In this document: in pieces, positions 1 through 42,605 of the stretch | How positions within the stretch are numbered: position 1 is the first letter of the stretch | How the letters are laid out: every line of letters starts with the position of its first letter | Origin: a virus | Virus record (IMG/VR): IMGVR_UViG_3300010885_056683 | Location: 1-42,605 of that record | Reading direction: 5' to 3' (one strand) | DNA length: 42,605 bases | Notes under the pieces: generated by a model | What the model was told of the DNA's origin: nothing | Database searches by the model: none | The model's input: only the letters and a program-made list of their open reading frames with translations | Position numbers and translations under genes: made by a program

Positions 1-100
1 GGTGCCGGTGCCGGTGCCGGTGCCGGTGCCGGTGCCGGTGCCGGTGCCGGTGCCGGTGCCGGTGCCGGTGCCGGTGCCGGTGCCGGTGCCGGTGCCGGTG
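1..100. repeat. GGTGCC hexanucleotide tandem repeat at window edge
   Basis: Sixteen perfect GGTGCC units fill 1-96, plus GGTG, and the tract is cut by the window edge. On the minus strand it is in frame in the partial gene and encodes (Gly-Thr)n. A pure hexamer repeat is prone to slippage and to assembly collapse, which may be why the sequence ends here. Confidence 0.97.
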
Positions 101-399
101 TAGATCTGGTTCCCGTTGACGGACACCGAGCCATTGGTGCCCGAACTGACGACACCGGTGTTGGCGCCCGTGCCGGTGCCCGCGGGGCCCAGCGCCGCCA
201 GGCCCTGCTCGCGCGCCCAATTTGCCGACGTGCCAGGAGCGTAGCCTAAGGCCTGGTCGAGCTGGTCTGCTGTAACCCCATACGTCATGGCGTGTGCGTA
301 GACGGCGTTGGGGTCGACGCCCCCGACGCCGTTGGGGTCGAACAGGTTTTTGTCTCTCGCGTACTGCCTGATGTCTTCGCTTGTCAGAGCGGTTGCCAT
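1..399 (-). CDS. Partial virion-associated repeat protein (3' end beyond window)
   Basis: The frame opens at ATG 399 with an AAGG-type ribosome site a few bases upstream and stays open to base 1, so the C-terminus is missing. Residues about 10-70 (RQYARDKNLFDPNGVGGVDP and following) are nearly identical to the N-terminal region of the next gene at 415-1833, so the two are tandem paralogues. After a Gly/Thr/Asn/Ser-rich stretch the protein runs into an alternating Gly-Thr repeat encoded by the GGTGCC tract. The position, last in the late leftward operon, suggests a virion or internal head/tail protein. No function is recognised. Confidence 0.7.
   Translation of the reverse strand, partial: MATALTSEDIRQYARDKNLFDPNGVGGVDPNAVYAHAMTYGVTADQLDQALGYAPGTSANWAREQGLAALGPAGTGTGANTGVVSSGTNGSVSVNGNQIYTGTGTGTGTGTGTGTGTGTGTGTGTGTGTGTGT
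224..372. repeat. 149-bp direct repeat, copy A (matches 1628-1776)
   Basis: This stretch matches 1628-1776 in the same orientation with only a handful of mismatches, at a constant offset of 1404 bases. It encodes the shared domain of the two tandem paralogues, with M/K, Y/Q, N/A and A/V exchanges. Such near-identity in DNA means a recent duplication or gene conversion. Confidence 0.9.
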
Positions 400-414
400 G
401 GTCTGTCGCCTTCG

Positions 415-1833
415 CTATCGAATCAGGCCCTTCCGCGTCGTCTGCGGGCTGAGCTGGGGGTACTCCAGGGGCTTGGGCCCCGGCGTATTGTCCTCTTGCG
501 GAGTGGTCTGCAGCTTGGAAAAGCTGGGCGTCGTGATCCTGCCAGCCACTGCACCTTGGGGGCTCTGTGGCCCAGGCTGTGACGACAGGTTCTTCGCTGC
601 CTCGACCGCGCGGTTGTAGGACAGGAAGTTGTTGGGGTTCTGAAAGTGCTTTTGCTGGTCGTTCGGAAGGCTTTGGAAGTCGCGGTACGCTCTCGCTTCA
701 TTGGAGCCGTAGAGATCACGCGCCTTTTGCTCCAAAGCATCCAGGTCTGCCAGGGTCCACTGACGGCTCGGGGGCCTTCCGTAACGCTGCTCCTCGGGCT
801 TCCACAGGCCGAAGTGCTGCCGGGCCGCCGCAATGTTCTTCAGGTACCCTTCGTACTCGGCTTTCTTGGTGACACTCGGCGGGTCAGCGTAACCTTGGAC
901 TAGGCCGTTTACCCAACTGAGACGGGGGTCCCCCCGGCCCAGGTAATCAAGTGCTTCATTCAAAGCGCCGCGACGCTGCTGTTCAGTGAGCGGCATATCT
1001 CCCGACGCGCTATTCACAAACATGCCGGCGCTTTGCGTCTCCCACATCTGGTCCGTCTCGCGCCGCACCCGGTCGTAGACCTCCTGGTCGCCCGTCGCAC
1101 GAGCGTCGGCAAGGGCTTGATCAATGGCGGTTCGCGTTCTCTCGTAGTCCGACTGCCTCCCCGGATCAATACTCAGGGGGTTTGTCCACTGGCCGCTTTG
1201 CAAACGCCAGCCACGGCGGTATGCATCCGCCGTGTAGTCGTCGGTAACCCAGTCCGGCGCGCCCGGCGGGCGCACCCAAGAGGAAGAAGGAGGCGCCGGG
1301 GCCTGGAGCACTGCAGCCGGGGCCTGAGGAGCGGCGGCCGGAGACTGTGGCGCGGCGGCCGGAGCCTGTGGCGCGGCGGCCGGAGCCTGGGGCGCGGCGG
1401 GGCTATCGTAGGCCGGAGCCTGTGGCGCGGCGGGGCTATCGTAGGCCGGCGCGATGTCCGAGGGCCCGCGGGTGAAGTTGTTGCGGACCGAGGGGTTCAC
1501 GTAGGCCGGCGCGATGTTCGAAGGCCCGCGGGTGACGTTGTTGCGGGCCGCGGGGTTCACGTAGGCCGCGAGATGTGGAGGCCGGCGTGTTGGTAGAGGT
1601 GTCAGGCCCTGTTCGCGCACCCACGCCGCCGACGTGCCAGGAGCGTAGCCTAAGGCCTGGTCGAGCTGGTCTGCGGTAACCCCCTGCGTCTTGGCGTGTG
1701 CGTAGACGGCGTTGGGGTCGACGCCCCCGACGCCGTTGGGATCGAACAGGTTTTTGTCTCTCGCGTACTGCCTGATGATTGCGCTGGAGTAGTTGGGCCT
1801 GGCACGCGCGAAGGACTGCTCGTAGGTCGCCAT
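415..1833 (-). CDS. Hypothetical virion protein with duplicated N-terminal domain and Ala/Pro repeats
   Basis: The start is ATG 1833 (MATYEQ) because a perfect AGGAGG lies 5 bases upstream; the GTG two codons earlier would sit on the ribosome site. Residues about 15-75 form the domain shared with the preceding partial gene. Then come two copies of a roughly 20-residue PAYVNP...RGPS unit, two AYDSPAAPQAP units and a run of AAAPQAP repeats, a flexible linker. The C-terminal 270 residues are polar and helix-rich (for example DALEQKARDLYGSNEARAY). No catalytic motif is recognised. The linker, the late-operon position and the paralogue suggest a structural or internal virion protein; this is inference. 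Confidence 0.8.
   Translation of the reverse strand: MATYEQSFARARPNYSSAIIRQYARDKNLFDPNGVGGVDPNAVYAHAKTQGVTADQLDQALGYAPGTSAAWVREQGLTPLPTRRPPHLAAYVNPAARNNVTRGPSNIAPAYVNPSVRNNFTRGPSDIAPAYDSPAAPQAPAYDSPAAPQAPAAAPQAPAAAPQSPAAAPQAPAAVLQAPAPPSSSWVRPPGAPDWVTDDYTADAYRRGWRLQSGQWTNPLSIDPGRQSDYERTRTAIDQALADARATGDQEVYDRVRRETDQMWETQSAGMFVNSASGDMPLTEQQRRGALNEALDYLGRGDPRLSWVNGLVQGYADPPSVTKKAEYEGYLKNIAAARQHFGLWKPEEQRYGRPPSRQWTLADLDALEQKARDLYGSNEARAYRDFQSLPNDQQKHFQNPNNFLSYNRAVEAAKNLSSQPGPQSPQGAVAGRITTPSFSKLQTTPQEDNTPGPKPLEYPQLSPQTTRKGLIR
1628..1776. repeat. 149-bp direct repeat, copy B (matches 224-372)
   Basis: Second copy of the near-identical segment described at 224-372. It lies in the N-terminal part of the 415-1833 gene. 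Confidence 0.9.
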
Positions 1834-1842
1834 GTACACCTC

Positions 1843-2295
1843 CTAGAAGTGCAGCCGCCGAAGTACGCGGTTCTCGTTCGGCGTCACGGGATCGTTCAGA
1901 ACCGCAGCCTTCTCGTCCGCGGTCACCCCTTGGATGTTGGCGGCGATGAGCATGTCGACGGCGGTCTCGGTTACCTGGCGCTTCAGGTCGACCCACGGCA
2001 GCATGCTCAGGTACTTCACGACGGCCACCACGTTGGGGTCGGTGGAGGCAAGGATCCTCCACATCGCTGCGTTGCCGAAGCGTGCGAGGAACGCCGGCAC
2101 GTCGATCAGGTCCTTGTAGGGAATCGGCGGCGGCGGGGGCGCGCTGTCGGCCGTGCCCTCCTGCACGGTCATCTTCTTCGCGGGGTCGAGCACACGGTAG
2201 CCCACGGTCTCCCAGCACCGCGTGCTCTCGTTGTAGATTGGCTCGGTGGCGAACTCGACGACTCGGCCGGGGGCTTGGATAAGGATCCAGGGCAT
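1843..2295 (-). CDS. Hypothetical phage protein, 150 aa
   Basis: Starts at ATG 2295 (MPWILIQAPGRVVEF). A longer open frame upstream is the shadow of the adjacent fibre gene. The middle has a polyproline stretch (SAPPPPPIPYKDL). The stop TAG overlaps the AGGAGG of the next gene, so the two are translated in tandem. The C-terminal half (LASTDPNVVAVVKYLSMLPWVDLKRQ) looks helical. It sits directly after the large fibre-like gene, so an assembly or baseplate role is possible, but no family is recognised. Confidence 0.75.
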   Translation of the reverse strand: MPWILIQAPGRVVEFATEPIYNESTRCWETVGYRVLDPAKKMTVQEGTADSAPPPPPIPYKDLIDVPAFLARFGNAAMWRILASTDPNVVAVVKYLSMLPWVDLKRQVTETAVDMLIAANIQGVTADEKAAVLNDPVTPNENRVLRRLHF

Positions 2296-2297
2296 GT

Positions 2298-4700
2298 TCA
2301 GACTCCGTTGAGGGTGGCGGTCTTCCCGAAGATGGTGCCGCGGTTTCCGCGGATCGGCGTGGCGGTGCTGTGGTCGAAGACCGTGGGCGCACCCCAGTTG
2401 TCTCGCAAGGTGAACATGCCGGCCGTCCGCACCGCGACGGTCTCGCCGGGTGCGGCAGCGCGATCGGCGACGCCCAGGATGACAGCAGGCGAGGTGTACC
2501 GGATAAAGCGCACGTCCGAGTCCGTTGCGTTGGCATAGGTGATCCAGAAGTCCCCGTTGTTGAGGGCCCTGCACTCCACCGCGGAAACCGACTTCGCTTC
2601 GACGGTGCCAAGGGAGCCTTGCAATACGCCGGTCGCGGAGTACCTGGCGTAGCGGAGGTTGGTGGTGCTGTTGTTGTAGGCGACAACGAACTCGCCTCCG
2701 GGCAGCGCGCCCACGCTGCCGGCCGTGTTGTTCACCGTTTCGACCGTCGTTGCGCTGATTCCTGCGCTGCCGGTCGCGGTCTTGGTGATGTACTTGACGC
2801 TGGTGCCGCTCGGCCCGTAGAGGAAGACGACGCCTCCGGTCGACAGTCCGGCGGCGGCGATCCACGTTGTCGTGACTGCTTCCAGGGTTGCGGGCGCGGC
2901 GACCTGCGTACCGGCGCCGTCGAAGACCGCGAACCGCGGTGCGCTGGCACTGTTCATGTAGCCGATGGCGAAGCCCCCGTTGCGCAGGGCTGCCAGAGCA
3001 CCACGCGCCGCCACCGTCGCCTCCACGGTCGTCAGCGAGCCTTGAAGCACGCCTGCGGCCGAGTACCGGCCAAAACGCACCACGGCGTCGTAGAGGCTCT
3101 CCCAAGCCAGGACGAACTCCCCGTTGGGGAGCGCACTGGCGCTGATCCACCGGGAGTAGACAGCTTCGGCTACGGTTTCCGTCACCTGCACCACGCCAGC
3201 GCGAGACCACACGGTGAATGCTGGAACGTTGTTGATCGTCGTGTACGCGTGCACGAAGGCGCCGCTCGGGAGGCGCGCGGCTGAGCTTGCGGAGGTCGGG
3301 TTCGACACCACGGCCGTCAACGCGCCCTGCGTCACACCACCCGAGGAGTAGCGTTGGAACGAAGAGGACCCGGCGAAAGTGGCGCGACTCTGCCGAATGT
3401 CGGTCGTGGCGTTGCAGTAGAGGATGGCGTTGATGTTCGTCTGCAGACACGCAACCGCCACACCCCGGGCGATGCTGTTCACGGCCTCGACCGTACCGGG
3501 GCTATCCAAGACCACACCGAGGGGGTTGAACTTGGCTGCTCTCACACTGGTCGTGGAGTTGCAGTACGCGATCACGAAGTCCCCGGACGGCATCACGCCA
3601 ACGCTGGCACAATACGATGTCACCGCCTCCACGGTTGTGATGGAGCCTTGCGGCGTACCGGTCGCGTTGAAGCGTGCGAACTTGACGCTGGCGCTGGTGG
3701 CGTACGCGACGACAAAGCCACCGTCATTGAGCCCCACCACACTCATCGAGTCCCATCCGTTGTACACCGTAGCCGCTTCGATCACCGTAACCGCGCTGAC
3801 CGCGGTGCCTGTGCTGTCGTAAATCCGGAAGTTGGGGGCCGCGCCGGTATCTCGCCAGACCACGACAAAGCCGCCGCTAGACAAGGACGCCGCCGCGACG
3901 GCGGCCAGGGACGCGCCGGTGGCGATCTGGGTGTCCGACCCCTGGAGGTCGCCGGCGTTGTTGAAGCGACTGAAACGAACATCGTCGGGGTTGGCCGTGC
4001 TGTTGGCGTACGCGACTACAAAGCCCCCTCCGGTGAGTCCGGCGACACCCACGCCGTAACAGTTCCCGCCGGGGTTGCTGATGGTGGTTGCGGCCTTGAC
4101 GGATCCGCCAGTAGAGTCACGAATCGTATAGCCGAGTTGCCCGCTGGTCTGCCCGTAGACCGCAACGAAGTTGCCGTCCGACAACGGGGCGCAATTAACG
4201 ACTTGGTAAGGCGCAGCGGAGTAGGTCGTGTATGCGCCTACGGTGGACCCGGCGGAGTTCATTACTTCGCCGACAAGGTATCCATTAGAATCAGTACGAG
4301 CTACGACGACGTAATTGCCTCCAGTAAGCACGCAGGCTCGCACTGAGGCCACCGAAGCCGCCTCGACGGCCGCGCCCGAGCCATAAGCTGGGTTCGCAGT
4401 GCTGTAGCCCGCAACGCCTTCGCCGGAAACGCCGCCGACGAAGGTGACGGCCCTCATGCCACTGAGGCTGCCGGTGACCGTGGTGGCACTGCCGTAGGCG
4501 GCTCCCGCGACGCCGCCTGACGGCGCCGCGCCGTACTCGATCGGGAAGACCCCTTCGGCAGTCCCGTTGACGCAGAGCACGTCACCTTGGCGGACCGACT
4601 CCGTGACGACGGCGTAGCCGCCGTCTTCCAGCGGCACGTAGGGGTCCGCTGACGTGACGATCGAGTCCCGAGTTGGGAACCCACTGAGCCCGCGGTTCAC
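2298..4700 (-). CDS. Tail fibre/spike-like protein with about a dozen beta-repeats
   Basis: An 800-residue protein. After an 80-residue N-terminal part, most of it is a series of roughly 45-55-residue repeats with the pattern G-G-F-V-V-A-Y-x-N-S ... A-R-F/Y-x-x-x-G-x-x-Q-G-S-x-x-T-V-E-A, ending in a short non-repeat tail (RGNRGTIFGK). Regular short beta-repeats of this kind fit a beta-propeller or elongated fibre, the usual makeup of receptor-binding virion proteins. The start overlaps the upstream stop as ATGA, so translation is coupled. The repeats resemble WD/kelch-type blades only loosely. The fibre role is inferred from repeats and position. Confidence 0.7.
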   Translation of the reverse strand: MNRGLSGFPTRDSIVTSADPYVPLEDGGYAVVTESVRQGDVLCVNGTAEGVFPIEYGAAPSGGVAGAAYGSATTVTGSLSGMRAVTFVGGVSGEGVAGYSTANPAYGSGAAVEAASVASVRACVLTGGNYVVVARTDSNGYLVGEVMNSAGSTVGAYTTYSAAPYQVVNCAPLSDGNFVAVYGQTSGQLGYTIRDSTGGSVKAATTISNPGGNCYGVGVAGLTGGGFVVAYANSTANPDDVRFSRFNNAGDLQGSDTQIATGASLAAVAAASLSSGGFVVVWRDTGAAPNFRIYDSTGTAVSAVTVIEAATVYNGWDSMSVVGLNDGGFVVAYATSASVKFARFNATGTPQGSITTVEAVTSYCASVGVMPSGDFVIAYCNSTTSVRAAKFNPLGVVLDSPGTVEAVNSIARGVAVACLQTNINAILYCNATTDIRQSRATFAGSSSFQRYSSGGVTQGALTAVVSNPTSASSAARLPSGAFVHAYTTINNVPAFTVWSRAGVVQVTETVAEAVYSRWISASALPNGEFVLAWESLYDAVVRFGRYSAAGVLQGSLTTVEATVAARGALAALRNGGFAIGYMNSASAPRFAVFDGAGTQVAAPATLEAVTTTWIAAAGLSTGGVVFLYGPSGTSVKYITKTATGSAGISATTVETVNNTAGSVGALPGGEFVVAYNNSTTNLRYARYSATGVLQGSLGTVEAKSVSAVECRALNNGDFWITYANATDSDVRFIRYTSPAVILGVADRAAAPGETVAVRTAGMFTLRDNWGAPTVFDHSTATPIRGNRGTIFGKTATLNGV

Positions 4701-5080
4701 AGATCACCCCCGAAGGCGAAGACGTTGAACGTGTTCGCGACTTCCGTCGTCGCGCGCAGGCTGTATCCGGTCGGCAGGACGACGCCGCCCGCCAGCTCGA
4801 CGAGTTGCTCGAAGGTCTTGTCCGTCGCCGCGGGCGTCGTCGCCGGGACGGGCACCTCGGTCAGCAGCCGGGCGTTGCTTCCGTCGTGGATGAACAGCCG
4901 CACAATGCCTACGAGCGTAGACGACACGGCCTTGACCGCCACGTAGTCGACGCGCGTGCCCGAAGAGGCGGCGGTGAGCACGGTGACGACCGTGCCCGTG
5001 CCGTCCCGGTAAGGGTTCGCCGTCGAGACCTGGGCGACAGCGATCCTCGGGGTCGCTGCGAACTGGGGTGCGTTCGCCAT
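4697..5080 (-). CDS. Hypothetical virion protein, 127 aa
   Basis: A small beta-rich protein (VDYVAVKAVSSTLVGIVRLF, then GYSLRATTEVANTFNVFAF). It overlaps the downstream fibre gene by four bases (ATGA) and follows the 140-aa gene after one base. Similar small proteins are common beside phage tail genes. No motif identifies a function. A head-fibre or tail accessory role is inferred from context only. Confidence 0.8.
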   Translation of the reverse strand: MANAPQFAATPRIAVAQVSTANPYRDGTGTVVTVLTAASSGTRVDYVAVKAVSSTLVGIVRLFIHDGSNARLLTEVPVPATTPAATDKTFEQLVELAGGVVLPTGYSLRATTEVANTFNVFAFGGDL

Positions 5081-5081
5081 C

Positions 5082-5504
5082 TCAGATCACTCCTTGTGCG
5101 AAGAGAGCGTAGGAAAGCGCTGCCACACCGCCGCCGCTCCAGTAGTTGGTCGTGCCGTCGCTTGCAAGAACGTGGCCGCTCTTGCCGACCTGCGGGGGAA
5201 GGATTCCGGGGATCGAGCCGATCGTGCCGCGCACCCAGGCGGTGGTTGCGACCACCGTCGAGTCGACCGAGAGAGCGGGCGTCGGCGCGCGGACCTCGGT
5301 AGCCCCGTCGAGGTCCACCGCGCCGGCCGTGTGCGTCATCGTGCCGGTGCTGGTGGGGTTGACGACCGTCACGCGGGCCTGCAGCGCGGCCTCGACGGTG
5401 TCGAAGCCACCCTGGATGCTGAGGTACTCGCTACGGATGGGCGACGATTGGCCCCGCGAGAACGGCACCGGCACGCCCGTTACGGTGTAGTGGGGGTTCG
5501 TCAT
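5082..5504 (-). CDS. Hypothetical tail/fibre-associated protein, 140 aa
   Basis: The N-terminus has short beta-strand segments. The middle (ATEVRAPTPALSVDSTVVAT) and the C-terminal GKSGHVLASDGTTNYWSGGG are of the kind found in phage fibre stalks and baseplate-anchoring domains. It overlaps the end of the 616-aa tail gene by four bases and lies one base before the 127-aa gene. Part of the contiguous tail cluster. Function inferred from context. Confidence 0.75.
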   Translation of the reverse strand: MTNPHYTVTGVPVPFSRGQSSPIRSEYLSIQGGFDTVEAALQARVTVVNPTSTGTMTHTAGAVDLDGATEVRAPTPALSVDSTVVATTAWVRGTIGSIPGILPPQVGKSGHVLASDGTTNYWSGGGVAALSYALFAQGVI

Positions 5505-7351
5505 CGTTGAAGCCTGCGAGGGGTGTAGTGCAACAGCACGGACTGCAAGGTAAAGGGGGCGCTCAGCGCGTCCTTGGAAAAGAACAACAGGCTGATGTTG
5601 CTGCTCGTGCCGTACAGGTCATACCGTGGCGGCGACAGGTAGGGAGAGTCCCATGTGAACTGGTCCCACGTGAACTGGTCCCAGAAGCCACCGGAGCCGG
5701 GGGTATCCGTGTTCTGGGCGAAGTCACTGAGCGAAGTTGCAGCGATCGGAATCGAGTAGTCCCCGTAGTCCAGCTCGAAGGCCATGTACAGCTTCGCGTA
5801 CGACGGGATCAGCATCTCCAGCACCGCGCGGCGCCAGCGCTTGCGCACCGTCGGGCCCCGCTCGGCGTTGAAGGCCAGGCGGATCCAGGATTCAATTTCG
5901 GATCCGTCGAACGAGGTGCCGACCTCCATCTGGTAGACGAAGCCGTTGGTCGAACCGAAGAACGCGACCTCCTGCCCGTCCAGGTCCTCGTTGCTGCACG
6001 CGCACGCAACGGGGTTAGGGTACTGGATGGGCATGATCGCCCGCACACGTCGACCGGAGATCCAGAAGACGAGGCCCCAGCCGCCGTCGAAGTACAGACG
6101 ATAATGATCTTGCGATCTCAATACGCTGGAGGCGGTCGCCGTGCCCCGCCGGAGGTTGACGAAGGGTTGCACCAAAGACGACACGGAAGCCGCAGCGAAG
6201 TTGCCGAAGTCCTGCGTCGTCGCCAACGTGGTGGCACCGCGATCGTCCAAGGAGATCGCCGTCGATACGTACTGAGCGGTGCGCGGCAGGGCTCCGGCGT
6301 CGCTGGAGACAAGACGCAGTCTCCAGGTGTCGGTGCTGTAGCCGTACAGGATCGAGGTCTTGTTGCGTCCGTAGACCGCCAGGGCGGCCGTGTCCCCGTC
6401 GCCTGGCAGCGGCACCAGGCACGTGATCTGGTCCCCCGTCCCGATCTCGGCGGGCGTGCTGCCGACGCCCGCCCATCCGCTCGTGGGGGCTCCGGGGCTG
6501 GAAGCGAAGAGCGAGCCGAGGATCGCCAGGAACAGCCGGTTCTGGTGCGCCGTGATGGCGGAAGGCGTGTCCGGCGTCGCCGTCGAGGTGATTCGCGTGA
6601 ACGTCGTTCCGTCGAACTGGAAAGCCTTGTTCTTGCCGTCGCAGCCGTACATCTTGTACCCGTTGGCCGCGCCCGTGAAGTTGTAGTTCACGAACTCGTA
6701 GGAGCCTCCCGGGAGTTGCGTCACCCCGGTCGAGACCTCCACCCAGCCGCCGGTGGTGGCGTAGTACATGCCCGCGGAAGCGCCGCCGACCTTGTTGCGG
6801 AAGGCGTAGAGCTTGCCGTCGTAGACCCACACCCCCAGGACGCTGCCCTCGCCAGGAACGGCCTGGATGTCGGCACGGCGATCGGCTGCCGCGAGGTTGG
6901 CGTAGGTGAGGTCCGTGAGCACGTCGGCAGCGGCGCCCAATGCCTGTGCGGAGATCGTGCCAACAGGGGAGCCGCTGACGTTGAGCGTCTCCCCGAGCGT
7001 GAAGTCCCCGGAGTTGCGCCCGGTGACCAGGCTCGTCGAGGAGAGGACCGACAGCACCTTCGCGGTCTTCGAAGACGTGACCCCCGTCAGGGTGTCACCG
7101 GCGGCCACGGTGCCGGTCAACGCGACCGTCAGGATCCAGTAGTCCGTCTCGCTAGGCTTCGGCCGGCCATCGAAGCGCTCGTAGCCTCCGACCCGCTTGT
7201 ACCCGCCGCTGATCTCCGGGACGAAGTTGCACGCATCGATGCACGTGCCCGGCTTCAGTTGCAGCGCAGGGGAGACGAGGTCGAGACCTCCTGCGAGCTG
7301 CACGTAGGAGGTCTGCACCGTCGGCATCGCCGAAGGGGCCCAGGGATTCAC
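5501..7351 (-). CDS. Putative tail structural protein, 616 aa
   Basis: Begins at GTG 7351, overlapping the adaptor stop as GTGA; an ATG eight codons in (MPTVQTSYVQLAGGLDLVSP) is an alternative. The N-terminal GGLDLVSP...GTCIDACNF...GGYKRVGGYERF resembles the N-terminus of large podovirus tail or stabilisation proteins that follow the head-tail adaptor. A Gly/Thr/Ser beta insertion covers residues about 70-145, and the rest is beta-rich (for example YGCDGKNKAFQFDG). Length and order (capsid, adaptor, this gene) fit a tail tube or nozzle protein. The family is recognised only loosely. Confidence 0.65.
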   Translation of the reverse strand: MNPWAPSAMPTVQTSYVQLAGGLDLVSPALQLKPGTCIDACNFVPEISGGYKRVGGYERFDGRPKPSETDYWILTVALTGTVAAGDTLTGVTSSKTAKVLSVLSSTSLVTGRNSGDFTLGETLNVSGSPVGTISAQALGAAADVLTDLTYANLAAADRRADIQAVPGEGSVLGVWVYDGKLYAFRNKVGGASAGMYYATTGGWVEVSTGVTQLPGGSYEFVNYNFTGAANGYKMYGCDGKNKAFQFDGTTFTRITSTATPDTPSAITAHQNRLFLAILGSLFASSPGAPTSGWAGVGSTPAEIGTGDQITCLVPLPGDGDTAALAVYGRNKTSILYGYSTDTWRLRLVSSDAGALPRTAQYVSTAISLDDRGATTLATTQDFGNFAAASVSSLVQPFVNLRRGTATASSVLRSQDHYRLYFDGGWGLVFWISGRRVRAIMPIQYPNPVACACSNEDLDGQEVAFFGSTNGFVYQMEVGTSFDGSEIESWIRLAFNAERGPTVRKRWRRAVLEMLIPSYAKLYMAFELDYGDYSIPIAATSLSDFAQNTDTPGSGGFWDQFTWDQFTWDSPYLSPPRYDLYGTSSNISLLFFSKDALSAPFTLQSVLLHYTPRRLQR

Positions 7352-8025
7352 GCCAGGGGCCCCCCGAATCGAAGCGGCGGCAGTTGGTTGCGCTCCAGCG
7401 CGCGCATGAGAACGCCGTACTCCTCCAAGGCGAACGTCTTCACCTCGGTCGCGGCCTCATAGCCGGCGTACTTGAGCAGGCCCCGATACACGATGACCAT
7501 CCGAAAGTCGTTCGGGATCAGCGGTTCGTCGGCGTCCGCGGCCAACGCGTGCGGAGTGCGCCAGTAGCGGCCGACGATCGTGTAGCCCGTTGCGTCGGCC
7601 TTCGGCCCCAGGACCAGGGCCTTGTCCTCCCGCTGCGCGAAGCATGTCGGGCGGCCCGGGGTCTGCGCGCCGTACTGGTAGGTATCGCGCATGGAGTCGT
7701 AGTCCCACTCGACCATGAACTGCTCGTCAGCGACGCCGACCGCGGTCTGGTAGATCCGCAGGCTCTCGGCATCCAGGAGGTTCAGGTCCGTCGCGCTCAT
7801 GTCGGTGAGCGTGTAGACCTGCTGATCGGCAACCGTGGGGAAGGACAGGTCCTTCTTCAGGAAGTGCCACGTCTCGTGGCGCTGCTGCACATCGGTGTAC
7901 GCCTTCTGTACCCACGACACAACGCGGCGATTCTCCCCTGTCTGCCCGACCACCGACGCAGGACCTCCGCCAGGGATGCTGGCAAGCATCGCCAACTCCT
8001 GGCACAGGTCAAGGAACGTCGACAT
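7348..8025 (-). CDS. Putative head-tail adaptor/connector protein
   Basis: 225 residues. The N-terminus (MSTFLDLCQELAMLASIPGG) and the following VVSWVQKAYTDVQQRHETWHFL are characteristic of short podovirus adaptor proteins that sit under the portal ring, with helices first and a beta domain after (WRTPHALAADADEPLIPNDF). It lies between capsid-decoration genes and the large tail protein, the usual place for a gene of this kind. Four-base overlap with the downstream tail gene. Confidence 0.6.
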   Translation of the reverse strand: MSTFLDLCQELAMLASIPGGGPASVVGQTGENRRVVSWVQKAYTDVQQRHETWHFLKKDLSFPTVADQQVYTLTDMSATDLNLLDAESLRIYQTAVGVADEQFMVEWDYDSMRDTYQYGAQTPGRPTCFAQREDKALVLGPKADATGYTIVGRYWRTPHALAADADEPLIPNDFRMVIVYRGLLKYAGYEAATEVKTFALEEYGVLMRALERNQLPPLRFGGPLA

Positions 8026-8029
8026 GCCA

Positions 8030-8536
8030 TCACCCGGGGTTGCGAAGCACCGACTTCAGCCAATCGGCGCCGCGCCGGCCCGAGGGGTCGGTGACGACCT
8101 GGAAGGGGTAGGTCAAGGCGAGCACGACCTCGTCCTGGAAGCCCATCGAGCCGTCGGCGAGGGTGATCTTCTTCTGCCGCACGCGGCCTTGCTTGGCCGC
8201 CGCCAGCACGCCGAGGTGGTAGCGCTTGAAGGTGTGCGTGTTGCCATCCCGAGGGTAGCAGCGGTAGTCGCCGTTGACCGCGACCTCGACGTAGCTCGGC
8301 TCGCTGTCGTTCCCGGGCTCGGGCAGCATGACATCCAGCTCCTCGGCCATGAACCGTTCGAAGTCGAACAGGTCCTTCGTCGGCGTCTTGATCTCGTCCA
8401 TCGCGATGCCGGCCTTCGGCGGCACCTTGATCTCGTCCGGCCGCGCGGGGTCGCGCAAGGACATGTTCTGGACGGCGTCGATGATGTCGACATCCGACGA
8501 GTCCACACCGGGGCGCTCGAAGGGGTTTTTCGCCAT
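8030..8536 (-). CDS. Hypothetical virion protein, 168 aa
   Basis: Good ribosome site (AGGAGA) before ATG 8536. The N-terminal third is acidic and probably disordered (DEIKVPPKAGIAMDEIKTPT). The rest contains FERFMAEELDVMLPEP and a beta region ending TYPFQVVTDPSGRRGADWLK. Located between the decoration-type genes and the adaptor, it may be a head-completion protein. No family recognised. Confidence 0.75.
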   Translation of the reverse strand: MAKNPFERPGVDSSDVDIIDAVQNMSLRDPARPDEIKVPPKAGIAMDEIKTPTKDLFDFERFMAEELDVMLPEPGNDSEPSYVEVAVNGDYRCYPRDGNTHTFKRYHLGVLAAAKQGRVRQKKITLADGSMGFQDEVVLALTYPFQVVTDPSGRRGADWLKSVLRNPG

Positions 8537-8551
8537 TGCACTTCTCCTGTG

Positions 8552-8580
8552 AAGCGCCCCCGGCCGAAACCAGGGGCGTT
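8552..8580 (-). other. Stem-loop between virion genes
   Basis: The arms CGCCCC (8555-8560) and GGGGCG (8573-8578) are perfect complements, extended by two A-T pairs around a bulged G. It lies in the 71-base gap between the 183-aa and 168-aa genes. No U-run follows on the minus strand, so it is more likely a processing or attenuation hairpin than a full terminator. Confidence 0.4.
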
Positions 8581-8607
8581 GGGGTCATCGAAACTACTGA
8601 CCGCGCA

Positions 8608-9159
8608 TCAGCTCAGCGTTACCACGCCGGTGGCGGAAGGCGGAAGGGCCCCGGGCACGTTGACCACCGTGCCCGTCGTCATGCCGGTGACGCCGGTGAA
8701 GTTGCTGCCCCCGTACGACCACGAACCGGACAGGGTGGTGATCGCCTTCAGCGTGTGGTACGCCACGGGGATCTCGGTGAGCGGGACATCCGGGAACGGC
8801 AGGTCAAGCGGCGCGCCGCCGGCCGATTCAAACCACCCGGTTGAGCGAATGCGCTTCGTGCCGCCGCTGTCGATCGTCCAAAGGACCAGTGATCCCCGGA
8901 AACCTGTGGTCGGGGCCGTGACAGACAACGCCGAACCGGCAGGCAGGGCCTTGTAGACCGAGCTGACGTGGGTCGGCGAACTGTTGGTCGTGGGCGTGGT
9001 GGTGCCCGACGGCGCCGTCGCGTTGTACGAGCCGTTGATCAGTGCGACCAAACTCGCGGTATGCGAGTGGGTGGTCGCACCGCCCAAGCCGGCCAGGGCG
9101 AAGCCCGCCGTCGTCAGAACGAGGTTGAGGCCAGACGAGCCTTGCAGGTTGTAGCTCAT
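8608..9159 (-). CDS. Hypothetical virion protein, possible decoration protein
   Basis: 183 residues, rich in Gly, Ser and Thr, predicted all-beta (GTTTPTTNSSPTHVSSVYKA, then WSYGGSNFTGVTGMTTGT). It comes two genes after the capsid gene, a common place for capsid decoration or fibre proteins. No signature beyond composition and position. Confidence 0.7.
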   Translation of the reverse strand: MSYNLQGSSGLNLVLTTAGFALAGLGGATTHSHTASLVALINGSYNATAPSGTTTPTTNSSPTHVSSVYKALPAGSALSVTAPTTGFRGSLVLWTIDSGGTKRIRSTGWFESAGGAPLDLPFPDVPLTEIPVAYHTLKAITTLSGSWSYGGSNFTGVTGMTTGTVVNVPGALPPSATGVVTLS

Positions 9160-9192
9160 GTTGAGAAACTCCTATCAGATTGGGTTGTAGGG

Positions 9193-9699
9193 TCAGACGG
9201 AGGCGCTGAAGGGTGTCGCCTCGGTGCCGGTCTGCCTGAGGCAGGCGAGCACCATGAAGAGGTTTGTCGCCACGTCAGTGATGGTGATCTGGTCACCCAG
9301 ATACCCGCCCTGCGAGGACCCGTTGATCGTGATCGTGTCGTCGTTCGCGACGACCGCCCAACCGCCGACTGGGGCGGCGTCGTCGGGGAACGTCAGCGCC
9401 ATCCCCAGCATCGAGTCGCTGGTGTTCGCGACCTTGATGGTTGTGGTGTTGGAGGTGATGGTCGTCTTCACGAAGAAGCGGTAGGCCGCGCCGGAGCCCG
9501 ACGCGGGCGGCAAGGTGACGGCGATGCCGTCGGCCTTGTCGAGAACGATCAGCCGGCCCGCATGCTGTGCCTTCGTCATCGCGAGGGTCGCAACCGTGCA
9601 GGTGGTCGAGGGCGTCCCGGTCTCCGGGCCCGTGGTGGAGCCCAGCAGATCGGTCGTGGCACGGCCCTTCAGCAGGGCCATGAAGTTGGGACTTGCCAT
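9193..9699 (-). CDS. Hypothetical capsid-associated protein (decoration-like)
   Basis: 168 residues directly after the major capsid gene. The pattern LDKADGIAVTLPPASGSG then YRFFVKTTITSNTTTIKVAN is a beta-sandwich-like module common in phage small structural proteins. The neighbour at 8608-9159 has similar composition but little direct similarity. A decoration role is inferred. Confidence 0.7.
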   Translation of the reverse strand: MASPNFMALLKGRATTDLLGSTTGPETGTPSTTCTVATLAMTKAQHAGRLIVLDKADGIAVTLPPASGSGAAYRFFVKTTITSNTTTIKVANTSDSMLGMALTFPDDAAPVGGWAVVANDDTITINGSSQGGYLGDQITITDVATNLFMVLACLRQTGTEATPFSASV

Positions 9700-9720
9700 G
9701 TGGGTTCTCCCTTCAGGGCA

Positions 9721-10761
9721 TCACAGAGCGGTGACAGCGCATTCGAGGCGCGCCATCCAGACCTCGTTCAGGCGAACGGCGGTCTTCCAGAACTGCGCGC
9801 CGACGTAGCCGAACAGGCCCAGCGGGTTGGCGTGGGTCTTGACCTTCGGGGGCAGATAGGTCACGTCGATCGCGCCGCGACCCTTCAGGGCGACCTGGCC
9901 CCACGACTCCTCCCCGACGATGATGTAGGGGTAGATGTCGCAGTTGCCCGAGCCCACACCGCCGGCCGTCAGGAAGGTGTTGGCGCCACCGTTGGCCGCA
10001 CCGGCCGCCGAATACGGGCGGAACTCGGGGCTCAACACGAAGCGGTACTCGCCGACGGCGCCGATCTCGCGCTCGTGGACCGGAGAGGCCGAGCTGCCGT
10101 AGTCGACCACGTCCTTGAAGCCCGGGATGCTCTGGATGTCGTGCGCGCAGTCGGTGTGCGCGAAGACCAGCCAGCAGGCCCGAACCGCTTCCGTGCCGAA
10201 GTTCACGGAGCTCGACAGCCGCTGGGTCACGCGCATCGAGCGCGCGTTCTCCAGGCCGCGGGTGACGGCGCGGAGCTTGTTCAGGCTCACCGCCGTGTTG
10301 ACGCTGCTGCGGGCCGTGGAGTTCGCATAGAACACGTTGGTGCCGCCGCGGACGACGCCGTAGGCGATCTGCTCTTCGAGCGTGGTCATGTGCTCGGAGA
10401 CGATCTTCTGCATGTCGCCGGGAACGTCGTCCTCGTAGAGGTCGGCCGTCTTGCTCGACAGCTTCATCAGGACGCCGTAGTTCTGCAGGGTGCAGGTCAC
10501 GTCCTGGTAGTTGATGGTCTTGGCCGGCGGCGTCGTGGCTTCGGCGAGGACGTAGTTCGCGGCCGTGACTTCCGGTGCGTAGGTGGTAGCGCTGGCGTCG
10601 ATCGGAAGCGCGCGACGGAAGACCACGGTGTCGGTCTTGTTGAGCGGCTGCTCCTTCTGGGAGCCGAACGTCGACAGCACCTTGAGCGGGACGGCATGCT
10701 TGAGCATGGCCCGCTCGGCGGCGATCAGATTGCGACTGGGGACGAGGGAATAGGTTTGCAT
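9721..10761 (-). CDS. Major capsid protein (N4-gp56-like family)
   Basis: 346 residues, the expected size of an HK97-fold capsid subunit. The N-terminal VVFRRALPIDAS, the LQNYGVLMKLSSKTADLYED stretch, the helix with QKIVSEHMTTLEEQIAYG, and a C-terminal segment ending LGLFGYVGAQFWKTAVRLNE match the pattern of the N4-gp56-type capsid family. AAGGA precedes ATG 10761. It lies immediately after the scaffold gene, the classical order. It would assemble the head shell. Confidence 0.8.
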   Translation of the reverse strand: MQTYSLVPSRNLIAAERAMLKHAVPLKVLSTFGSQKEQPLNKTDTVVFRRALPIDASATTYAPEVTAANYVLAEATTPPAKTINYQDVTCTLQNYGVLMKLSSKTADLYEDDVPGDMQKIVSEHMTTLEEQIAYGVVRGGTNVFYANSTARSSVNTAVSLNKLRAVTRGLENARSMRVTQRLSSSVNFGTEAVRACWLVFAHTDCAHDIQSIPGFKDVVDYGSSASPVHEREIGAVGEYRFVLSPEFRPYSAAGAANGGANTFLTAGGVGSGNCDIYPYIIVGEESWGQVALKGRGAIDVTYLPPKVKTHANPLGLFGYVGAQFWKTAVRLNEVWMARLECAVTAL

Positions 10762-10772
10762 GATGGGTTCCT

Positions 10773-11663
10773 TCAGCGGCGCGCCCGTTGTTCGGCGCGT
10801 TCCTTGGCGTCAAGGTAAGCCCAGATCTCAGCGGGGTCCGTCATCTCTTCGAACGGCTTCGCCTTGATCGAGGATCCGGCGTTGCCTGTCGGGAGGCGGG
10901 CTGCTGCTTCCAGGCGGCGTTGCTTGGTGTCGTCCGCGGGCTTGGCCCGCGGGTAGGCGAGGTCGAGGAGCCTGATGGCGTCCTGCGGCTTCGCTGATTC
11001 CGCGAGTGCCTTCACGTCCGGTGCCTGCCGATCCAGCCAGACGTTGAACTCCGGTGTCGCGACCCTCTCTTGCCACCCAGGATGCGCCAGGTCGACCGGC
11101 AACTCGCGGCGCTGCTTCTCTAACGCCTGTTGCTGGGCCTGTTGCTGCTGCGCCAGCTCGGCGATCTTGGCGCTGACAGCACCCTCGATCTCGGCCTCCC
11201 TTGCCTTCAGCATCTTGCTGAGGGGGGTGGCGAATTCGGGGTAGTCCCGCACAAGTTCGTCCAGCAGCGCATTCGGATCGTCCCCGCTTTCCTTCGGCGG
11301 CGCCTTGGCGCCCTTCGGGTTGGCGAGAGCCTGTGAGAGCTGACTCATCAGCCCGCCGATGCGACCCTCGACTGCACGCAGTCGGTCTGCCTGGCGGCTG
11401 TTGATCTGCTCCAAGGCGGCGATCTTATCCTCCAAGGGGGACCTCGACTCGGAGACCGGCGCGACGGCCGCCGGCTCGGTGGGAGCATTGGCAGCGGCCA
11501 CGGGGGCGGTTGCCTGCTCTGCCGGCGCGGTGGGCTGCGCCTCGTCCTTGGCCGGAGTGTCCTCCGGCGGAGACGCGCTCTCCTCGCGGTCGAGTTCGTT
11601 CCAGATCTGGTCGGCTTGCCGGCCAGCTTCTTCTGGGGTCAGGAGCTTCGAGTCCTCGGGCAT
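10773..11663 (-). CDS. Scaffolding protein
   Basis: 296 residues, acidic and highly helical. An Ala/Pro/Glu-rich disordered N-terminus is followed by coiled coil (LEQINSRQADRLRAVEGRIG, and AKIAELAQQQQAQQQALEKQ), and the protein ends in a basic Arg/Glu helix typical of scaffolds that touch the capsid subunit. It lies just upstream of the capsid gene. Identified by composition and position rather than a catalytic motif. Confidence 0.75.
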   Translation of the reverse strand: MPEDSKLLTPEEAGRQADQIWNELDREESASPPEDTPAKDEAQPTAPAEQATAPVAAANAPTEPAAVAPVSESRSPLEDKIAALEQINSRQADRLRAVEGRIGGLMSQLSQALANPKGAKAPPKESGDDPNALLDELVRDYPEFATPLSKMLKAREAEIEGAVSAKIAELAQQQQAQQQALEKQRRELPVDLAHPGWQERVATPEFNVWLDRQAPDVKALAESAKPQDAIRLLDLAYPRAKPADDTKQRRLEAAARLPTGNAGSSIKAKPFEEMTDPAEIWAYLDAKERAEQRARR

Positions 11664-11672
11664 GGGGTGGGA

Positions 11673-11975
11673 TCAGGAGGGGGTGTCCGCGTCCGCGGAC
11701 GGGAGCAGAGCAGCACTTGCCATCCAGGCACGTGGGTCTGCGCGATCCTCTCCGGGCACCTCGTCGGCGAGCCGGAGAATCTTCTTGATGGCGGTGACCT
11801 TTCCACGGAGGAACGCCGTCTCGGTAGGGCCTAGCGACGCGTTGTCGTTCGCCACCCGGAGTGCGGCGAGCTCGGCGAGCAGGGTCTCCTGCAGGCGGGC
11901 CCACGTCCGGGTGCCGAAGTCTTCGAGGAGCAGGGAGGTGGTCATGGCGTAGTGCGAATGGTAAGGCATTCGCAT
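11673..11975 (-). CDS. Hypothetical protein, 100 aa, coupled to the preceding small gene
   Basis: ATG 11975 overlaps the upstream stop in a TGATG, which supports this start over the internal ATG at 11945, which has no visible ribosome site. The helical middle (FGTRTWARLQETLLAELAAL) and the following VRTxTKVTAI-like region resemble small phage proteins found between portal and scaffold genes. Function unknown. Confidence 0.7.
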   Translation of the reverse strand: MRMPYHSHYAMTTSLLLEDFGTRTWARLQETLLAELAALRVANDNASLGPTETAFLRGKVTAIKKILRLADEVPGEDRADPRAWMASAALLPSADADTPS

Positions 11976-12142
11976 CAGTACGACATCATCGATCCGGGGT
12001 TCACGTGCATGAACCCGACGAAGCCGCGCGGCACGCCGTCGGCATCGCCGGGACCCTCGGTGTCGAGCGGGAGGAGACCCTGCACGGCGATCAGCAGCGG
12101 GATCGACTCGACCCCCTGGGTGGCGATCGTGTAGGAGTCCAT
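11975..12142 (-). CDS. Small hypothetical protein, 55 aa
   Basis: Starts at ATG 12142 (MDSYTIATQGVESIP) and ends at TGA 11975-11977, which overlaps the next ATG as TGATG. It begins one base after the stop of the LamG-like gene. This end-to-end packing is the evidence that it is real. No domain is recognised; the C-terminal half is Gly/Pro-rich. Confidence 0.65.
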   Translation of the reverse strand: MDSYTIATQGVESIPLLIAVQGLLPLDTEGPGDADGVPRGFVGFMHVNPGSMMSY

Positions 12143-12143
12143 G

Positions 12144-13208
12144 TCAAGTCCTCGTCACCGTCACCGTGCCGGCGACGTTGTCGATCGTCTGCGCGACCAC
12201 GCCGGCATCGCGGCTCGTGGCCGTCACGGTCAAGGGGAGTCCGCTCCGTAGCCCGTGGATCAGGTGGAGTTCGTTCAGGTACTCCAGGATCAACACGACG
12301 TTCTCCTCCGCCGTGTACCCGTTCGACATCACATAGCTCCAGATCTCCTCGGCAGTGGCGCCTGTGCCGCCACTGCCGAGAGAGATCGTGGCATCCCTCC
12401 CGGCCGCCGTCGCTGCAGCGATGGCGGCGTCGATCGTGAGGCCCAGCGAGATCGCTGCGGCCTGGCCCTCAGCGGTCGCCGCGCCGACGAGGGCGTCGAT
12501 CGTCGCGCCGACCGTAGCGTCGACCGTCTGGGTGAGCTGTCTGCGACTGGGATAGATGATACGCGGATGGTCAACGACAGTCGGGCTACTACTCTGCGTC
12601 AGCGTCAGCCCGCCAGCCCAATCCTCTTCGTCCGCATTTGCACCACCTCGCCCAAAGAGGGGGGCATAGAAACGTAGAGACCCCGGACGGACAAGCAGCG
12701 GGGAGTATCCTGCTGCCAGCTGGCTGATTTCATCAGCCGTCAGCGCTACTGCCCAGACGGCTGCTTCGGCAAAATACCCTCTGGCAGCCGCAATTGGTCC
12801 GGTGCTATCAAAGCCTGTGGCAACACCGATGCGATTGAAGTTGCTCGGATTAACTACCCGGCTGGTGGAGCTGCTGGCGCTGTTGCCCCCATCAAGGTAG
12901 ACGGTCCTGGATGTGTCGGATGCGAACACACTAGCGGCATGAAACCACGTACTGGCCGTTACGGCAACGGAGGTGGTGGCCTGTGTCGATCCGGCGGCAG
13001 AATCAACAACACGTGCCACAATGTTGTTGGTATTGTTCGAGCGAATATGGAATGACTCATTTCCACCTGCAACACCGAGCGAGAGGAAATTCTGCGACAG
13101 GTCAACAGTAGTCAGGTACCCCCAAATAGCTAACGTAATCGGGTAACTGCTAACAGGAGAACTATCCGCCGTTAGACGGTCTCCCCCTGCATTACAAAAG
13201 CGAGCCAT
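12144..13208 (-). CDS. LamG/concanavalin-like fibre protein
   Basis: 354 residues. Residues about 20-175 have the laminin-G/concanavalin jelly-roll pattern: FHIRSNNTN, then STWFHAASVFASDTSRTVYL, then FAEAAVWAVALTADEISQLA (the classic strand plus helix ending of the fold). Residues 230-285 are Ala/Gly/Ile repeats (ISLGLTIDAAIAAATAAG), a triple-helical stalk candidate. The end AEEIWSYVMSNGYTAEENVV is a motif seen at the C-terminus of many phage structural proteins. A sugar-binding or host-recognition role is likely. The DNA of the N-terminal half is visibly richer in A and T than its neighbours, suggesting a swapped-in module. Confidence 0.7.
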   Translation of the reverse strand: MARFCNAGGDRLTADSSPVSSYPITLAIWGYLTTVDLSQNFLSLGVAGGNESFHIRSNNTNNIVARVVDSAAGSTQATTSVAVTASTWFHAASVFASDTSRTVYLDGGNSASSSTSRVVNPSNFNRIGVATGFDSTGPIAAARGYFAEAAVWAVALTADEISQLAAGYSPLLVRPGSLRFYAPLFGRGGANADEEDWAGGLTLTQSSSPTVVDHPRIIYPSRRQLTQTVDATVGATIDALVGAATAEGQAAAISLGLTIDAAIAAATAAGRDATISLGSGGTGATAEEIWSYVMSNGYTAEENVVLILEYLNELHLIHGLRSGLPLTVTATSRDAGVVAQTIDNVAGTVTVTRT

Positions 13209-13217
13209 GGCGCTTTA

Positions 13218-13730
13218 TCAGGTCTCGCGGATTTCCACCGCGATCAAGAAGGCATCGCCAGTCATGTTGTCGCTGCCGTTATCGGCATCCCGGGTAATGC
13301 GCAAGTTGAACAGCTCACCAACAGCCAGCGAATCCATGTCCGCGCCGTTTGTGAACGTTATGGTGGCGTAATCGACCTCGCCTGCAGCACTGGCAGTAGT
13401 GGCGGTCACCGCGTTGTAGTCGTAGGTGTGCGAGGTGTCGAGATCCTCAGCGTCGTCCGCAACACGACGGAAGGCAGCATTCCACACTACCGCGTTGCTC
13501 GTCGCCGTGGACTCCCAGTACAACGTCAGCGTCAATCCGCCGCCTGCGTAGTGCCTTGGCATCACGCCAACGAAATCAGCATGCTCGTCGGTTGCCGAAT
13601 CGTATGCCAGCGCCGGCACTCCTTCGGCTGGCGTCGATCCTCCAGCCGAGATGGTGTGCGTCGCTCCACTCGTCGCGCTCGGAACTCCATCTCGCGCCAC
13701 GAAGACCAGCAGCGTGTTGCCGCTTGCCAT
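13218..13730 (-). CDS. Hypothetical virion protein, 170 aa
   Basis: Predicted all-beta (MASGNTLLVFVARDGVPS, and GGLTLTLYWESTATSNAVVW). This type of protein (a metallic, Ala/Thr-rich sandwich ending in LFNLRITRDADNGSDNMTGD) is frequent beside fibre genes in phage genomes. Spaced 9 bases from the LamG-like gene and one base from the next gene. A virion accessory role is inferred. Confidence 0.7.
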   Translation of the reverse strand: MASGNTLLVFVARDGVPSATSGATHTISAGGSTPAEGVPALAYDSATDEHADFVGVMPRHYAGGGLTLTLYWESTATSNAVVWNAAFRRVADDAEDLDTSHTYDYNAVTATTASAAGEVDYATITFTNGADMDSLAVGELFNLRITRDADNGSDNMTGDAFLIAVEIRET

Positions 13731-13731
13731 C

Positions 13732-14184
13732 TCAAGCTCCCAGCTTCGCGCGAATGGCTGCCCGCAAGCCTGCCATGTCGTAGGTCGGCAAGTTGTTGAT
13801 GCCGGCCACGGCAGTCTTCAGCGCAGCAAGACTCCCCGCAGCGTCGATCGCATCAAGAATCCCATTCGTACGCGCGCCGTGTGCGTTGAAGCCATCGGCC
13901 ACGACCTGCGCAAACGCCCGTAGGGTGTTCTCTAGGTTGTCCAGCTCTTGGATTATCTCGTCGCGTGCAGCTTCGATAGCAGCCGCATCCGCTGCAGCCT
14001 TCTCAGGCCCAGTCATCTCTTCGATGGCAACGCCGGTCCACTTGCGATACCGCTGCGGAATCGTGCTCCACAGATCGAACTGCGCCCGCGTGATGATGAT
14101 CCACGGCGCAGCGCTATACGGTGCTTGCGACTCGTTGACAGAGGCGCGAAGCTCACGAGAAACGGTGTTCAGTACATCAGCCAT
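13732..14184 (-). CDS. Hypothetical protein, 150 aa, helical
   Basis: The N-terminal part includes WIIITRAQFDLWSTIPQRYR; the middle is strongly helical and acidic (AADAAAIEAARDEIIQELDN). It lies one base before the 170-aa gene and one base after the 99-aa gene, in the same transcription unit. It may be a chaperone or assembly partner of the fibre-like proteins. No family recognised. Confidence 0.7.
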   Translation of the reverse strand: MADVLNTVSRELRASVNESQAPYSAAPWIIITRAQFDLWSTIPQRYRKWTGVAIEEMTGPEKAAADAAAIEAARDEIIQELDNLENTLRAFAQVVADGFNAHGARTNGILDAIDAAGSLAALKTAVAGINNLPTYDMAGLRAAIRAKLGA

Positions 14185-14185
14185 G

Positions 14186-14485
14186 TTACGACCCCAGTAT
14201 GACTTTCAGACGCGCGATTGCTTCGGCGTGCTCGCCAGTCGTAGGAAGCTCCGCGAGCAACGCCAGTGCGCGCTGCCTGCGGTCCTCGGCGACCTCGATC
14301 GCGGACAGCGTGTGCTGGTAGGTGATCTTCACCGGCCACGTCATCTCGGCGGCGTCCTGCTCGTCCTTCGGAACGAGCTCAAGGAGTTGCTTGAGGTAGC
14401 CGACGGCCCAGCGCAGCGGCACGATGCGGTCCTGCGACCGCTGGAAGTTCTCGCGGCTCGGGTAGTGCGTGATGGTCTTTTGCAT
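14186..14485 (-). CDS. Hypothetical protein, 99 aa
   Basis: Mostly helical and charged: SQDRIVPLRWAVGYLKQLLE, then IEVAEDRRQRALALLAELPT. No motif is recognised. Tightly packed (one base to the next gene), with ATG 14485 as the natural start. Confidence 0.7.
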   Translation of the reverse strand: MQKTITHYPSRENFQRSQDRIVPLRWAVGYLKQLLELVPKDEQDAAEMTWPVKITYQHTLSAIEVAEDRRQRALALLAELPTTGEHAEAIARLKVILGS

Positions 14486-14497
14486 CGCCGCTCCTCA

Positions 14498-14965
14498 TCA
14501 CGGCTGCTGCGTGATCGTGAAGATGTCACCGCTGGCACCGCTCCAATCGATCACGATCGGTCCGGCGACGAGCGACGCGGCGTTGGTGGACGAGATCTCG
14601 ACGAAACCGAGGCAGCGCTTGTCCGTGTCGTCGTTGTAAATGATCCCGTAGCCGCCGTTGGTGAACCCACTCGCGTCCTGCGCGAGCGACACGTTGGCGG
14701 CCCGGAACGTCGGCACGTCCGAGACCAATGTCCACGTTACCGACCCGAGGGTCTGCGGTGCGGTGTAGCTGGTGCCGCCCGTCGCAACCTGGCTGCTGCT
14801 GTAGTTCGTCGTGCCGCCAGAGCCCCAACGCGGATCCCCGGTAGTCGTCGTCGGCGTCACGCCGGTGACGATGCCGAGCTTGAAGGTGTCACTGCCAAAG
14901 TTGTGCCGCTCCAGCCCGAGGTCCAGCAGAGCTTGCCGGAACCATTTCACGTCGCCAGTTGCCAT
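14498..14965 (-). CDS. Hypothetical virion protein, 155 aa
   Basis: The N-terminus (MATGDVKWFRQALLDLGL) and the following Thr/Gly/Ser beta region ending FVEISSTNAASLVAGPIVID match a common type of small phage structural protein found with tail or head-fibre genes. It sits at the head of the fibre-like cluster, just after the lysis-candidate membrane genes. Function not established. Confidence 0.7.
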   Translation of the reverse strand: MATGDVKWFRQALLDLGLERHNFGSDTFKLGIVTGVTPTTTTGDPRWGSGGTTNYSSSQVATGGTSYTAPQTLGSVTWTLVSDVPTFRAANVSLAQDASGFTNGGYGIIYNDDTDKRCLGFVEISSTNAASLVAGPIVIDWSGASGDIFTITQQP

Positions 14966-14987
14966 GTCATTCCCCCTTCAGACCGGG

Positions 14988-15074
14988 TCACAACCCGGCG
15001 CAAGTGCGGGCGTACAGGAGCACCCACATTACAACGGCGCCGAGAATGACGCCAGCCAAGAAACGCCCGGTCAC
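14988..15074 (-). CDS. 28-residue single-membrane-span peptide
   Basis: GTG 15074 overlaps the stop of the preceding membrane protein gene in a GTGA, so translation is probably coupled. The product is almost entirely one membrane span (FLAGVILGAVVMWVLLYAR) with a short tail. Position next to two multi-span proteins suggests a lysis accessory role. The case rests on overlap and hydrophobicity; a chance frame remains possible. Confidence 0.5.
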   Translation of the reverse strand: MTGRFLAGVILGAVVMWVLLYARTCAGL

Positions 15075-15523
15075 GTTAAGTCTCCGGGTTGCGTCGATCC
15101 AGCCTTGAGCTTCAGCCGGCGCTCTGCGATCGCCAGCCCCAAGGTCAGCAGTCGCGCCGCAGAGAAGCCGCCGAACACCAAGTAGGCCGCGAGTTCAGCC
15201 GCGCCAATGCCATGCGTCCACCCGGCGTAGTAGCCGATGACGCCGACACACGCCGCGGCAGCTCCATCCTTCAAGAACTCCAAGCGCACATGGAATGCGG
15301 CCCCGCCCGTCTTGCTCGCTGCATAGCGCATGAGGCTCGATGTCAACCCTCCGCCGAGCGCAATCGCAACGCCGAGCCCGGCCTGCAGCCAGGGCAACGC
15401 CAGCAGGTCCGGGTGTGCAGTCTCGACGGCGGCGAGCGCGGCCCAGGCCACGGACCACTCCAGCGCGAGCAGGCAGACTACGATCTTGCGCAGCCGTTGA
15501 TGGGTTGCGAGGCGCGGCGTCAC
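15071..15523 (-). CDS. Membrane protein, holin candidate, 150 aa
   Basis: GTG 15523 with AGGG upstream. About four hydrophobic segments: IVVCLLALEWSVAWAALAAV, LQAGLGVAIALGGGL, AAACVGVIGYYAGW and AELAAYLVFGGFSAARLL. The C-terminus is charged (RRLKLKAG). Phage holins of this class are small inner-membrane proteins with three or four spans and a basic tail, made late to open the membrane. No endolysin is seen beside it, so the holin role is inference. Confidence 0.55.
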   Translation of the reverse strand: MTPRLATHQRLRKIVVCLLALEWSVAWAALAAVETAHPDLLALPWLQAGLGVAIALGGGLTSSLMRYAASKTGGAAFHVRLEFLKDGAAAACVGVIGYYAGWTHGIGAAELAAYLVFGGFSAARLLTLGLAIAERRLKLKAGSTQPGDLT

Positions 15524-15531
15524 TGGCGGCC

Positions 15532-15978
15532 CTATGACACGAGATCCTCGCGCGCAATCGCCCAGGCCGCAGCCAGCGCAAACGCACCGACGACGAGGTA
15601 GAAGGCCCCGACCTGCAATGTCAACGCGCTATGCTCGTTGGTGACGAAACTGCGTATCCAATACGCCAGCCCGAGCGCAGAGTACAGCGCCACGCACACC
15701 TGATGGCGGATCCGCATCGGCAATCCAGGCAGCAGCATCCGGCCGCCAATGTCGTGCGCCAGCACGTCGGCCCATCCGAGCGCACACAGACCCAGCGCGA
15801 TCACATTCATCACATCGATCAACGAGATGTCGCCGACGGCCCGCGCAGCGACTGAGGTCGGCTCGAAGAGTTGCAACGACGCACTCCAGGTGGAGATTGT
15901 CAGCAGCAGCCCACGGCTGATCGCCGGCCACAGGCTGAGTCCTGGGCGGATGCGCTCACCTAGCAGGTACCTGACCAC
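15532..15978 (-). CDS. Membrane protein of unknown role, 148 aa
   Basis: GTG 15978. Hydrophobic segments near LLLTISTWSASLQLF, VMNVIALGLCALGW, VCVALYSALGLAYWI and VGAFYLVVGAFALAAAWAI give about four spans. It is adjacent to, but not similar to, the holin candidate, and could be an antiholin-like partner or a superinfection protein. Part of the membrane-gene cluster 14988-16138. Confidence 0.6.
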   Translation of the reverse strand: MVRYLLGERIRPGLSLWPAISRGLLLTISTWSASLQLFEPTSVAARAVGDISLIDVMNVIALGLCALGWADVLAHDIGGRMLLPGLPMRIRHQVCVALYSALGLAYWIRSFVTNEHSALTLQVGAFYLVVGAFALAAAWAIAREDLVS

Positions 15979-15982
15979 GGTG

Positions 15983-16138
15983 CTACCTCATGCCGAGCAG
16001 GCGCGGCGAAATCGACATCACCGCCAGCATCAGCGCCGGCCACGCGAGCAGCAGCGCTGCCTCGGTGCTCAGCACAGCCCAAGCGCCGACGGCAAGCGCG
16101 GCGAGGTGGACTGCGATCCAGAGCATCATCGTGCGCAT
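15983..16138 (-). CDS. Small two-span membrane protein, 51 aa
   Basis: Starts at ATG 16138 (MRTMMLWIAVHLAALAVGAW), one base after the stop of the upstream gene. Two hydrophobic stretches separated by a short turn (LSTEAALLLAWPALMLAVMS). It lies four bases before the 148-aa membrane gene. A third member of the membrane cluster; function unknown, lysis-related by position. Confidence 0.6.
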   Translation of the reverse strand: MRTMMLWIAVHLAALAVGAWAVLSTEAALLLAWPALMLAVMSISPRLLGMR

Positions 16139-16139
16139 G

Positions 16140-16409
16140 TCATGACCTTTCGACGAACTCGCGCAGCGTGTGCGCTCGCGACGTGCCACGCCACGGCACC
16201 GCATCGGCCCAGCGCTCCGTCGTGCGCCAACGCTGCCCGGCAGGCGTTGACTCTGCCACCTCAACATCGCCAGCCATCCGCATCGCGTGCAGTACATCCT
16301 CGATGCTGTTGATGGGGCTGCCCGTGCGTCCGCAGATGTCAACGGAAGACACCGGCTCGCGTGCAAACAGCACGCACCTGAAGAGTGTCAGGAGTTCGCC
16401 GGTCAGCAT
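16140..16409 (-). CDS. Hypothetical protein, 89 aa
   Basis: ATG 16409 (MLTGELLTLFRCVLFAREPV) overlaps the upstream gene's end as ATGCTGA, which favours it over a longer upstream start. Residues 25-65 (SSVDICGRTGSPINSIEDVL then MRMAGDVEVAE) could form a small winged-helix, but this is weak. Function unknown. Confidence 0.65.
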   Translation of the reverse strand: MLTGELLTLFRCVLFAREPVSSVDICGRTGSPINSIEDVLHAMRMAGDVEVAESTPAGQRWRTTERWADAVPWRGTSRAHTLREFVERS

Positions 16410-16666
16410 GACGAACTCGGCACACGGATATCCGTGACGACAGCCCAAGGGGACGAGACCGGCGTTGCGGCGAGCAACCTACCGCTTGTTTGGTGAATGC
16501 GGTCATTCAGCGCCGGCTCGAAGAACGGCTTGCGCTCAGCGAACTCGCCCTTCTTGCCGATGTTGAATGACGACACAGGACGGTGATAGCCCATGACCCT
16601 CGTCCACACCTCGACACGCTGCCGCTCGTCGTCGGTCAGTGTCACGTCTTCGGGCTTCATGCTCAT
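16403..16666 (-). CDS. Short glycyl-radical-domain-like protein (NrdD C-terminus-like)
   Basis: 87 residues; start ATG 16666 (MSMKPEDV), four bases after the upstream stop. The core VWTRVMGYHRPVSSFNIGKK then GEFAER matches the C-terminal glycyl-radical region of anaerobic ribonucleotide reductase, where the Gly of R-V-x-G-Y carries the radical. Phages often encode this piece alone and databases label it NrdD. The catalytic barrel and the Cys4 zinc site are absent, so it cannot be a full reductase. It might act as a replaceable radical subunit (as YfiD does for pyruvate formate-lyase) or do something else. Confidence 0.6.
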   Translation of the reverse strand: MSMKPEDVTLTDDERQRVEVWTRVMGYHRPVSSFNIGKKGEFAERKPFFEPALNDRIHQTSGRLLAATPVSSPWAVVTDIRVPSSSC

Positions 16667-16667
16667 G

Positions 16668-16946
16668 TCAGAACCTCGGATCTGCTGCGCCAGTGTGCGC
16701 TGCGTAGCTTGTCGTCTCGCCAGTCGCGGCCGGCAGGTACGCGATCTCGGTTGCCTCATGCCACAGCAGCGTGTGGAGTGCAGCCCACGAGAACTCATCG
16801 CACCCCAGGCTGCTCGGCGTCAGCTCCCCGCGGTGCGGGCTGCGGCTGTCGCTGCACACCGCGCGCAGCACTCGACCCGCTTCGCCACGTTGCGCAAGCG
16901 CTCCGCTGCGCATCCAGGAATGGCAGTCCTTGCAGTGGCCTGTCAT
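16668..16946 (-). CDS. Small Cys/His protein, 92 aa
   Basis: Begins MTGHCKDCHSW, overlapping the end of the previous gene as ATGA. The CxxC-H motif near the N-terminus, with later Cys residues, resembles short zinc-binding phage proteins; the neighbour at 16943-17149 has a matching CGDCLHW motif. Function unknown. The two may be paralogues reduced to the CxxCHxW core. Confidence 0.65.
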   Translation of the reverse strand: MTGHCKDCHSWMRSGALAQRGEAGRVLRAVCSDSRSPHRGELTPSSLGCDEFSWAALHTLLWHEATEIAYLPAATGETTSYAAHTGAADPRF

Positions 16947-17149
16947 GCTGCCTCCTTCGGATACGGCCGCAGGTCCGGCTCAAAGCAGGCGTGCCGCTCC
17001 CAGTTCCACCGCCACGGGCGGGTGAACTGCCGCGGATAGTTCACGTTGCATGGCGCTTGTGCCTGCAACTGCCCATCGATGCTGTACGCCTTCTCCGCGA
17101 TGGCATCCCAGTGCAGGCAGTCTCCGCACGTCGGCCCGTCTGCGCTCAC
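16943..17149 (-). CDS. Small Cys-rich protein, 68 aa
   Basis: GTG 17149 preceded by a perfect AAGGAGG six or so bases upstream. Contains CGDCLHWD near the N-terminus, then CNVNYPRQFTR and HACFEPDLRPYP: four Cys/His positions that could hold one zinc ion. This layout is common in unnamed phage proteins. Its GTG overlaps the stop of the gene that runs through the tRNA. Confidence 0.7.
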   Translation of the reverse strand: MSADGPTCGDCLHWDAIAEKAYSIDGQLQAQAPCNVNYPRQFTRPWRWNWERHACFEPDLRPYPKEAA

Positions 17150-17481
17150 GTGTCCTCCTTGCTGGTTGCGAGGGCGGGGTTCGAACCCGCGACATGGGGA
17201 GAATGGGCCCCCCGCTCTACCGACTGAGCTACCTCGCTTCGATCCGTCCGCCAGTCATCCATCACCGCCGCCACGTCGCCGGGCTGGAGATAGGCACCGA
17301 TCTCGACCCACTGCCGCCGGCCGTCGGTGCGCACGTTGGCCTCCAGGATGTCGGCACCATCGAGCAGGTCGGCGATCCTGTACGCCTCATCGACGAGCGT
17401 GTCCAGCGCCTGCATGGCTTCGGGGCAGTGCGACCACTGGTGCTCCATCACGGCATAGACTGCGGCGCGCAGGGCATTCAT
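17146..17481 (-). CDS. Hypothetical protein whose C-terminus is read through the tRNA gene
   Basis: ATG 17481 overlaps the previous stop as ATGA. The first 75 residues (MNALRAAVYAVMEHQWSHCP, helical, then WVEIGAYLQPGDVAAVMDDW) look like a real protein. The last 30 (EVAQSVERGAHSPHVAGSNP) are the well-known artefact peptide produced when a tRNA is translated. The stop lies past the tRNA, overlapping the next GTG as GTGA. Either the gene truly ends inside the tRNA-bearing transcript, or the tRNA inserted at its 3' end and extended it. Confidence 0.55.
   Translation of the reverse strand: MNALRAAVYAVMEHQWSHCPEAMQALDTLVDEAYRIADLLDGADILEANVRTDGRRQWVEIGAYLQPGDVAAVMDDWRTDRSEVAQSVERGAHSPHVAGSNPALATSKEDT
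17163..17238 (-). tRNA. tRNA, anticodon CAT by counting (Met, with initiator-like features)
   Basis: Read on the minus strand, all arms fold: acceptor AGCGAGG/CCTCGCA with an A1-A72 mismatch, D arm GCTC/GAGC, anticodon stem GGGGG/TCCCC, loop CCCATTC, variable loop ATGTC, T arm GCGGG/CCCGC with loop TTCGAAC, then A73 and an encoded CCA (76 nt). Positions 34-36 read CAT. A mismatched 1-72 pair, A73 and a G-rich anticodon stem are features of initiator tRNA, but pair 11-24 is C-G as in elongators and position 33 is C instead of the near-universal U. The tRNA call is firm; its identity is not. Confidence 0.8.
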
Positions 17482-17687
17482 TCTGTCGCCTCCATGGCCG
17501 TGTATCGCATAGCAGGCGCGTTGACGATGGCGTGCCGGAAAGCCCCGCATACCGAGCACTTCTCTTCGCGCGCCATGGGCGCGTTAGTAGGGCTGATAGA
17601 CCTGGTGTCGGCCGCAGTCCACATGGCCCACTTGCGCCCCGTCGGCTGCCAGGTGTGCTGCATGCCGTTGACGCAGAGGAACGTCAC
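17478..17687 (-). CDS. Small hypothetical protein with CxxC, 69 aa
   Basis: GTG 17687 overlaps the lipoprotein stop as GTGA, and the stop overlaps the next ATG as ATGA, so it is locked into the operon on both sides. Sequence features: GMQHTWQPTGRKWAMWTAAD, then EKCSVCGAFRHA, a CxxC that may bind zinc. Function unknown. Confidence 0.65.
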   Translation of the reverse strand: MTFLCVNGMQHTWQPTGRKWAMWTAADTRSISPTNAPMAREEKCSVCGAFRHAIVNAPAMRYTAMEATE

Positions 17688-17938
17688 TCCGCCTCCCCGC
17701 CGATCTGCACCGAGCAGTCGGCGCCGATGCTGACCGACTGCCCTTTGCGAATCAGGTCGACATCGGCGAAAACCGCGATGGTCTCCGCGACCAGAGTCCG
17801 CACCCAGACGCACCCGAGCGCTGCGTTCTTGCTTGGCCGTGCGGCGATCTGCTCCGGGCTCATCCGCGATAGGTCGCCGGGGACCTGCGCGGCGCACCCG
17901 GCGAGCAGGGCGGCGAGGATCAGTGCAGCGTGCCTCAT
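17684..17938 (-). CDS. Small lipoprotein, 84 aa
   Basis: N-terminus MRHAALILAALLAGCAAQVP: a short basic start, a hydrophobic core and a lipobox (L-A-G-C, Cys15), so the mature protein would be lipid-anchored. The mature part has two Cys (GCVWV, ADCSV) and an Ile/Val-rich strand region. Phage outer-membrane spanins (Rz1 type) are lipoproteins too, but this one is not proline-rich and no inner-membrane partner is evident. It could instead be an exclusion lipoprotein. Confidence 0.7.
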   Translation of the reverse strand: MRHAALILAALLAGCAAQVPGDLSRMSPEQIAARPSKNAALGCVWVRTLVAETIAVFADVDLIRKGQSVSIGADCSVQIGGEAE

Positions 17939-18156
17939 GGCGTCTCCAATTCCGGGCCGTCGTGGAGCTGCGCGCCGGCCGCCCGCAGCAGCACCGTGAG
18001 CCGATCGATCTCCGATCGCGCCACCGTGAGGTCCTGGTGCGCCCGTGCGAGTTGCATCGTCAGCGCCTCGACCTGCCGCGCGTACTGCGCCACCGCGTGC
18101 GCGTGCATCGCGTTGAGGTGGCTCACAGCCTCGTGCTGGCCGAGGAGCGGCGTCAT
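17935..18156 (-). CDS. Coiled-coil protein, 73 aa
   Basis: Overlaps both neighbours by four bases (ATGA at each end). From residue 20 the chain is a continuous amphipathic helix (YARQVEALTMQLARAHQDLT, SEIDRLTVLLRAAGAQL), a clear coiled coil with no membrane span. Placed beside the lipoprotein, it might be its partner, but an inner-membrane anchor for an i-spanin is missing. Confidence 0.65.
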   Translation of the reverse strand: MTPLLGQHEAVSHLNAMHAHAVAQYARQVEALTMQLARAHQDLTVARSEIDRLTVLLRAAGAQLHDGPELETP

Positions 18157-18701
18157 AGCGTGTCGGTCAGGGCCTTGAGCTTGGCGAGACGGACCTCGGC
18201 CTCGGCGTTCTTCGCATCGGCCGCAGCATAGGCCTCGTCGGCTTCGCCGATGATCTCCCGCGCTCGCCGCTCCGCCGCGGCGAGGGTCTCCTGGGCCGCC
18301 GCCAGTGCCTTCTGCGCCTTCTCGCCCGCTGTCGCGGCCGAGGCTGCGGCCTTGCGGGCGTCACGCGCTTCCACCTCCGCGGCGCTGCGTAGCACCAAGG
18401 CCTGCTCCCTCACCTGCGTTGCCTCGGCCAGGGTGGCGCGAGCCTGGTTCATCAGGGCCTCGCTCTCTCGCTTCGCCTCGCCCGCTTCATCGATGGCGCG
18501 TGCGGCGCTGGCCTCGACCGCCGCAGCGGCAAGGCTGCGCGCCGTGGCCTCCGCGATCGCGTCGTCATACTGCTTGCGCTCGGCCTGCAGCACCTCGATC
18601 GCCTTGGCGGACTGCTTCGGGTCCTTCGCGGCCTCCAGCAGCTTGAGCAACGTCATCAGGTCGGAGAGCGCGGTGGCGCTCGGCATGGATCCCATCATCA
18701 T
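18153..18701 (-). CDS. Long coiled-coil protein, 182 aa
   Basis: Three ATG codons in a row (18701, 18698, 18695) follow an AGGAG; 18701 is the first. Residues 10-175 are an almost unbroken Ala/Glu/Lys/Arg helix (LEAAKDPKQSAKAIEVLQAE, AAQETLAAAERRAREIIGEA). Such proteins in phage late operons are often tail- or head-internal rods or scaffolding aids. No catalytic motif. The longer frame upstream is out-of-gene shadow. Confidence 0.65.
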   Translation of the reverse strand: MMMGSMPSATALSDLMTLLKLLEAAKDPKQSAKAIEVLQAERKQYDDAIAEATARSLAAAAVEASAARAIDEAGEAKRESEALMNQARATLAEATQVREQALVLRSAAEVEARDARKAAASAATAGEKAQKALAAAQETLAAAERRAREIIGEADEAYAAADAKNAEAEVRLAKLKALTDTL

Positions 18702-18712
18702 GGCGCTGCTCC

Positions 18713-19012
18713 TCAGGTGGTGGTGACCGCGGCGATCTTCGAGCCGGGCGGGACCGCGAAGAACTCGGTCTGGCCGGCCGCCATGCGCATGCTGGTCGTG
18801 GTCGCCGTCGGTGCGTCGCCGAAGGCCACCCGGCATGCGGAGTCGGTGTGCACCCGGATGAACCGCGTGTCCACGGTGAACGCGGCCGACGGCGTGGTCG
18901 TGGTGAAACTGACCTGCTGCTGGGTGACGGCAGGCAGCTTTGCGCACAGGATCGTGCGCCCGTTTACGTCGACCGGCAGGTCACGCAATTCCGTGATATC
19001 GAGCAGGGCCAA
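18713..19012 (-). CDS. Hypothetical protein, 99 aa, possible head protein
   Basis: Predicted beta sandwich: TQQQVSFTTTTPSAAFTVDT, then RFIRVHTDSACRVAFGDAPT and ending EFFAVPPGSKIAAVTT. This pattern occurs in small phage proteins next to portal genes. It is the first gene after the GIY-YIG endonuclease, whose insertion separates it from the portal. Confidence 0.7.
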   Translation of the reverse strand: MALLDITELRDLPVDVNGRTILCAKLPAVTQQQVSFTTTTPSAAFTVDTRFIRVHTDSACRVAFGDAPTATTTSMRMAAGQTEFFAVPPGSKIAAVTTT

Positions 19013-19030
19013 GATTTTCCCCTTTGCGGA

Positions 19031-19732
19031 TTAGTGAATGTACTGCCAGGCGTGCCCGTTTGCGACTGCTCGCTGGCCCGCACAGACCTTCCCGATGTTG
19101 TTCCTCGCAGCGTCATACGACCCGCCGCCAGAATTCTCCAGCGCCCACCGCGCTGCGTCCGCGATGGTGTCGAACACCCGCCCGGTGCCCACGCACCGCA
19201 CTCGCACTCCGAGTGCTGCTCGTACGGCCAGGCGCTGCTTATCGGAAAACTTGCCCCTCTTCGCAGCGGAGACCTTGGCCTTGAACGCCTCCGTAGCGTT
19301 TCGTCGAGCTGACAGCGTCATGCGAGCAATCTGCTCTGCGGTCCTCTTCTGGCCTATCTGCTTCGCTCGACGTTTCTCGACGATGGCTGCAGACTGCTTC
19401 GTTCCGCGCTTTGCAGCGGCCAGCTTGGCGCGGTGCTCCAGCGACAGCTTCTTTCCCACGTCCCGCCCCGAGACCCCTTCGCCGCCTGTCGTCAGGTTGA
19501 CAAGCTCCACGCCTTCGCTTCGGAGGAAGGCGATCACGTCGATCTCGGCGCGAAAGGCGTCCTCCTCGTCTTCGTGGGTACTTACGATCGTTACCGTAAA
19601 GCCACCATGCTTGTTGACGATGTTGTGCCAGTAGTTCGTTCTTCCGCTGGCGCGATACGCACGCTCACGCTTGCCCTTGCCGACGTAGAAGATCCGGCCA
19701 TCCGGCCGGGCATGCGTGTAGACGTAGAACAC
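19031..19732 (-). CDS. GIY-YIG homing endonuclease with NUMOD3/NUMOD1-type DNA-binding repeats
   Basis: 233 residues. The catalytic domain opens with YVYTH (GIY) and YVGKGKRERAYR (YIG, with the conserved Arg), and closes with LVNLTTGGEG. Residues about 95-170 hold three short basic repeats of the NUMOD3 type (EHRAKLAAAKRGTKQSA, EQIARMTLSARRNATEA, FKAKVSAAKRGKFSDKQR), and the C-terminus looks like NUMOD1 (VFDTIADAARWALENSGG). This is the build of SegA/I-TevI-like enzymes, which nick or cut a related phage genome so that the gene is copied into it. GTG start three bases after the portal stop; no intron is evident, so it is probably free-standing. Confidence 0.85.
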   Translation of the reverse strand: MFYVYTHARPDGRIFYVGKGKRERAYRASGRTNYWHNIVNKHGGFTVTIVSTHEDEEDAFRAEIDVIAFLRSEGVELVNLTTGGEGVSGRDVGKKLSLEHRAKLAAAKRGTKQSAAIVEKRRAKQIGQKRTAEQIARMTLSARRNATEAFKAKVSAAKRGKFSDKQRLAVRAALGVRVRCVGTGRVFDTIADAARWALENSGGGSYDAARNNIGKVCAGQRAVANGHAWQYIH

Positions 19733-19734
19733 CG

Positions 19735-21942
19735 TTAGATCCCCGAGCCCTGCCGCACCTTGAGTGCAGCCTCCGCGTTGAAGAGGGAATGGCGACTATC
19801 GAGGTCGAGCGCCTTGAGCCGCTCTTCCGCGCCGATCTTCTGCGCGGCCAGGCGCTGATCGTTGTCGAGCTTCGCGAGCGCCAGCTCGCGGTTGAGCTGC
19901 GCGTCCATCATCGCCTGGTGGCCCTCGGCGCGCTCGCGCTCGGTGTTGTAGGCCAGGGTCTCACGCTTGACCGCCAGCTCGGCCTGCTGCAGCGCGGTGT
20001 CTGTCTCCCGCTGCATTGCGCGATCTTGCAGGTCGAGCTGCTTGGCCTCCATGTTCATCTGTGCAGCAACGATGCGCGGATCCGGCGGCGGGCCACCCTG
20101 CTCGGCCGCCGCGGCGCGTTCCTGCTCGACCTGTTCGATCGTCTTGAGCACGTTGCCCGGAAAGCGGAGGGCTTTCAGCATCTCTTCGAGCAGCTTGCGG
20201 TCGTCGAAGTGGGGAACAAAGCGCGGATCGGCTGTGATCGCCGCAGCGTTGAGCAGAGCCTGCGCCTGGATATCCCTCTCCAGCAAATGCGTTGCGCCCC
20301 GCACGTCGATCTCGTAGTCGCCCTTGGCCTCGTTCTTCTTGCCGTAGCACATCTGCCAGTCGTAGTGACCGCCGATCTGCCCGCGTGTGATGTTGTCGTC
20401 GAACCTCTTGACCCGGTACCGCAGCGGGCCCTGTGCATTCGCCTGCAGGATCTGCATGCCGCCCACCGTCTCGGGGGCGGTCCCGCGCTCCCCGCCGAGC
20501 AGTTGCGGGATCGAGGTCTCCTGGTCCGCGAATTTCATCGCGGCCTCGGCGATCAGGAGCAGCTCTTGCACGCGCATGTCGATCGTGTAGACCCCGAAGG
20601 CCTTCGACACGTCCGCCACGTCCTCGTTGGCCTCCCAGACCATGCGGGAGGTCAGCGTGTAGGCCCCCTGCCGGCCGCCGTAGGGCACGACCTGGCCCTT
20701 CTTGACGACGAGGTGGTAGCCGGCCGCTGCCGCTGCGTTGTCCATCACCTGCCGCCAGGCGGCGGTGACCACGCGCTGGCTGTGCTCACACTCCGCGGGC
20801 AGCCCGTGCCCCGCCCAGTAGTCCGCGCGCTCCCGGTAGCACCACACGTCGTAGGGCAGCCGCTTGTCGGGGGACCACGCGTCCAGGGCGCCGATGATGC
20901 GGTCGTGGACCACGACCAGCATGCCGTTGTCGGTCTCCGCGAGCGGGTCTTCCTGCTCGGCGGTCAAGTGCGCCATGTCCTTCCGGTCGACCTCCCCGTG
21001 GTACTCCCACAGCTCGTAGAGGTCATCCTCGGCCGCCAGCTCCCGGACGACCTTGAGCGAGCCGGCCGCCACGCGCACGCGCTGCGGGGCCTCGTTCAGC
21101 ACCTTGCGGAGGGCTTCGGGATCGTACCCAGGCACGTTCAGGAGCTCCTTCAGCTCCTTCCGCGCGACCAGCCGCACCTCGAAGATGCCACTGCCCCGGT
21201 GGATGTCGGGTCCGCATGCTGGATCCGGGTAGACGTTCCACGGGGGTAGCGAACGCGAGGCCGGGACCACCTTCTCCTCGATCTGCAGCGCGGCGCCGCC
21301 GTCGGGGCTGTAGGTCCACTTCTTGGCGCGCTGCACCGTGGGGTAGGGGCCCTTCATGACCCCCGTGCCGAGCCCTACGCCATCGGAGATGGCCTTGCGG
21401 CACTCCCCGTTGTAGTTGCACTCGGTCAGCACGTCGTCGATCTCGCGCTGCATCGCCTCGGCCTTCGCGTTGGCCTGGTCGATGAGTGACTGCGCGACCT
21501 GGCCCATCGGCTGGCCCGTCTGCTGGTCGACCATGGGCGACGCGGGCTCGGCTGCGATCTCCGCCAGCTCGGGCATGGGCGTCGGCTTGAGCGCCCAGTT
21601 GCGGTCATCCGTCGGGAGCAGGATCTCGCAGTGCCGGGCGATGACCTGGTCGGCCTTCGGCCGGACGATGTTGATCACCACGCGCGATTGCGCCGTGACA
21701 GAGCGGGGCGCCCGCGACCCGGACTTGAGAGTCTCGACCCAGTCGGCAGCCGGCGCTTCTTCCTCCCACGTGCCATCGATCAGCCGCTCGCACTTGCGCC
21801 AGTGCTCCTCGATGCCGCTGGCGCGGCGATGCGCCACCCAGCGGTCGCGCTTCGCTGTCAGAGCCCGGTGGATCCCGTTGAGGCGGTCCTCCCGGTCAAC
21901 GGCCATCTGGGCCTGATCGAAGTTCACCGCCACGACTTGCAT
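19735..21942 (-). CDS. Portal protein
   Basis: 735 residues, the size of large podovirus portals. The N-terminal helical region leads to VVINIVRPKADQVIARHCEI and a wing region; the core SIPQLLGGERGTAPETVGGM and LLERDIQAQALL match P22-like portal proteins, and a long coiled-coil tail (residues 600-730, RETDTALQQAELAVKRETLA) would form the barrel. It directly follows terminase, as expected. It forms the twelve-subunit vertex through which DNA enters. Start ATG 21942 is two bases past the terminase stop; the longer frame would overlap terminase. Confidence 0.85.
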   Translation of the reverse strand: MQVVAVNFDQAQMAVDREDRLNGIHRALTAKRDRWVAHRRASGIEEHWRKCERLIDGTWEEEAPAADWVETLKSGSRAPRSVTAQSRVVINIVRPKADQVIARHCEILLPTDDRNWALKPTPMPELAEIAAEPASPMVDQQTGQPMGQVAQSLIDQANAKAEAMQREIDDVLTECNYNGECRKAISDGVGLGTGVMKGPYPTVQRAKKWTYSPDGGAALQIEEKVVPASRSLPPWNVYPDPACGPDIHRGSGIFEVRLVARKELKELLNVPGYDPEALRKVLNEAPQRVRVAAGSLKVVRELAAEDDLYELWEYHGEVDRKDMAHLTAEQEDPLAETDNGMLVVVHDRIIGALDAWSPDKRLPYDVWCYRERADYWAGHGLPAECEHSQRVVTAAWRQVMDNAAAAAGYHLVVKKGQVVPYGGRQGAYTLTSRMVWEANEDVADVSKAFGVYTIDMRVQELLLIAEAAMKFADQETSIPQLLGGERGTAPETVGGMQILQANAQGPLRYRVKRFDDNITRGQIGGHYDWQMCYGKKNEAKGDYEIDVRGATHLLERDIQAQALLNAAAITADPRFVPHFDDRKLLEEMLKALRFPGNVLKTIEQVEQERAAAAEQGGPPPDPRIVAAQMNMEAKQLDLQDRAMQRETDTALQQAELAVKRETLAYNTERERAEGHQAMMDAQLNRELALAKLDNDQRLAAQKIGAEERLKALDLDSRHSLFNAEAALKVRQGSGI

Positions 21943-21944
21943 GC

Positions 21945-23450
21945 TCAGTACCCCATCACCTCGTCGAGGACTGCCCACGCCGGGCTGGGCGGTGGCTCGT
22001 TCTGCGCGCCAGGTTTCGGCCATGGCAAGCCCGGCAACTCGGCAGTTGCGGGTTCCGCGAGGCGAGCGAGGTTGTCCAAGGCATCATCGTATCGACCGAC
22101 CGGGAACGGCAGGTATTCCTGCTGCACCATGTCCTCGATGATATCGCGCGGAACCCCTTGCTCGTCAGGTTTCACCAACTCGCGCGGAAACCAGATGCGG
22201 CCTCCTTCGAACCAGGGTATCAGGCGCCGGATGCGATCGGCTTTCGATACTTGGCCTCCCACGGGGTATATACGGAAGCGATAATGCCGCCTTTCCATCT
22301 CCGCCTTGATGGCCTCAATATCGGCCTGCATCCCATACTCCTCGTACCGGGTTTGCAGCGGGCGCCACTTATTATGGAGCTCGAATACCGCATCGATGCG
22401 GCCGGCCAGATTCAACCGCTTCCGAATCCCATCGACCAAGTATGCGTTGCTGTCGGCGCCGAGGGCGACAATCCATATCGAGGTGTAATCGCCCGAGGGT
22501 TTCCCGCCGCGCTTCTTTCCGCCCGACGGGTCGACCAACATAATGCGATTGGCCGTGGGCGGCCAGTCGTCATACCGGCAGAGCCAGGAGCGCTGCATTT
22601 CCGCGCCTTCAGGCGGCCTGGGGTCTTGCTGGTAAAGCGATGTCCACGCCCGCGCATCGCGCTGCGCGTCCTCAACCATCCGGTCCGTGAAGTATTCGCC
22701 CCACAACCTCTCGCCCGGCTTGCGCCCGATGGGGTCATTCTGGCCCGCCACCATCGGCAATCGGATGACTCGCCACCGGCCCGCCTCGCGATCGAGCAGC
22801 CGGCCCGCGAGGTCGTCCTCGTGCCAGCGGGTCAGCACCAGCACCCGGCGGCCATCAGGTCGCAGACGTGGCATCAGGTCGTGGATCCACCAGTCCCACG
22901 CCCTATCCCGCATGCGCAGGCTGTCGGCATCCTCGCGGCTCGCCACGGGGTCATCGACGAGCACGAAGTCGCCGCGGCGCCCGGTGACCGAGCCCCCGGC
23001 GCCGCAAGCGTAGTAGCCGCCGCCCTGGGTCAGAGACCACCGGCCGGCAGCCTGCGAGTCGTCGGCCAGGCGGGACTCGGGGAAGAGCGCGCGGTATGGC
23101 GCGTCGGCAACGATGTTGCGCCCCCGCCGGCCGAAGCCCTCGACAAGGTCGAGAGTATGAGAACCCGCTATCACCAGCGCCTCGGGATTGCGCCCGATCA
23201 AGTATGGCGGGAACAGCACCGAGGTATAGGTCGACTTGGCGCTGCCTGGCGGCATGCAGACCATCAGGGAGTCGCAATCCCCACGCGCCACCGAGTCCAG
23301 CTCGTTGCAGAGCAGTTGATGGTGGAGCGCCGGCTGCTGATCCTCCGGCTGCATGTACTGGGCAAACCCCAGGAAGTTGTCGCGGGCACGCCGTCGGCGC
23401 AGCAGCTCGTCGGCTGCCTGCTGCGGGGTGATCGACAAGCGGGGTTTCAT
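21945..23450 (-). CDS. terL: Terminase large subunit
   Basis: 501 residues. The ATPase domain has Walker A (MPPGSAKST, residues 66-74) with the usual substitution, and Walker B (FVLVDDPV). After LTRWHEDDLAGRLL comes the RNase-H-like nuclease domain with VDPSGG and a late DDALD acid pair. This packaging motor cuts and pumps DNA into the head. Its start overlaps the small subunit stop as ATGA. Confidence 0.92.
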   Translation of the reverse strand: MKPRLSITPQQAADELLRRRRARDNFLGFAQYMQPEDQQPALHHQLLCNELDSVARGDCDSLMVCMPPGSAKSTYTSVLFPPYLIGRNPEALVIAGSHTLDLVEGFGRRGRNIVADAPYRALFPESRLADDSQAAGRWSLTQGGGYYACGAGGSVTGRRGDFVLVDDPVASREDADSLRMRDRAWDWWIHDLMPRLRPDGRRVLVLTRWHEDDLAGRLLDREAGRWRVIRLPMVAGQNDPIGRKPGERLWGEYFTDRMVEDAQRDARAWTSLYQQDPRPPEGAEMQRSWLCRYDDWPPTANRIMLVDPSGGKKRGGKPSGDYTSIWIVALGADSNAYLVDGIRKRLNLAGRIDAVFELHNKWRPLQTRYEEYGMQADIEAIKAEMERRHYRFRIYPVGGQVSKADRIRRLIPWFEGGRIWFPRELVKPDEQGVPRDIIEDMVQQEYLPFPVGRYDDALDNLARLAEPATAELPGLPWPKPGAQNEPPPSPAWAVLDEVMGY

Positions 23451-24073
23451 GCCTCGGGGGGTTTCTTTTCAGAATCCTCGGGAGGTTTCTTCGCCAAGGC
23501 CGTCCCAATCAAGGCAATCAATTCAGCATCGGTTACCGAAGATACTGCCACAGGCCCACCATTCTTACCCGTGAGTTCAGCTCGCCATTGATCCCGATAA
23601 TCATCGGGAAACCTGGCCGACATTATCTTGGACCAGAGAATAGTATTCAGCTTCGGGCCTTTGGGTATCTCCGCCAATAGATTGGCCCCTGCATCTTCCC
23701 ACCACGCAAGGGCCAGATCTTTCGCACGAGATACTGCGGAAGAGAACTCGGGGTACCTTTCAGCCCAGTCGTATAGGTTTGCACGAGAAACATCGAGCGC
23801 TGCTGCAATCTGGGCAAGGCTTTTACCCTTGGCACCCAGTTCCACGACCTGCTCACAGTATTCCGGCTTGTACAACGCCGGGCGCCCGATCGGCCGCTTC
23901 ACGAGTATCGGAGGCGGAGCAACCGCAGCGAAAGCCGCAGCTCCGGCCGCCCCTTTGGCGGCCCGCTCAACCGTTTCCTTGTCCGCAGCCTTCTTCGGGG
24001 GCGCATCGACCGGCGCCGCGTTCTTCCGCGGGCGACCTGGCGGGCGACCTGTAGGCACGTACTTCGAGGGCAT
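23447..24073 (-). CDS. terS: Terminase small subunit (DNA recognition)
   Basis: 208 residues. Two AT-hook-like motifs (GRPPGRPRK and KRPIGRPAL) flank an Ala/Pro linker. Residues about 85-120 have a helix-turn-helix (SLAQIAAALDVSRANLYDWA), and the following region (AWWEDAGANLLAEIPKG) fits the terminase small-subunit family. The small subunit recognises the packaging site. The five 25-bp repeats lie right upstream of this gene, a natural candidate site. Confidence 0.8.
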   Translation of the reverse strand: MPSKYVPTGRPPGRPRKNAAPVDAPPKKAADKETVERAAKGAAGAAAFAAVAPPPILVKRPIGRPALYKPEYCEQVVELGAKGKSLAQIAAALDVSRANLYDWAERYPEFSSAVSRAKDLALAWWEDAGANLLAEIPKGPKLNTILWSKIMSARFPDDYRDQWRAELTGKNGGPVAVSSVTDAELIALIGTALAKKPPEDSEKKPPEA

Positions 24074-24125
24074 GCCCCGATTCTAGGGGTCCTTCCTCGG
24101 AAGTTCTACCCGCAGAACGCCCGAG

Positions 24126-24250
24126 TACCCGACTAAAAAGCTCGGACAAATACCCGACTAAAAAGCTCGGACGAATACCCGACTAAAAAGCTCGGACAAA
24201 TACCCGACTAAAAAGCTCGGACTAATACCCGACAAGCGAACTCGGACATT
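24126..24250. repeat. Five 25-bp direct repeats (iteron-like)
   Basis: Copies start at 24126, 24151, 24176, 24201 and 24226, spaced exactly 25 bp. The unit begins TACCCGACTAAAAAGCTCGG; the first four are almost identical and the fifth is diverged. Each unit contains a CCGA ... TCGG inverted repeat around an A-run. On the minus strand each also holds TTGTCC and, 16 bp on, TATT[C/T]G, a weak promoter-like pair. Phased repeats like these bind a protein cooperatively; the terminase small subunit (pac site), a replication initiator or a regulator are all possible. Confidence 0.9.
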
Positions 24251-24303
24251 CGCCCCTTCACCGGGGAAAGTGTGCTTTTTCGCGCACACCCGAAAAAAAG
24301 CAC

Positions 24304-24331
24304 TTGCATTTCCTACCCAGAGGTATACAGT
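24304..24331 (+). promoter_or_regulatory. Weak sigma70-like promoter for the early block
   Basis: TTGCAT (24304-24309), 16 bp, then TACAGT (24326-24331), overlapping a TATACA. It faces right, toward the early genes that begin at 24719. The -35 is imperfect and a long leader would result. It is the best candidate seen in the region. Confidence 0.4.
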
Positions 24332-24718
24332 CTGTTCTGCCGGCTGAGGAAACGACGCCGGGCCCGCCTCGGAGGCACCTGGGAAGGACCCCTCCGACAA
24401 GCCGGCAGCAGGACGGAATCCTGCCTCTGCCCGGGAGCTCCGGGACGAGGGGCCGACAGGCCAGCGGGTCGAGAGACCTCCGCACCTCGGACGCGAACGG
24501 CCCGCGATACGGTCGGCCCCCGGAGGGCTGCGTCAAGGACGCGGTCGGCGCAGTAAGCGCCCCAGACAACGGCGAGAGGGGAAGCGGGGTTACGCCCCGC
24601 CCAGCAGGAACGCCTGACAAGCGGATATGCCTGCCGACACCGACCCCCTCGGGGGGAGGTCAATGCGCCGGCCCCGACGCATCGATCTCCCCGCCCCCAA
24701 CCCACAGGAGCCCCCCGC

Positions 24719-24994
24719 ATGAACAAGCGACAGCTCGCAAACGCATACGCCGCCGGCTACACCGGCAAGTGCCACAACGCCCAGGCGACGAGCGATGGCC
24801 GCTACATCCTCCACCGCAGCACGATCGTCGAACGCGTCAACGGTTGCACGTGGCGCTTCAACTGGTGCGGAGGGTACACGGCCACGACTGCCAGCCACAT
24901 GAACGAGGTGCTGCGCGCGCTCAGCGTGCCGATGCGCGTCAGCTACGCCGAAGCGCGCGAGACGAAGGCGCCCTCGTTCTGCGTCGCCGCCTGA
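24719..24994 (+). CDS. Hypothetical early protein, 91 aa
   Basis: First gene of the rightward block, with AGGAG before the ATG. Sequence MNKRQLANAYAAGYTGKCHN then WRFNWCGGYTATTASHMNEV suggests a small mixed alpha/beta protein with three Cys. Early genes of this size usually redirect the host. No family recognised. Confidence 0.75.
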   Translation: MNKRQLANAYAAGYTGKCHNAQATSDGRYILHRSTIVERVNGCTWRFNWCGGYTATTASHMNEVLRALSVPMRVSYAEARETKAPSFCVAA

Positions 24995-25017
24995 CCCTCA
25001 ACCCCCTGGAGACCCGC

Positions 25018-25233
25018 ATGCTGAAGTGGACAAAGCCTTACTTCGGTGTCCAGCACACCCCAACCGACAGCTTCGGCCGCTATTGCACGGTGCAGGCTGG
25101 CCCTGGGGGAGCAACTCTCTCCCTGTGGCTGAAGGGCTGCGGCTTCCGCGCCCCTGAGCTGCACTTCAACACCGCCGAAGACGCCCGCGCTGCGGCCGAG
25201 GCGTGGATGGCTTTTGAAGTTCTCCCCCTTTGA
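25018..25233 (+). CDS. Small hypothetical early protein, 71 aa
   Basis: ATG 25018 is the end of the shared leader GGAGACCCGCATG. The product reads MLKWTKPYFGVQHTPTDSFG then FNTAEDARAAAEAWMAFEVL, a short beta sheet plus helix. The larger open frame from 24304 is a shadow. Function unknown. Confidence 0.7.
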   Translation: MLKWTKPYFGVQHTPTDSFGRYCTVQAGPGGATLSLWLKGCGFRAPELHFNTAEDARAAAEAWMAFEVLPL

Positions 25234-25245
25234 CAGGAGACCCGC

Positions 25246-25443
25246 ATGAACAAGCTCACCCCCTACATCGCCTGCTCGATCGTCGAAGGCTTCGACGGAG
25301 GCACCGACGCAAGCCTGGAAGAGCAACTCGCCGCCTGGCAGTACCTGATCGACTCCGGAACCGTCTGGCAACTGCAAGGCTGGTATGGCCGCACGGCCGC
25401 CGCCCTGATCGAAGCCGGTCACTGCCATCGGAGGGCCGCATGA
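25246..25443 (+). CDS. Small early protein, DUF7417-like
   Basis: 65 residues, with the shared leader. The segment AWQYLIDSGTVWQLQGWYGR followed by TAAALIEAGHC is a pattern seen in many unnamed phage proteins. The stop overlaps the next ATG as ATGA. Function unknown; the family assignment is from memory of its pattern. Confidence 0.65.
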   Translation: MNKLTPYIACSIVEGFDGGTDASLEEQLAAWQYLIDSGTVWQLQGWYGRTAAALIEAGHCHRRAA

Positions 25444-25613
25444 ACAAGCCTCTGCTTCCGCCCGCTCTGCGCATCGTCCACAACCGCCTGCTCGGTGGGT
25501 GGTTCATTGTTCGAAGTCGTCACGACACCCCGATCGGCGGCCGGCACGAAAGCCGCGCCTCAGCGCTGGCCTGGCTCCGAACCAGTGCCATGTTCCGCAC
25601 CCCCGGACCGTAG
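25440..25613 (+). CDS. Small hypothetical early protein, 57 aa
   Basis: ATG 25440 overlaps the previous stop (ATGA). Product: MNKPLLPPALRIVHNRLLGG, then GWFIVRSRHDTPIGGRHESR and a short helix. Its stop is immediately followed by the first copy of the two-hairpin element. Function unknown. Confidence 0.65.
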   Translation: MNKPLLPPALRIVHNRLLGGWFIVRSRHDTPIGGRHESRASALAWLRTSAMFRTPGP

Positions 25614-25664
25614 CCGCGATGCGCCCCGTCGGGCGCATGCGAGTGCAGTCCCGCACTGAACCCC
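25613..25664 (+). repeat. Two-hairpin element, copy 1
   Basis: Contains ATGCGCCC/GGGCGCAT (8-bp stem, 4-base loop) followed directly by AGTGC/GCACT (6-base loop) and the tail TGAACCCC. Copy 2 at 27090-27142 keeps the same layout although the first stem differs in sequence. It lies right after one gene's stop and before the leader of the DUF932 gene. There is no U-run. A transcript-processing site, translation control or protein-binding RNA are possible. Confidence 0.75.
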
Positions 25665-25684
25665 GCAACCCACGGAGACCCCGC

Positions 25685-26803
25685 ATGGACAACCTGATGT
25701 CCGCCAACGCTCAATGGTCCAGCCGCCCCGCCGATGAACGCTTCTGCAGCCTGCTGGAGATGCACGCCGCCCTCGAAACCCAGCGCGCGATCTCGCGCGC
25801 CAAGGTCGTCTCGTCCCGGGACCTGCTCGTGCGCCCCGTCGAAGACTCCGCCCACAAGGGCCTGGAGGTCGTCAGCCGGGCCGGCGTGCCCTACGCCCCG
25901 TCGCACTGGGCCTTCGGCCAGCTCGCGTCCCTCGTGGGCGCGCCGGCCAGCTACCTGCGCACGTTGCCCGCCGAGATGGCCGCCGACTGCCTCAACTACG
26001 GGCTACAGGTCGAGCGCGGCCCCGAAGATGTCGGCGTGCTGATCCGCGCCGACGGCGGCAGCCGCACGCTCGCCGCCGCGACCGGGCCCCGCTACGGCCG
26101 GATCTGGAACGTCGAGGTGGTGCGCGCCCTGATCCAGCAAGTCGGCGACGGCGTGTCCGGCCGCTGGAGCGTGCCGCAGGAATCGAAGTGGGCCGGCCTG
26201 GTGGCCGCGGCTGACCGGCCGCCGATCACGAAGGCGTCGACCACGCTCTACGCAGGCGACCGCGACATGTGGGTCTTCCTCGCCGACGAGCACAACCGGA
26301 TCGAGATCCCGAACCGGCGCGACGGCCAGCCCGGCACGCTCGCCCGCGGCGTGATCGTGAGCAACTCCGAGGTGGGCAGCGCCACCCTGCGCGTGCAGAC
26401 CTTCCTCTTCGATGCCATGTGCTGCAACCACATCATCTGGGATGTGCAGGGCATGCAGGAGATCGCGATCCGCCACACCGCGAGCGCGCCCGACCGCTAC
26501 CTCGAAGAGGTAATGCCCGCCCTCGTGCAGTACGCCGGGAGCTCCACCGCCGGCATCCTCGACACGGTCGAGCGGGCCCGCGCGGCACGCGTGCCGAACA
26601 AGGTCGACGAGTTCCTCGCGACCCGCTTCGGCGCCCGCATCGGCCCGCGCGTGGCCGCCGCGCACATGACCGACGAAGGCCGCCCGATCGAAACGATCTG
26701 GGACGTGGTCACCGGTGCCACGGCGTACGCCCGCAGCATCCCCGACCAGAGTGATCGCCTGGCCTTCGAGCGCGACGCCTCGGCGCTGCTGAGCAAGGTC
26801 TGA
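25685..26803 (+). CDS. DUF932 (phage/plasmid-like) protein
   Basis: 372 residues; ATG 25685 follows GGAGACCCCGCATG. The order of blocks fits DUF932: an early YAPSHWAFGQLASLVGAPAS, then the conserved GPRYGRIWNVEVVRAL, middle VFLADEHNRIEIPN and GVIVSNSEVGSATLRVQTFL, then FDAMCCNHIIWDVQG. DUF932 proteins occur in phages and plasmids; their molecular role is not established, although location among early replication genes suggests DNA metabolism. Longest gene of the early block. Confidence 0.8.
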   Translation: MDNLMSANAQWSSRPADERFCSLLEMHAALETQRAISRAKVVSSRDLLVRPVEDSAHKGLEVVSRAGVPYAPSHWAFGQLASLVGAPASYLRTLPAEMAADCLNYGLQVERGPEDVGVLIRADGGSRTLAAATGPRYGRIWNVEVVRALIQQVGDGVSGRWSVPQESKWAGLVAAADRPPITKASTTLYAGDRDMWVFLADEHNRIEIPNRRDGQPGTLARGVIVSNSEVGSATLRVQTFLFDAMCCNHIIWDVQGMQEIAIRHTASAPDRYLEEVMPALVQYAGSSTAGILDTVERARAARVPNKVDEFLATRFGARIGPRVAAAHMTDEGRPIETIWDVVTGATAYARSIPDQSDRLAFERDASALLSKV

Positions 26804-26893
26804 CCGAAGCCTGTGCAGGTGGGGCCCCGCCCCAGTCATCAGGTCGACTGGCCCCCGTAAGGGGCCCCCCTTCTACCCCTCAAGAACACCCGC
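26804..26893 (+). other. Structured 90-base spacer
   Basis: Holds several inverted repeats in a row: GGGGC/GCCCC near 26821-26834, AGTC/GACT around 26835, and GGCCCC CGTAA GGGGCC (6-bp stem, 5-base loop) near 26850. No gene fits. As with the two-hairpin element it sits between early genes, suggesting RNA-level control. Confidence 0.55.
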
Positions 26894-27085
26894 ATGAACT
26901 ACTCCCAACACCTTGCTGCGCAACGCTCGACATTGCAGCCCGAAGCCTTATGCCAGGTGATGGCCGTTGTGATGTCTTCCCGCAACTGGAACGACTCGGC
27001 GATGCGCCTCCTGCCCGATTGGCGCCTGGTCTACCCCGTCGACCCCCGCATCGGTGAGACGACCCGCTACCTGCCTGAGGCCTGA
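26894..27085 (+). CDS. Small hypothetical early protein, 63 aa
   Basis: ATG 26894 is preceded by AAGAACACCCGC, a weak form of the shared leader. Product: MNYSQHLAAQRSTLQPEALC, then a helix and WRLVYPVDPRIGETTRYL. The second two-hairpin element follows its stop. Function unknown. Confidence 0.65.
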   Translation: MNYSQHLAAQRSTLQPEALCQVMAVVMSSRNWNDSAMRLLPDWRLVYPVDPRIGETTRYLPEA

Positions 27086-27089
27086 CCGC

Positions 27090-27142
27090 AGCCGCTATGC
27101 CCCCGCCCGGAGGCATGCGAGTGCGATCGTGCACTGAACCCC
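27090..27142 (+). repeat. Two-hairpin element, copy 2
   Basis: Starts GCCGCTATGCC; the first stem is ATGCC/GGCAT (with an inner CC/GG), then AGTGC/GCACT around GATCGT and the same TGAACCCC tail as copy 1 at 25613-25664. The changed bases in the first stem keep the pairing, which supports RNA structure. It again sits between a stop and a GGAGACC leader. Confidence 0.75.
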
Positions 27143-27153
27143 AGGAGACCTAC

Positions 27154-27450
27154 ATGAACACCGCCGTCCTTTCCCGCAGCGTCTCTCGCCGCCTCGCCGC
27201 CCAGGTCGATACGCTCGGCGCCCTCAACGCCCAGATCGCCGAACTGCAGGGTCAAGCCGAACTGATCAAGGCCGAGCTGAAGTCGACCGGCCTCGACACG
27301 ATCGAGGGCGTGGTCTTCAAGTGCGTGATCGCCGTCGTCGAGCAGGCCCGCCTCGACAGCAGCAAGGTCAAGGCCCTGCTGACCCCGGCGCAGATCGCCG
27401 CCTGCACCCGCGTGACCGAGAGCGTCCGGCTCACGGTCTTCGACCGCTGA
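27154..27450 (+). CDS. Hypothetical early protein with coiled coil, 98 aa
   Basis: ATG 27154 after AGGAGACCTAC. The helix ALNAQIAELQGQAELIKAEL is followed by a small domain, with KVKALLTPAQIAACTRVTES near the end. This layout (coiled coil, then a short domain ending in RVTESVRLTV) is common in phage early proteins of unknown role. The upstream frame from 27097 lacks a ribosome site. Confidence 0.7.
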   Translation: MNTAVLSRSVSRRLAAQVDTLGALNAQIAELQGQAELIKAELKSTGLDTIEGVVFKCVIAVVEQARLDSSKVKALLTPAQIAACTRVTESVRLTVFDR

Positions 27451-27461
27451 CTGGAAAAGAA

Positions 27462-27752
27462 ATGCAACGCTTCTACGCATCGAACAACACCTTCACGTGG
27501 CCGAACGGCGCCGTCGGGCACCGCCCCGGCGGGTCCCCCGACTGCCTCGGCCCCTACGCCAAGGTCCGCAACTGCCCGATCGACGGCACCGACCTGCGGC
27601 GTGCCTGCTACGCCCAGGGCTACGCAGACACGATGTTCTCGGTGCCTGCCGCGACCCGCTATCGCGGCCGACGCATCAAGGGCTTCTTCACCACTCGCGA
27701 AGACGGCATCGTCTTCGTGCCCCTCGACAGCCACCGTCACCTGCTGCCATGA
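27462..27752 (+). CDS. Hypothetical early protein, 96 aa
   Basis: ATG 27462, 11 bases after the previous stop. Contains YASNNTFTWPNGAVGHRPGG then YAKVRNCPIDGTDLRRACYA and ends RIKGFFTTREDGIVFV. Two or three Cys might bind metal. The stop overlaps the RadC-like ATG. Function unknown. Confidence 0.7.
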   Translation: MQRFYASNNTFTWPNGAVGHRPGGSPDCLGPYAKVRNCPIDGTDLRRACYAQGYADTMFSVPAATRYRGRRIKGFFTTREDGIVFVPLDSHRHLLP

Positions 27753-28240
27753 AAAACGTCAAATCCATTGACCCCCCGATCTACAAGGCCCCTCCGCCCG
27801 GGGAGGACGAAGATGCGGTGATCGCACGCGCGCTCGCCATCCTCGCGGGCCGGGTCCGCAAGGGCCCGGTCTTCGACTCGCCGAAAACGGTGCAGCAGTT
27901 CGCCCAACTGCAGCTTGCCGAGCGGGACCACGAAGTGTTCGCGATCATCTTCGCCGACGCGGGTTACCGGCTGATCAAGTTCGAAGAGATGTTCCGCGGC
28001 ACGCTCGGGCAGACCTCGGTCTACCCCCGTGAGGTCGTCAAGCGGGCCCTCGAACTCAACGCCGGGGCCGTGATCCTGGTCCACAACCACCCGAGCGGAC
28101 AGCCCGAGCCATCCCGCGCCGACGAGTTCCTCACGCAGACCCTCAAGGCGGCCCTCGGTCTCGTCGACGTTCGCGTCCTCGATCACATAGTCGTGTCGTG
28201 CTCGGGATGCACCAGCTTCGCCGAACGCGGGCTGCTCTGA
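27749..28240 (+). CDS. RadC-like JAB/MPN-domain protein
   Basis: 163 residues. The JAMM signature HNHPSG (residues 112-117) followed by PSRAD, and the upstream KRALELNAGAVIL, are those of the RadC/YeeS family common on phages and plasmids. The metal-binding His, His and Asp are all present. Despite the name, the family's repair role is unproven. The N-terminal region is a short helical arm. It overlaps the previous gene by four bases. Confidence 0.85.
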   Translation: MKNVKSIDPPIYKAPPPGEDEDAVIARALAILAGRVRKGPVFDSPKTVQQFAQLQLAERDHEVFAIIFADAGYRLIKFEEMFRGTLGQTSVYPREVVKRALELNAGAVILVHNHPSGQPEPSRADEFLTQTLKAALGLVDVRVLDHIVVSCSGCTSFAERGLL

Positions 28241-28241
28241 C

Positions 28242-28424
28242 ATGCGCAAACGCCCCGCCACGCTCGCCGCCCTGGCGCGCGAGCGCACTGTCCCGCCCGG
28301 GGAGAACGAGCCCAGGGAACTGTGGGTCGCGACGGACACCGCCGGCAGGCGGTTCCTCGCACCGTCCGAATCGGAGGCGCGCCGCCTCCTCACCGACTAC
28401 AACACCGTGAAAGGAAAGTCATGA
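28242..28424 (+). CDS. Small hypothetical early protein, 60 aa
   Basis: One base after the RadC-like gene. Basic protein: MRKRPATLAALARERTVPPG then WVATDTAGRRFLAPSESEAR. Its stop overlaps the next ATG (ATGA). Function unknown. Confidence 0.65.
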   Translation: MRKRPATLAALARERTVPPGENEPRELWVATDTAGRRFLAPSESEARRLLTDYNTVKGKS

Positions 28425-28750
28425 GCTTCATGGAACCTGAGGTCACCGAACGTGACCGCCATTGGGAGGTCGAGACGAAGTCGGGTACCTGGTACGTGCC
28501 CGGGCACGTGGTCGAGGCGCCCGACTGGATCGCGTCGGGTGGAACCATCGTTGAGCCGTGGCTCAGCAACTTCAAGGACGACCTGAAGGACTACATCGAG
28601 CCCCGCTGGGATCAGGTGCAGTCCCTGCGCGTCGTCGTCGGTTACTGCGGGCGCATGCAGGCGCCCGGCTACCTCGACTCGACGGAGTGGATATTCGAAC
28701 GCACGAAGAAGGGCATCCGCCAGCAGCTCGACAACCTCTTCGGAGACTGA
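28421..28750 (+). CDS. Hypothetical early protein, 109 aa
   Basis: ATG 28421 in ATGA overlap. Product has WEVETKSGTWYVPGHVVEAP and a helix FKDDLKDYIEPRWDQVQSLR, ending RTKKGIRQQLDNLFGD. No family recognised; tightly packed in the block. Confidence 0.7.
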   Translation: MSFMEPEVTERDRHWEVETKSGTWYVPGHVVEAPDWIASGGTIVEPWLSNFKDDLKDYIEPRWDQVQSLRVVVGYCGRMQAPGYLDSTEWIFERTKKGIRQQLDNLFGD

Positions 28751-28752
28751 AC

Positions 28753-29151
28753 ATGAACGAACCGCTCAACATCGCCAACATCCGCGCACGTCTCGCCGCA
28801 CTCGATGCGTGGATGGCCTCGCAGAAGCGCAACTGGTACGACCCGGCAGAACTTCCGGCGGGCATCGACACGCCGACGAACGAAGAGCGCGCCGATCTCG
28901 AAGTCCACGAATGGCTGACGAACCCGCCTTCGCGCTACTTCGCTTACATAGACGAAGTAGGTATAGGCCAGCTCGTCACCAACTGGACCGGTCGACAGCT
29001 CGGTCACATCACTTGGTGCGGACGCAGGTGGCGCAACAACTTCGGCGATCGCCGCGTGAACTTCCGCATGGTCGGTACGAACGGGGTGAACTACGCCGGC
29101 ACGGCGTACCCCGACAGCGGCACCTACTGCCGCCTGCGGGCCGTCAAGTGA
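28753..29151 (+). CDS. Hypothetical early protein, 132 aa
   Basis: Two bases after the previous stop. An N-terminal helix (RARLAALDAWMASQKRNWYD) is followed by a beta domain: RYFAYIDEVGIGQLVTNWTG, then LGHITWCGRRWRNNFGDRRV. The latter pattern with alternating Arg/aromatic residues is common in unnamed phage proteins. The stop overlaps the next GTG as GTGA. Confidence 0.7.
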   Translation: MNEPLNIANIRARLAALDAWMASQKRNWYDPAELPAGIDTPTNEERADLEVHEWLTNPPSRYFAYIDEVGIGQLVTNWTGRQLGHITWCGRRWRNNFGDRRVNFRMVGTNGVNYAGTAYPDSGTYCRLRAVK

Positions 29152-29231
29152 GGCCCCGCGACCTGCTCCTGGCCCTCGCCATCGGCATCAGCCTGGCCTG
29201 GGCCTACTCGACCTGGCTCGTCTACCCCTGA
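29148..29231 (+). CDS. 27-residue single-span membrane peptide
   Basis: GTG 29148 in GTGA overlap with the preceding stop; ends at TGA 29231. The whole chain is one hydrophobic segment (LLLALAIGISLAWAYSTWLV) with a basic N-terminus (MRPRD), a plausible membrane peptide. The next gene starts 14 bases on with the leader CTGGAGGCCCGCATG. A short frame can arise by chance, but overlap and hydrophobicity both support it. Confidence 0.5.
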   Translation: MRPRDLLLALAIGISLAWAYSTWLVYP

Positions 29232-29245
29232 CCCTGGAGGCCCGC

Positions 29246-29455
29246 ATGTCTTACCGCGTTTTCAAACACAAGCCCTACAAGCGCACCGACTGGGGCTACG
29301 CCCCGAATCCGCGCGCTCGCTGCACCACGATCCGCCGTGGCGTCGCAACCGCCAAAGAAGCCCGCGAGATCTGCTCCCGCGGCCCGGCCAACAGGGCCTT
29401 CGAAGAGGGCCGCGAGTACCGGCACCTTTCGTTCTACGAGTTCATCCGGGAGTGA
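29246..29455 (+). CDS. Small basic early protein, 69 aa
   Basis: Preceded by GGAGGCCCGCATG. Product: MSYRVFKHKPYKRTDWGYAP, then a helix and EGREYRHLSFYEFIRE. The basic N-terminal half may bind nucleic acid. Function unknown. Confidence 0.65.
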   Translation: MSYRVFKHKPYKRTDWGYAPNPRARCTTIRRGVATAKEAREICSRGPANRAFEEGREYRHLSFYEFIRE

Positions 29456-29457
29456 CC

Positions 29458-29706
29458 ATGTCCGTCCGCACCTACACCCTGATCCTGACCCTCGCCGGCC
29501 CCGAGCAGCCGCCGGCACCCACCGCCGTGGCCGCCCGGCTCATCGGCGCCCTGGACTTCGCGTCCTCGCGCGGGGGTCCGTTCCACACCAGCCGCTGGGC
29601 CAACGTCTGGATCGACGCCACCGAGGGCGACCGCACGCAGGCCCGCGGCGATCCCCTCTTCGCAGGTGCCAAGGACCTGCACGAACGACTCCGCGAGCCG
29701 GCATAG
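29458..29706 (+). CDS. Small hypothetical early protein, 82 aa
   Basis: ATG 29458 two bases after the previous stop. Product begins MSVRTYTLILTLAGPEQPPA and is a small alpha/beta protein. Its stop is followed by AGGAGACCACC and the next ATG. Function unknown. Confidence 0.65.
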   Translation: MSVRTYTLILTLAGPEQPPAPTAVAARLIGALDFASSRGGPFHTSRWANVWIDATEGDRTQARGDPLFAGAKDLHERLREPA

Positions 29707-29715
29707 GAGACCACC

Positions 29716-29940
29716 ATGGCACGCTTCACTATCGCCGGGCACGGAGAACCCTACCGGGTACGCGTCGGCTCGATCGTCCACTACGTAGACCGCGTCCCCC
29801 TCGACGCGAAGCCCGACATCGTCCGCGAACACGTCACCGACCGCGGCCGAACCAGCCTCCGGCCGTACGTGATCGGCGTGGGTCGGCATTACAAGACCCT
29901 CACCGCGGCCGTGGCCGCGCTCGTCAAGGAACGCACATGA
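29716..29940 (+). CDS. Small hypothetical early protein, 74 aa
   Basis: Good AGGAG 10 bases upstream. Sequence: MARFTIAGHGEPYRVRVGSI then VPLDAKPDIVREHVTDRGRT. Beta-strand start, short helix end. Overlaps the next gene as ATGA. Confidence 0.65.
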   Translation: MARFTIAGHGEPYRVRVGSIVHYVDRVPLDAKPDIVREHVTDRGRTSLRPYVIGVGRHYKTLTAAVAALVKERT

Positions 29941-30161
29941 GAGCCCTCTTCTACGTCTCCCGCTCCGACTACAACGGTCTGGGTTGGCGAGCTTTTCTCT
30001 TTACCACGACGAGCAACACGGAAAGCGTCACCACCGCACTTCACATCTTCAGGATGTTGTTTCAATCCGAATTCGGCAAGCCCCTGGGCGTGCCACTCAG
30101 ACTGCTCAACTGCAAATTCATCTGCCATACCGGCAACGAAGTCTGGGAGGAACTGGCATGA
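29937..30161 (+). CDS. Small early protein, paralogue 1 of 2 (74 aa)
   Basis: Product MRALFYVSRSDYNGLGWRAF, ending FICHTGNEVWEELA. The protein at 30493-30702 has the same beginning (MRALFFI), the same W-R-x-F-L core and the same end (FICTTPEDVWKEV), so the two are a duplicated pair flanking the DUF2591-like gene. Function unknown. Confidence 0.7.
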   Translation: MRALFYVSRSDYNGLGWRAFLFTTTSNTESVTTALHIFRMLFQSEFGKPLGVPLRLLNCKFICHTGNEVWEELA

Positions 30162-30496
30162 AGATCAAGACTCAAGACCTGATCGGCTCGGCCTTGGACT
30201 GGGCAGTGGGAGAAATCCTGCAGTACGACACTAACTCCCTACTTCCGCAACTTCATAGGGACTCTTTGAGACCCTCCAAAGATTGGAAGCAAGGGGGACC
30301 GATCATTGAACGCGAGCACATCTGCCTCGACAAGTTCGACAACTACAACTCCATCGCCTTCCAACGTGAAAGCACATGTCCTACTACTGGGCGCGCTTTC
30401 ATCATGATAGGACCGACCCCTCTCATCGCAGCCATGCGTTGCTTTGTCGCTAGCAAGCTCGGCGACGAGGTCGATATCCCGGAGGAACTGACATGA
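30158..30496 (+). CDS. DUF2591-like phage protein
   Basis: 112 residues; ATGA overlap at the start. The N-terminus MKIKTQDLIGSALDWAVG is characteristic of this family of small phage proteins of unknown function, and the C-terminal TPLIAAMRCFVASKLGDEVD fits too. The gene is visibly richer in A and T than its neighbours, which suggests that it, probably with one of the flanking paralogues, was acquired separately. Confidence 0.75.
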   Translation: MKIKTQDLIGSALDWAVGEILQYDTNSLLPQLHRDSLRPSKDWKQGGPIIEREHICLDKFDNYNSIAFQRESTCPTTGRAFIMIGPTPLIAAMRCFVASKLGDEVDIPEELT

Positions 30497-30702
30497 GCAT
30501 GCGCGCCTTGTTCTTCATCACCGTCCACGACGCCCACGCCCGTCGGTGGCGCTGCTTCCTCGTCAGCACGCCGGACGGTCCGCACGACCGGCACGCGGCC
30601 GTGCTCGCCGCGTTCGAACGCGAGCACGGCCCCCTCGACGGGCGCAAGGTGCACGCCGAGTTCATCTGCACCACGCCCGAGGATGTCTGGAAAGAGGTCT
30701 GA
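30493..30702 (+). CDS. Small early protein, paralogue 2 of 2 (69 aa)
   Basis: MSMRALFFITVHDAHARRWR and an end FICTTPEDVWKEV mark it as the duplicate of the gene at 29937-30161. It is GC-rich where copy 1 is less so, so the copies are not recent. Overlaps the previous stop as ATGA. Function unknown. Confidence 0.7.
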   Translation: MSMRALFFITVHDAHARRWRCFLVSTPDGPHDRHAAVLAAFEREHGPLDGRKVHAEFICTTPEDVWKEV

Positions 30703-30704
30703 CC

Positions 30705-30905
30705 GTGAAAGCCGCCGTCCCCCTCCTGACCCTCGACGAGTTCCGGGCCCAGTACAGCCGGATCCGGCTCGCCAGGAAGACCGCCAACGCGCTGGCCTTC
30801 CTGCTCGTCTACGGCTGGACCTGGCACAAGGCCGGATCCGTCGCCGGGGTCCACCCCTCGACGATCGCCAGAGCGCTGCGCCGGCACCCGCCGCGGCCCC
30901 GCTGA
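30705..30905 (+). CDS. Small helix-turn-helix protein (TrfB/KorA-like)
   Basis: 66 residues, GTG start two bases after the previous stop. Contains FRAQYSRIRLARKTANALAF, then a helix-turn-helix (WHKAGSVAGVHPSTIARALR). This arrangement resembles TrfB-type plasmid/phage repressors, but it is a fragment-sized version. Last gene of the early operon, followed by a terminator. It may regulate the block. Confidence 0.65.
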   Translation: MKAAVPLLTLDEFRAQYSRIRLARKTANALAFLLVYGWTWHKAGSVAGVHPSTIARALRRHPPRPR

Positions 30906-30915
30906 GAACCCCTTG

Positions 30916-30960
30916 AAGCCCCCTCCGTGGGCCGGCCATGCCGGTCTGCGGAGGGGGCTT
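30916..30960 (+). terminator. Rho-independent-like terminator after early block
   Basis: A perfect 12-bp stem, AAGCCCCCTCCG (30916-30927) and CGGAGGGGGCTT (30949-30960), with a 21-base loop that itself holds a CCGG pair. It starts 11 bases after the last early stop. The T-tract is short (CTTTCG), so efficiency may be modest. Confidence 0.75.
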
Positions 30961-31056
30961 TCGCGCGTCTGGAGCCGGCCAGTACAGGACCCTTCTGACG
31001 CATCAGGGGGTGTTTCCTAACTCTCTATATACGTGTAAGGTACATGTAAGTTTACT

Positions 31057-31076
31057 ACCCCCCTATATAGGGGGGT
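31057..31076. repeat. Perfect 20-bp palindrome
   Basis: ACCCCCCTATATAGGGGGGT is fully self-complementary, with a TATATA core. Such a site binds a symmetric dimer or can extrude as a cruciform. It lies in the non-coding convergent region. Confidence 0.9.
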
Positions 31077-31341
31077 CTATATACACCCCCCTCCCTCTCT
31101 CTTCGCTCCTTATAGTAAACAAGGGTCCAAAGGGTCCAAAGGGTACAGTGCAGAGGGAAAATCGCTGGGCCCTTGGCCGCTCCGTCGACCCATGGAAGGA
31201 TCGAAAAAAGCCCCCGCGGACCCCTTTTTGCAGTTTTTTTCGTGTAACTTACCTGCAGGTACCCTTGCACGAAGCTTACAAACACATACCCCCCCTCGCA
31301 TGCAAACGCTTACGCGAACCTTACAAACCTACCCACAGGTG

Positions 31342-31364
31342 CGCAGAAAAGGCTGCGGTTTTTT
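31342..31364 (+). terminator. Short rightward intrinsic terminator
   Basis: CGCAG (31342-31346), 6 bases, CTGCG (31353-31357), then G and six Ts. A 5-bp GC-rich stem with a clear T-run. It would stop rightward transcripts before they meet the leftward primase transcript. Confidence 0.6.
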
Positions 31365-31390
31365 GCAAGCAGGGGGCTGACCTGCCGCGG

Positions 31391-31421
31391 CATGGGGCCA
31401 CGGCGGGGCGCCGGCCCCATG
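31391..31421 (-). terminator. Hairpin just downstream of primase-helicase gene
   Basis: CATGGGGCC and GGCCCCATG are perfect 9-bp complements around a 13-base loop, 11 bases past the primase-helicase stop on the minus strand. No U-run follows, so it may act with Rho, or stabilise the 3' end. Confidence 0.5.
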
Positions 31422-31432
31422 GCGGCCAAACC

Positions 31433-33772
31433 TCAGAAGTCGCCTTCCTCGCCTTCCTCGCCGGCCTTGACGGCCTGGATGAAGGGCCCTTCCGGGAGGG
31501 CGTGCCAGAGCGACTTGACCTTCCTGCTCGGGTCCCGCTTCTTCTCGAAGCCCAGGCGCCGCAGCACCGCCGCCAGCCGGCGGGTGTGCCCGGCGTGCTG
31601 GATGTGCGCTGCCATGCCAAGACACTGGCCGAGCAGCGCAGCCAGGTGCACAGGCTGCTCGCCCCGCCGGATGCCGGCGGGGATCTTCCCGTCCGGGTCC
31701 GCCACCGGCGCCAGCAGCCAGGAGAGCGCCTTGGCCTCCCACGGGTCGACGGCCTTGAAGGCCTCGTGCTGTGCAGGAGCCAGCTCCTCAGCGCTTTGCC
31801 AGGACACGCCATACTGACGGTAGACCGCCACGCCCTCGGCCCATAGCTGGGCCCGGTCGCGCTCGATCGCCTCCACGTCGACCTTGCCCACGTGGATGGG
31901 CAGCCAACGCCTTTCCCCGGTGGAGTCGGCCAGGAAGTCGTCCTCGTTCGTCGTGCCGATGGTCACGAAGCGCCGTGGCAGGCGAGTGGCGAACTCCATG
32001 TACTTCGGGGTCCACTCGTCCACCAACCTCGACATCCAACCCTTGATCGCCTCGGCGTCCTTCGTGCGCAGACCCCGCAGCTCCCCGAGCTCGACGACGA
32101 GCTTGCCGCGCACGCTGCGCGCCAGATCGGCGTCGCGGTGCGACAGGTCGAGCTCGACGAACGCCTCCGGCCAAGGCGCGATGGCCTCCACCGCACGCGT
32201 CTTGCCGACACCCTGGCCGCCCACCAGCACCGGTGTCATGTCCACGCGGCAGCCAGGCGACAGCGCCCGCGCGGCCAGCGCGGTCCACAAGTAGCGACCC
32301 ACGCCCCGGGCGTACGCGGAGTCCTCGGTGCGCAGGTAGCGCACCATGAACTCGTCGATGCGAGGCACGCCATCCCAGACCAGGCCCTCGACCCACTGCC
32401 GCGCCGAGTCAAACGTGTTCTCCCGGGCGACCGCACGGGCTGCCGCCTTGACCATCTCAGGGCCGACGGCACCCTTGAAGCCAAGCTGCTCCAGGTTCAC
32501 CCGCAGAGTGAAGTAGTCCTCATCCTGCATCGGGCGCAGGCAGTGCCCAAGCACGCCAGGGGCCTCGGTGAACAACGTCGTGTCGGTGAACGCATCGAAG
32601 GCCAGCCTGCAGCCGCACTCGCCCGGCCGCCGCAGGGCGAGCAACATGTTGACCGAGGTCTGCTCGATCCGCCCGAGCCGATCCCGGGTATAGTTCGGCC
32701 TGCTGATGCCCCCACCCCCGCCAGAGGTGTTGGGTTGATCGGGTCCGCCGGGGTATCCCCCTGGCGGGCCCAGATCTTCGAAGTCCGCCGCGACATGATC
32801 GCGGAACCCGTGGCGCTCGGCCGCTCTGAGCAAGACCTCAACCCGCGCGCCGTCGGGCTTGCCGACCTCGATCGAGTTCCAGGTCCGGTCGAAGGCCTCG
32901 TCCCCGCCGTTGGCCCAGGACGGATGCGCCCGGCTCCACTCGCGCGCGGTCTCCGGGTCCACGCCGGCTTCCTTGGCCGCGCACAGCAGGGCGAACCACC
33001 CGTCGCGATCGAGGCCGCTCTCAGCCCCGTTGGGGATCGCCAGGAGGGCGCTGGCGGCGAGATCGGCGTCGACCCCGCACTCACCCCCTCCCTCTGGTTC
33101 CGGCGCCTCCAGGGCCTCTACCGGCGCGGCCACCCGCACCAGGGAGCTCGGCGTCCACTCGTACCCGGCCAGGCCCGCGTGGCGCTCGCCGCCGTAGCCT
33201 TCCAGGTCCAGCTCGGCCAGCAGCGGCTCGCTGGCGCCGGCCCCGGGCAGGATGACCATCGACCCGAAGCCGGTCGCCAGCACGTGGTTCTGCTTGGGAA
33301 AGACCTCGACCTCGCCGGCTGCCACGCCCCGGGTGCCCGGCTTCAGGCTGCACTCGCGCAGCACCTCGGCCAGCAGCGCCCGCACACTGCGGGCATCTTG
33401 CGGCTCGGCCCACACGAGGATCAGGTGGATCCCGCGGCCACCCCGTGATCGCCAGGGGTGCGCCACCAGCCCGCGAGCCGCGAGCGCTTCGATCAACCGC
33501 TGGCCGACCTCGACCATCTGCGGCCAATCCACCTCGCCCTTGTGCGAGTCGAGGTCGAGGAGCGCAACCATCGTGGTCGACTCGCCGGCCCGTATGGGGC
33601 AGAGCCCGCGCGCCGGGCCGTCGCCCAGATGTACAAGAAGTCGTTCTTGCGTCAACGGCTGCTTCGACCATTGCACTGCGCCTGTCTTCACATTGCGGAT
33701 CGCACTCGCATCGGTACGCATCTTCGAGGCTAATTCCCAAATGACGTTCAGGGCCTGGGCGGTGTAATCCAC
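31433..33772 (-). CDS. Primase-helicase: AEP-type primase fused to VapE/D5-like helicase
   Basis: 779 residues. The N-terminal third has archaeo-eukaryotic primase motifs: the acidic pair LLDLDSH, WRSRGGRGIHLILVW and the following His. A linker rich in Gly/Pro precedes the C-terminal superfamily-3-like ATPase of the VapE family, with Walker A GGQGVGKT near residue 515, KLVVELGEL as Walker B, and the sensor TIGTTNEDDFLAD with GERRWLPI. The protein would lay primers and unwind DNA at the fork. It is the last gene of the leftward replication arm, next to the origin-like region. Confidence 0.85.
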   Translation of the reverse strand: MDYTAQALNVIWELASKMRTDASAIRNVKTGAVQWSKQPLTQERLLVHLGDGPARGLCPIRAGESTTMVALLDLDSHKGEVDWPQMVEVGQRLIEALAARGLVAHPWRSRGGRGIHLILVWAEPQDARSVRALLAEVLRECSLKPGTRGVAAGEVEVFPKQNHVLATGFGSMVILPGAGASEPLLAELDLEGYGGERHAGLAGYEWTPSSLVRVAAPVEALEAPEPEGGGECGVDADLAASALLAIPNGAESGLDRDGWFALLCAAKEAGVDPETAREWSRAHPSWANGGDEAFDRTWNSIEVGKPDGARVEVLLRAAERHGFRDHVAADFEDLGPPGGYPGGPDQPNTSGGGGGISRPNYTRDRLGRIEQTSVNMLLALRRPGECGCRLAFDAFTDTTLFTEAPGVLGHCLRPMQDEDYFTLRVNLEQLGFKGAVGPEMVKAAARAVARENTFDSARQWVEGLVWDGVPRIDEFMVRYLRTEDSAYARGVGRYLWTALAARALSPGCRVDMTPVLVGGQGVGKTRAVEAIAPWPEAFVELDLSHRDADLARSVRGKLVVELGELRGLRTKDAEAIKGWMSRLVDEWTPKYMEFATRLPRRFVTIGTTNEDDFLADSTGERRWLPIHVGKVDVEAIERDRAQLWAEGVAVYRQYGVSWQSAEELAPAQHEAFKAVDPWEAKALSWLLAPVADPDGKIPAGIRRGEQPVHLAALLGQCLGMAAHIQHAGHTRRLAAVLRRLGFEKKRDPSRKVKSLWHALPEGPFIQAVKAGEEGEEGDF

Positions 33773-33790
33773 GATGTGATTCCCTTTCGT

Positions 33791-34369
33791 TCAAATGGTG
33801 CAGCCAACGTGTAATTCACGCTTCGCTTTAAGGTACGCCTGATGCGCTTCCTCGGGCGTCGCGTGGTACCCGAGATGGCGCTTACGACCATCGACCAGGA
33901 TCTGCGCTCGCCACCGCCGGCCGGTGGGGCTCGCGCCGAGAAGGCCGGCAGTGTTGTCCCGGCGCGCCTTCCTTTGGTTTTGGTTGTTCAAATGGCGATC
34001 CGCTTCTCGCAAATTGCCCCACGCATTGTTCAGTTTGTCGCCGTCCCGGTGGTCGAGTTCGCCCGTGGGCCACGCGCCCGTAGTCAGCAACCACGCAATG
34101 CGGTGTGCTTTGTACTTTCGGCCACCAACTGTGACGATCCGATAACCGTAGCGGTCGGCGCAGCCCGCGACGGCGCCCGCGGGCAGCCTGAGCCTGCTGC
34201 CGAATCCACCAAACCAAAGGTCAACCCGGTAACGCAACTCGCCGGAAATCGGGTCGTACGCAAGCAAAGCGCGAACTCGTTCGACGAACGCGGCGAGCTC
34301 GGCGCCGGCAAGGTCGGCGGAGGGGGCGGGCTCTGAGGGGGAGGGGGTCGGCGAGGCAGGGGCGGGCAC
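33791..34369 (-). CDS. HNH homing endonuclease with AP2-type DNA-binding domain
   Basis: 192 residues. GTG 34369 is chosen because GGAG lies 7 bases upstream and everything before it reads like non-coding. Residues 60-125 are an HNH domain: KAHRIAWLLTTGAWPTGELD, DHRDGDKLNNAWGNLREA with the conserved His, Asn and following Asn. The C-terminal 50 residues (GRRWRAQILVDGRKRHLGYH then EEAHQAYLKAKRE) form an AP2 domain. This HNH-AP2 build is common in free-standing phage homing endonucleases. It sits 18 bases before the primase-helicase gene. Confidence 0.85.
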   Translation of the reverse strand: MPAPASPTPSPSEPAPSADLAGAELAAFVERVRALLAYDPISGELRYRVDLWFGGFGSRLRLPAGAVAGCADRYGYRIVTVGGRKYKAHRIAWLLTTGAWPTGELDHRDGDKLNNAWGNLREADRHLNNQNQRKARRDNTAGLLGASPTGRRWRAQILVDGRKRHLGYHATPEEAHQAYLKAKRELHVGCTI

Positions 34370-34452
34370 GTAGGGACTCCGAAGAAGGAAGCCCCCGGGT
34401 CGACAGGCGGCGTGTGAAGCGCCAACCCCGCGACGGAGAACTGCAGGACGCA

Positions 34453-34515
34453 GCGTCCGCCTGGCCGCCTGTCGGCCCGGAGACTCGAACTCTACTGTGC
34501 AAGGTTGGCGGACGC
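34453..34515. repeat. Inverted repeat in the HNH-AP2 leader
   Basis: GCGTCCGCC (34453-34461) and GGCGGACGC (34507-34515) are perfect complements separated by 45 bases. The loop contains GTTCGAGTC (minus strand), which looks like a tRNA T-loop, but no acceptor or anticodon arm completes a tRNA. Lies between the HNH-AP2 gene and the 49-aa gene. Confidence 0.6.
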
Positions 34516-34590
34516 AGCTTACACGCGCCACCCGCGCCCATCAACTGAGCGAACTGCTCGGGTATCGGCAGGTGGACCCGTGCCGCCGGC

Positions 34591-34740
34591 TCAGCGGGCC
34601 TTCCGCTTCTTCGCGGGCTTCGACTTGCCGGCCTTGTCGAGGGCGATCGCGACGGCCTGCTTCTGCGGCCGGCCGCTCTTGACCAGCTCGCGGATGTTGG
34701 ACGAGACGATCCCTTGCGAGGAGCCTTTCTTCAGGGGCAT
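34591..34740 (-). CDS. 49-residue basic protein of a widespread phage family
   Basis: Complete from ATG 34740 to TGA 34591. The N-terminus [19 protein letters not shown] then [19 protein letters not shown] is a very common small-protein pattern in phages and prophages, followed by a Lys/Arg tail ([11 protein letters not shown]). GAGG lies about six bases upstream. It may bind nucleic acid, but the role is unknown. Confidence 0.75.
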
Positions 34741-34747
34741 GGCGACC

Positions 34748-34909
34748 TCACACGCACGTGGTCGTGCACTGGTTGCCGTAGCAGCAGGTGGTGCAGATCA
34801 CCACGCGCCCGCCCGGCCCGATGACCGTCTGGGTGACGCAGTAGGCAGCGGCTGCCACGGGCGCCGCGAGCAAGGCGACGGAGAGTGCGAACGCGAACAG
34901 TCTCTTCAT
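34748..34909 (-). CDS. Small secreted cysteine-rich protein, 53 aa
   Basis: ATG 34909 with AAGGAG seven bases upstream. Residues 1-21 form a signal peptide ([20 protein letters not shown], ending AAA). The mature part is about 32 residues with six Cys ([19 protein letters not shown]), so a disulfide-rich periplasmic or secreted peptide is likely. No family named. It is co-transcribed with the regulator whose stop precedes its ribosome site. Confidence 0.7.
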
Positions 34910-34912
34910 GGT

Positions 34913-35164
34913 TCACTCCTTCGGGGTTGCGCGCTTCGCAGCGCGAATGAGAACGAGCTGGGCCTGCGCCCGATCGGCGAGCGGAAGGTCCTCGGTTCGG
35001 ACCTTGCCCTCCGAGGCCGCCGCCAGGGCGAGCGCCATCCCGAGGGACAGGCGCTTCCGGCCGTGGGCCACGTGATCGAGATACCCGACGCTGGTCTGCA
35101 GCACGAGGGCCAAGTCCCGCTTGGCCGCGGCGGGCAGGGCGAGGTAGTAGGTGGGGAAGTCCAT
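34913..35164 (-). CDS. Cro/YdaS-like helix-turn-helix regulator
   Basis: 83 residues from ATG 35164 (MDFPTYYLALPAAAKRDLAL); ATG 35173, after GGGGGTAGG, is an alternative. The helix-turn-helix is LALVLQTSVGYLDHVAHGRK followed by a helix LSLGMALALAAASEGKVR, the usual YdaS-antitoxin/Cro pattern where phages time early and late expression. It faces the divergent control region with its candidate operator. Confidence 0.75.
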   Translation of the reverse strand: MDFPTYYLALPAAAKRDLALVLQTSVGYLDHVAHGRKRLSLGMALALAAASEGKVRTEDLPLADRAQAQLVLIRAAKRATPKE

Positions 35165-35215
35165 GCCGCGCATCCTACCCCCAGGAGTAGCGGCCGGCAA
35201 GAGCTTACCCGGGGG

Positions 35216-35244
35216 TTGACGTGACTTGTAGGAACCACTAAAGT
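35216..35244 (+). promoter_or_regulatory. Sigma70-like promoter for the rightward replication operon
   Basis: TTGACG (35216-35221), exactly 17 bp, TAAAGT (35239-35244). It lies 27 bases before ATG 35272, between the divergent regulator and replication genes. Best promoter match in the window. Confidence 0.7.
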
Positions 35245-35260
35245 CGCAACGCCTTACAAG
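35225..35260. promoter_or_regulatory. Candidate operator in the divergent control region
   Basis: CTTGTAGG (35225-35232) and CCTTACAAG (35252-35260) are imperfect inverted copies, one in the promoter spacer and one just past the -10. A repressor bound here would block the rightward promoter. The regulator at 34913-35164 is the natural candidate to bind. The CTTACA core also recurs four times at 31034-31325. Confidence 0.5.
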
Positions 35261-35271
35261 GAGCCCACCCC

Positions 35272-35703
35272 ATGTCCCTCGAAGCCGCAGTCGACAACCT
35301 CGCCAAGGTCGCAGACGATCTCGTTGACCGCCTCGACGCCATCGCCGAGATCTTGAAATCGGTCCACGCCCTGCAGCGGGACGCTTTCGGCATCGCCCTT
35401 CAGCGCGACAAGCTGCATGAGTTTGCAGCGGCCGTGACCACAGCGCCGCCGGCCCCCAACGCAGCGCCGCCGGCCGCCCCGCCGCCGGCCGCCCCGCCGC
35501 CGCCGCCGCCGGCCAACCCCGTCGCCCTCGACTATGCCAAGGACGTGCAGCCGGCGCTCCTGCGCCTGGCCGCGAAGAAAGGCCGCCAAGCGCTGGTCGA
35601 CCTGCTCAAGGCCCACGGCGTCAGCAAGGGTGCTGATCTGCCGGCGGCGAGCTACGCTGCCGTCGTCGTAGCGGCGACCGACCTCACCGAGGCTGCGTCG
35701 TGA
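35272..35703 (+). CDS. Hypothetical replication-arm protein with Pro/Ala linker, 143 aa
   Basis: An N-terminal coiled coil (VDNLAKVADDLVDRLDAIAE), a linker of about 35 Ala/Pro residues, and a C-terminal compact domain (ALLRLAAKKGRQALVDLLKA then SYAAVVVAATDL). The C-terminal pattern is common in phages beside ssDNA-binding genes. AAGGAG precedes the ATG. It is the first gene of the rightward replication operon. Function unknown. Confidence 0.7.
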   Translation: MSLEAAVDNLAKVADDLVDRLDAIAEILKSVHALQRDAFGIALQRDKLHEFAAAVTTAPPAPNAAPPAAPPPAAPPPPPPANPVALDYAKDVQPALLRLAAKKGRQALVDLLKAHGVSKGADLPAASYAAVVVAATDLTEAAS

Positions 35704-36956
35704 GCATCCCCAACGGCCACGCCCGGCTCGCGCCGAGCGCCGCGTCGCGCTGGATGCGGTGCCCGGGCTCGGTGCCGTTCGTCGAGAGCCTGAACCTGCC
35801 CAGTGACGACAACGAGTTCACCCGCGAGGGCACCGCGGCCCACGAGCTCGGCGAGATCTGCCTCCTGATGGGGGTCGATCCTGACCACCCCGACCTGCCG
35901 ACGGCGGCCGAGAACGGCGTGCCGTTCACCGACGACATGCGGGAGCACGTGGGCACGTACGTCGACTACGTCCGGCGCGTCTTCGCTGCGCCAGGCTCGC
36001 GCGCGGAGGTCGAGCAGAGGGTCGACATGCGGGCCGTAGTTCCTGAGTGCTGGGGCACGGCCGACGTAATCGGCCTAGCTCCCCTTCCTGAGGGCGACAC
36101 CGAACTGGTCGTCATCGATCTGAAATACGGCCGCGGTGTGCGCGTCAACGCGCAAGGCAATGAGCAGTTGCGTCTCTACGCCGTCGGTGCTTATTTCGCC
36201 AGGCTCGGGCACGACATCCAGAAGATCCGCACGACCGTCCACCAGCCCCGCCTCGATCACGTGGACAACGAGGTCCTGACGCCGACCGAACTGGTAGAGT
36301 TCTCGAATCTCGCCACGGCGGCTGCTGAGCAGGTGAGGTTGGCGACCGCCGCTCAGAAGCAGGGTCAGAGCCTGCGCCCGTGGCTGCACGCGAGCGACGA
36401 GGCCTGCCGCTGGTGCCCGGCGAAGGCCGTCTGCCCCGAGCTGCGGTCGAAGATCGAGGCCGAGGTCGGGGCGGACTTCGACGCCCTGGACCCCCGAGAC
36501 GCTACCCTGGCCCTGCCCGACGAGCGCACTCCGATCGGCATGCTCGGTCGGCACCTCGCCCTGGTGCCGCTGATCGAGGCCTGGGCCAAGGCCGTCAGGG
36601 CCGAGGTCGAGCGCCGACTGCTCGACAGCACGCCAGTGGCCGGCTGGAAGCTGGTCCGTGGCCGGCTGGGCCCGCGCCAGTGGTCCGACGACGAGGCGGT
36701 CGCGCAGTACCTGCGCAAGACCGTCCGCCTGCCGATCGACGAGGCCTACGACCTGAAGCTGATCAGCCCGACTTCGGCCGAGAGGCTGTTCAAGGCCGGC
36801 AAGCTGGGATCCCGCCAGTGGGAGCGATTGCAGGCCCACGTCACCCGCGTAGAGGGGCAGCCCTCCGTCGCACCCGAGTCCGACGAGCGGGAAGCCTTCG
36901 TCGTTGTCAAGCCGTCGGCGGATGACTTCGTCGACGAGTCCCCCTCCACCACCTGA
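35700..36956 (+). CDS. DUF2800 Cas4-like PD-(D/E)XK nuclease
   Basis: 418 residues, GTG start in GTGA overlap. The N-terminus (SAASRWMRCPGSVPF then GTAAHELGE) and GTADVIGL, VVIDLKYGRG (Asp and Lys of the PD-D-x-K core near residue 140) identify the family. A Cys cluster CRWCPAKAVC around residue 237, together with the N-terminal Cys, could hold an iron-sulfur cluster as in Cas4/AddB. Probable 5'-3' exonuclease in phage replication or recombination. Confidence 0.85.
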   Translation: MSIPNGHARLAPSAASRWMRCPGSVPFVESLNLPSDDNEFTREGTAAHELGEICLLMGVDPDHPDLPTAAENGVPFTDDMREHVGTYVDYVRRVFAAPGSRAEVEQRVDMRAVVPECWGTADVIGLAPLPEGDTELVVIDLKYGRGVRVNAQGNEQLRLYAVGAYFARLGHDIQKIRTTVHQPRLDHVDNEVLTPTELVEFSNLATAAAEQVRLATAAQKQGQSLRPWLHASDEACRWCPAKAVCPELRSKIEAEVGADFDALDPRDATLALPDERTPIGMLGRHLALVPLIEAWAKAVRAEVERRLLDSTPVAGWKLVRGRLGPRQWSDDEAVAQYLRKTVRLPIDEAYDLKLISPTSAERLFKAGKLGSRQWERLQAHVTRVEGQPSVAPESDEREAFVVVKPSADDFVDESPSTT

Positions 36957-36963
36957 GAACCAC

Positions 36964-37521
36964 ATGAAGCTGAAGCTCACCAATGTCCGCCTGTCGTTCC
37001 CCGCGCTGTTCGAACCCGAGCAGTACGATGCCAAGAGCAAGCCGCGCTGGAGCGGCACATTCCTGGTGCCCGCCGGCAGCCCGCTGTCCAAGGAGGTCGA
37101 CAAGGCTCTCCTGGGAGTCGCCACGGCGAAGTGGGGCGCCAAGGGTCCGTTGTTCCTGAAGTCCATCCTCGGCGATCCGAAGGGCTGCTGCTGGCAGGAC
37201 GGGAACCTCAAGACCTCGGCGGGTTACGAGAACATGTTCGCCCTGACCGCGCACCGCTACGAGAGCGACGGCGCGCCGCTCGTGCTCGACACGAACAAGT
37301 CCCCGCTCACGGCCAAGGACGGCCGGCCCTATGCCGGGTGCTACGTCAACGCCACGGTCGACCTCTGGCCGCAGGACAACGCCAACGGGCGCGGCATCCG
37401 GGCGCAACTGCTCGGCGTGCAGTTCGTGAAGGACGGCGACGCGTTCGGCGCCAGCAAGCCGCCGGAAGTCGACGACTTCGAGGACTTGAGCGAAGGGAGC
37501 GACGCCACCGACCTCGCCTGA
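36964..37521 (+). CDS. Single-stranded DNA-binding protein, DUF2815
   Basis: 185 residues, ATG 36964. MKLKLTNVRLSFPALFEPEQ and WSGTFLVPAGS match DUF2815, a phage OB-fold ssDNA-binding protein often paired with DUF2800. The acidic C-terminus (VDDFEDLSEGSDATDLA) is typical of SSBs that recruit partners. Followed by a terminator, so it should be abundant early. Confidence 0.8.
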   Translation: MKLKLTNVRLSFPALFEPEQYDAKSKPRWSGTFLVPAGSPLSKEVDKALLGVATAKWGAKGPLFLKSILGDPKGCCWQDGNLKTSAGYENMFALTAHRYESDGAPLVLDTNKSPLTAKDGRPYAGCYVNATVDLWPQDNANGRGIRAQLLGVQFVKDGDAFGASKPPEVDDFEDLSEGSDATDLA

Positions 37522-37581
37522 CCAACCCCGTTTCCTGGGGCCCGCCACTCGCAACCCCGCTGGGGTCCTGAGTGTCTCCTA

Positions 37582-37608
37582 CCCGGCGGCTTCGGCGGGC
37601 CTTCTTTT
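37582..37608 (+). terminator. Rho-independent terminator after SSB gene
   Basis: CCCGGCGGCTTCGGCGGG folds into a GC-rich hairpin (one mismatch) and is followed by CCTTCTTTT. It lies about 60 bases past the SSB stop and before the next gene's own start. Confidence 0.65.
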
Positions 37609-37639
37609 CCCTCCCCCTACCAACCTCTGAAAGTGAACC

Positions 37640-37819
37640 ATGGACAAAGCGAAAGTAAAAGCGAACCAACGCGTGACCTACAAGGCTCGTACGGCAACCG
37701 GCGCCGGCAAGGTCACCGAAATCGCCCACGACGCCAACGGCTCGATGTGGGTGACCGTGTTCGACAAGGAGAAAGGCGTCATGTTCAGGCTCAGGCCGAG
37801 CCAGATCGAGAAGGTCTGA
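37640..37819 (+). CDS. Small hypothetical protein, 59 aa
   Basis: ATG 37640 to TGA 37819. Product MDKAKVKANQRVTYKARTAT then MWVTVFDKEKGVMFRLRPSQ, a small beta-barrel-like (SH3-like) pattern, strongly basic at the start. It ends 15 bases before the polymerase ATG. A polymerase accessory role is possible but not shown. Confidence 0.7.
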   Translation: MDKAKVKANQRVTYKARTATGAGKVTEIAHDANGSMWVTVFDKEKGVMFRLRPSQIEKV

Positions 37820-37834
37820 CCCGGACAGCGCCCC

Positions 37835-40800
37835 ATGACCACGCTCTACTACGACAGCGAGACGTTCAGCCGGCTTCCGTTGAGCCGGGGGGTGTACCGC
37901 TACGCCGAAGAGGGCGAGGTCATGCTGGTGGCCTGGGCGGTCGACGACGGCCCGGTGGCTGTCTCTGATCTCACAGACCCCGAAGGCAACTTCCGCCTCG
38001 GCCAGGAGGAGATCAATCTCAGATACGTTTTGGAAACCGCCGACATCGTCATCGCCCACGGCGCGATGTTCGATCGGACGATGCTGCGCCACACCCGGCC
38101 GGGTCTCTGCCCGCCGATCGAGAGGTGGCACTGCACGATGGCGCAGGCCCTCTGCCACGGGCTGCCAGGCTCCCTCGACACGCTCTGCGGGCTGTTCAAG
38201 ATCCCGCAGGATCTTTCGAAGGACAAACGAGGCAAGGCGCTGATCCGGCTGTTCTGCCAGCCCCGGTCCGACGGCCCCCGTGCCACGCGGCTCACCCACC
38301 CCAAGGAGTGGGAGGAGTTCAAGGACTACGCCAAGCAGGACGTGGTGGCGATGCGCGCCCTCCACGCGAAGTTGCCGAGCTGGAACTACAAGGGCGCCGA
38401 GCTGGCCCTGTGGCACCTCGACCAGAAGATCAACGACCGCGGCTTCCAGATCGACATGGAGCTGGTCACCGCTGCGATCGAAGCGGTCGAGCGTGAGAAG
38501 AAGGCCCTCGCGAAGCGCACGCAGGAGATCACCTCCGACGCCGTCGGCTCGACGACCCAGCGCGACGTGCTGCTGAAGTACGTCCTCGAAGAGCAAGGCG
38601 TCGAGTTGCCCGACCTGAAGGTCGACACGGTAGAGCGCCGGCTGGAGGACCCGGAGCTTCCTGATGCGGTGAAGGAACTGCTGCGGATCCGCCTGTCGGC
38701 CAGCACCACCAGCACGGCCAAGTACGCCGCGGTCGCCCGCAGCGTGTGCGCTGACGGCCGGCTGCGCGGCACGCTGCAGTTTTCCGGCGCGCAGCGGACC
38801 CGCCGCTGGGGTGGTAGGCTGTTCCAGCCGCACAACCAGCCGAGGCTCGATCTGAAGCCCGCGGAGATCAACGCCGGCATCGAAGCGCTCAAGCTCGGCG
38901 TTGCCGACATCGTCGTGCCTGATGTCATCCGGCTTGCGAAGAACGCCGTCCGCGGCGTGATCGTCGCGAAGAAGGGCCACAAGCTCGTGGTCGCGGATCT
39001 CGCGAACATCGAGGGCCGCCTCGTTGCGTGGCTCGCGAAGCAGGAGTGGAAGCTCCAGGCCTTCAGGGACTACGACGCCGGGATCGGGCCCGACCTCTAC
39101 AAGCTGGCCTACGCCAGACTGTTCGATCTTCCGATCGAGCAAGTCACCAAAGGGCAGAGGCAGGTCGGCAAGGTGTGCCTTGGCGGGGGCACGCCGGTGC
39201 TCACCCCGCGAGGCTGGGTGGAAATCGAGAACGTCGGCTTAGCCGACAAAGTATGGGATGGCGTCGAATGGGTACACCACGAGGGACTTCTCGATCAGGG
39301 TGTGCGGCCGGTTGTCAATGTAGCCGGCATCGCAGTAACGCCGGATCATTTGATCAAAACCGGAGCAACTTGGACGCCGGCGCAGCAACTCGCTACGTGC
39401 GAAAGCACCCTCTGCCAAGCGCTGGCGACAGGTTCGGAGAACTTACCGTCGTGGGTCTTGAGCGTCGCACCTCGGGCGCATGCCCCGTCCAGATGGTCCG
39501 CGTCCAGTGTTCTTGCGGAGTTGCACCACATCTGGTCTACGACTACAACCTCCGCAAAGGCAGCAGCACACGGTGCCCGAAGTGTGCTGCGGCGGCTTCA
39601 AGAGCTACTCGTTGGATCAAGCAGTGGCGCGCTTTCGCTGAAGCCATGCCTGACCAGCAACACAGGACCCGTCTTCTCAACCGCCTTGGATCCGCCATCA
39701 CGCGCTGCCGTTCGTCGAACCACAAGCAGTGGCATGCTTACGGGGGGCGGGGCATTCGCGTGTGTGACGCGTGGATCAACGACCGCGCTGCCTTTCTTCG
39801 CCACGTTGCCACGTTGCCCGGCTGGGATGACCCAAGTCTGGAGATGGATCGTACAAATGTGGACGGACATTACGAGCCCGGCAACATCCGTTTCGTTACC
39901 AAGAAGCAGAACAATCAGAACCGACGCACCGTGCGGGAGCTGCAGGGGAGGATACACGCTCTCGAAGCAGAGTGCGCAGACCTACGATCTCGCTTGCGCG
40001 GGGCCGAGGACGCGCTTTACAGTGCTCTCGAACAGAGGGCCTCTGCTCGTTCATAACTGCGAGCTTATGCTTGGGTACCAGGGAGGAATCGGCGCGTTCA
40101 TCACGGGTGCGGAGACCTACGGCATCGACCTCGACGACATGGCCGAGCACGCATGGCCTTCGATCCCGGAGGACGTGCGGGCGGAAGCCGCGGACTTCCT
40201 GGAGTGGTCGAAGGGCACGAACCGTCCGACCTTTGGCCTCGCCGACAAGACCTTCGTCGTGTGCGACTCGCTCAAGCGCTTGTGGCGCCGGGCGCACGAT
40301 CGGTTCCCCGACATGTGGAGCGGCCTTGAGTCCTGGGCCAGGTTGGCGGTGCAGAACCCGGGGGAAACTTTTCAAGCTGGGCGGCTCACATGCATTCGGC
40401 AAGGCAACTGGCTGCGCATCATCCTGCCTTCCGGCAACGCCCTGTGCTACCCCAGCCCGTCGGTCGACAGCGAGACCGGCAAGCTGTCCTACTGGGGCAT
40501 CGATCAGTACACCCGCAAGTGGAAGCGCATCACGACATACGGCGGAAAGCTCTGCATTGCTGCAGGCACTCCTGTACTGACCTTTGCCGGGTGGAAGCCC
40601 ATCGAGAGCGTAACCGCTCACGATCGCGTGTGGGATGGCGTTGAGTGGGTCAGCCAACAAGGCCACGTGCGCAACGGGCGTCAAGAAGTGGTTACGGCCT
40701 TTGGTGTACAGATGACATCGGAGCACTTGATCTTGACAGAAGGGGGGTGGCGAAGTGCATCACAGAGCAAGGGACATAAGCGGGCTTCGTGTAGGTTACC

Positions 40801-41572
40801 TGACGGCGTTGTGCTACCACGGCAGCGACGGGAGGAGGTCTTTGTGGGTAATGCGCTGCGTCTGCGGGGGCCACAAGCTGATGGAGGCGAGCGAAGCCGT
40901 AAAGCAACACGACAGGGGCGTCACCGCTTCTTGCGGGTGCAAAAAGCGAGAGACCCTATCACGCAAGAGAACAACGCACGGAATGTCTCGTCACCCGGCT
41001 TTCGCGGTGTGGCGCTCAATGCTCGATCGCTGCAGGCTTCCGTCGCATCGTGCCTGGCACAACTACGGGGGACGTGGCATTGCAGTCTGCGATCGCTGGC
41101 AAGAGGCGTTCATGAACTTTTGGGAGGACATGGGTCCCTCGTACCGCTCAGGGTTGACTTTGGATCGACAGGACAACAACGGGGGCTACACCCCGGAGAA
41201 CTGCCGCTGGGCGACGCCCAAGGAGCAAGCAAACAACACCCGCAGATCGCCGAAGTATTCGACCTCGTCAACTGCGGCCCCCGCCATCGTTTCGTGATCC
41301 TCGCTGACGGCGAGCCCCTGATCGTCCACAACTGCGAGAACGCCACCCAGTCACTCGCCCGCGACGTGCTCGCGACGGGCATGCTCGCCGCTGACGATGC
41401 GGGCTACCCTGTCGTCCTGCACGTCCACGACGAGATCGTCGCCGAGGTACCGGACACGCCCGACTACGGCATCGCCGAGCTGTCGCGCCTGATGTCGATC
41501 GTGCCCGACTGGGCCGAGGGCCTGCCGCTCGCAGCCGCCGGCTTCGAGACCGACCGCTACACGAAGGAGTAG
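37835..41572 (+). CDS. polA: Family-A DNA polymerase interrupted by two inteins
   Basis: 1245 residues unspliced, 691 after removing both inteins. The 3'-5' exonuclease has DSET (residues 7-10), [10 protein letters not shown] and YAKQD. Polymerase motif A is DLANIEGR (388-395). Motif B reads R442-QVG-K446-V447, then intein 1 (448-741), then [10 protein letters not shown], so the R-x3-K-x7-YG core forms only after splicing. Intein 2 (907-1166) splits YGGKL from [11 protein letters not shown]. Motif C is HDE (1198-1200). Both inteins interrupt essential parts, so splicing must happen for activity. Two HNH genes lie inside in other frames. Confidence 0.9.
39176..40057 (+). other. Intein 1 in polymerase motif B (294 residues)
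   Basis: Begins with Cys1 ([20 protein letters not shown], block A) and has block [10 protein letters not shown] (T-x-x-H). It ends with block [16 protein letters not shown] and block G GPLLVHN, followed by Cys+1: the class 1 signature. The roughly 190 residues between B and F are a Ser/Thr/Ala/Arg-rich chain with no LAGLIDADG or HNH motif. That DNA is the coding sequence of an HNH endonuclease in the -1 frame. The splicing domain itself appears complete. Confidence 0.88.
39397..40056 (+). CDS. HNH homing endonuclease nested in intein 1, -1 frame
   Basis: 219 residues from GTG 39397 ([20 protein letters not shown]); TTG 39370 after GGAG is an alternative. The N-terminal part has a CxC/CxxC zinc-like region (VQCSCG, RCPKC). 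The HNH core is [14 protein letters not shown], then [19 protein letters not shown] and NNQNRR, the standard pattern of free-standing phage HNH enzymes. A C-terminal coiled coil ([20 protein letters not shown]) overlaps the intein's blocks F and G. The stop TAA lies across the terminal His-Asn codons of the intein. It would promote spread of the locus into intein-less polymerase genes; inference. Confidence 0.85.
40553..41332 (+). other. Intein 2 at the GGKL/CEN site of the polymerase (260 residues)
   Basis: Cys1 begins [20 protein letters not shown]; block B is MTSEHLILT; block [16 protein letters not shown]; block G EPLIVHN, then Cys+1. The splicing blocks closely resemble those of intein 1 ([27 protein letters not shown]), so the two are relatives. 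The region between B and F is a filler chain of about 170 residues that is the +1-frame shadow of an HNH gene. Confidence 0.88.
40755..41297 (+). CDS. HNH homing endonuclease nested in intein 2, +1 frame
   Basis: 180 residues from GTG 40755, with GAAGGGGGG directly upstream as ribosome site. It is complete: [20 protein letters not shown] (the N-terminal domain usual for this family), CVCGG/CGCKK, then [52 protein letters not shown] and [10 protein letters not shown]. All conserved HNH residues are present. It ends within intein block F. It belongs to the same family as the HNH in intein 1 but lies in the opposite frame offset. Confidence 0.9.
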
Positions 41573-41611
41573 GGTTTGCCCTGCTACAACGCGGGCAACC
41601 CGGGGCCGATA

Positions 41612-41746
41612 ATGGGCGACATGGACGAACTACTCAACTGTCGCGAGAAGGCGATCCTGATCGGCATCATGCTCGTCAGTGCACTGTTTTCCGCTATCCT
41701 GATCGGCTTCGGCATCGGCTTCGTACTCGGGAAGCTCGCAGCATGA
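41612..41746 (+). CDS. Small membrane protein, 44 aa
   Basis: MGDMDELLNCREKAILIGIM then a single long hydrophobic span (LVSALFSAILIGFGIGFVLG). TTG 41576, right after the polymerase stop with AGGAGTAGGG upstream, could add 12 residues. The stop overlaps the next ATG as ATGA. Function unknown. Confidence 0.6.
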   Translation: MGDMDELLNCREKAILIGIMLVSALFSAILIGFGIGFVLGKLAA

Positions 41747-42033
41747 GGACCGCGCCCGTCGCCCGCCTGCTCCTGCCGCCAATCGTGCTGCCCGTCTTCG
41801 ATGACTCCTGGAAGAACAAGTGCGCCACCTGCGTGCACCTTCACATTGGCCCTTCGAGAGTGGAAATGCGCTGCCGCGCAGTCACGATGGAAGACGTGCG
41901 CCCGGCGGCGTTCCCCGGACCGAGGTGGAAACATCTCAAGGGCCCCGCGATCGGCGCCTACTGCATCGACGCGCGTGAGGAGGGGAAGCCCTGCGGCCCC
42001 AAGGCGCTCTTGTGGAGCCCTTTGCGTGCGTAA
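41743..42033 (+). CDS. Cysteine-rich zinc-ribbon-like protein, 96 aa
   Basis: CATCVHLH with a later MRCRAV and YCIDAREEGKPCGPKALLW: four Cys and nearby His in an order found in short phage zinc-binding proteins. Coupled to both neighbours. It may assist the replication enzymes, but no activity is recognised. Confidence 0.7.
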   Translation: MRTAPVARLLLPPIVLPVFDDSWKNKCATCVHLHIGPSRVEMRCRAVTMEDVRPAAFPGPRWKHLKGPAIGAYCIDAREEGKPCGPKALLWSPLRA

Positions 42034-42325
42034 GATCCGAGAGTGCGACATCGAGGATTACCTCGTCAGGTGGGTCAAGGCCACCGAAGGCATCGTGCGC
42101 AAGGTCACCTGGCAAGGTCACCGCGGCGCACCCGATCGCATGGTCTCGTGGCCTGCGTACAAGGGCGGAGGCTTCCCGGTCTTCGTCGAACTGAAGGCGC
42201 CGGGAGAATGGCTCGATCCTCATCAGGAGCATGAGCACGACCTTCTGCGGGCCGCTGGCGTGAGCGTGATCGTGATCGACAGCTTCGAGGGCGTTGACGC
42301 CCTGGTGGCGCGGAGGGGGTTGTGA
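42026..42325 (+). CDS. VRR-NUC nuclease
   Basis: 99 residues, GTG 42026 with GGAG nine bases upstream, overlapping the previous gene. RECDIEDYLVRWVKATEGIV, then GAPDRMVSW (residues 34-42) and FVELKAPGEW (51-60) are the VRR-NUC (virus-type replication-repair nuclease) motifs, with Asp, Glu and Lys of the PD-(D/E)XK core. Likely acts on branched or flap DNA in replication. Overlaps the next gene as GTGA. Confidence 0.85.
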   Translation: MRKIRECDIEDYLVRWVKATEGIVRKVTWQGHRGAPDRMVSWPAYKGGGFPVFVELKAPGEWLDPHQEHEHDLLRAAGVSVIVIDSFEGVDALVARRGL

Positions 42326-42603
42326 CCAACAGGCAAACAGGACGCACGACACAGCAGATGTTGAATGCGCCAGTGGGCGCGGTGTTCGTGTGGTGCAACA
42401 GCGATCTGGCGTACCCGAAGGGCCTTGCGCGCGACCTGCAGCGTGATGACTTGGTAGTGCGCCGATTGTCGTGGCTCGAACGCCGCAATGTGATGGGCCG
42501 TGACTTTTCGGGCGTGGTTGTGGATCACGCTGCGCAGCCTGACAGCGAAGGGTACGAGGCGCTGGACTACCTGCGCATTCGCGACCTGCTGGTGAACCCG
42601 TGA
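42322..42603 (+). CDS. Hypothetical replication-arm protein, 93 aa
   Basis: GTG 42322 overlaps the VRR-NUC stop. The N-terminal TNRQTGRTTQQMLNAPVGAV and FVWCNSDLAYPKGLARDLQR are a pattern common in phage genes following VRR-NUC. The stop TGA at 42601-42603 completes it two bases before the window end. Function unknown; the short Gly-Arg-Thr-Thr stretch recalls a nucleotide-binding turn, weakly. Confidence 0.7.
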   Translation: MTNRQTGRTTQQMLNAPVGAVFVWCNSDLAYPKGLARDLQRDDLVVRRLSWLERRNVMGRDFSGVVVDHAAQPDSEGYEALDYLRIRDLLVNP

Positions 42604-42605
42604 AC

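Follow-up and report, generated by a model that had tools for sequence, protein, structure and literature searches.

Two Copies of an Intercistronic Element

The window (the whole stretch of DNA analysed here) is an entire IMG/VR virus record of 42,605 bases, and the element described below lies twice in an operon for which the label "early" is an assumption. A block with the pattern AGTGC-N6-GCACTGAACCCC occurs without mismatches at 25642-25664 and 27120-27142, and no third site was found in the window with up to three mismatches (0.20 expected). Aligned, the two copies form a 62-nt repeat with 79% identity. The first starts at a TAG stop codon (25611-25613) and the second 4 nt past a TGA stop codon (27083-27085), and behind each comes GGAGACC with an ATG (25685 and 27154, respectively); the initial annotation had thus been right to place them after a stop codon and before a GGAGACC leader. 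Three helices can be drawn in each copy: P0, which includes the upstream stop codon, the hairpin P1 and the short hairpin P2. The features, all on the + strand, are the following:

25605-25612, +: 5′ strand of P0 in copy 1, GGACCGUA, overlapping the TAG stop (25611-25613) of the ORF at 25440-25613
25613-25614, +: 5′ side (GC) of the 2x2 internal loop of copy 1, with the 3′ side (AG) at 25642-25643
25615-25641, +: P1 of copy 1 by folding, with outer CGC/GCG pairs, one bulged base, stem AUGCGCCC/GGGCGCAU and loop CGUC
25642-25657, +: P2 of copy 1, AGUGC-AGUCCC-GCACU, by folding and the family test
25644-25651, +: 3′ strand of P0 in copy 1, UGCAGUCC, shared with the 5′ strand and loop of P2
25674-25687, +: Shine-Dalgarno sequence GGAGACC (25674-25680) and ATG (25685) downstream of copy 1
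25685-26803, +: gene 3′ of copy 1, 372 aa, phrog_1362, with a Pfam DUF932 match below the curated cut-off
27083-27090, +: 5′ strand of P0 in copy 2, UGACCGCA, containing the TGA stop (27083-27085) of the ORF at 26894-27085
27091-27092, +: 5′ side (GC) of the internal loop of copy 2, with the 3′ side (AG) at 27120-27121
27093-27119, +: P1 of copy 2, with CGC/GCG pairs, a bulged U and stem AUGCC(C)CC/GG(A)GGCAU with one mismatch
27120-27135, +: P2 of copy 2, AGUGC-GAUCGU-GCACU, by folding
27122-27129, +: 3′ strand of P0 in copy 2, UGCGAUCG
27144-27156, +: Shine-Dalgarno sequence GGAGACC (27144-27150) and ATG (27154) downstream of copy 2
27154-27450, +: gene 3′ of copy 2, 98 aa, with no family match

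P1 is formed by ATGCGCCC/GGGCGCAT pairing in copy 1 and by ATGCC/GGCAT plus two further pairs, with one C.A mismatch, in copy 2, the outer CGC/GCG pairs being present in both; the preceding hairpin had been noted to differ in sequence and still to pair, and its stem indeed forms in both copies. By themselves, these two copies would say little about compensation, as two matches are also obtained in 4 of 100 shuffles. A covariance model of the element (R1) scores them at 71.3 and 67.6 bits, respectively, the next match in the window reaching 16.4 bits.

Other repeats and hairpins are found in the window. Five head-to-tail 25-bp repeats (TACCCGACTAAAAAGCTCGGACAAA) at 24122-24248 separate the leftward terminase-side genes from the rightward block and could be an origin, an operator or a promoter array. 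The leader of the first rightward gene (24719) contains at 24655-24692 a strong hairpin, GGGGAGGUC..AUGCG/CGCAU..GAUCUCCCC, which partially matches R1 and lacks AGCC/GAGUG. The record opens (1-100) with 16.7 perfect copies of GGTGCC, which may be an assembly end artefact.

Distribution of the Element

Members of the family were gathered by pattern scans of viral contigs and with two covariance models (R1 and R2); the scan patterns fixed the CGC/GCG and, mostly, the ATG(C) pairs, and never the variable upper stem of P1. Together, the scans and the covariance-model search, a kind of check that the initial annotation had proposed, uncovered further copies in relatives, with 31 full copies in about ten groups of phage contigs, so that the sequence part of the refuting condition set by that annotation does not apply. 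The groups are the window with L001 and L002; G001 (L003/L015), with five copies; L164/L166; L165; L177, with two copies; L178/L179, with one and four copies; L212/L229/L239; L252/L261/L310; L007, with seven copies at 4417-7127, the first of which is aberrant and stands outside the 31; and L390. A single contig of 7.9 kb holds as many as seven copies, and one of 63.7 kb holds five. Members other than the Erythrobacter phage lead described below are metagenomic and mostly fragments. L032 and L038/L039, which have P1 without P2, were not counted, and the match in L037 is probably due to chance.

Among INPHARED phages no convincing blastn match to the element was found, and in phages with a DUF7417 neighbour it is missing, at the sensitivity of R1 and R2, at 44 of 45 loci, L390 being the one that has it. 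Searches with both models of about 1,300 genomes from four proteobacterial orders, run with strict filters and few candidates scored per genome, gave no true copy; one bacterial match (G172) lies inside a coding gene. The only exact-pattern match in 399 Burkholderiales genomes has no P1 by eye, and the exact pattern occurs in at least 119 stretches of genome contigs, none of which has P1 among the matches listed; such P1-less stretches are expected, because this is the chance level for 15 fixed bases. Exact-pattern matches in Rikenellaceae were also discarded as a different, AT-flanked repeat. The Rikenellaceae MAG WRDF01 carries many copies of this unrelated dispersed repeat, CAAAGTnATTCATGCGAGTGCCGCRAGGCACTTTTT (contigs L052, L056, L069, L070, L076, L085, L096, L100, L104 and L105).

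Selection on Pairing in P1 and P2

The initial annotation had taken the compensating changes between the two window copies as a sign of a selected RNA structure, a reading that covariation in the relatives bears out. In the first alignment (A2), 21 cells of the upper P1 stem are changed on both sides of a pair, against 8.1 in shuffles. In a later one composed of 23 distinct sequences (A3), compensated changes are present in 9 of the 11 P1 pairs, with 41 both-side-changed cells against 13.1 in shuffled alignments (none of 500 shuffles reaching the observed value), and 97.8% of the cells pair, against 82.6% in shuffles. This signal collapses when the partner strand is slid by 1-3 columns. Since A3 was fitted to the model, the anchored tests described below weigh more.

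P2 was scored on 16 copies fetched without requiring it, and its stem reaches 65, compared with 40.9 ± 6.2 when shuffled and 57.5 for the highest of 500 shuffles. The hairpin can be built from other sequences (CGUC-AUCCC-GACG in L165 and GUGG-UCAAC-CCAC in L178) and is longer, with an internal loop, in the L179 copies; one G001 copy (at 27214) keeps P0 and P1 and has no proper P2.

A Third Helix and Two Mutually Exclusive Folds

In the folding of the L007 copies, the flank that contains the stop codon pairs with the loop of the second hairpin. This helix, P0, is formed by the 5′ flank, including the upstream stop (usually UGA-N4-AGCC), and GAGUG-NNNN-UC. It was tested with the copies anchored on AGCC and GAGUG, ungapped, over pairs 3-8, dealing the 3′ strands anew among copies as the shuffle: 4.79 of 6 pairs are formed on average, against 3.29 ± 0.18 after shuffling, a value that none of 20,000 shuffles reaches, and with one copy per phage group only about 5e-6 of the shuffles reach the observed value. 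With the register shifted by one or two bases, no more than 2.41 pairs are formed. In a further alignment (A4), P0 and the outer P1 pairs show 46 both-side changes against 14.4 ± 3.1; column pair 7-52, for instance, is C-G in 8, G-C in 8 and U-A in 7 sequences, and the inner part of P0 is also recovered by RNAalifold without guidance. Because P0 was in none of the search models, its covariation constitutes an independent test.

The 3′ strand of P0 coincides with the 5′ strand and loop of P2, and the two helices are mutually exclusive because they use the same bases. The element thus folds, its folds are under selection, and it has three helices, two of which exclude each other; this structural part of the explanation is held with very high confidence. 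What stands from the initial annotation is the selected RNA structure, whereas its two hairpins in a row give way to a bistable, three-helix arrangement that includes the upstream stop codon.

According to predicted energies (37 °C, naked RNA), 22 of 26 copies prefer the extended P0+P1 fold, mostly by 1.5-6 kcal/mol, and the P2 fold is more stable in the other four. In the window, 25605-25612 pairs with 25644-25651 and 27083-27090 with 27122-27129, each with one C.A mismatch, and the predicted values for the extended and the P2 fold are -30.5 and -26.7 kcal/mol in copy 1, and -23.6 and -21.0 kcal/mol in copy 2. The extended hairpin is irregular, with about 20 pair layers and internal loops in nearly every copy. 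A GC/AG internal loop lies between P0 and P1 in 30 of the 31 copies, the 3′ side being GG in L390. In the P2 fold of most copies, P1 and P2 are 0-1 nt apart.

Position of the Element at Gene Junctions

The element recurs at many junctions per phage, begins no more than 6 nt from the stop codon of the upstream gene or overlaps it, and ends just 5′ of the next ribosome-binding site. The stop codon is spaced as TGA-N4-AGCC in 19 of the 31 copies, a TAG overlaps AGCC in five, and TGA lies 5-6 nt from AGCC in six and 11 nt in one; a start codon with a Shine-Dalgarno sequence follows, mostly 52-106 nt 3′ of AGCC. The aberrant L007 copy (4417) lies in a leader, has a different P1, retains GUGC-N6-GCAC and is not preceded by any assignable stop codon, which implies that termination on UGA is not essential everywhere. 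Two sigma-54-like sites (TGGCAC-N5-TTGC and TGGCAC-N5-ATGC) are found at 4120-4250 of the same contig, upstream of the seven-copy operon.

Members of one gene family (phrog_1362; Pfam DUF932) follow a copy both in the window and in the distant L178, and other copies are followed by unrelated small genes. The L007 copies at 5276 and 6464 are identical over the whole element and stand before different genes, which shows that copies undergo exchange or duplication separately from the genes. A 63-aa gene separates the DUF932-like gene from the following element in the window, and in L002 the element is directly 3′ of the DUF932-like gene. At 26801-26893 of the window, the stop of the DUF932-like gene reads TGA-CCGA-AGCC and is followed by other hairpins, with a fold no better than that of shuffles (z -0.44); this stretch is maybe a decayed copy. 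In both window copies an upstream frame crosses the element (ATG CGA GTG...) in phase with the next gene; its translation was discarded, as most L007 copies have no ATG or have it out of frame.

Comparison with Known Elements

Searches against Rfam 15 gave no family at gathering score on the window, except a tRNA, and none on nine member loci, and permissive searches gave chance-level matches only. An intrinsic terminator has a U run behind a G+C-rich hairpin. In the two window copies, P1 is followed by AGUGC and P2 by (U)GAACCCC, neither being a U run, and this assignment was rejected. Bacterial REP elements have a GTAG hairpin foot, many chromosomal copies and a linked RAYT transposase, and such a foot is present in only part of the copies of the family. 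No comparable phage element was found in a search of the literature outside subscription papers.

The closest system in position and repetition is the ESAS/SAS of Cluster K mycobacteriophages, likewise repeated 5′ of ribosome-binding sites: a conserved inverted-repeat element (ESAS) just upstream of the ribosome-binding sites of several non-structural genes per phage, and a 13-bp start-associated sequence (SAS), GGGATAGGAGCCC, before the start codon (PMC3203893). Departures in the ESAS arms are generally uncompensated, and its authors doubted that hairpins form and favoured DNA binding (PMC3203893), whereas compensation is strong in the arms of the element described here, which also takes in the stop codon. 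Identity with SAS was discarded, since the window leaders read GGAGACC-N3/4-ATG and not the 13-bp GGGATAGGAGCCC.

Proposed Function and Alternative Explanations

We prefer to read the element as a translation-gated, cis-acting intercistronic RNA signal of polycistronic mRNA, to which we assign somewhat less than an even chance. In RNA that is not being translated, P0 and P1 would form the extended hairpin, of about 20 bp and containing the GC/AG loop; a ribosome ending on UGA would mask the 5′ strand of P0, P2 would then form, and P1 would stay. This gating step by the terminating ribosome is possible, and we hold it tentatively. A trans-acting partner would distinguish the two states, recognising the GC/AG loop or the irregular helix of about 20 bp; the likeliest partners are an endoribonuclease (RNase III, for example) and an RNA-binding protein, of phage or host, that reads this loop. 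Another candidate reader is ribosome scanning, which structure behind a stop codon could affect (PMC12548453). For the next gene this would lead to processing, to stabilisation or to independent translation, a nuclease outcome being in itself rather doubtful. Predicted accessibility of the Shine-Dalgarno sequence does not differ between the folds (0.47 vs. 0.44), so that the state has to be sensed by other means; of the processing site or translation control element that the initial annotation had put forward with a "perhaps", the simplest form of the second is thereby made less likely. Taken as a whole, a modular bistable intercistronic RNA whose P0-to-P2 switch would report whether the upstream gene has just been translated, the junction being processed or read accordingly, may be somewhat unlikely. 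Provided that the switch exists, it would be a small natural device that ties what happens to a gene to translation of the one before it, and, as phage early operons contain many short genes, the element offers a specific, testable handle on how their junctions are managed.

The early region of T7 carries irregular intercistronic hairpins of about 20 bp that are RNase III sites and are repeated along the early operon. The first rival of the translation-gated signal is a static processing signal in this style, in which the extended hairpin would be cut in every early transcript and P2 would protect the new 5′ end, with no sensing of ribosomes. The irregular hairpin with its internal loops in nearly every copy, the way the element fills the intercistronic gap and its repetition along one operon fit well with it, as does the likeness to the T7 sites in having an intercistronic hairpin of about 20 bp with an internal loop. 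However, AGCC/GAGUG is the most invariant part of the element, conserved in primary sequence across distant phages, and RNase III has no need of such sequence; the joint retention of the overlapping P0 and P2 is also left unexplained, T7 sites having no such competing helix. Cleavage is here a candidate only, and we consider this explanation unlikely. A lower probability, still short of remote, is given to a site for an RNA-binding protein that co-regulates the downstream genes (a translational operator) or to a put-like antitermination element acting on RNA polymerase. An invariant internal loop with its flanking pairs amid freely covarying stems, and several copies per operon, would suit both. 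The put RNA of phage HK022 is a cis-acting element of about 70 nt with two stem-loops, present at two promoter-proximal sites, which causes antitermination without any phage protein, via the zinc-binding domain of RNA polymerase (PMC9378689), and the P1+P2 fold also has two stem-loops, 0-1 nt apart. But put is described at two places behind early promoters, and the element here stands at up to seven successive junctions and has an alternative fold with its 5′ flank; access to the Shine-Dalgarno sequence is also predicted to be unaffected.

A translational insulator, i.e., a structure behind the stop codon that blocks ribosome scanning so that each gene uses its own Shine-Dalgarno sequence, is quite improbable: the element is directly 3′ of the stop codon, and structure just downstream of an upstream stop is reported in a 2025 review to accompany weaker coupling (PMC12548453), but any hairpin would serve, leaving the sequence conservation and the P0/P2 overlap unexplained, and the L007 copy at 4417 follows no assigned stop. 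Equally addressed to translation is an attenuator-type switch that would hide or expose the downstream Shine-Dalgarno sequence, and it ranks as the least probable of all. The mutually exclusive P0 and P2 are attenuator-like, and the proposed choice of a helix by the ribosome on the upstream ORF is shared with coupling and attenuation RNAs (PMC12548453); here, however, the Shine-Dalgarno sequence is predicted to be hidden in neither fold, it and the AUG being equally accessible in both states in most copies, and the element is modular and repeated. Inspection by eye of the P2 loop against the Shine-Dalgarno sequence gave no consistent complementarity. The signal could instead reside in DNA. Integron attC sites have an R′/R′′ core, GTTRRRY/RYYYAAC, and resemble the element in having one folded site per gene boundary, more conservation of structure than of sequence and a variable terminal stem. 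An attC-like recombination or cassette site acting as single-stranded DNA, or else an operator or promoter repeat, would account for the gene-wise orientation, the repeats at junctions, the identical copies before different genes and the 63-aa gene lying between the DUF932-like gene and the element in the window and missing there in L002. This is nevertheless very unlikely, since the attC core is missing at the hairpin base, which reads UGA-N4-AGCC/GAGUG-N4-UC in these phage operons, the P2 helix would have no role in an attC-like site, and a palindrome bound by protein as DNA would not need covariation in its apical stem.

Possible Diverged Forms and Other Observations

Outside the family that can be detected, diverged forms of this layout may exist, for instance near the DUF932-like gene of the cultured Erythrobacter phage ZS04, and a covariance model is now at hand for finding further copies. 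Two intercistronic gaps near that gene (L404, 7128-7203 and 5894-5992) fold into a stop-codon-containing helix that overlaps a short hairpin, one as UGACAGCGCC.../GGGCGCUGUU with GGGC-GCUGUU-GCCC and the other as UGACCCC.../GGGGCCA with GGGG-CCAGA-CCCC. The R2 model does not match these gaps, and a generic scan of the ZS04 genome for the P0/P2 layout did no better than shuffles; the gaps are a lead, in which their layout suggests a putative diverged form of the element. The ZS04 gene between them (ZS04_54, 5992-7128) is annotated as an "integrase", yet its product shares 50% identity with the window's DUF932-like protein. Limnohabitans phage DC33 (L399, PQ492659) is filed under Inoviridae despite its 39 kb genome and a 9.4 kb ORF, and this taxonomy looks wrong.

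Follow-up and report, generated by a model that had tools for sequence, protein, structure and literature searches.

HNH endonuclease genes lie out of frame within phage DNA polymerase inteins: a candidate new and recurrent intein architecture

Results

The polymerase locus and its two inteins

The stretch of DNA analysed here (the window) is a virus record of 42.6 kb, and all of the features described below lie on its plus strand. A family A DNA polymerase gene (37835-41572; Pfam PF00476, E 4e-10; PHROG 17, E 1e-95) forms one frame of 1245 codons, open throughout, and hosts two inteins, with exteins at 37835-39175, 40058-40552 and 41333-41572. Removal of both inteins would yield a polymerase of 691 residues, as calculated in a preliminary description of this DNA, and the intein-free polymerase of a relative, BPP-1, has 688 aa. 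The BPP-1 alignment spans both junctions; the positions of the window's two Cys+1 residues are occupied by Met and Ala in BPP-1. The intein-free homologs of BPP-1 and L008 are continuous across both junctions; insertion is exact and falls in a conserved host motif.

Intein 1 (39176-40057; 294 aa, type 1) lies in the polymerase motif B region, with Cys1 at 39176, a block B TxxH, an F block and the HN|C junction at 40052-40060. It is matched by splicing-domain profiles, and its Hint profile matches inteins in the PDB. In the -1 frame, which is open over 38923-40056, lies an HNH endonuclease gene (39268-40056; 262 aa, with ATG 39268 as its probable start; PHROG 374, E 5e-33), whose TAA stop sits within the CAT-AAC (His-Asn) codons closing the intein. 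Trp-Asp-Gly codons of the intein spell a Shine-Dalgarno-like GGGATGG (39255-39261) 6 nt before the ATG. The stretch of polymerase frame that separates Hint N from Hint C is a stop-free filler (39401-39967) overprinted on the HNH gene. The AF2 model of HNH1 (from 39370) has a pLDDT of 93; it resembles solved HNH enzymes weakly (PacI, Z 4.8, rmsd 3.0, 81 residues), and Foldseek with HNH1 gave no significant match.

The second intein of the polymerase gene (intein 2; 40553-41332; 260 aa, type 2), with Cys1 at 40553 and HN|C at 41327-41335, is built like intein 1, but its HNH gene (40755-41297; 180 aa; PHROG 374, E 9e-57) is offset by +1, so that two HNH frame offsets occur within one gene. The HNH gene has a GTG start, the T of which is conserved among relatives, and a Shine-Dalgarno sequence, AAGGGGGG (40740-40747), lies 7 nt before GTG 40755 within intein codons. 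In the AF2 model of intein 2, residues 1-91 and 228-260 form a confidently predicted Hint fold that aligns with the Mtu RecA intein (VIA Z 14.6, rmsd 2.1-2.8, 113-115 residues), and the filler (40826-41233; residues 92-227) has pLDDT <50 and is predicted to be disordered. The HNH2 profile matches I-HmuI (1u3e) with E 0.0065. The HNH active site has Arg where I-HmuI has His, and the cleavage chemistry is uncertain because of this replacement. Pfam and NCBIfam gave no match to HNH1, HNH2 or the Hint parts. In both inteins of the window IntN and IntC lie in one ORF, not in the separate ORFs that mark a split intein.

Survey of related inteins

The preliminary description proposed a search for splicing blocks accompanied by an HNH gene in another frame. 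Scans of IMG/VR and of genomes recovered 168 HNH-bearing inteins of distinct sequence, drawn from publicly available phages and viral contigs; in the IMG/VR scan HNH1 alone found no relatives, and relatives were found when an alignment served as the query. Nearly all of the 168 inteins are in polA, and a single open frame runs through host gene and splicing domain. The HNH lies in the host frame in none of them, being at -1 in type 1 and at +1 in type 2. Exceptions to the assignment of offsets are L254 and L256, which are divergent and score as type 1 with the HNH at +1. The L254 intein, with its divergent HNH, sits in a large ORF (L254:1898-5509) in which DNA polymerase A is combined with a uracil-DNA glycosylase domain.

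A scan with Hint alone, for which the HNH was not used in choosing sequences, gave 97 matches: 84 are single ORFs with an out-of-frame HNH, seven have IntN and IntC in different ORFs, five are without HNH and one is without a recognisable IntC. No in-frame HNH was seen in these 97. Across 135 HNH genes (78 type 2 and 57 type 1) the host frame has no stops and the third frame 1,523 (889 in type 2, 634 in type 1), and neither alternative frame is open in any of 37 free-standing HNH genes. When HNH1 is recoded synonymously, the polymerase frame stays open in 3-4% of trials, and for HNH2 in 0.1-0.6%; across the surveyed inteins such recoding predicts hundreds of stops in the host frame. For the intein 1 locus alone chance is therefore not negligible, and it is the comparative data that remove this doubt.

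Aligned inteins show nearly invariant Cys1, block B TxxH, C-terminal His-Asn and Cys/Ser/Thr +1 residues, and in HNH alignments the invariant Cys pairs and the Asp/Asn residues are kept. The layout of the window is found in APSE-1, Caulobacter phage GB2A, Shewanella SFCi1 and Salmonella Jerseyviruses. About 150 records of sequenced Salmonella phages contain a match to this HNH; among the matches listed it sits in the polymerase gene. Out-of-frame inteins also occur in SNF2 helicases (L241, L234 and L219, about position 4001). Two further proteins (L088:1116 and L091:665) carry such inteins; they appear terminase-like by eye and have no Pfam match. The preliminary description, which placed the splicing blocks of intein 1 in the polymerase frame and a complete HNH in the -1 frame, with the polymerase frame kept open through it as a dual-coding locus, is therefore borne out in the window and extended to 168 inteins.

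Probable internal start sites of the HNH genes

Near-identical inteins (90% Hint-N identity) were removed before start-codon statistics were compiled. In type 2, an NTG start for the HNH requires T at the third position of an intein-frame codon, and 57 of the 75 inteins have this T, where 15 would be expected (P about 3e-25); the Shine-Dalgarno duplex averages -6.5 kcal/mol over the 75 inteins and is stronger than in synonymous recodings (P 0.006). These P values overstate certainty, because homologous sequences are not independent and the tests ignore phylogeny.

In type 1 the evidence lies in the distribution of stops in the -1 frame. Before Trp27 there are 100 stops against 60.5 expected, and between Trp32 and Trp66 only 2 against 61.5, with 163 in the type-2 control; from Trp32 onward stops are absent in 58 of 60 inteins. 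All 60 have ATG or GTG as their codon at Trp32, and in type 1, unlike type 2, ATG is commoner than expected at both Trp27 and Trp32. The site upstream of Trp32 has a duplex energy of -4.5 kcal/mol or lower in every one of the 60 inteins, although its presence alone is no evidence of selection, since it arises from the invariant Trp-Asp-Gly codons. Because of the stop pattern and the Trp32 start codons, HNH1 most likely starts at ATG 39268 rather than at GTG 39397, where the preliminary description had placed its start. A start at the Trp66 NTG (TTG 39370) was considered and set aside, as a similar base bias is seen in type-2 inteins, in which that frame is not HNH. From this choice of codons we infer that the HNH proteins are made from start codons inside the intein.

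Selection on the two frames

Compared pair by pair, HNH genes vary most at the third codon position, and identity of the filler is barely above the level expected from the HNH alone at high divergence (e.g. 0.26 versus 0.24). The HNH is therefore the protein under amino-acid selection. For the filler, in intein 1 as elsewhere, the comparison indicates selection to be stop-free and nothing beyond this, its amino acids being nearly free. The expectation that selection acts on both frames stands insofar as stops are barred from the filler and HNH amino acids are kept, but the filler amino acids are hardly conserved beyond the level that the HNH forces on them. Two inteins have a nonsense codon in the HNH with the host frame still open (L165, 4358-4360; L207, 4341-4343), an apparent decay stage of a homing cycle, and shortened or HNH-free inteins are present in L126, L263, L208 and L270.

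Signs of mobility, and split relatives

HNH2 genes share 61-67% identity where their polymerases share only ~30% (L027, L035, L036), as expected of a mobile element. Across loci HNH2 identity tracks polymerase identity (correlation 0.70), and type 2 is therefore largely co-inherited. The corresponding correlation of HNH1 identity to the window with polymerase identity is 0.01, which is compatible with mobility and is not a test of homing. In the HNH tree types 1 and 2 form largely separate groups, with type 2 among free-standing HNH genes, consistent with two separate HNH insertions.

In five relatives (L266, L246, L248, L252 and L228) IntN stops and is followed by the HNH and then by IntC in another ORF. 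The ORFs of L266 (4001-4970) overlap, with the IntN stop at 4255, the HNH at 4242-4880 and an IntC ATG at 4877; this split intein occupies the polA site of intein 2 and is nested within the type-2 clade, inside which branch supports are moderate. Its position suggests that overlap came first and fracture later. Relatives with stops in the filler had been proposed as grounds for rejecting the dual-coding model. Such relatives do exist, but in these five the gene is split and IntC has a new start, so that they extend the model. The split inteins of L246 (1287-2272), L248 (1823-2817) and L252 (136-1139) are at another polA site, with a YYGAHTGRW motif, and have a distinct HNH lineage; the same contigs also carry type-2 inteins. 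L172, L177, L165, L262 and L265 were considered as splits and not counted, the cause being a second, more distant Hint or a contig end.

Discussion

A model for inteins with out-of-frame endonucleases

The arrangement at this locus is real and not an artefact. We consider it very probable that it arose by out-of-frame insertion of an HNH gene into a Hint domain, and that precursor splicing, separate internal translation of the HNH, homing, and opening of the filler to give split inteins complete its history. A splicing domain of class-1 type, with the Hint fold, would have received a phage HNH gene of the free-standing type out of frame, and polymerase-frame translation would cross the HNH DNA as a stop-free, structureless linker between the Hint halves. 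The precursor would then splice to active polymerase. Ribosomes would start within the intein, at ATG 39268 for HNH1 and GTG 40755 for HNH2, as codon choice indicates, and make a separate HNH protein, the Shine-Dalgarno sequence and start codon being written within splicing-domain codons. The HNH may cut intein-free polymerase genes of co-infecting phages, whereupon the whole element would be copied in. A stop and a new start in the filler would yield a split intein with the HNH between its halves.

Two trivial explanations deserve practically no weight. Were the frame shifted by a sequencing or assembly error in the window contig, as the preliminary description had allowed for, the same offsets should not recur; they do, in both inteins of the window and in numerous independent records, the finished genomes of APSE-1, SETP3 and GB2A among them, which rules the error out. 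Equally hard to credit is that base composition alone, in GC-rich DNA, keeps the polymerase frame open across the HNH. The 3-4% of trials that leave the frame open allow this for intein 1 of the window taken by itself, but base composition does not account for 1,523 third-frame stops against none in the host frame of 135 HNH genes, nor for the lack of an open second frame in all 37 free-standing genes.

Two other explanations concern how, or whether, the HNH is expressed. Ribosomes could change frame at the switch point by programmed frameshifting and so make the HNH fused to the N part of the polymerase and IntN; upstream of the endonuclease domain the HNH frame stays open for some codons, and stable Shine-Dalgarno-like sequences can in general stimulate frameshifting. 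We regard this as unlikely, since a frameshift requires no start codon, whereas the type-2 start T is present at nearly four times its expected frequency, and since in type 1 the HNH frame has an excess of stops upstream of Trp27, stops directly abut the Trp32 start codon in several loci, and 58 of 60 inteins have none between Trp32 and Trp66. No conserved slippery heptamer was seen on inspection by eye. That the HNH ORF is a frameshifted, unused relic of a formerly in-frame endonuclease domain seems very unlikely. Decay is predicted by homing-cycle theory, and a few broken HNH copies are found (L165, L207, L126, L263), but nearly all of the 168 inteins have an intact HNH frame, with third positions varying most, the invariant Cys and Asp/Asn residues kept and the internal start codons conserved, and an in-frame relative was not found among the surveyed inteins.

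Relation to known systems

Inteins are usually described with an endonuclease that is in frame, lost, or split off. In canonical inteins such as PI-SceI and PI-MtuI the endonuclease is an in-frame domain. These share with the window inteins insertion in an active-site motif and a Hint domain that endonuclease DNA interrupts between blocks B and F, but the window has its endonuclease as a gene of its own, out of frame. Group I introns with HNH ORFs (e.g. I-HmuI, I-PfoP3I) likewise place an HNH gene within a self-removing insert of a phage DNA polymerase gene; they are removed as RNA and their host frame need not be open, whereas the window has protein-splicing blocks and an open frame. Dassa et al. 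in 2009 reportedly described fractured genes in which split inteins have a free-standing endonuclease between the halves. The five split relatives resemble these, with IntN and IntC flanking a separate gene for the endonuclease, but the precursor ORF is uninterrupted in the window and in most relatives. A 2025 preprint by Gosselin, Arsenault and Gogarten (bioRxiv 2025.01.02.630785), cited in the paper on the ShiLan domain, names in its title actinobacteriophage inteins with 'non-canonical architecture', and may overlap with the architecture described here.

The closest counterpart in the literature searched is the ShiLan domain itself, an HNH gene inserted out of frame into a phage methylase, with no detectable splicing domain, which its authors describe as neither intein nor intron and for which they found no ribosome-binding site (PMC11855218); another methylase with an out-of-frame HNH has been announced (PMC12613952). 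As in the window, the host frame of ShiLan is open, and a complete HNH with a GTG start inside occupies another frame; as in intein 1, the TAA stop falls within the last four bases (TAAC). The window inteins differ in having a full Hint domain, two frame types and Shine-Dalgarno-like sequences at the starts. These two methylase reports were the only precedents for an out-of-frame HNH found in our literature search, which also returned no description of a Hint-containing intein with an out-of-frame HNH; most subscription papers and bioRxiv were outside its scope. The layout, judged unusual in the preliminary description, is thus real but not unique, being a recurrent class of two frame types with a non-splicing published cousin.

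On these sequence comparisons we judge the architecture to be apparently new and recurrent. We lean towards a broader view, in which the 168 sequences, from phage polA, SNF2 helicase and at least two other genes, would represent a whole undescribed class of mobile inteins with an out-of-frame endonuclease, with start signals in conserved splicing-domain codons, that is also a source of split inteins. Splicing and endonuclease would then be uncoupled, the splicing domain being freed from folding around the endonuclease, and both would still move as one DNA unit. One stretch of DNA would serve two proteins, as a pair of genes with a long overlap, retained in very divergent phages; this may explain the origin of split inteins, and gives a testable route to naturally split ones. 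It would also explain why some phage polymerase 'mini-inteins', such as that of Ent1, seem to be without an endonuclease.

Standard annotation overlooks such overlapping HNH genes. The polymerase intein of Salmonella phage Ent1 (L006) is annotated as 'splicing domains' only. In APSE-1 the hidden HNH (L003:3243-3665) is annotated as P46, a shorter ORF inside the polymerase P45.
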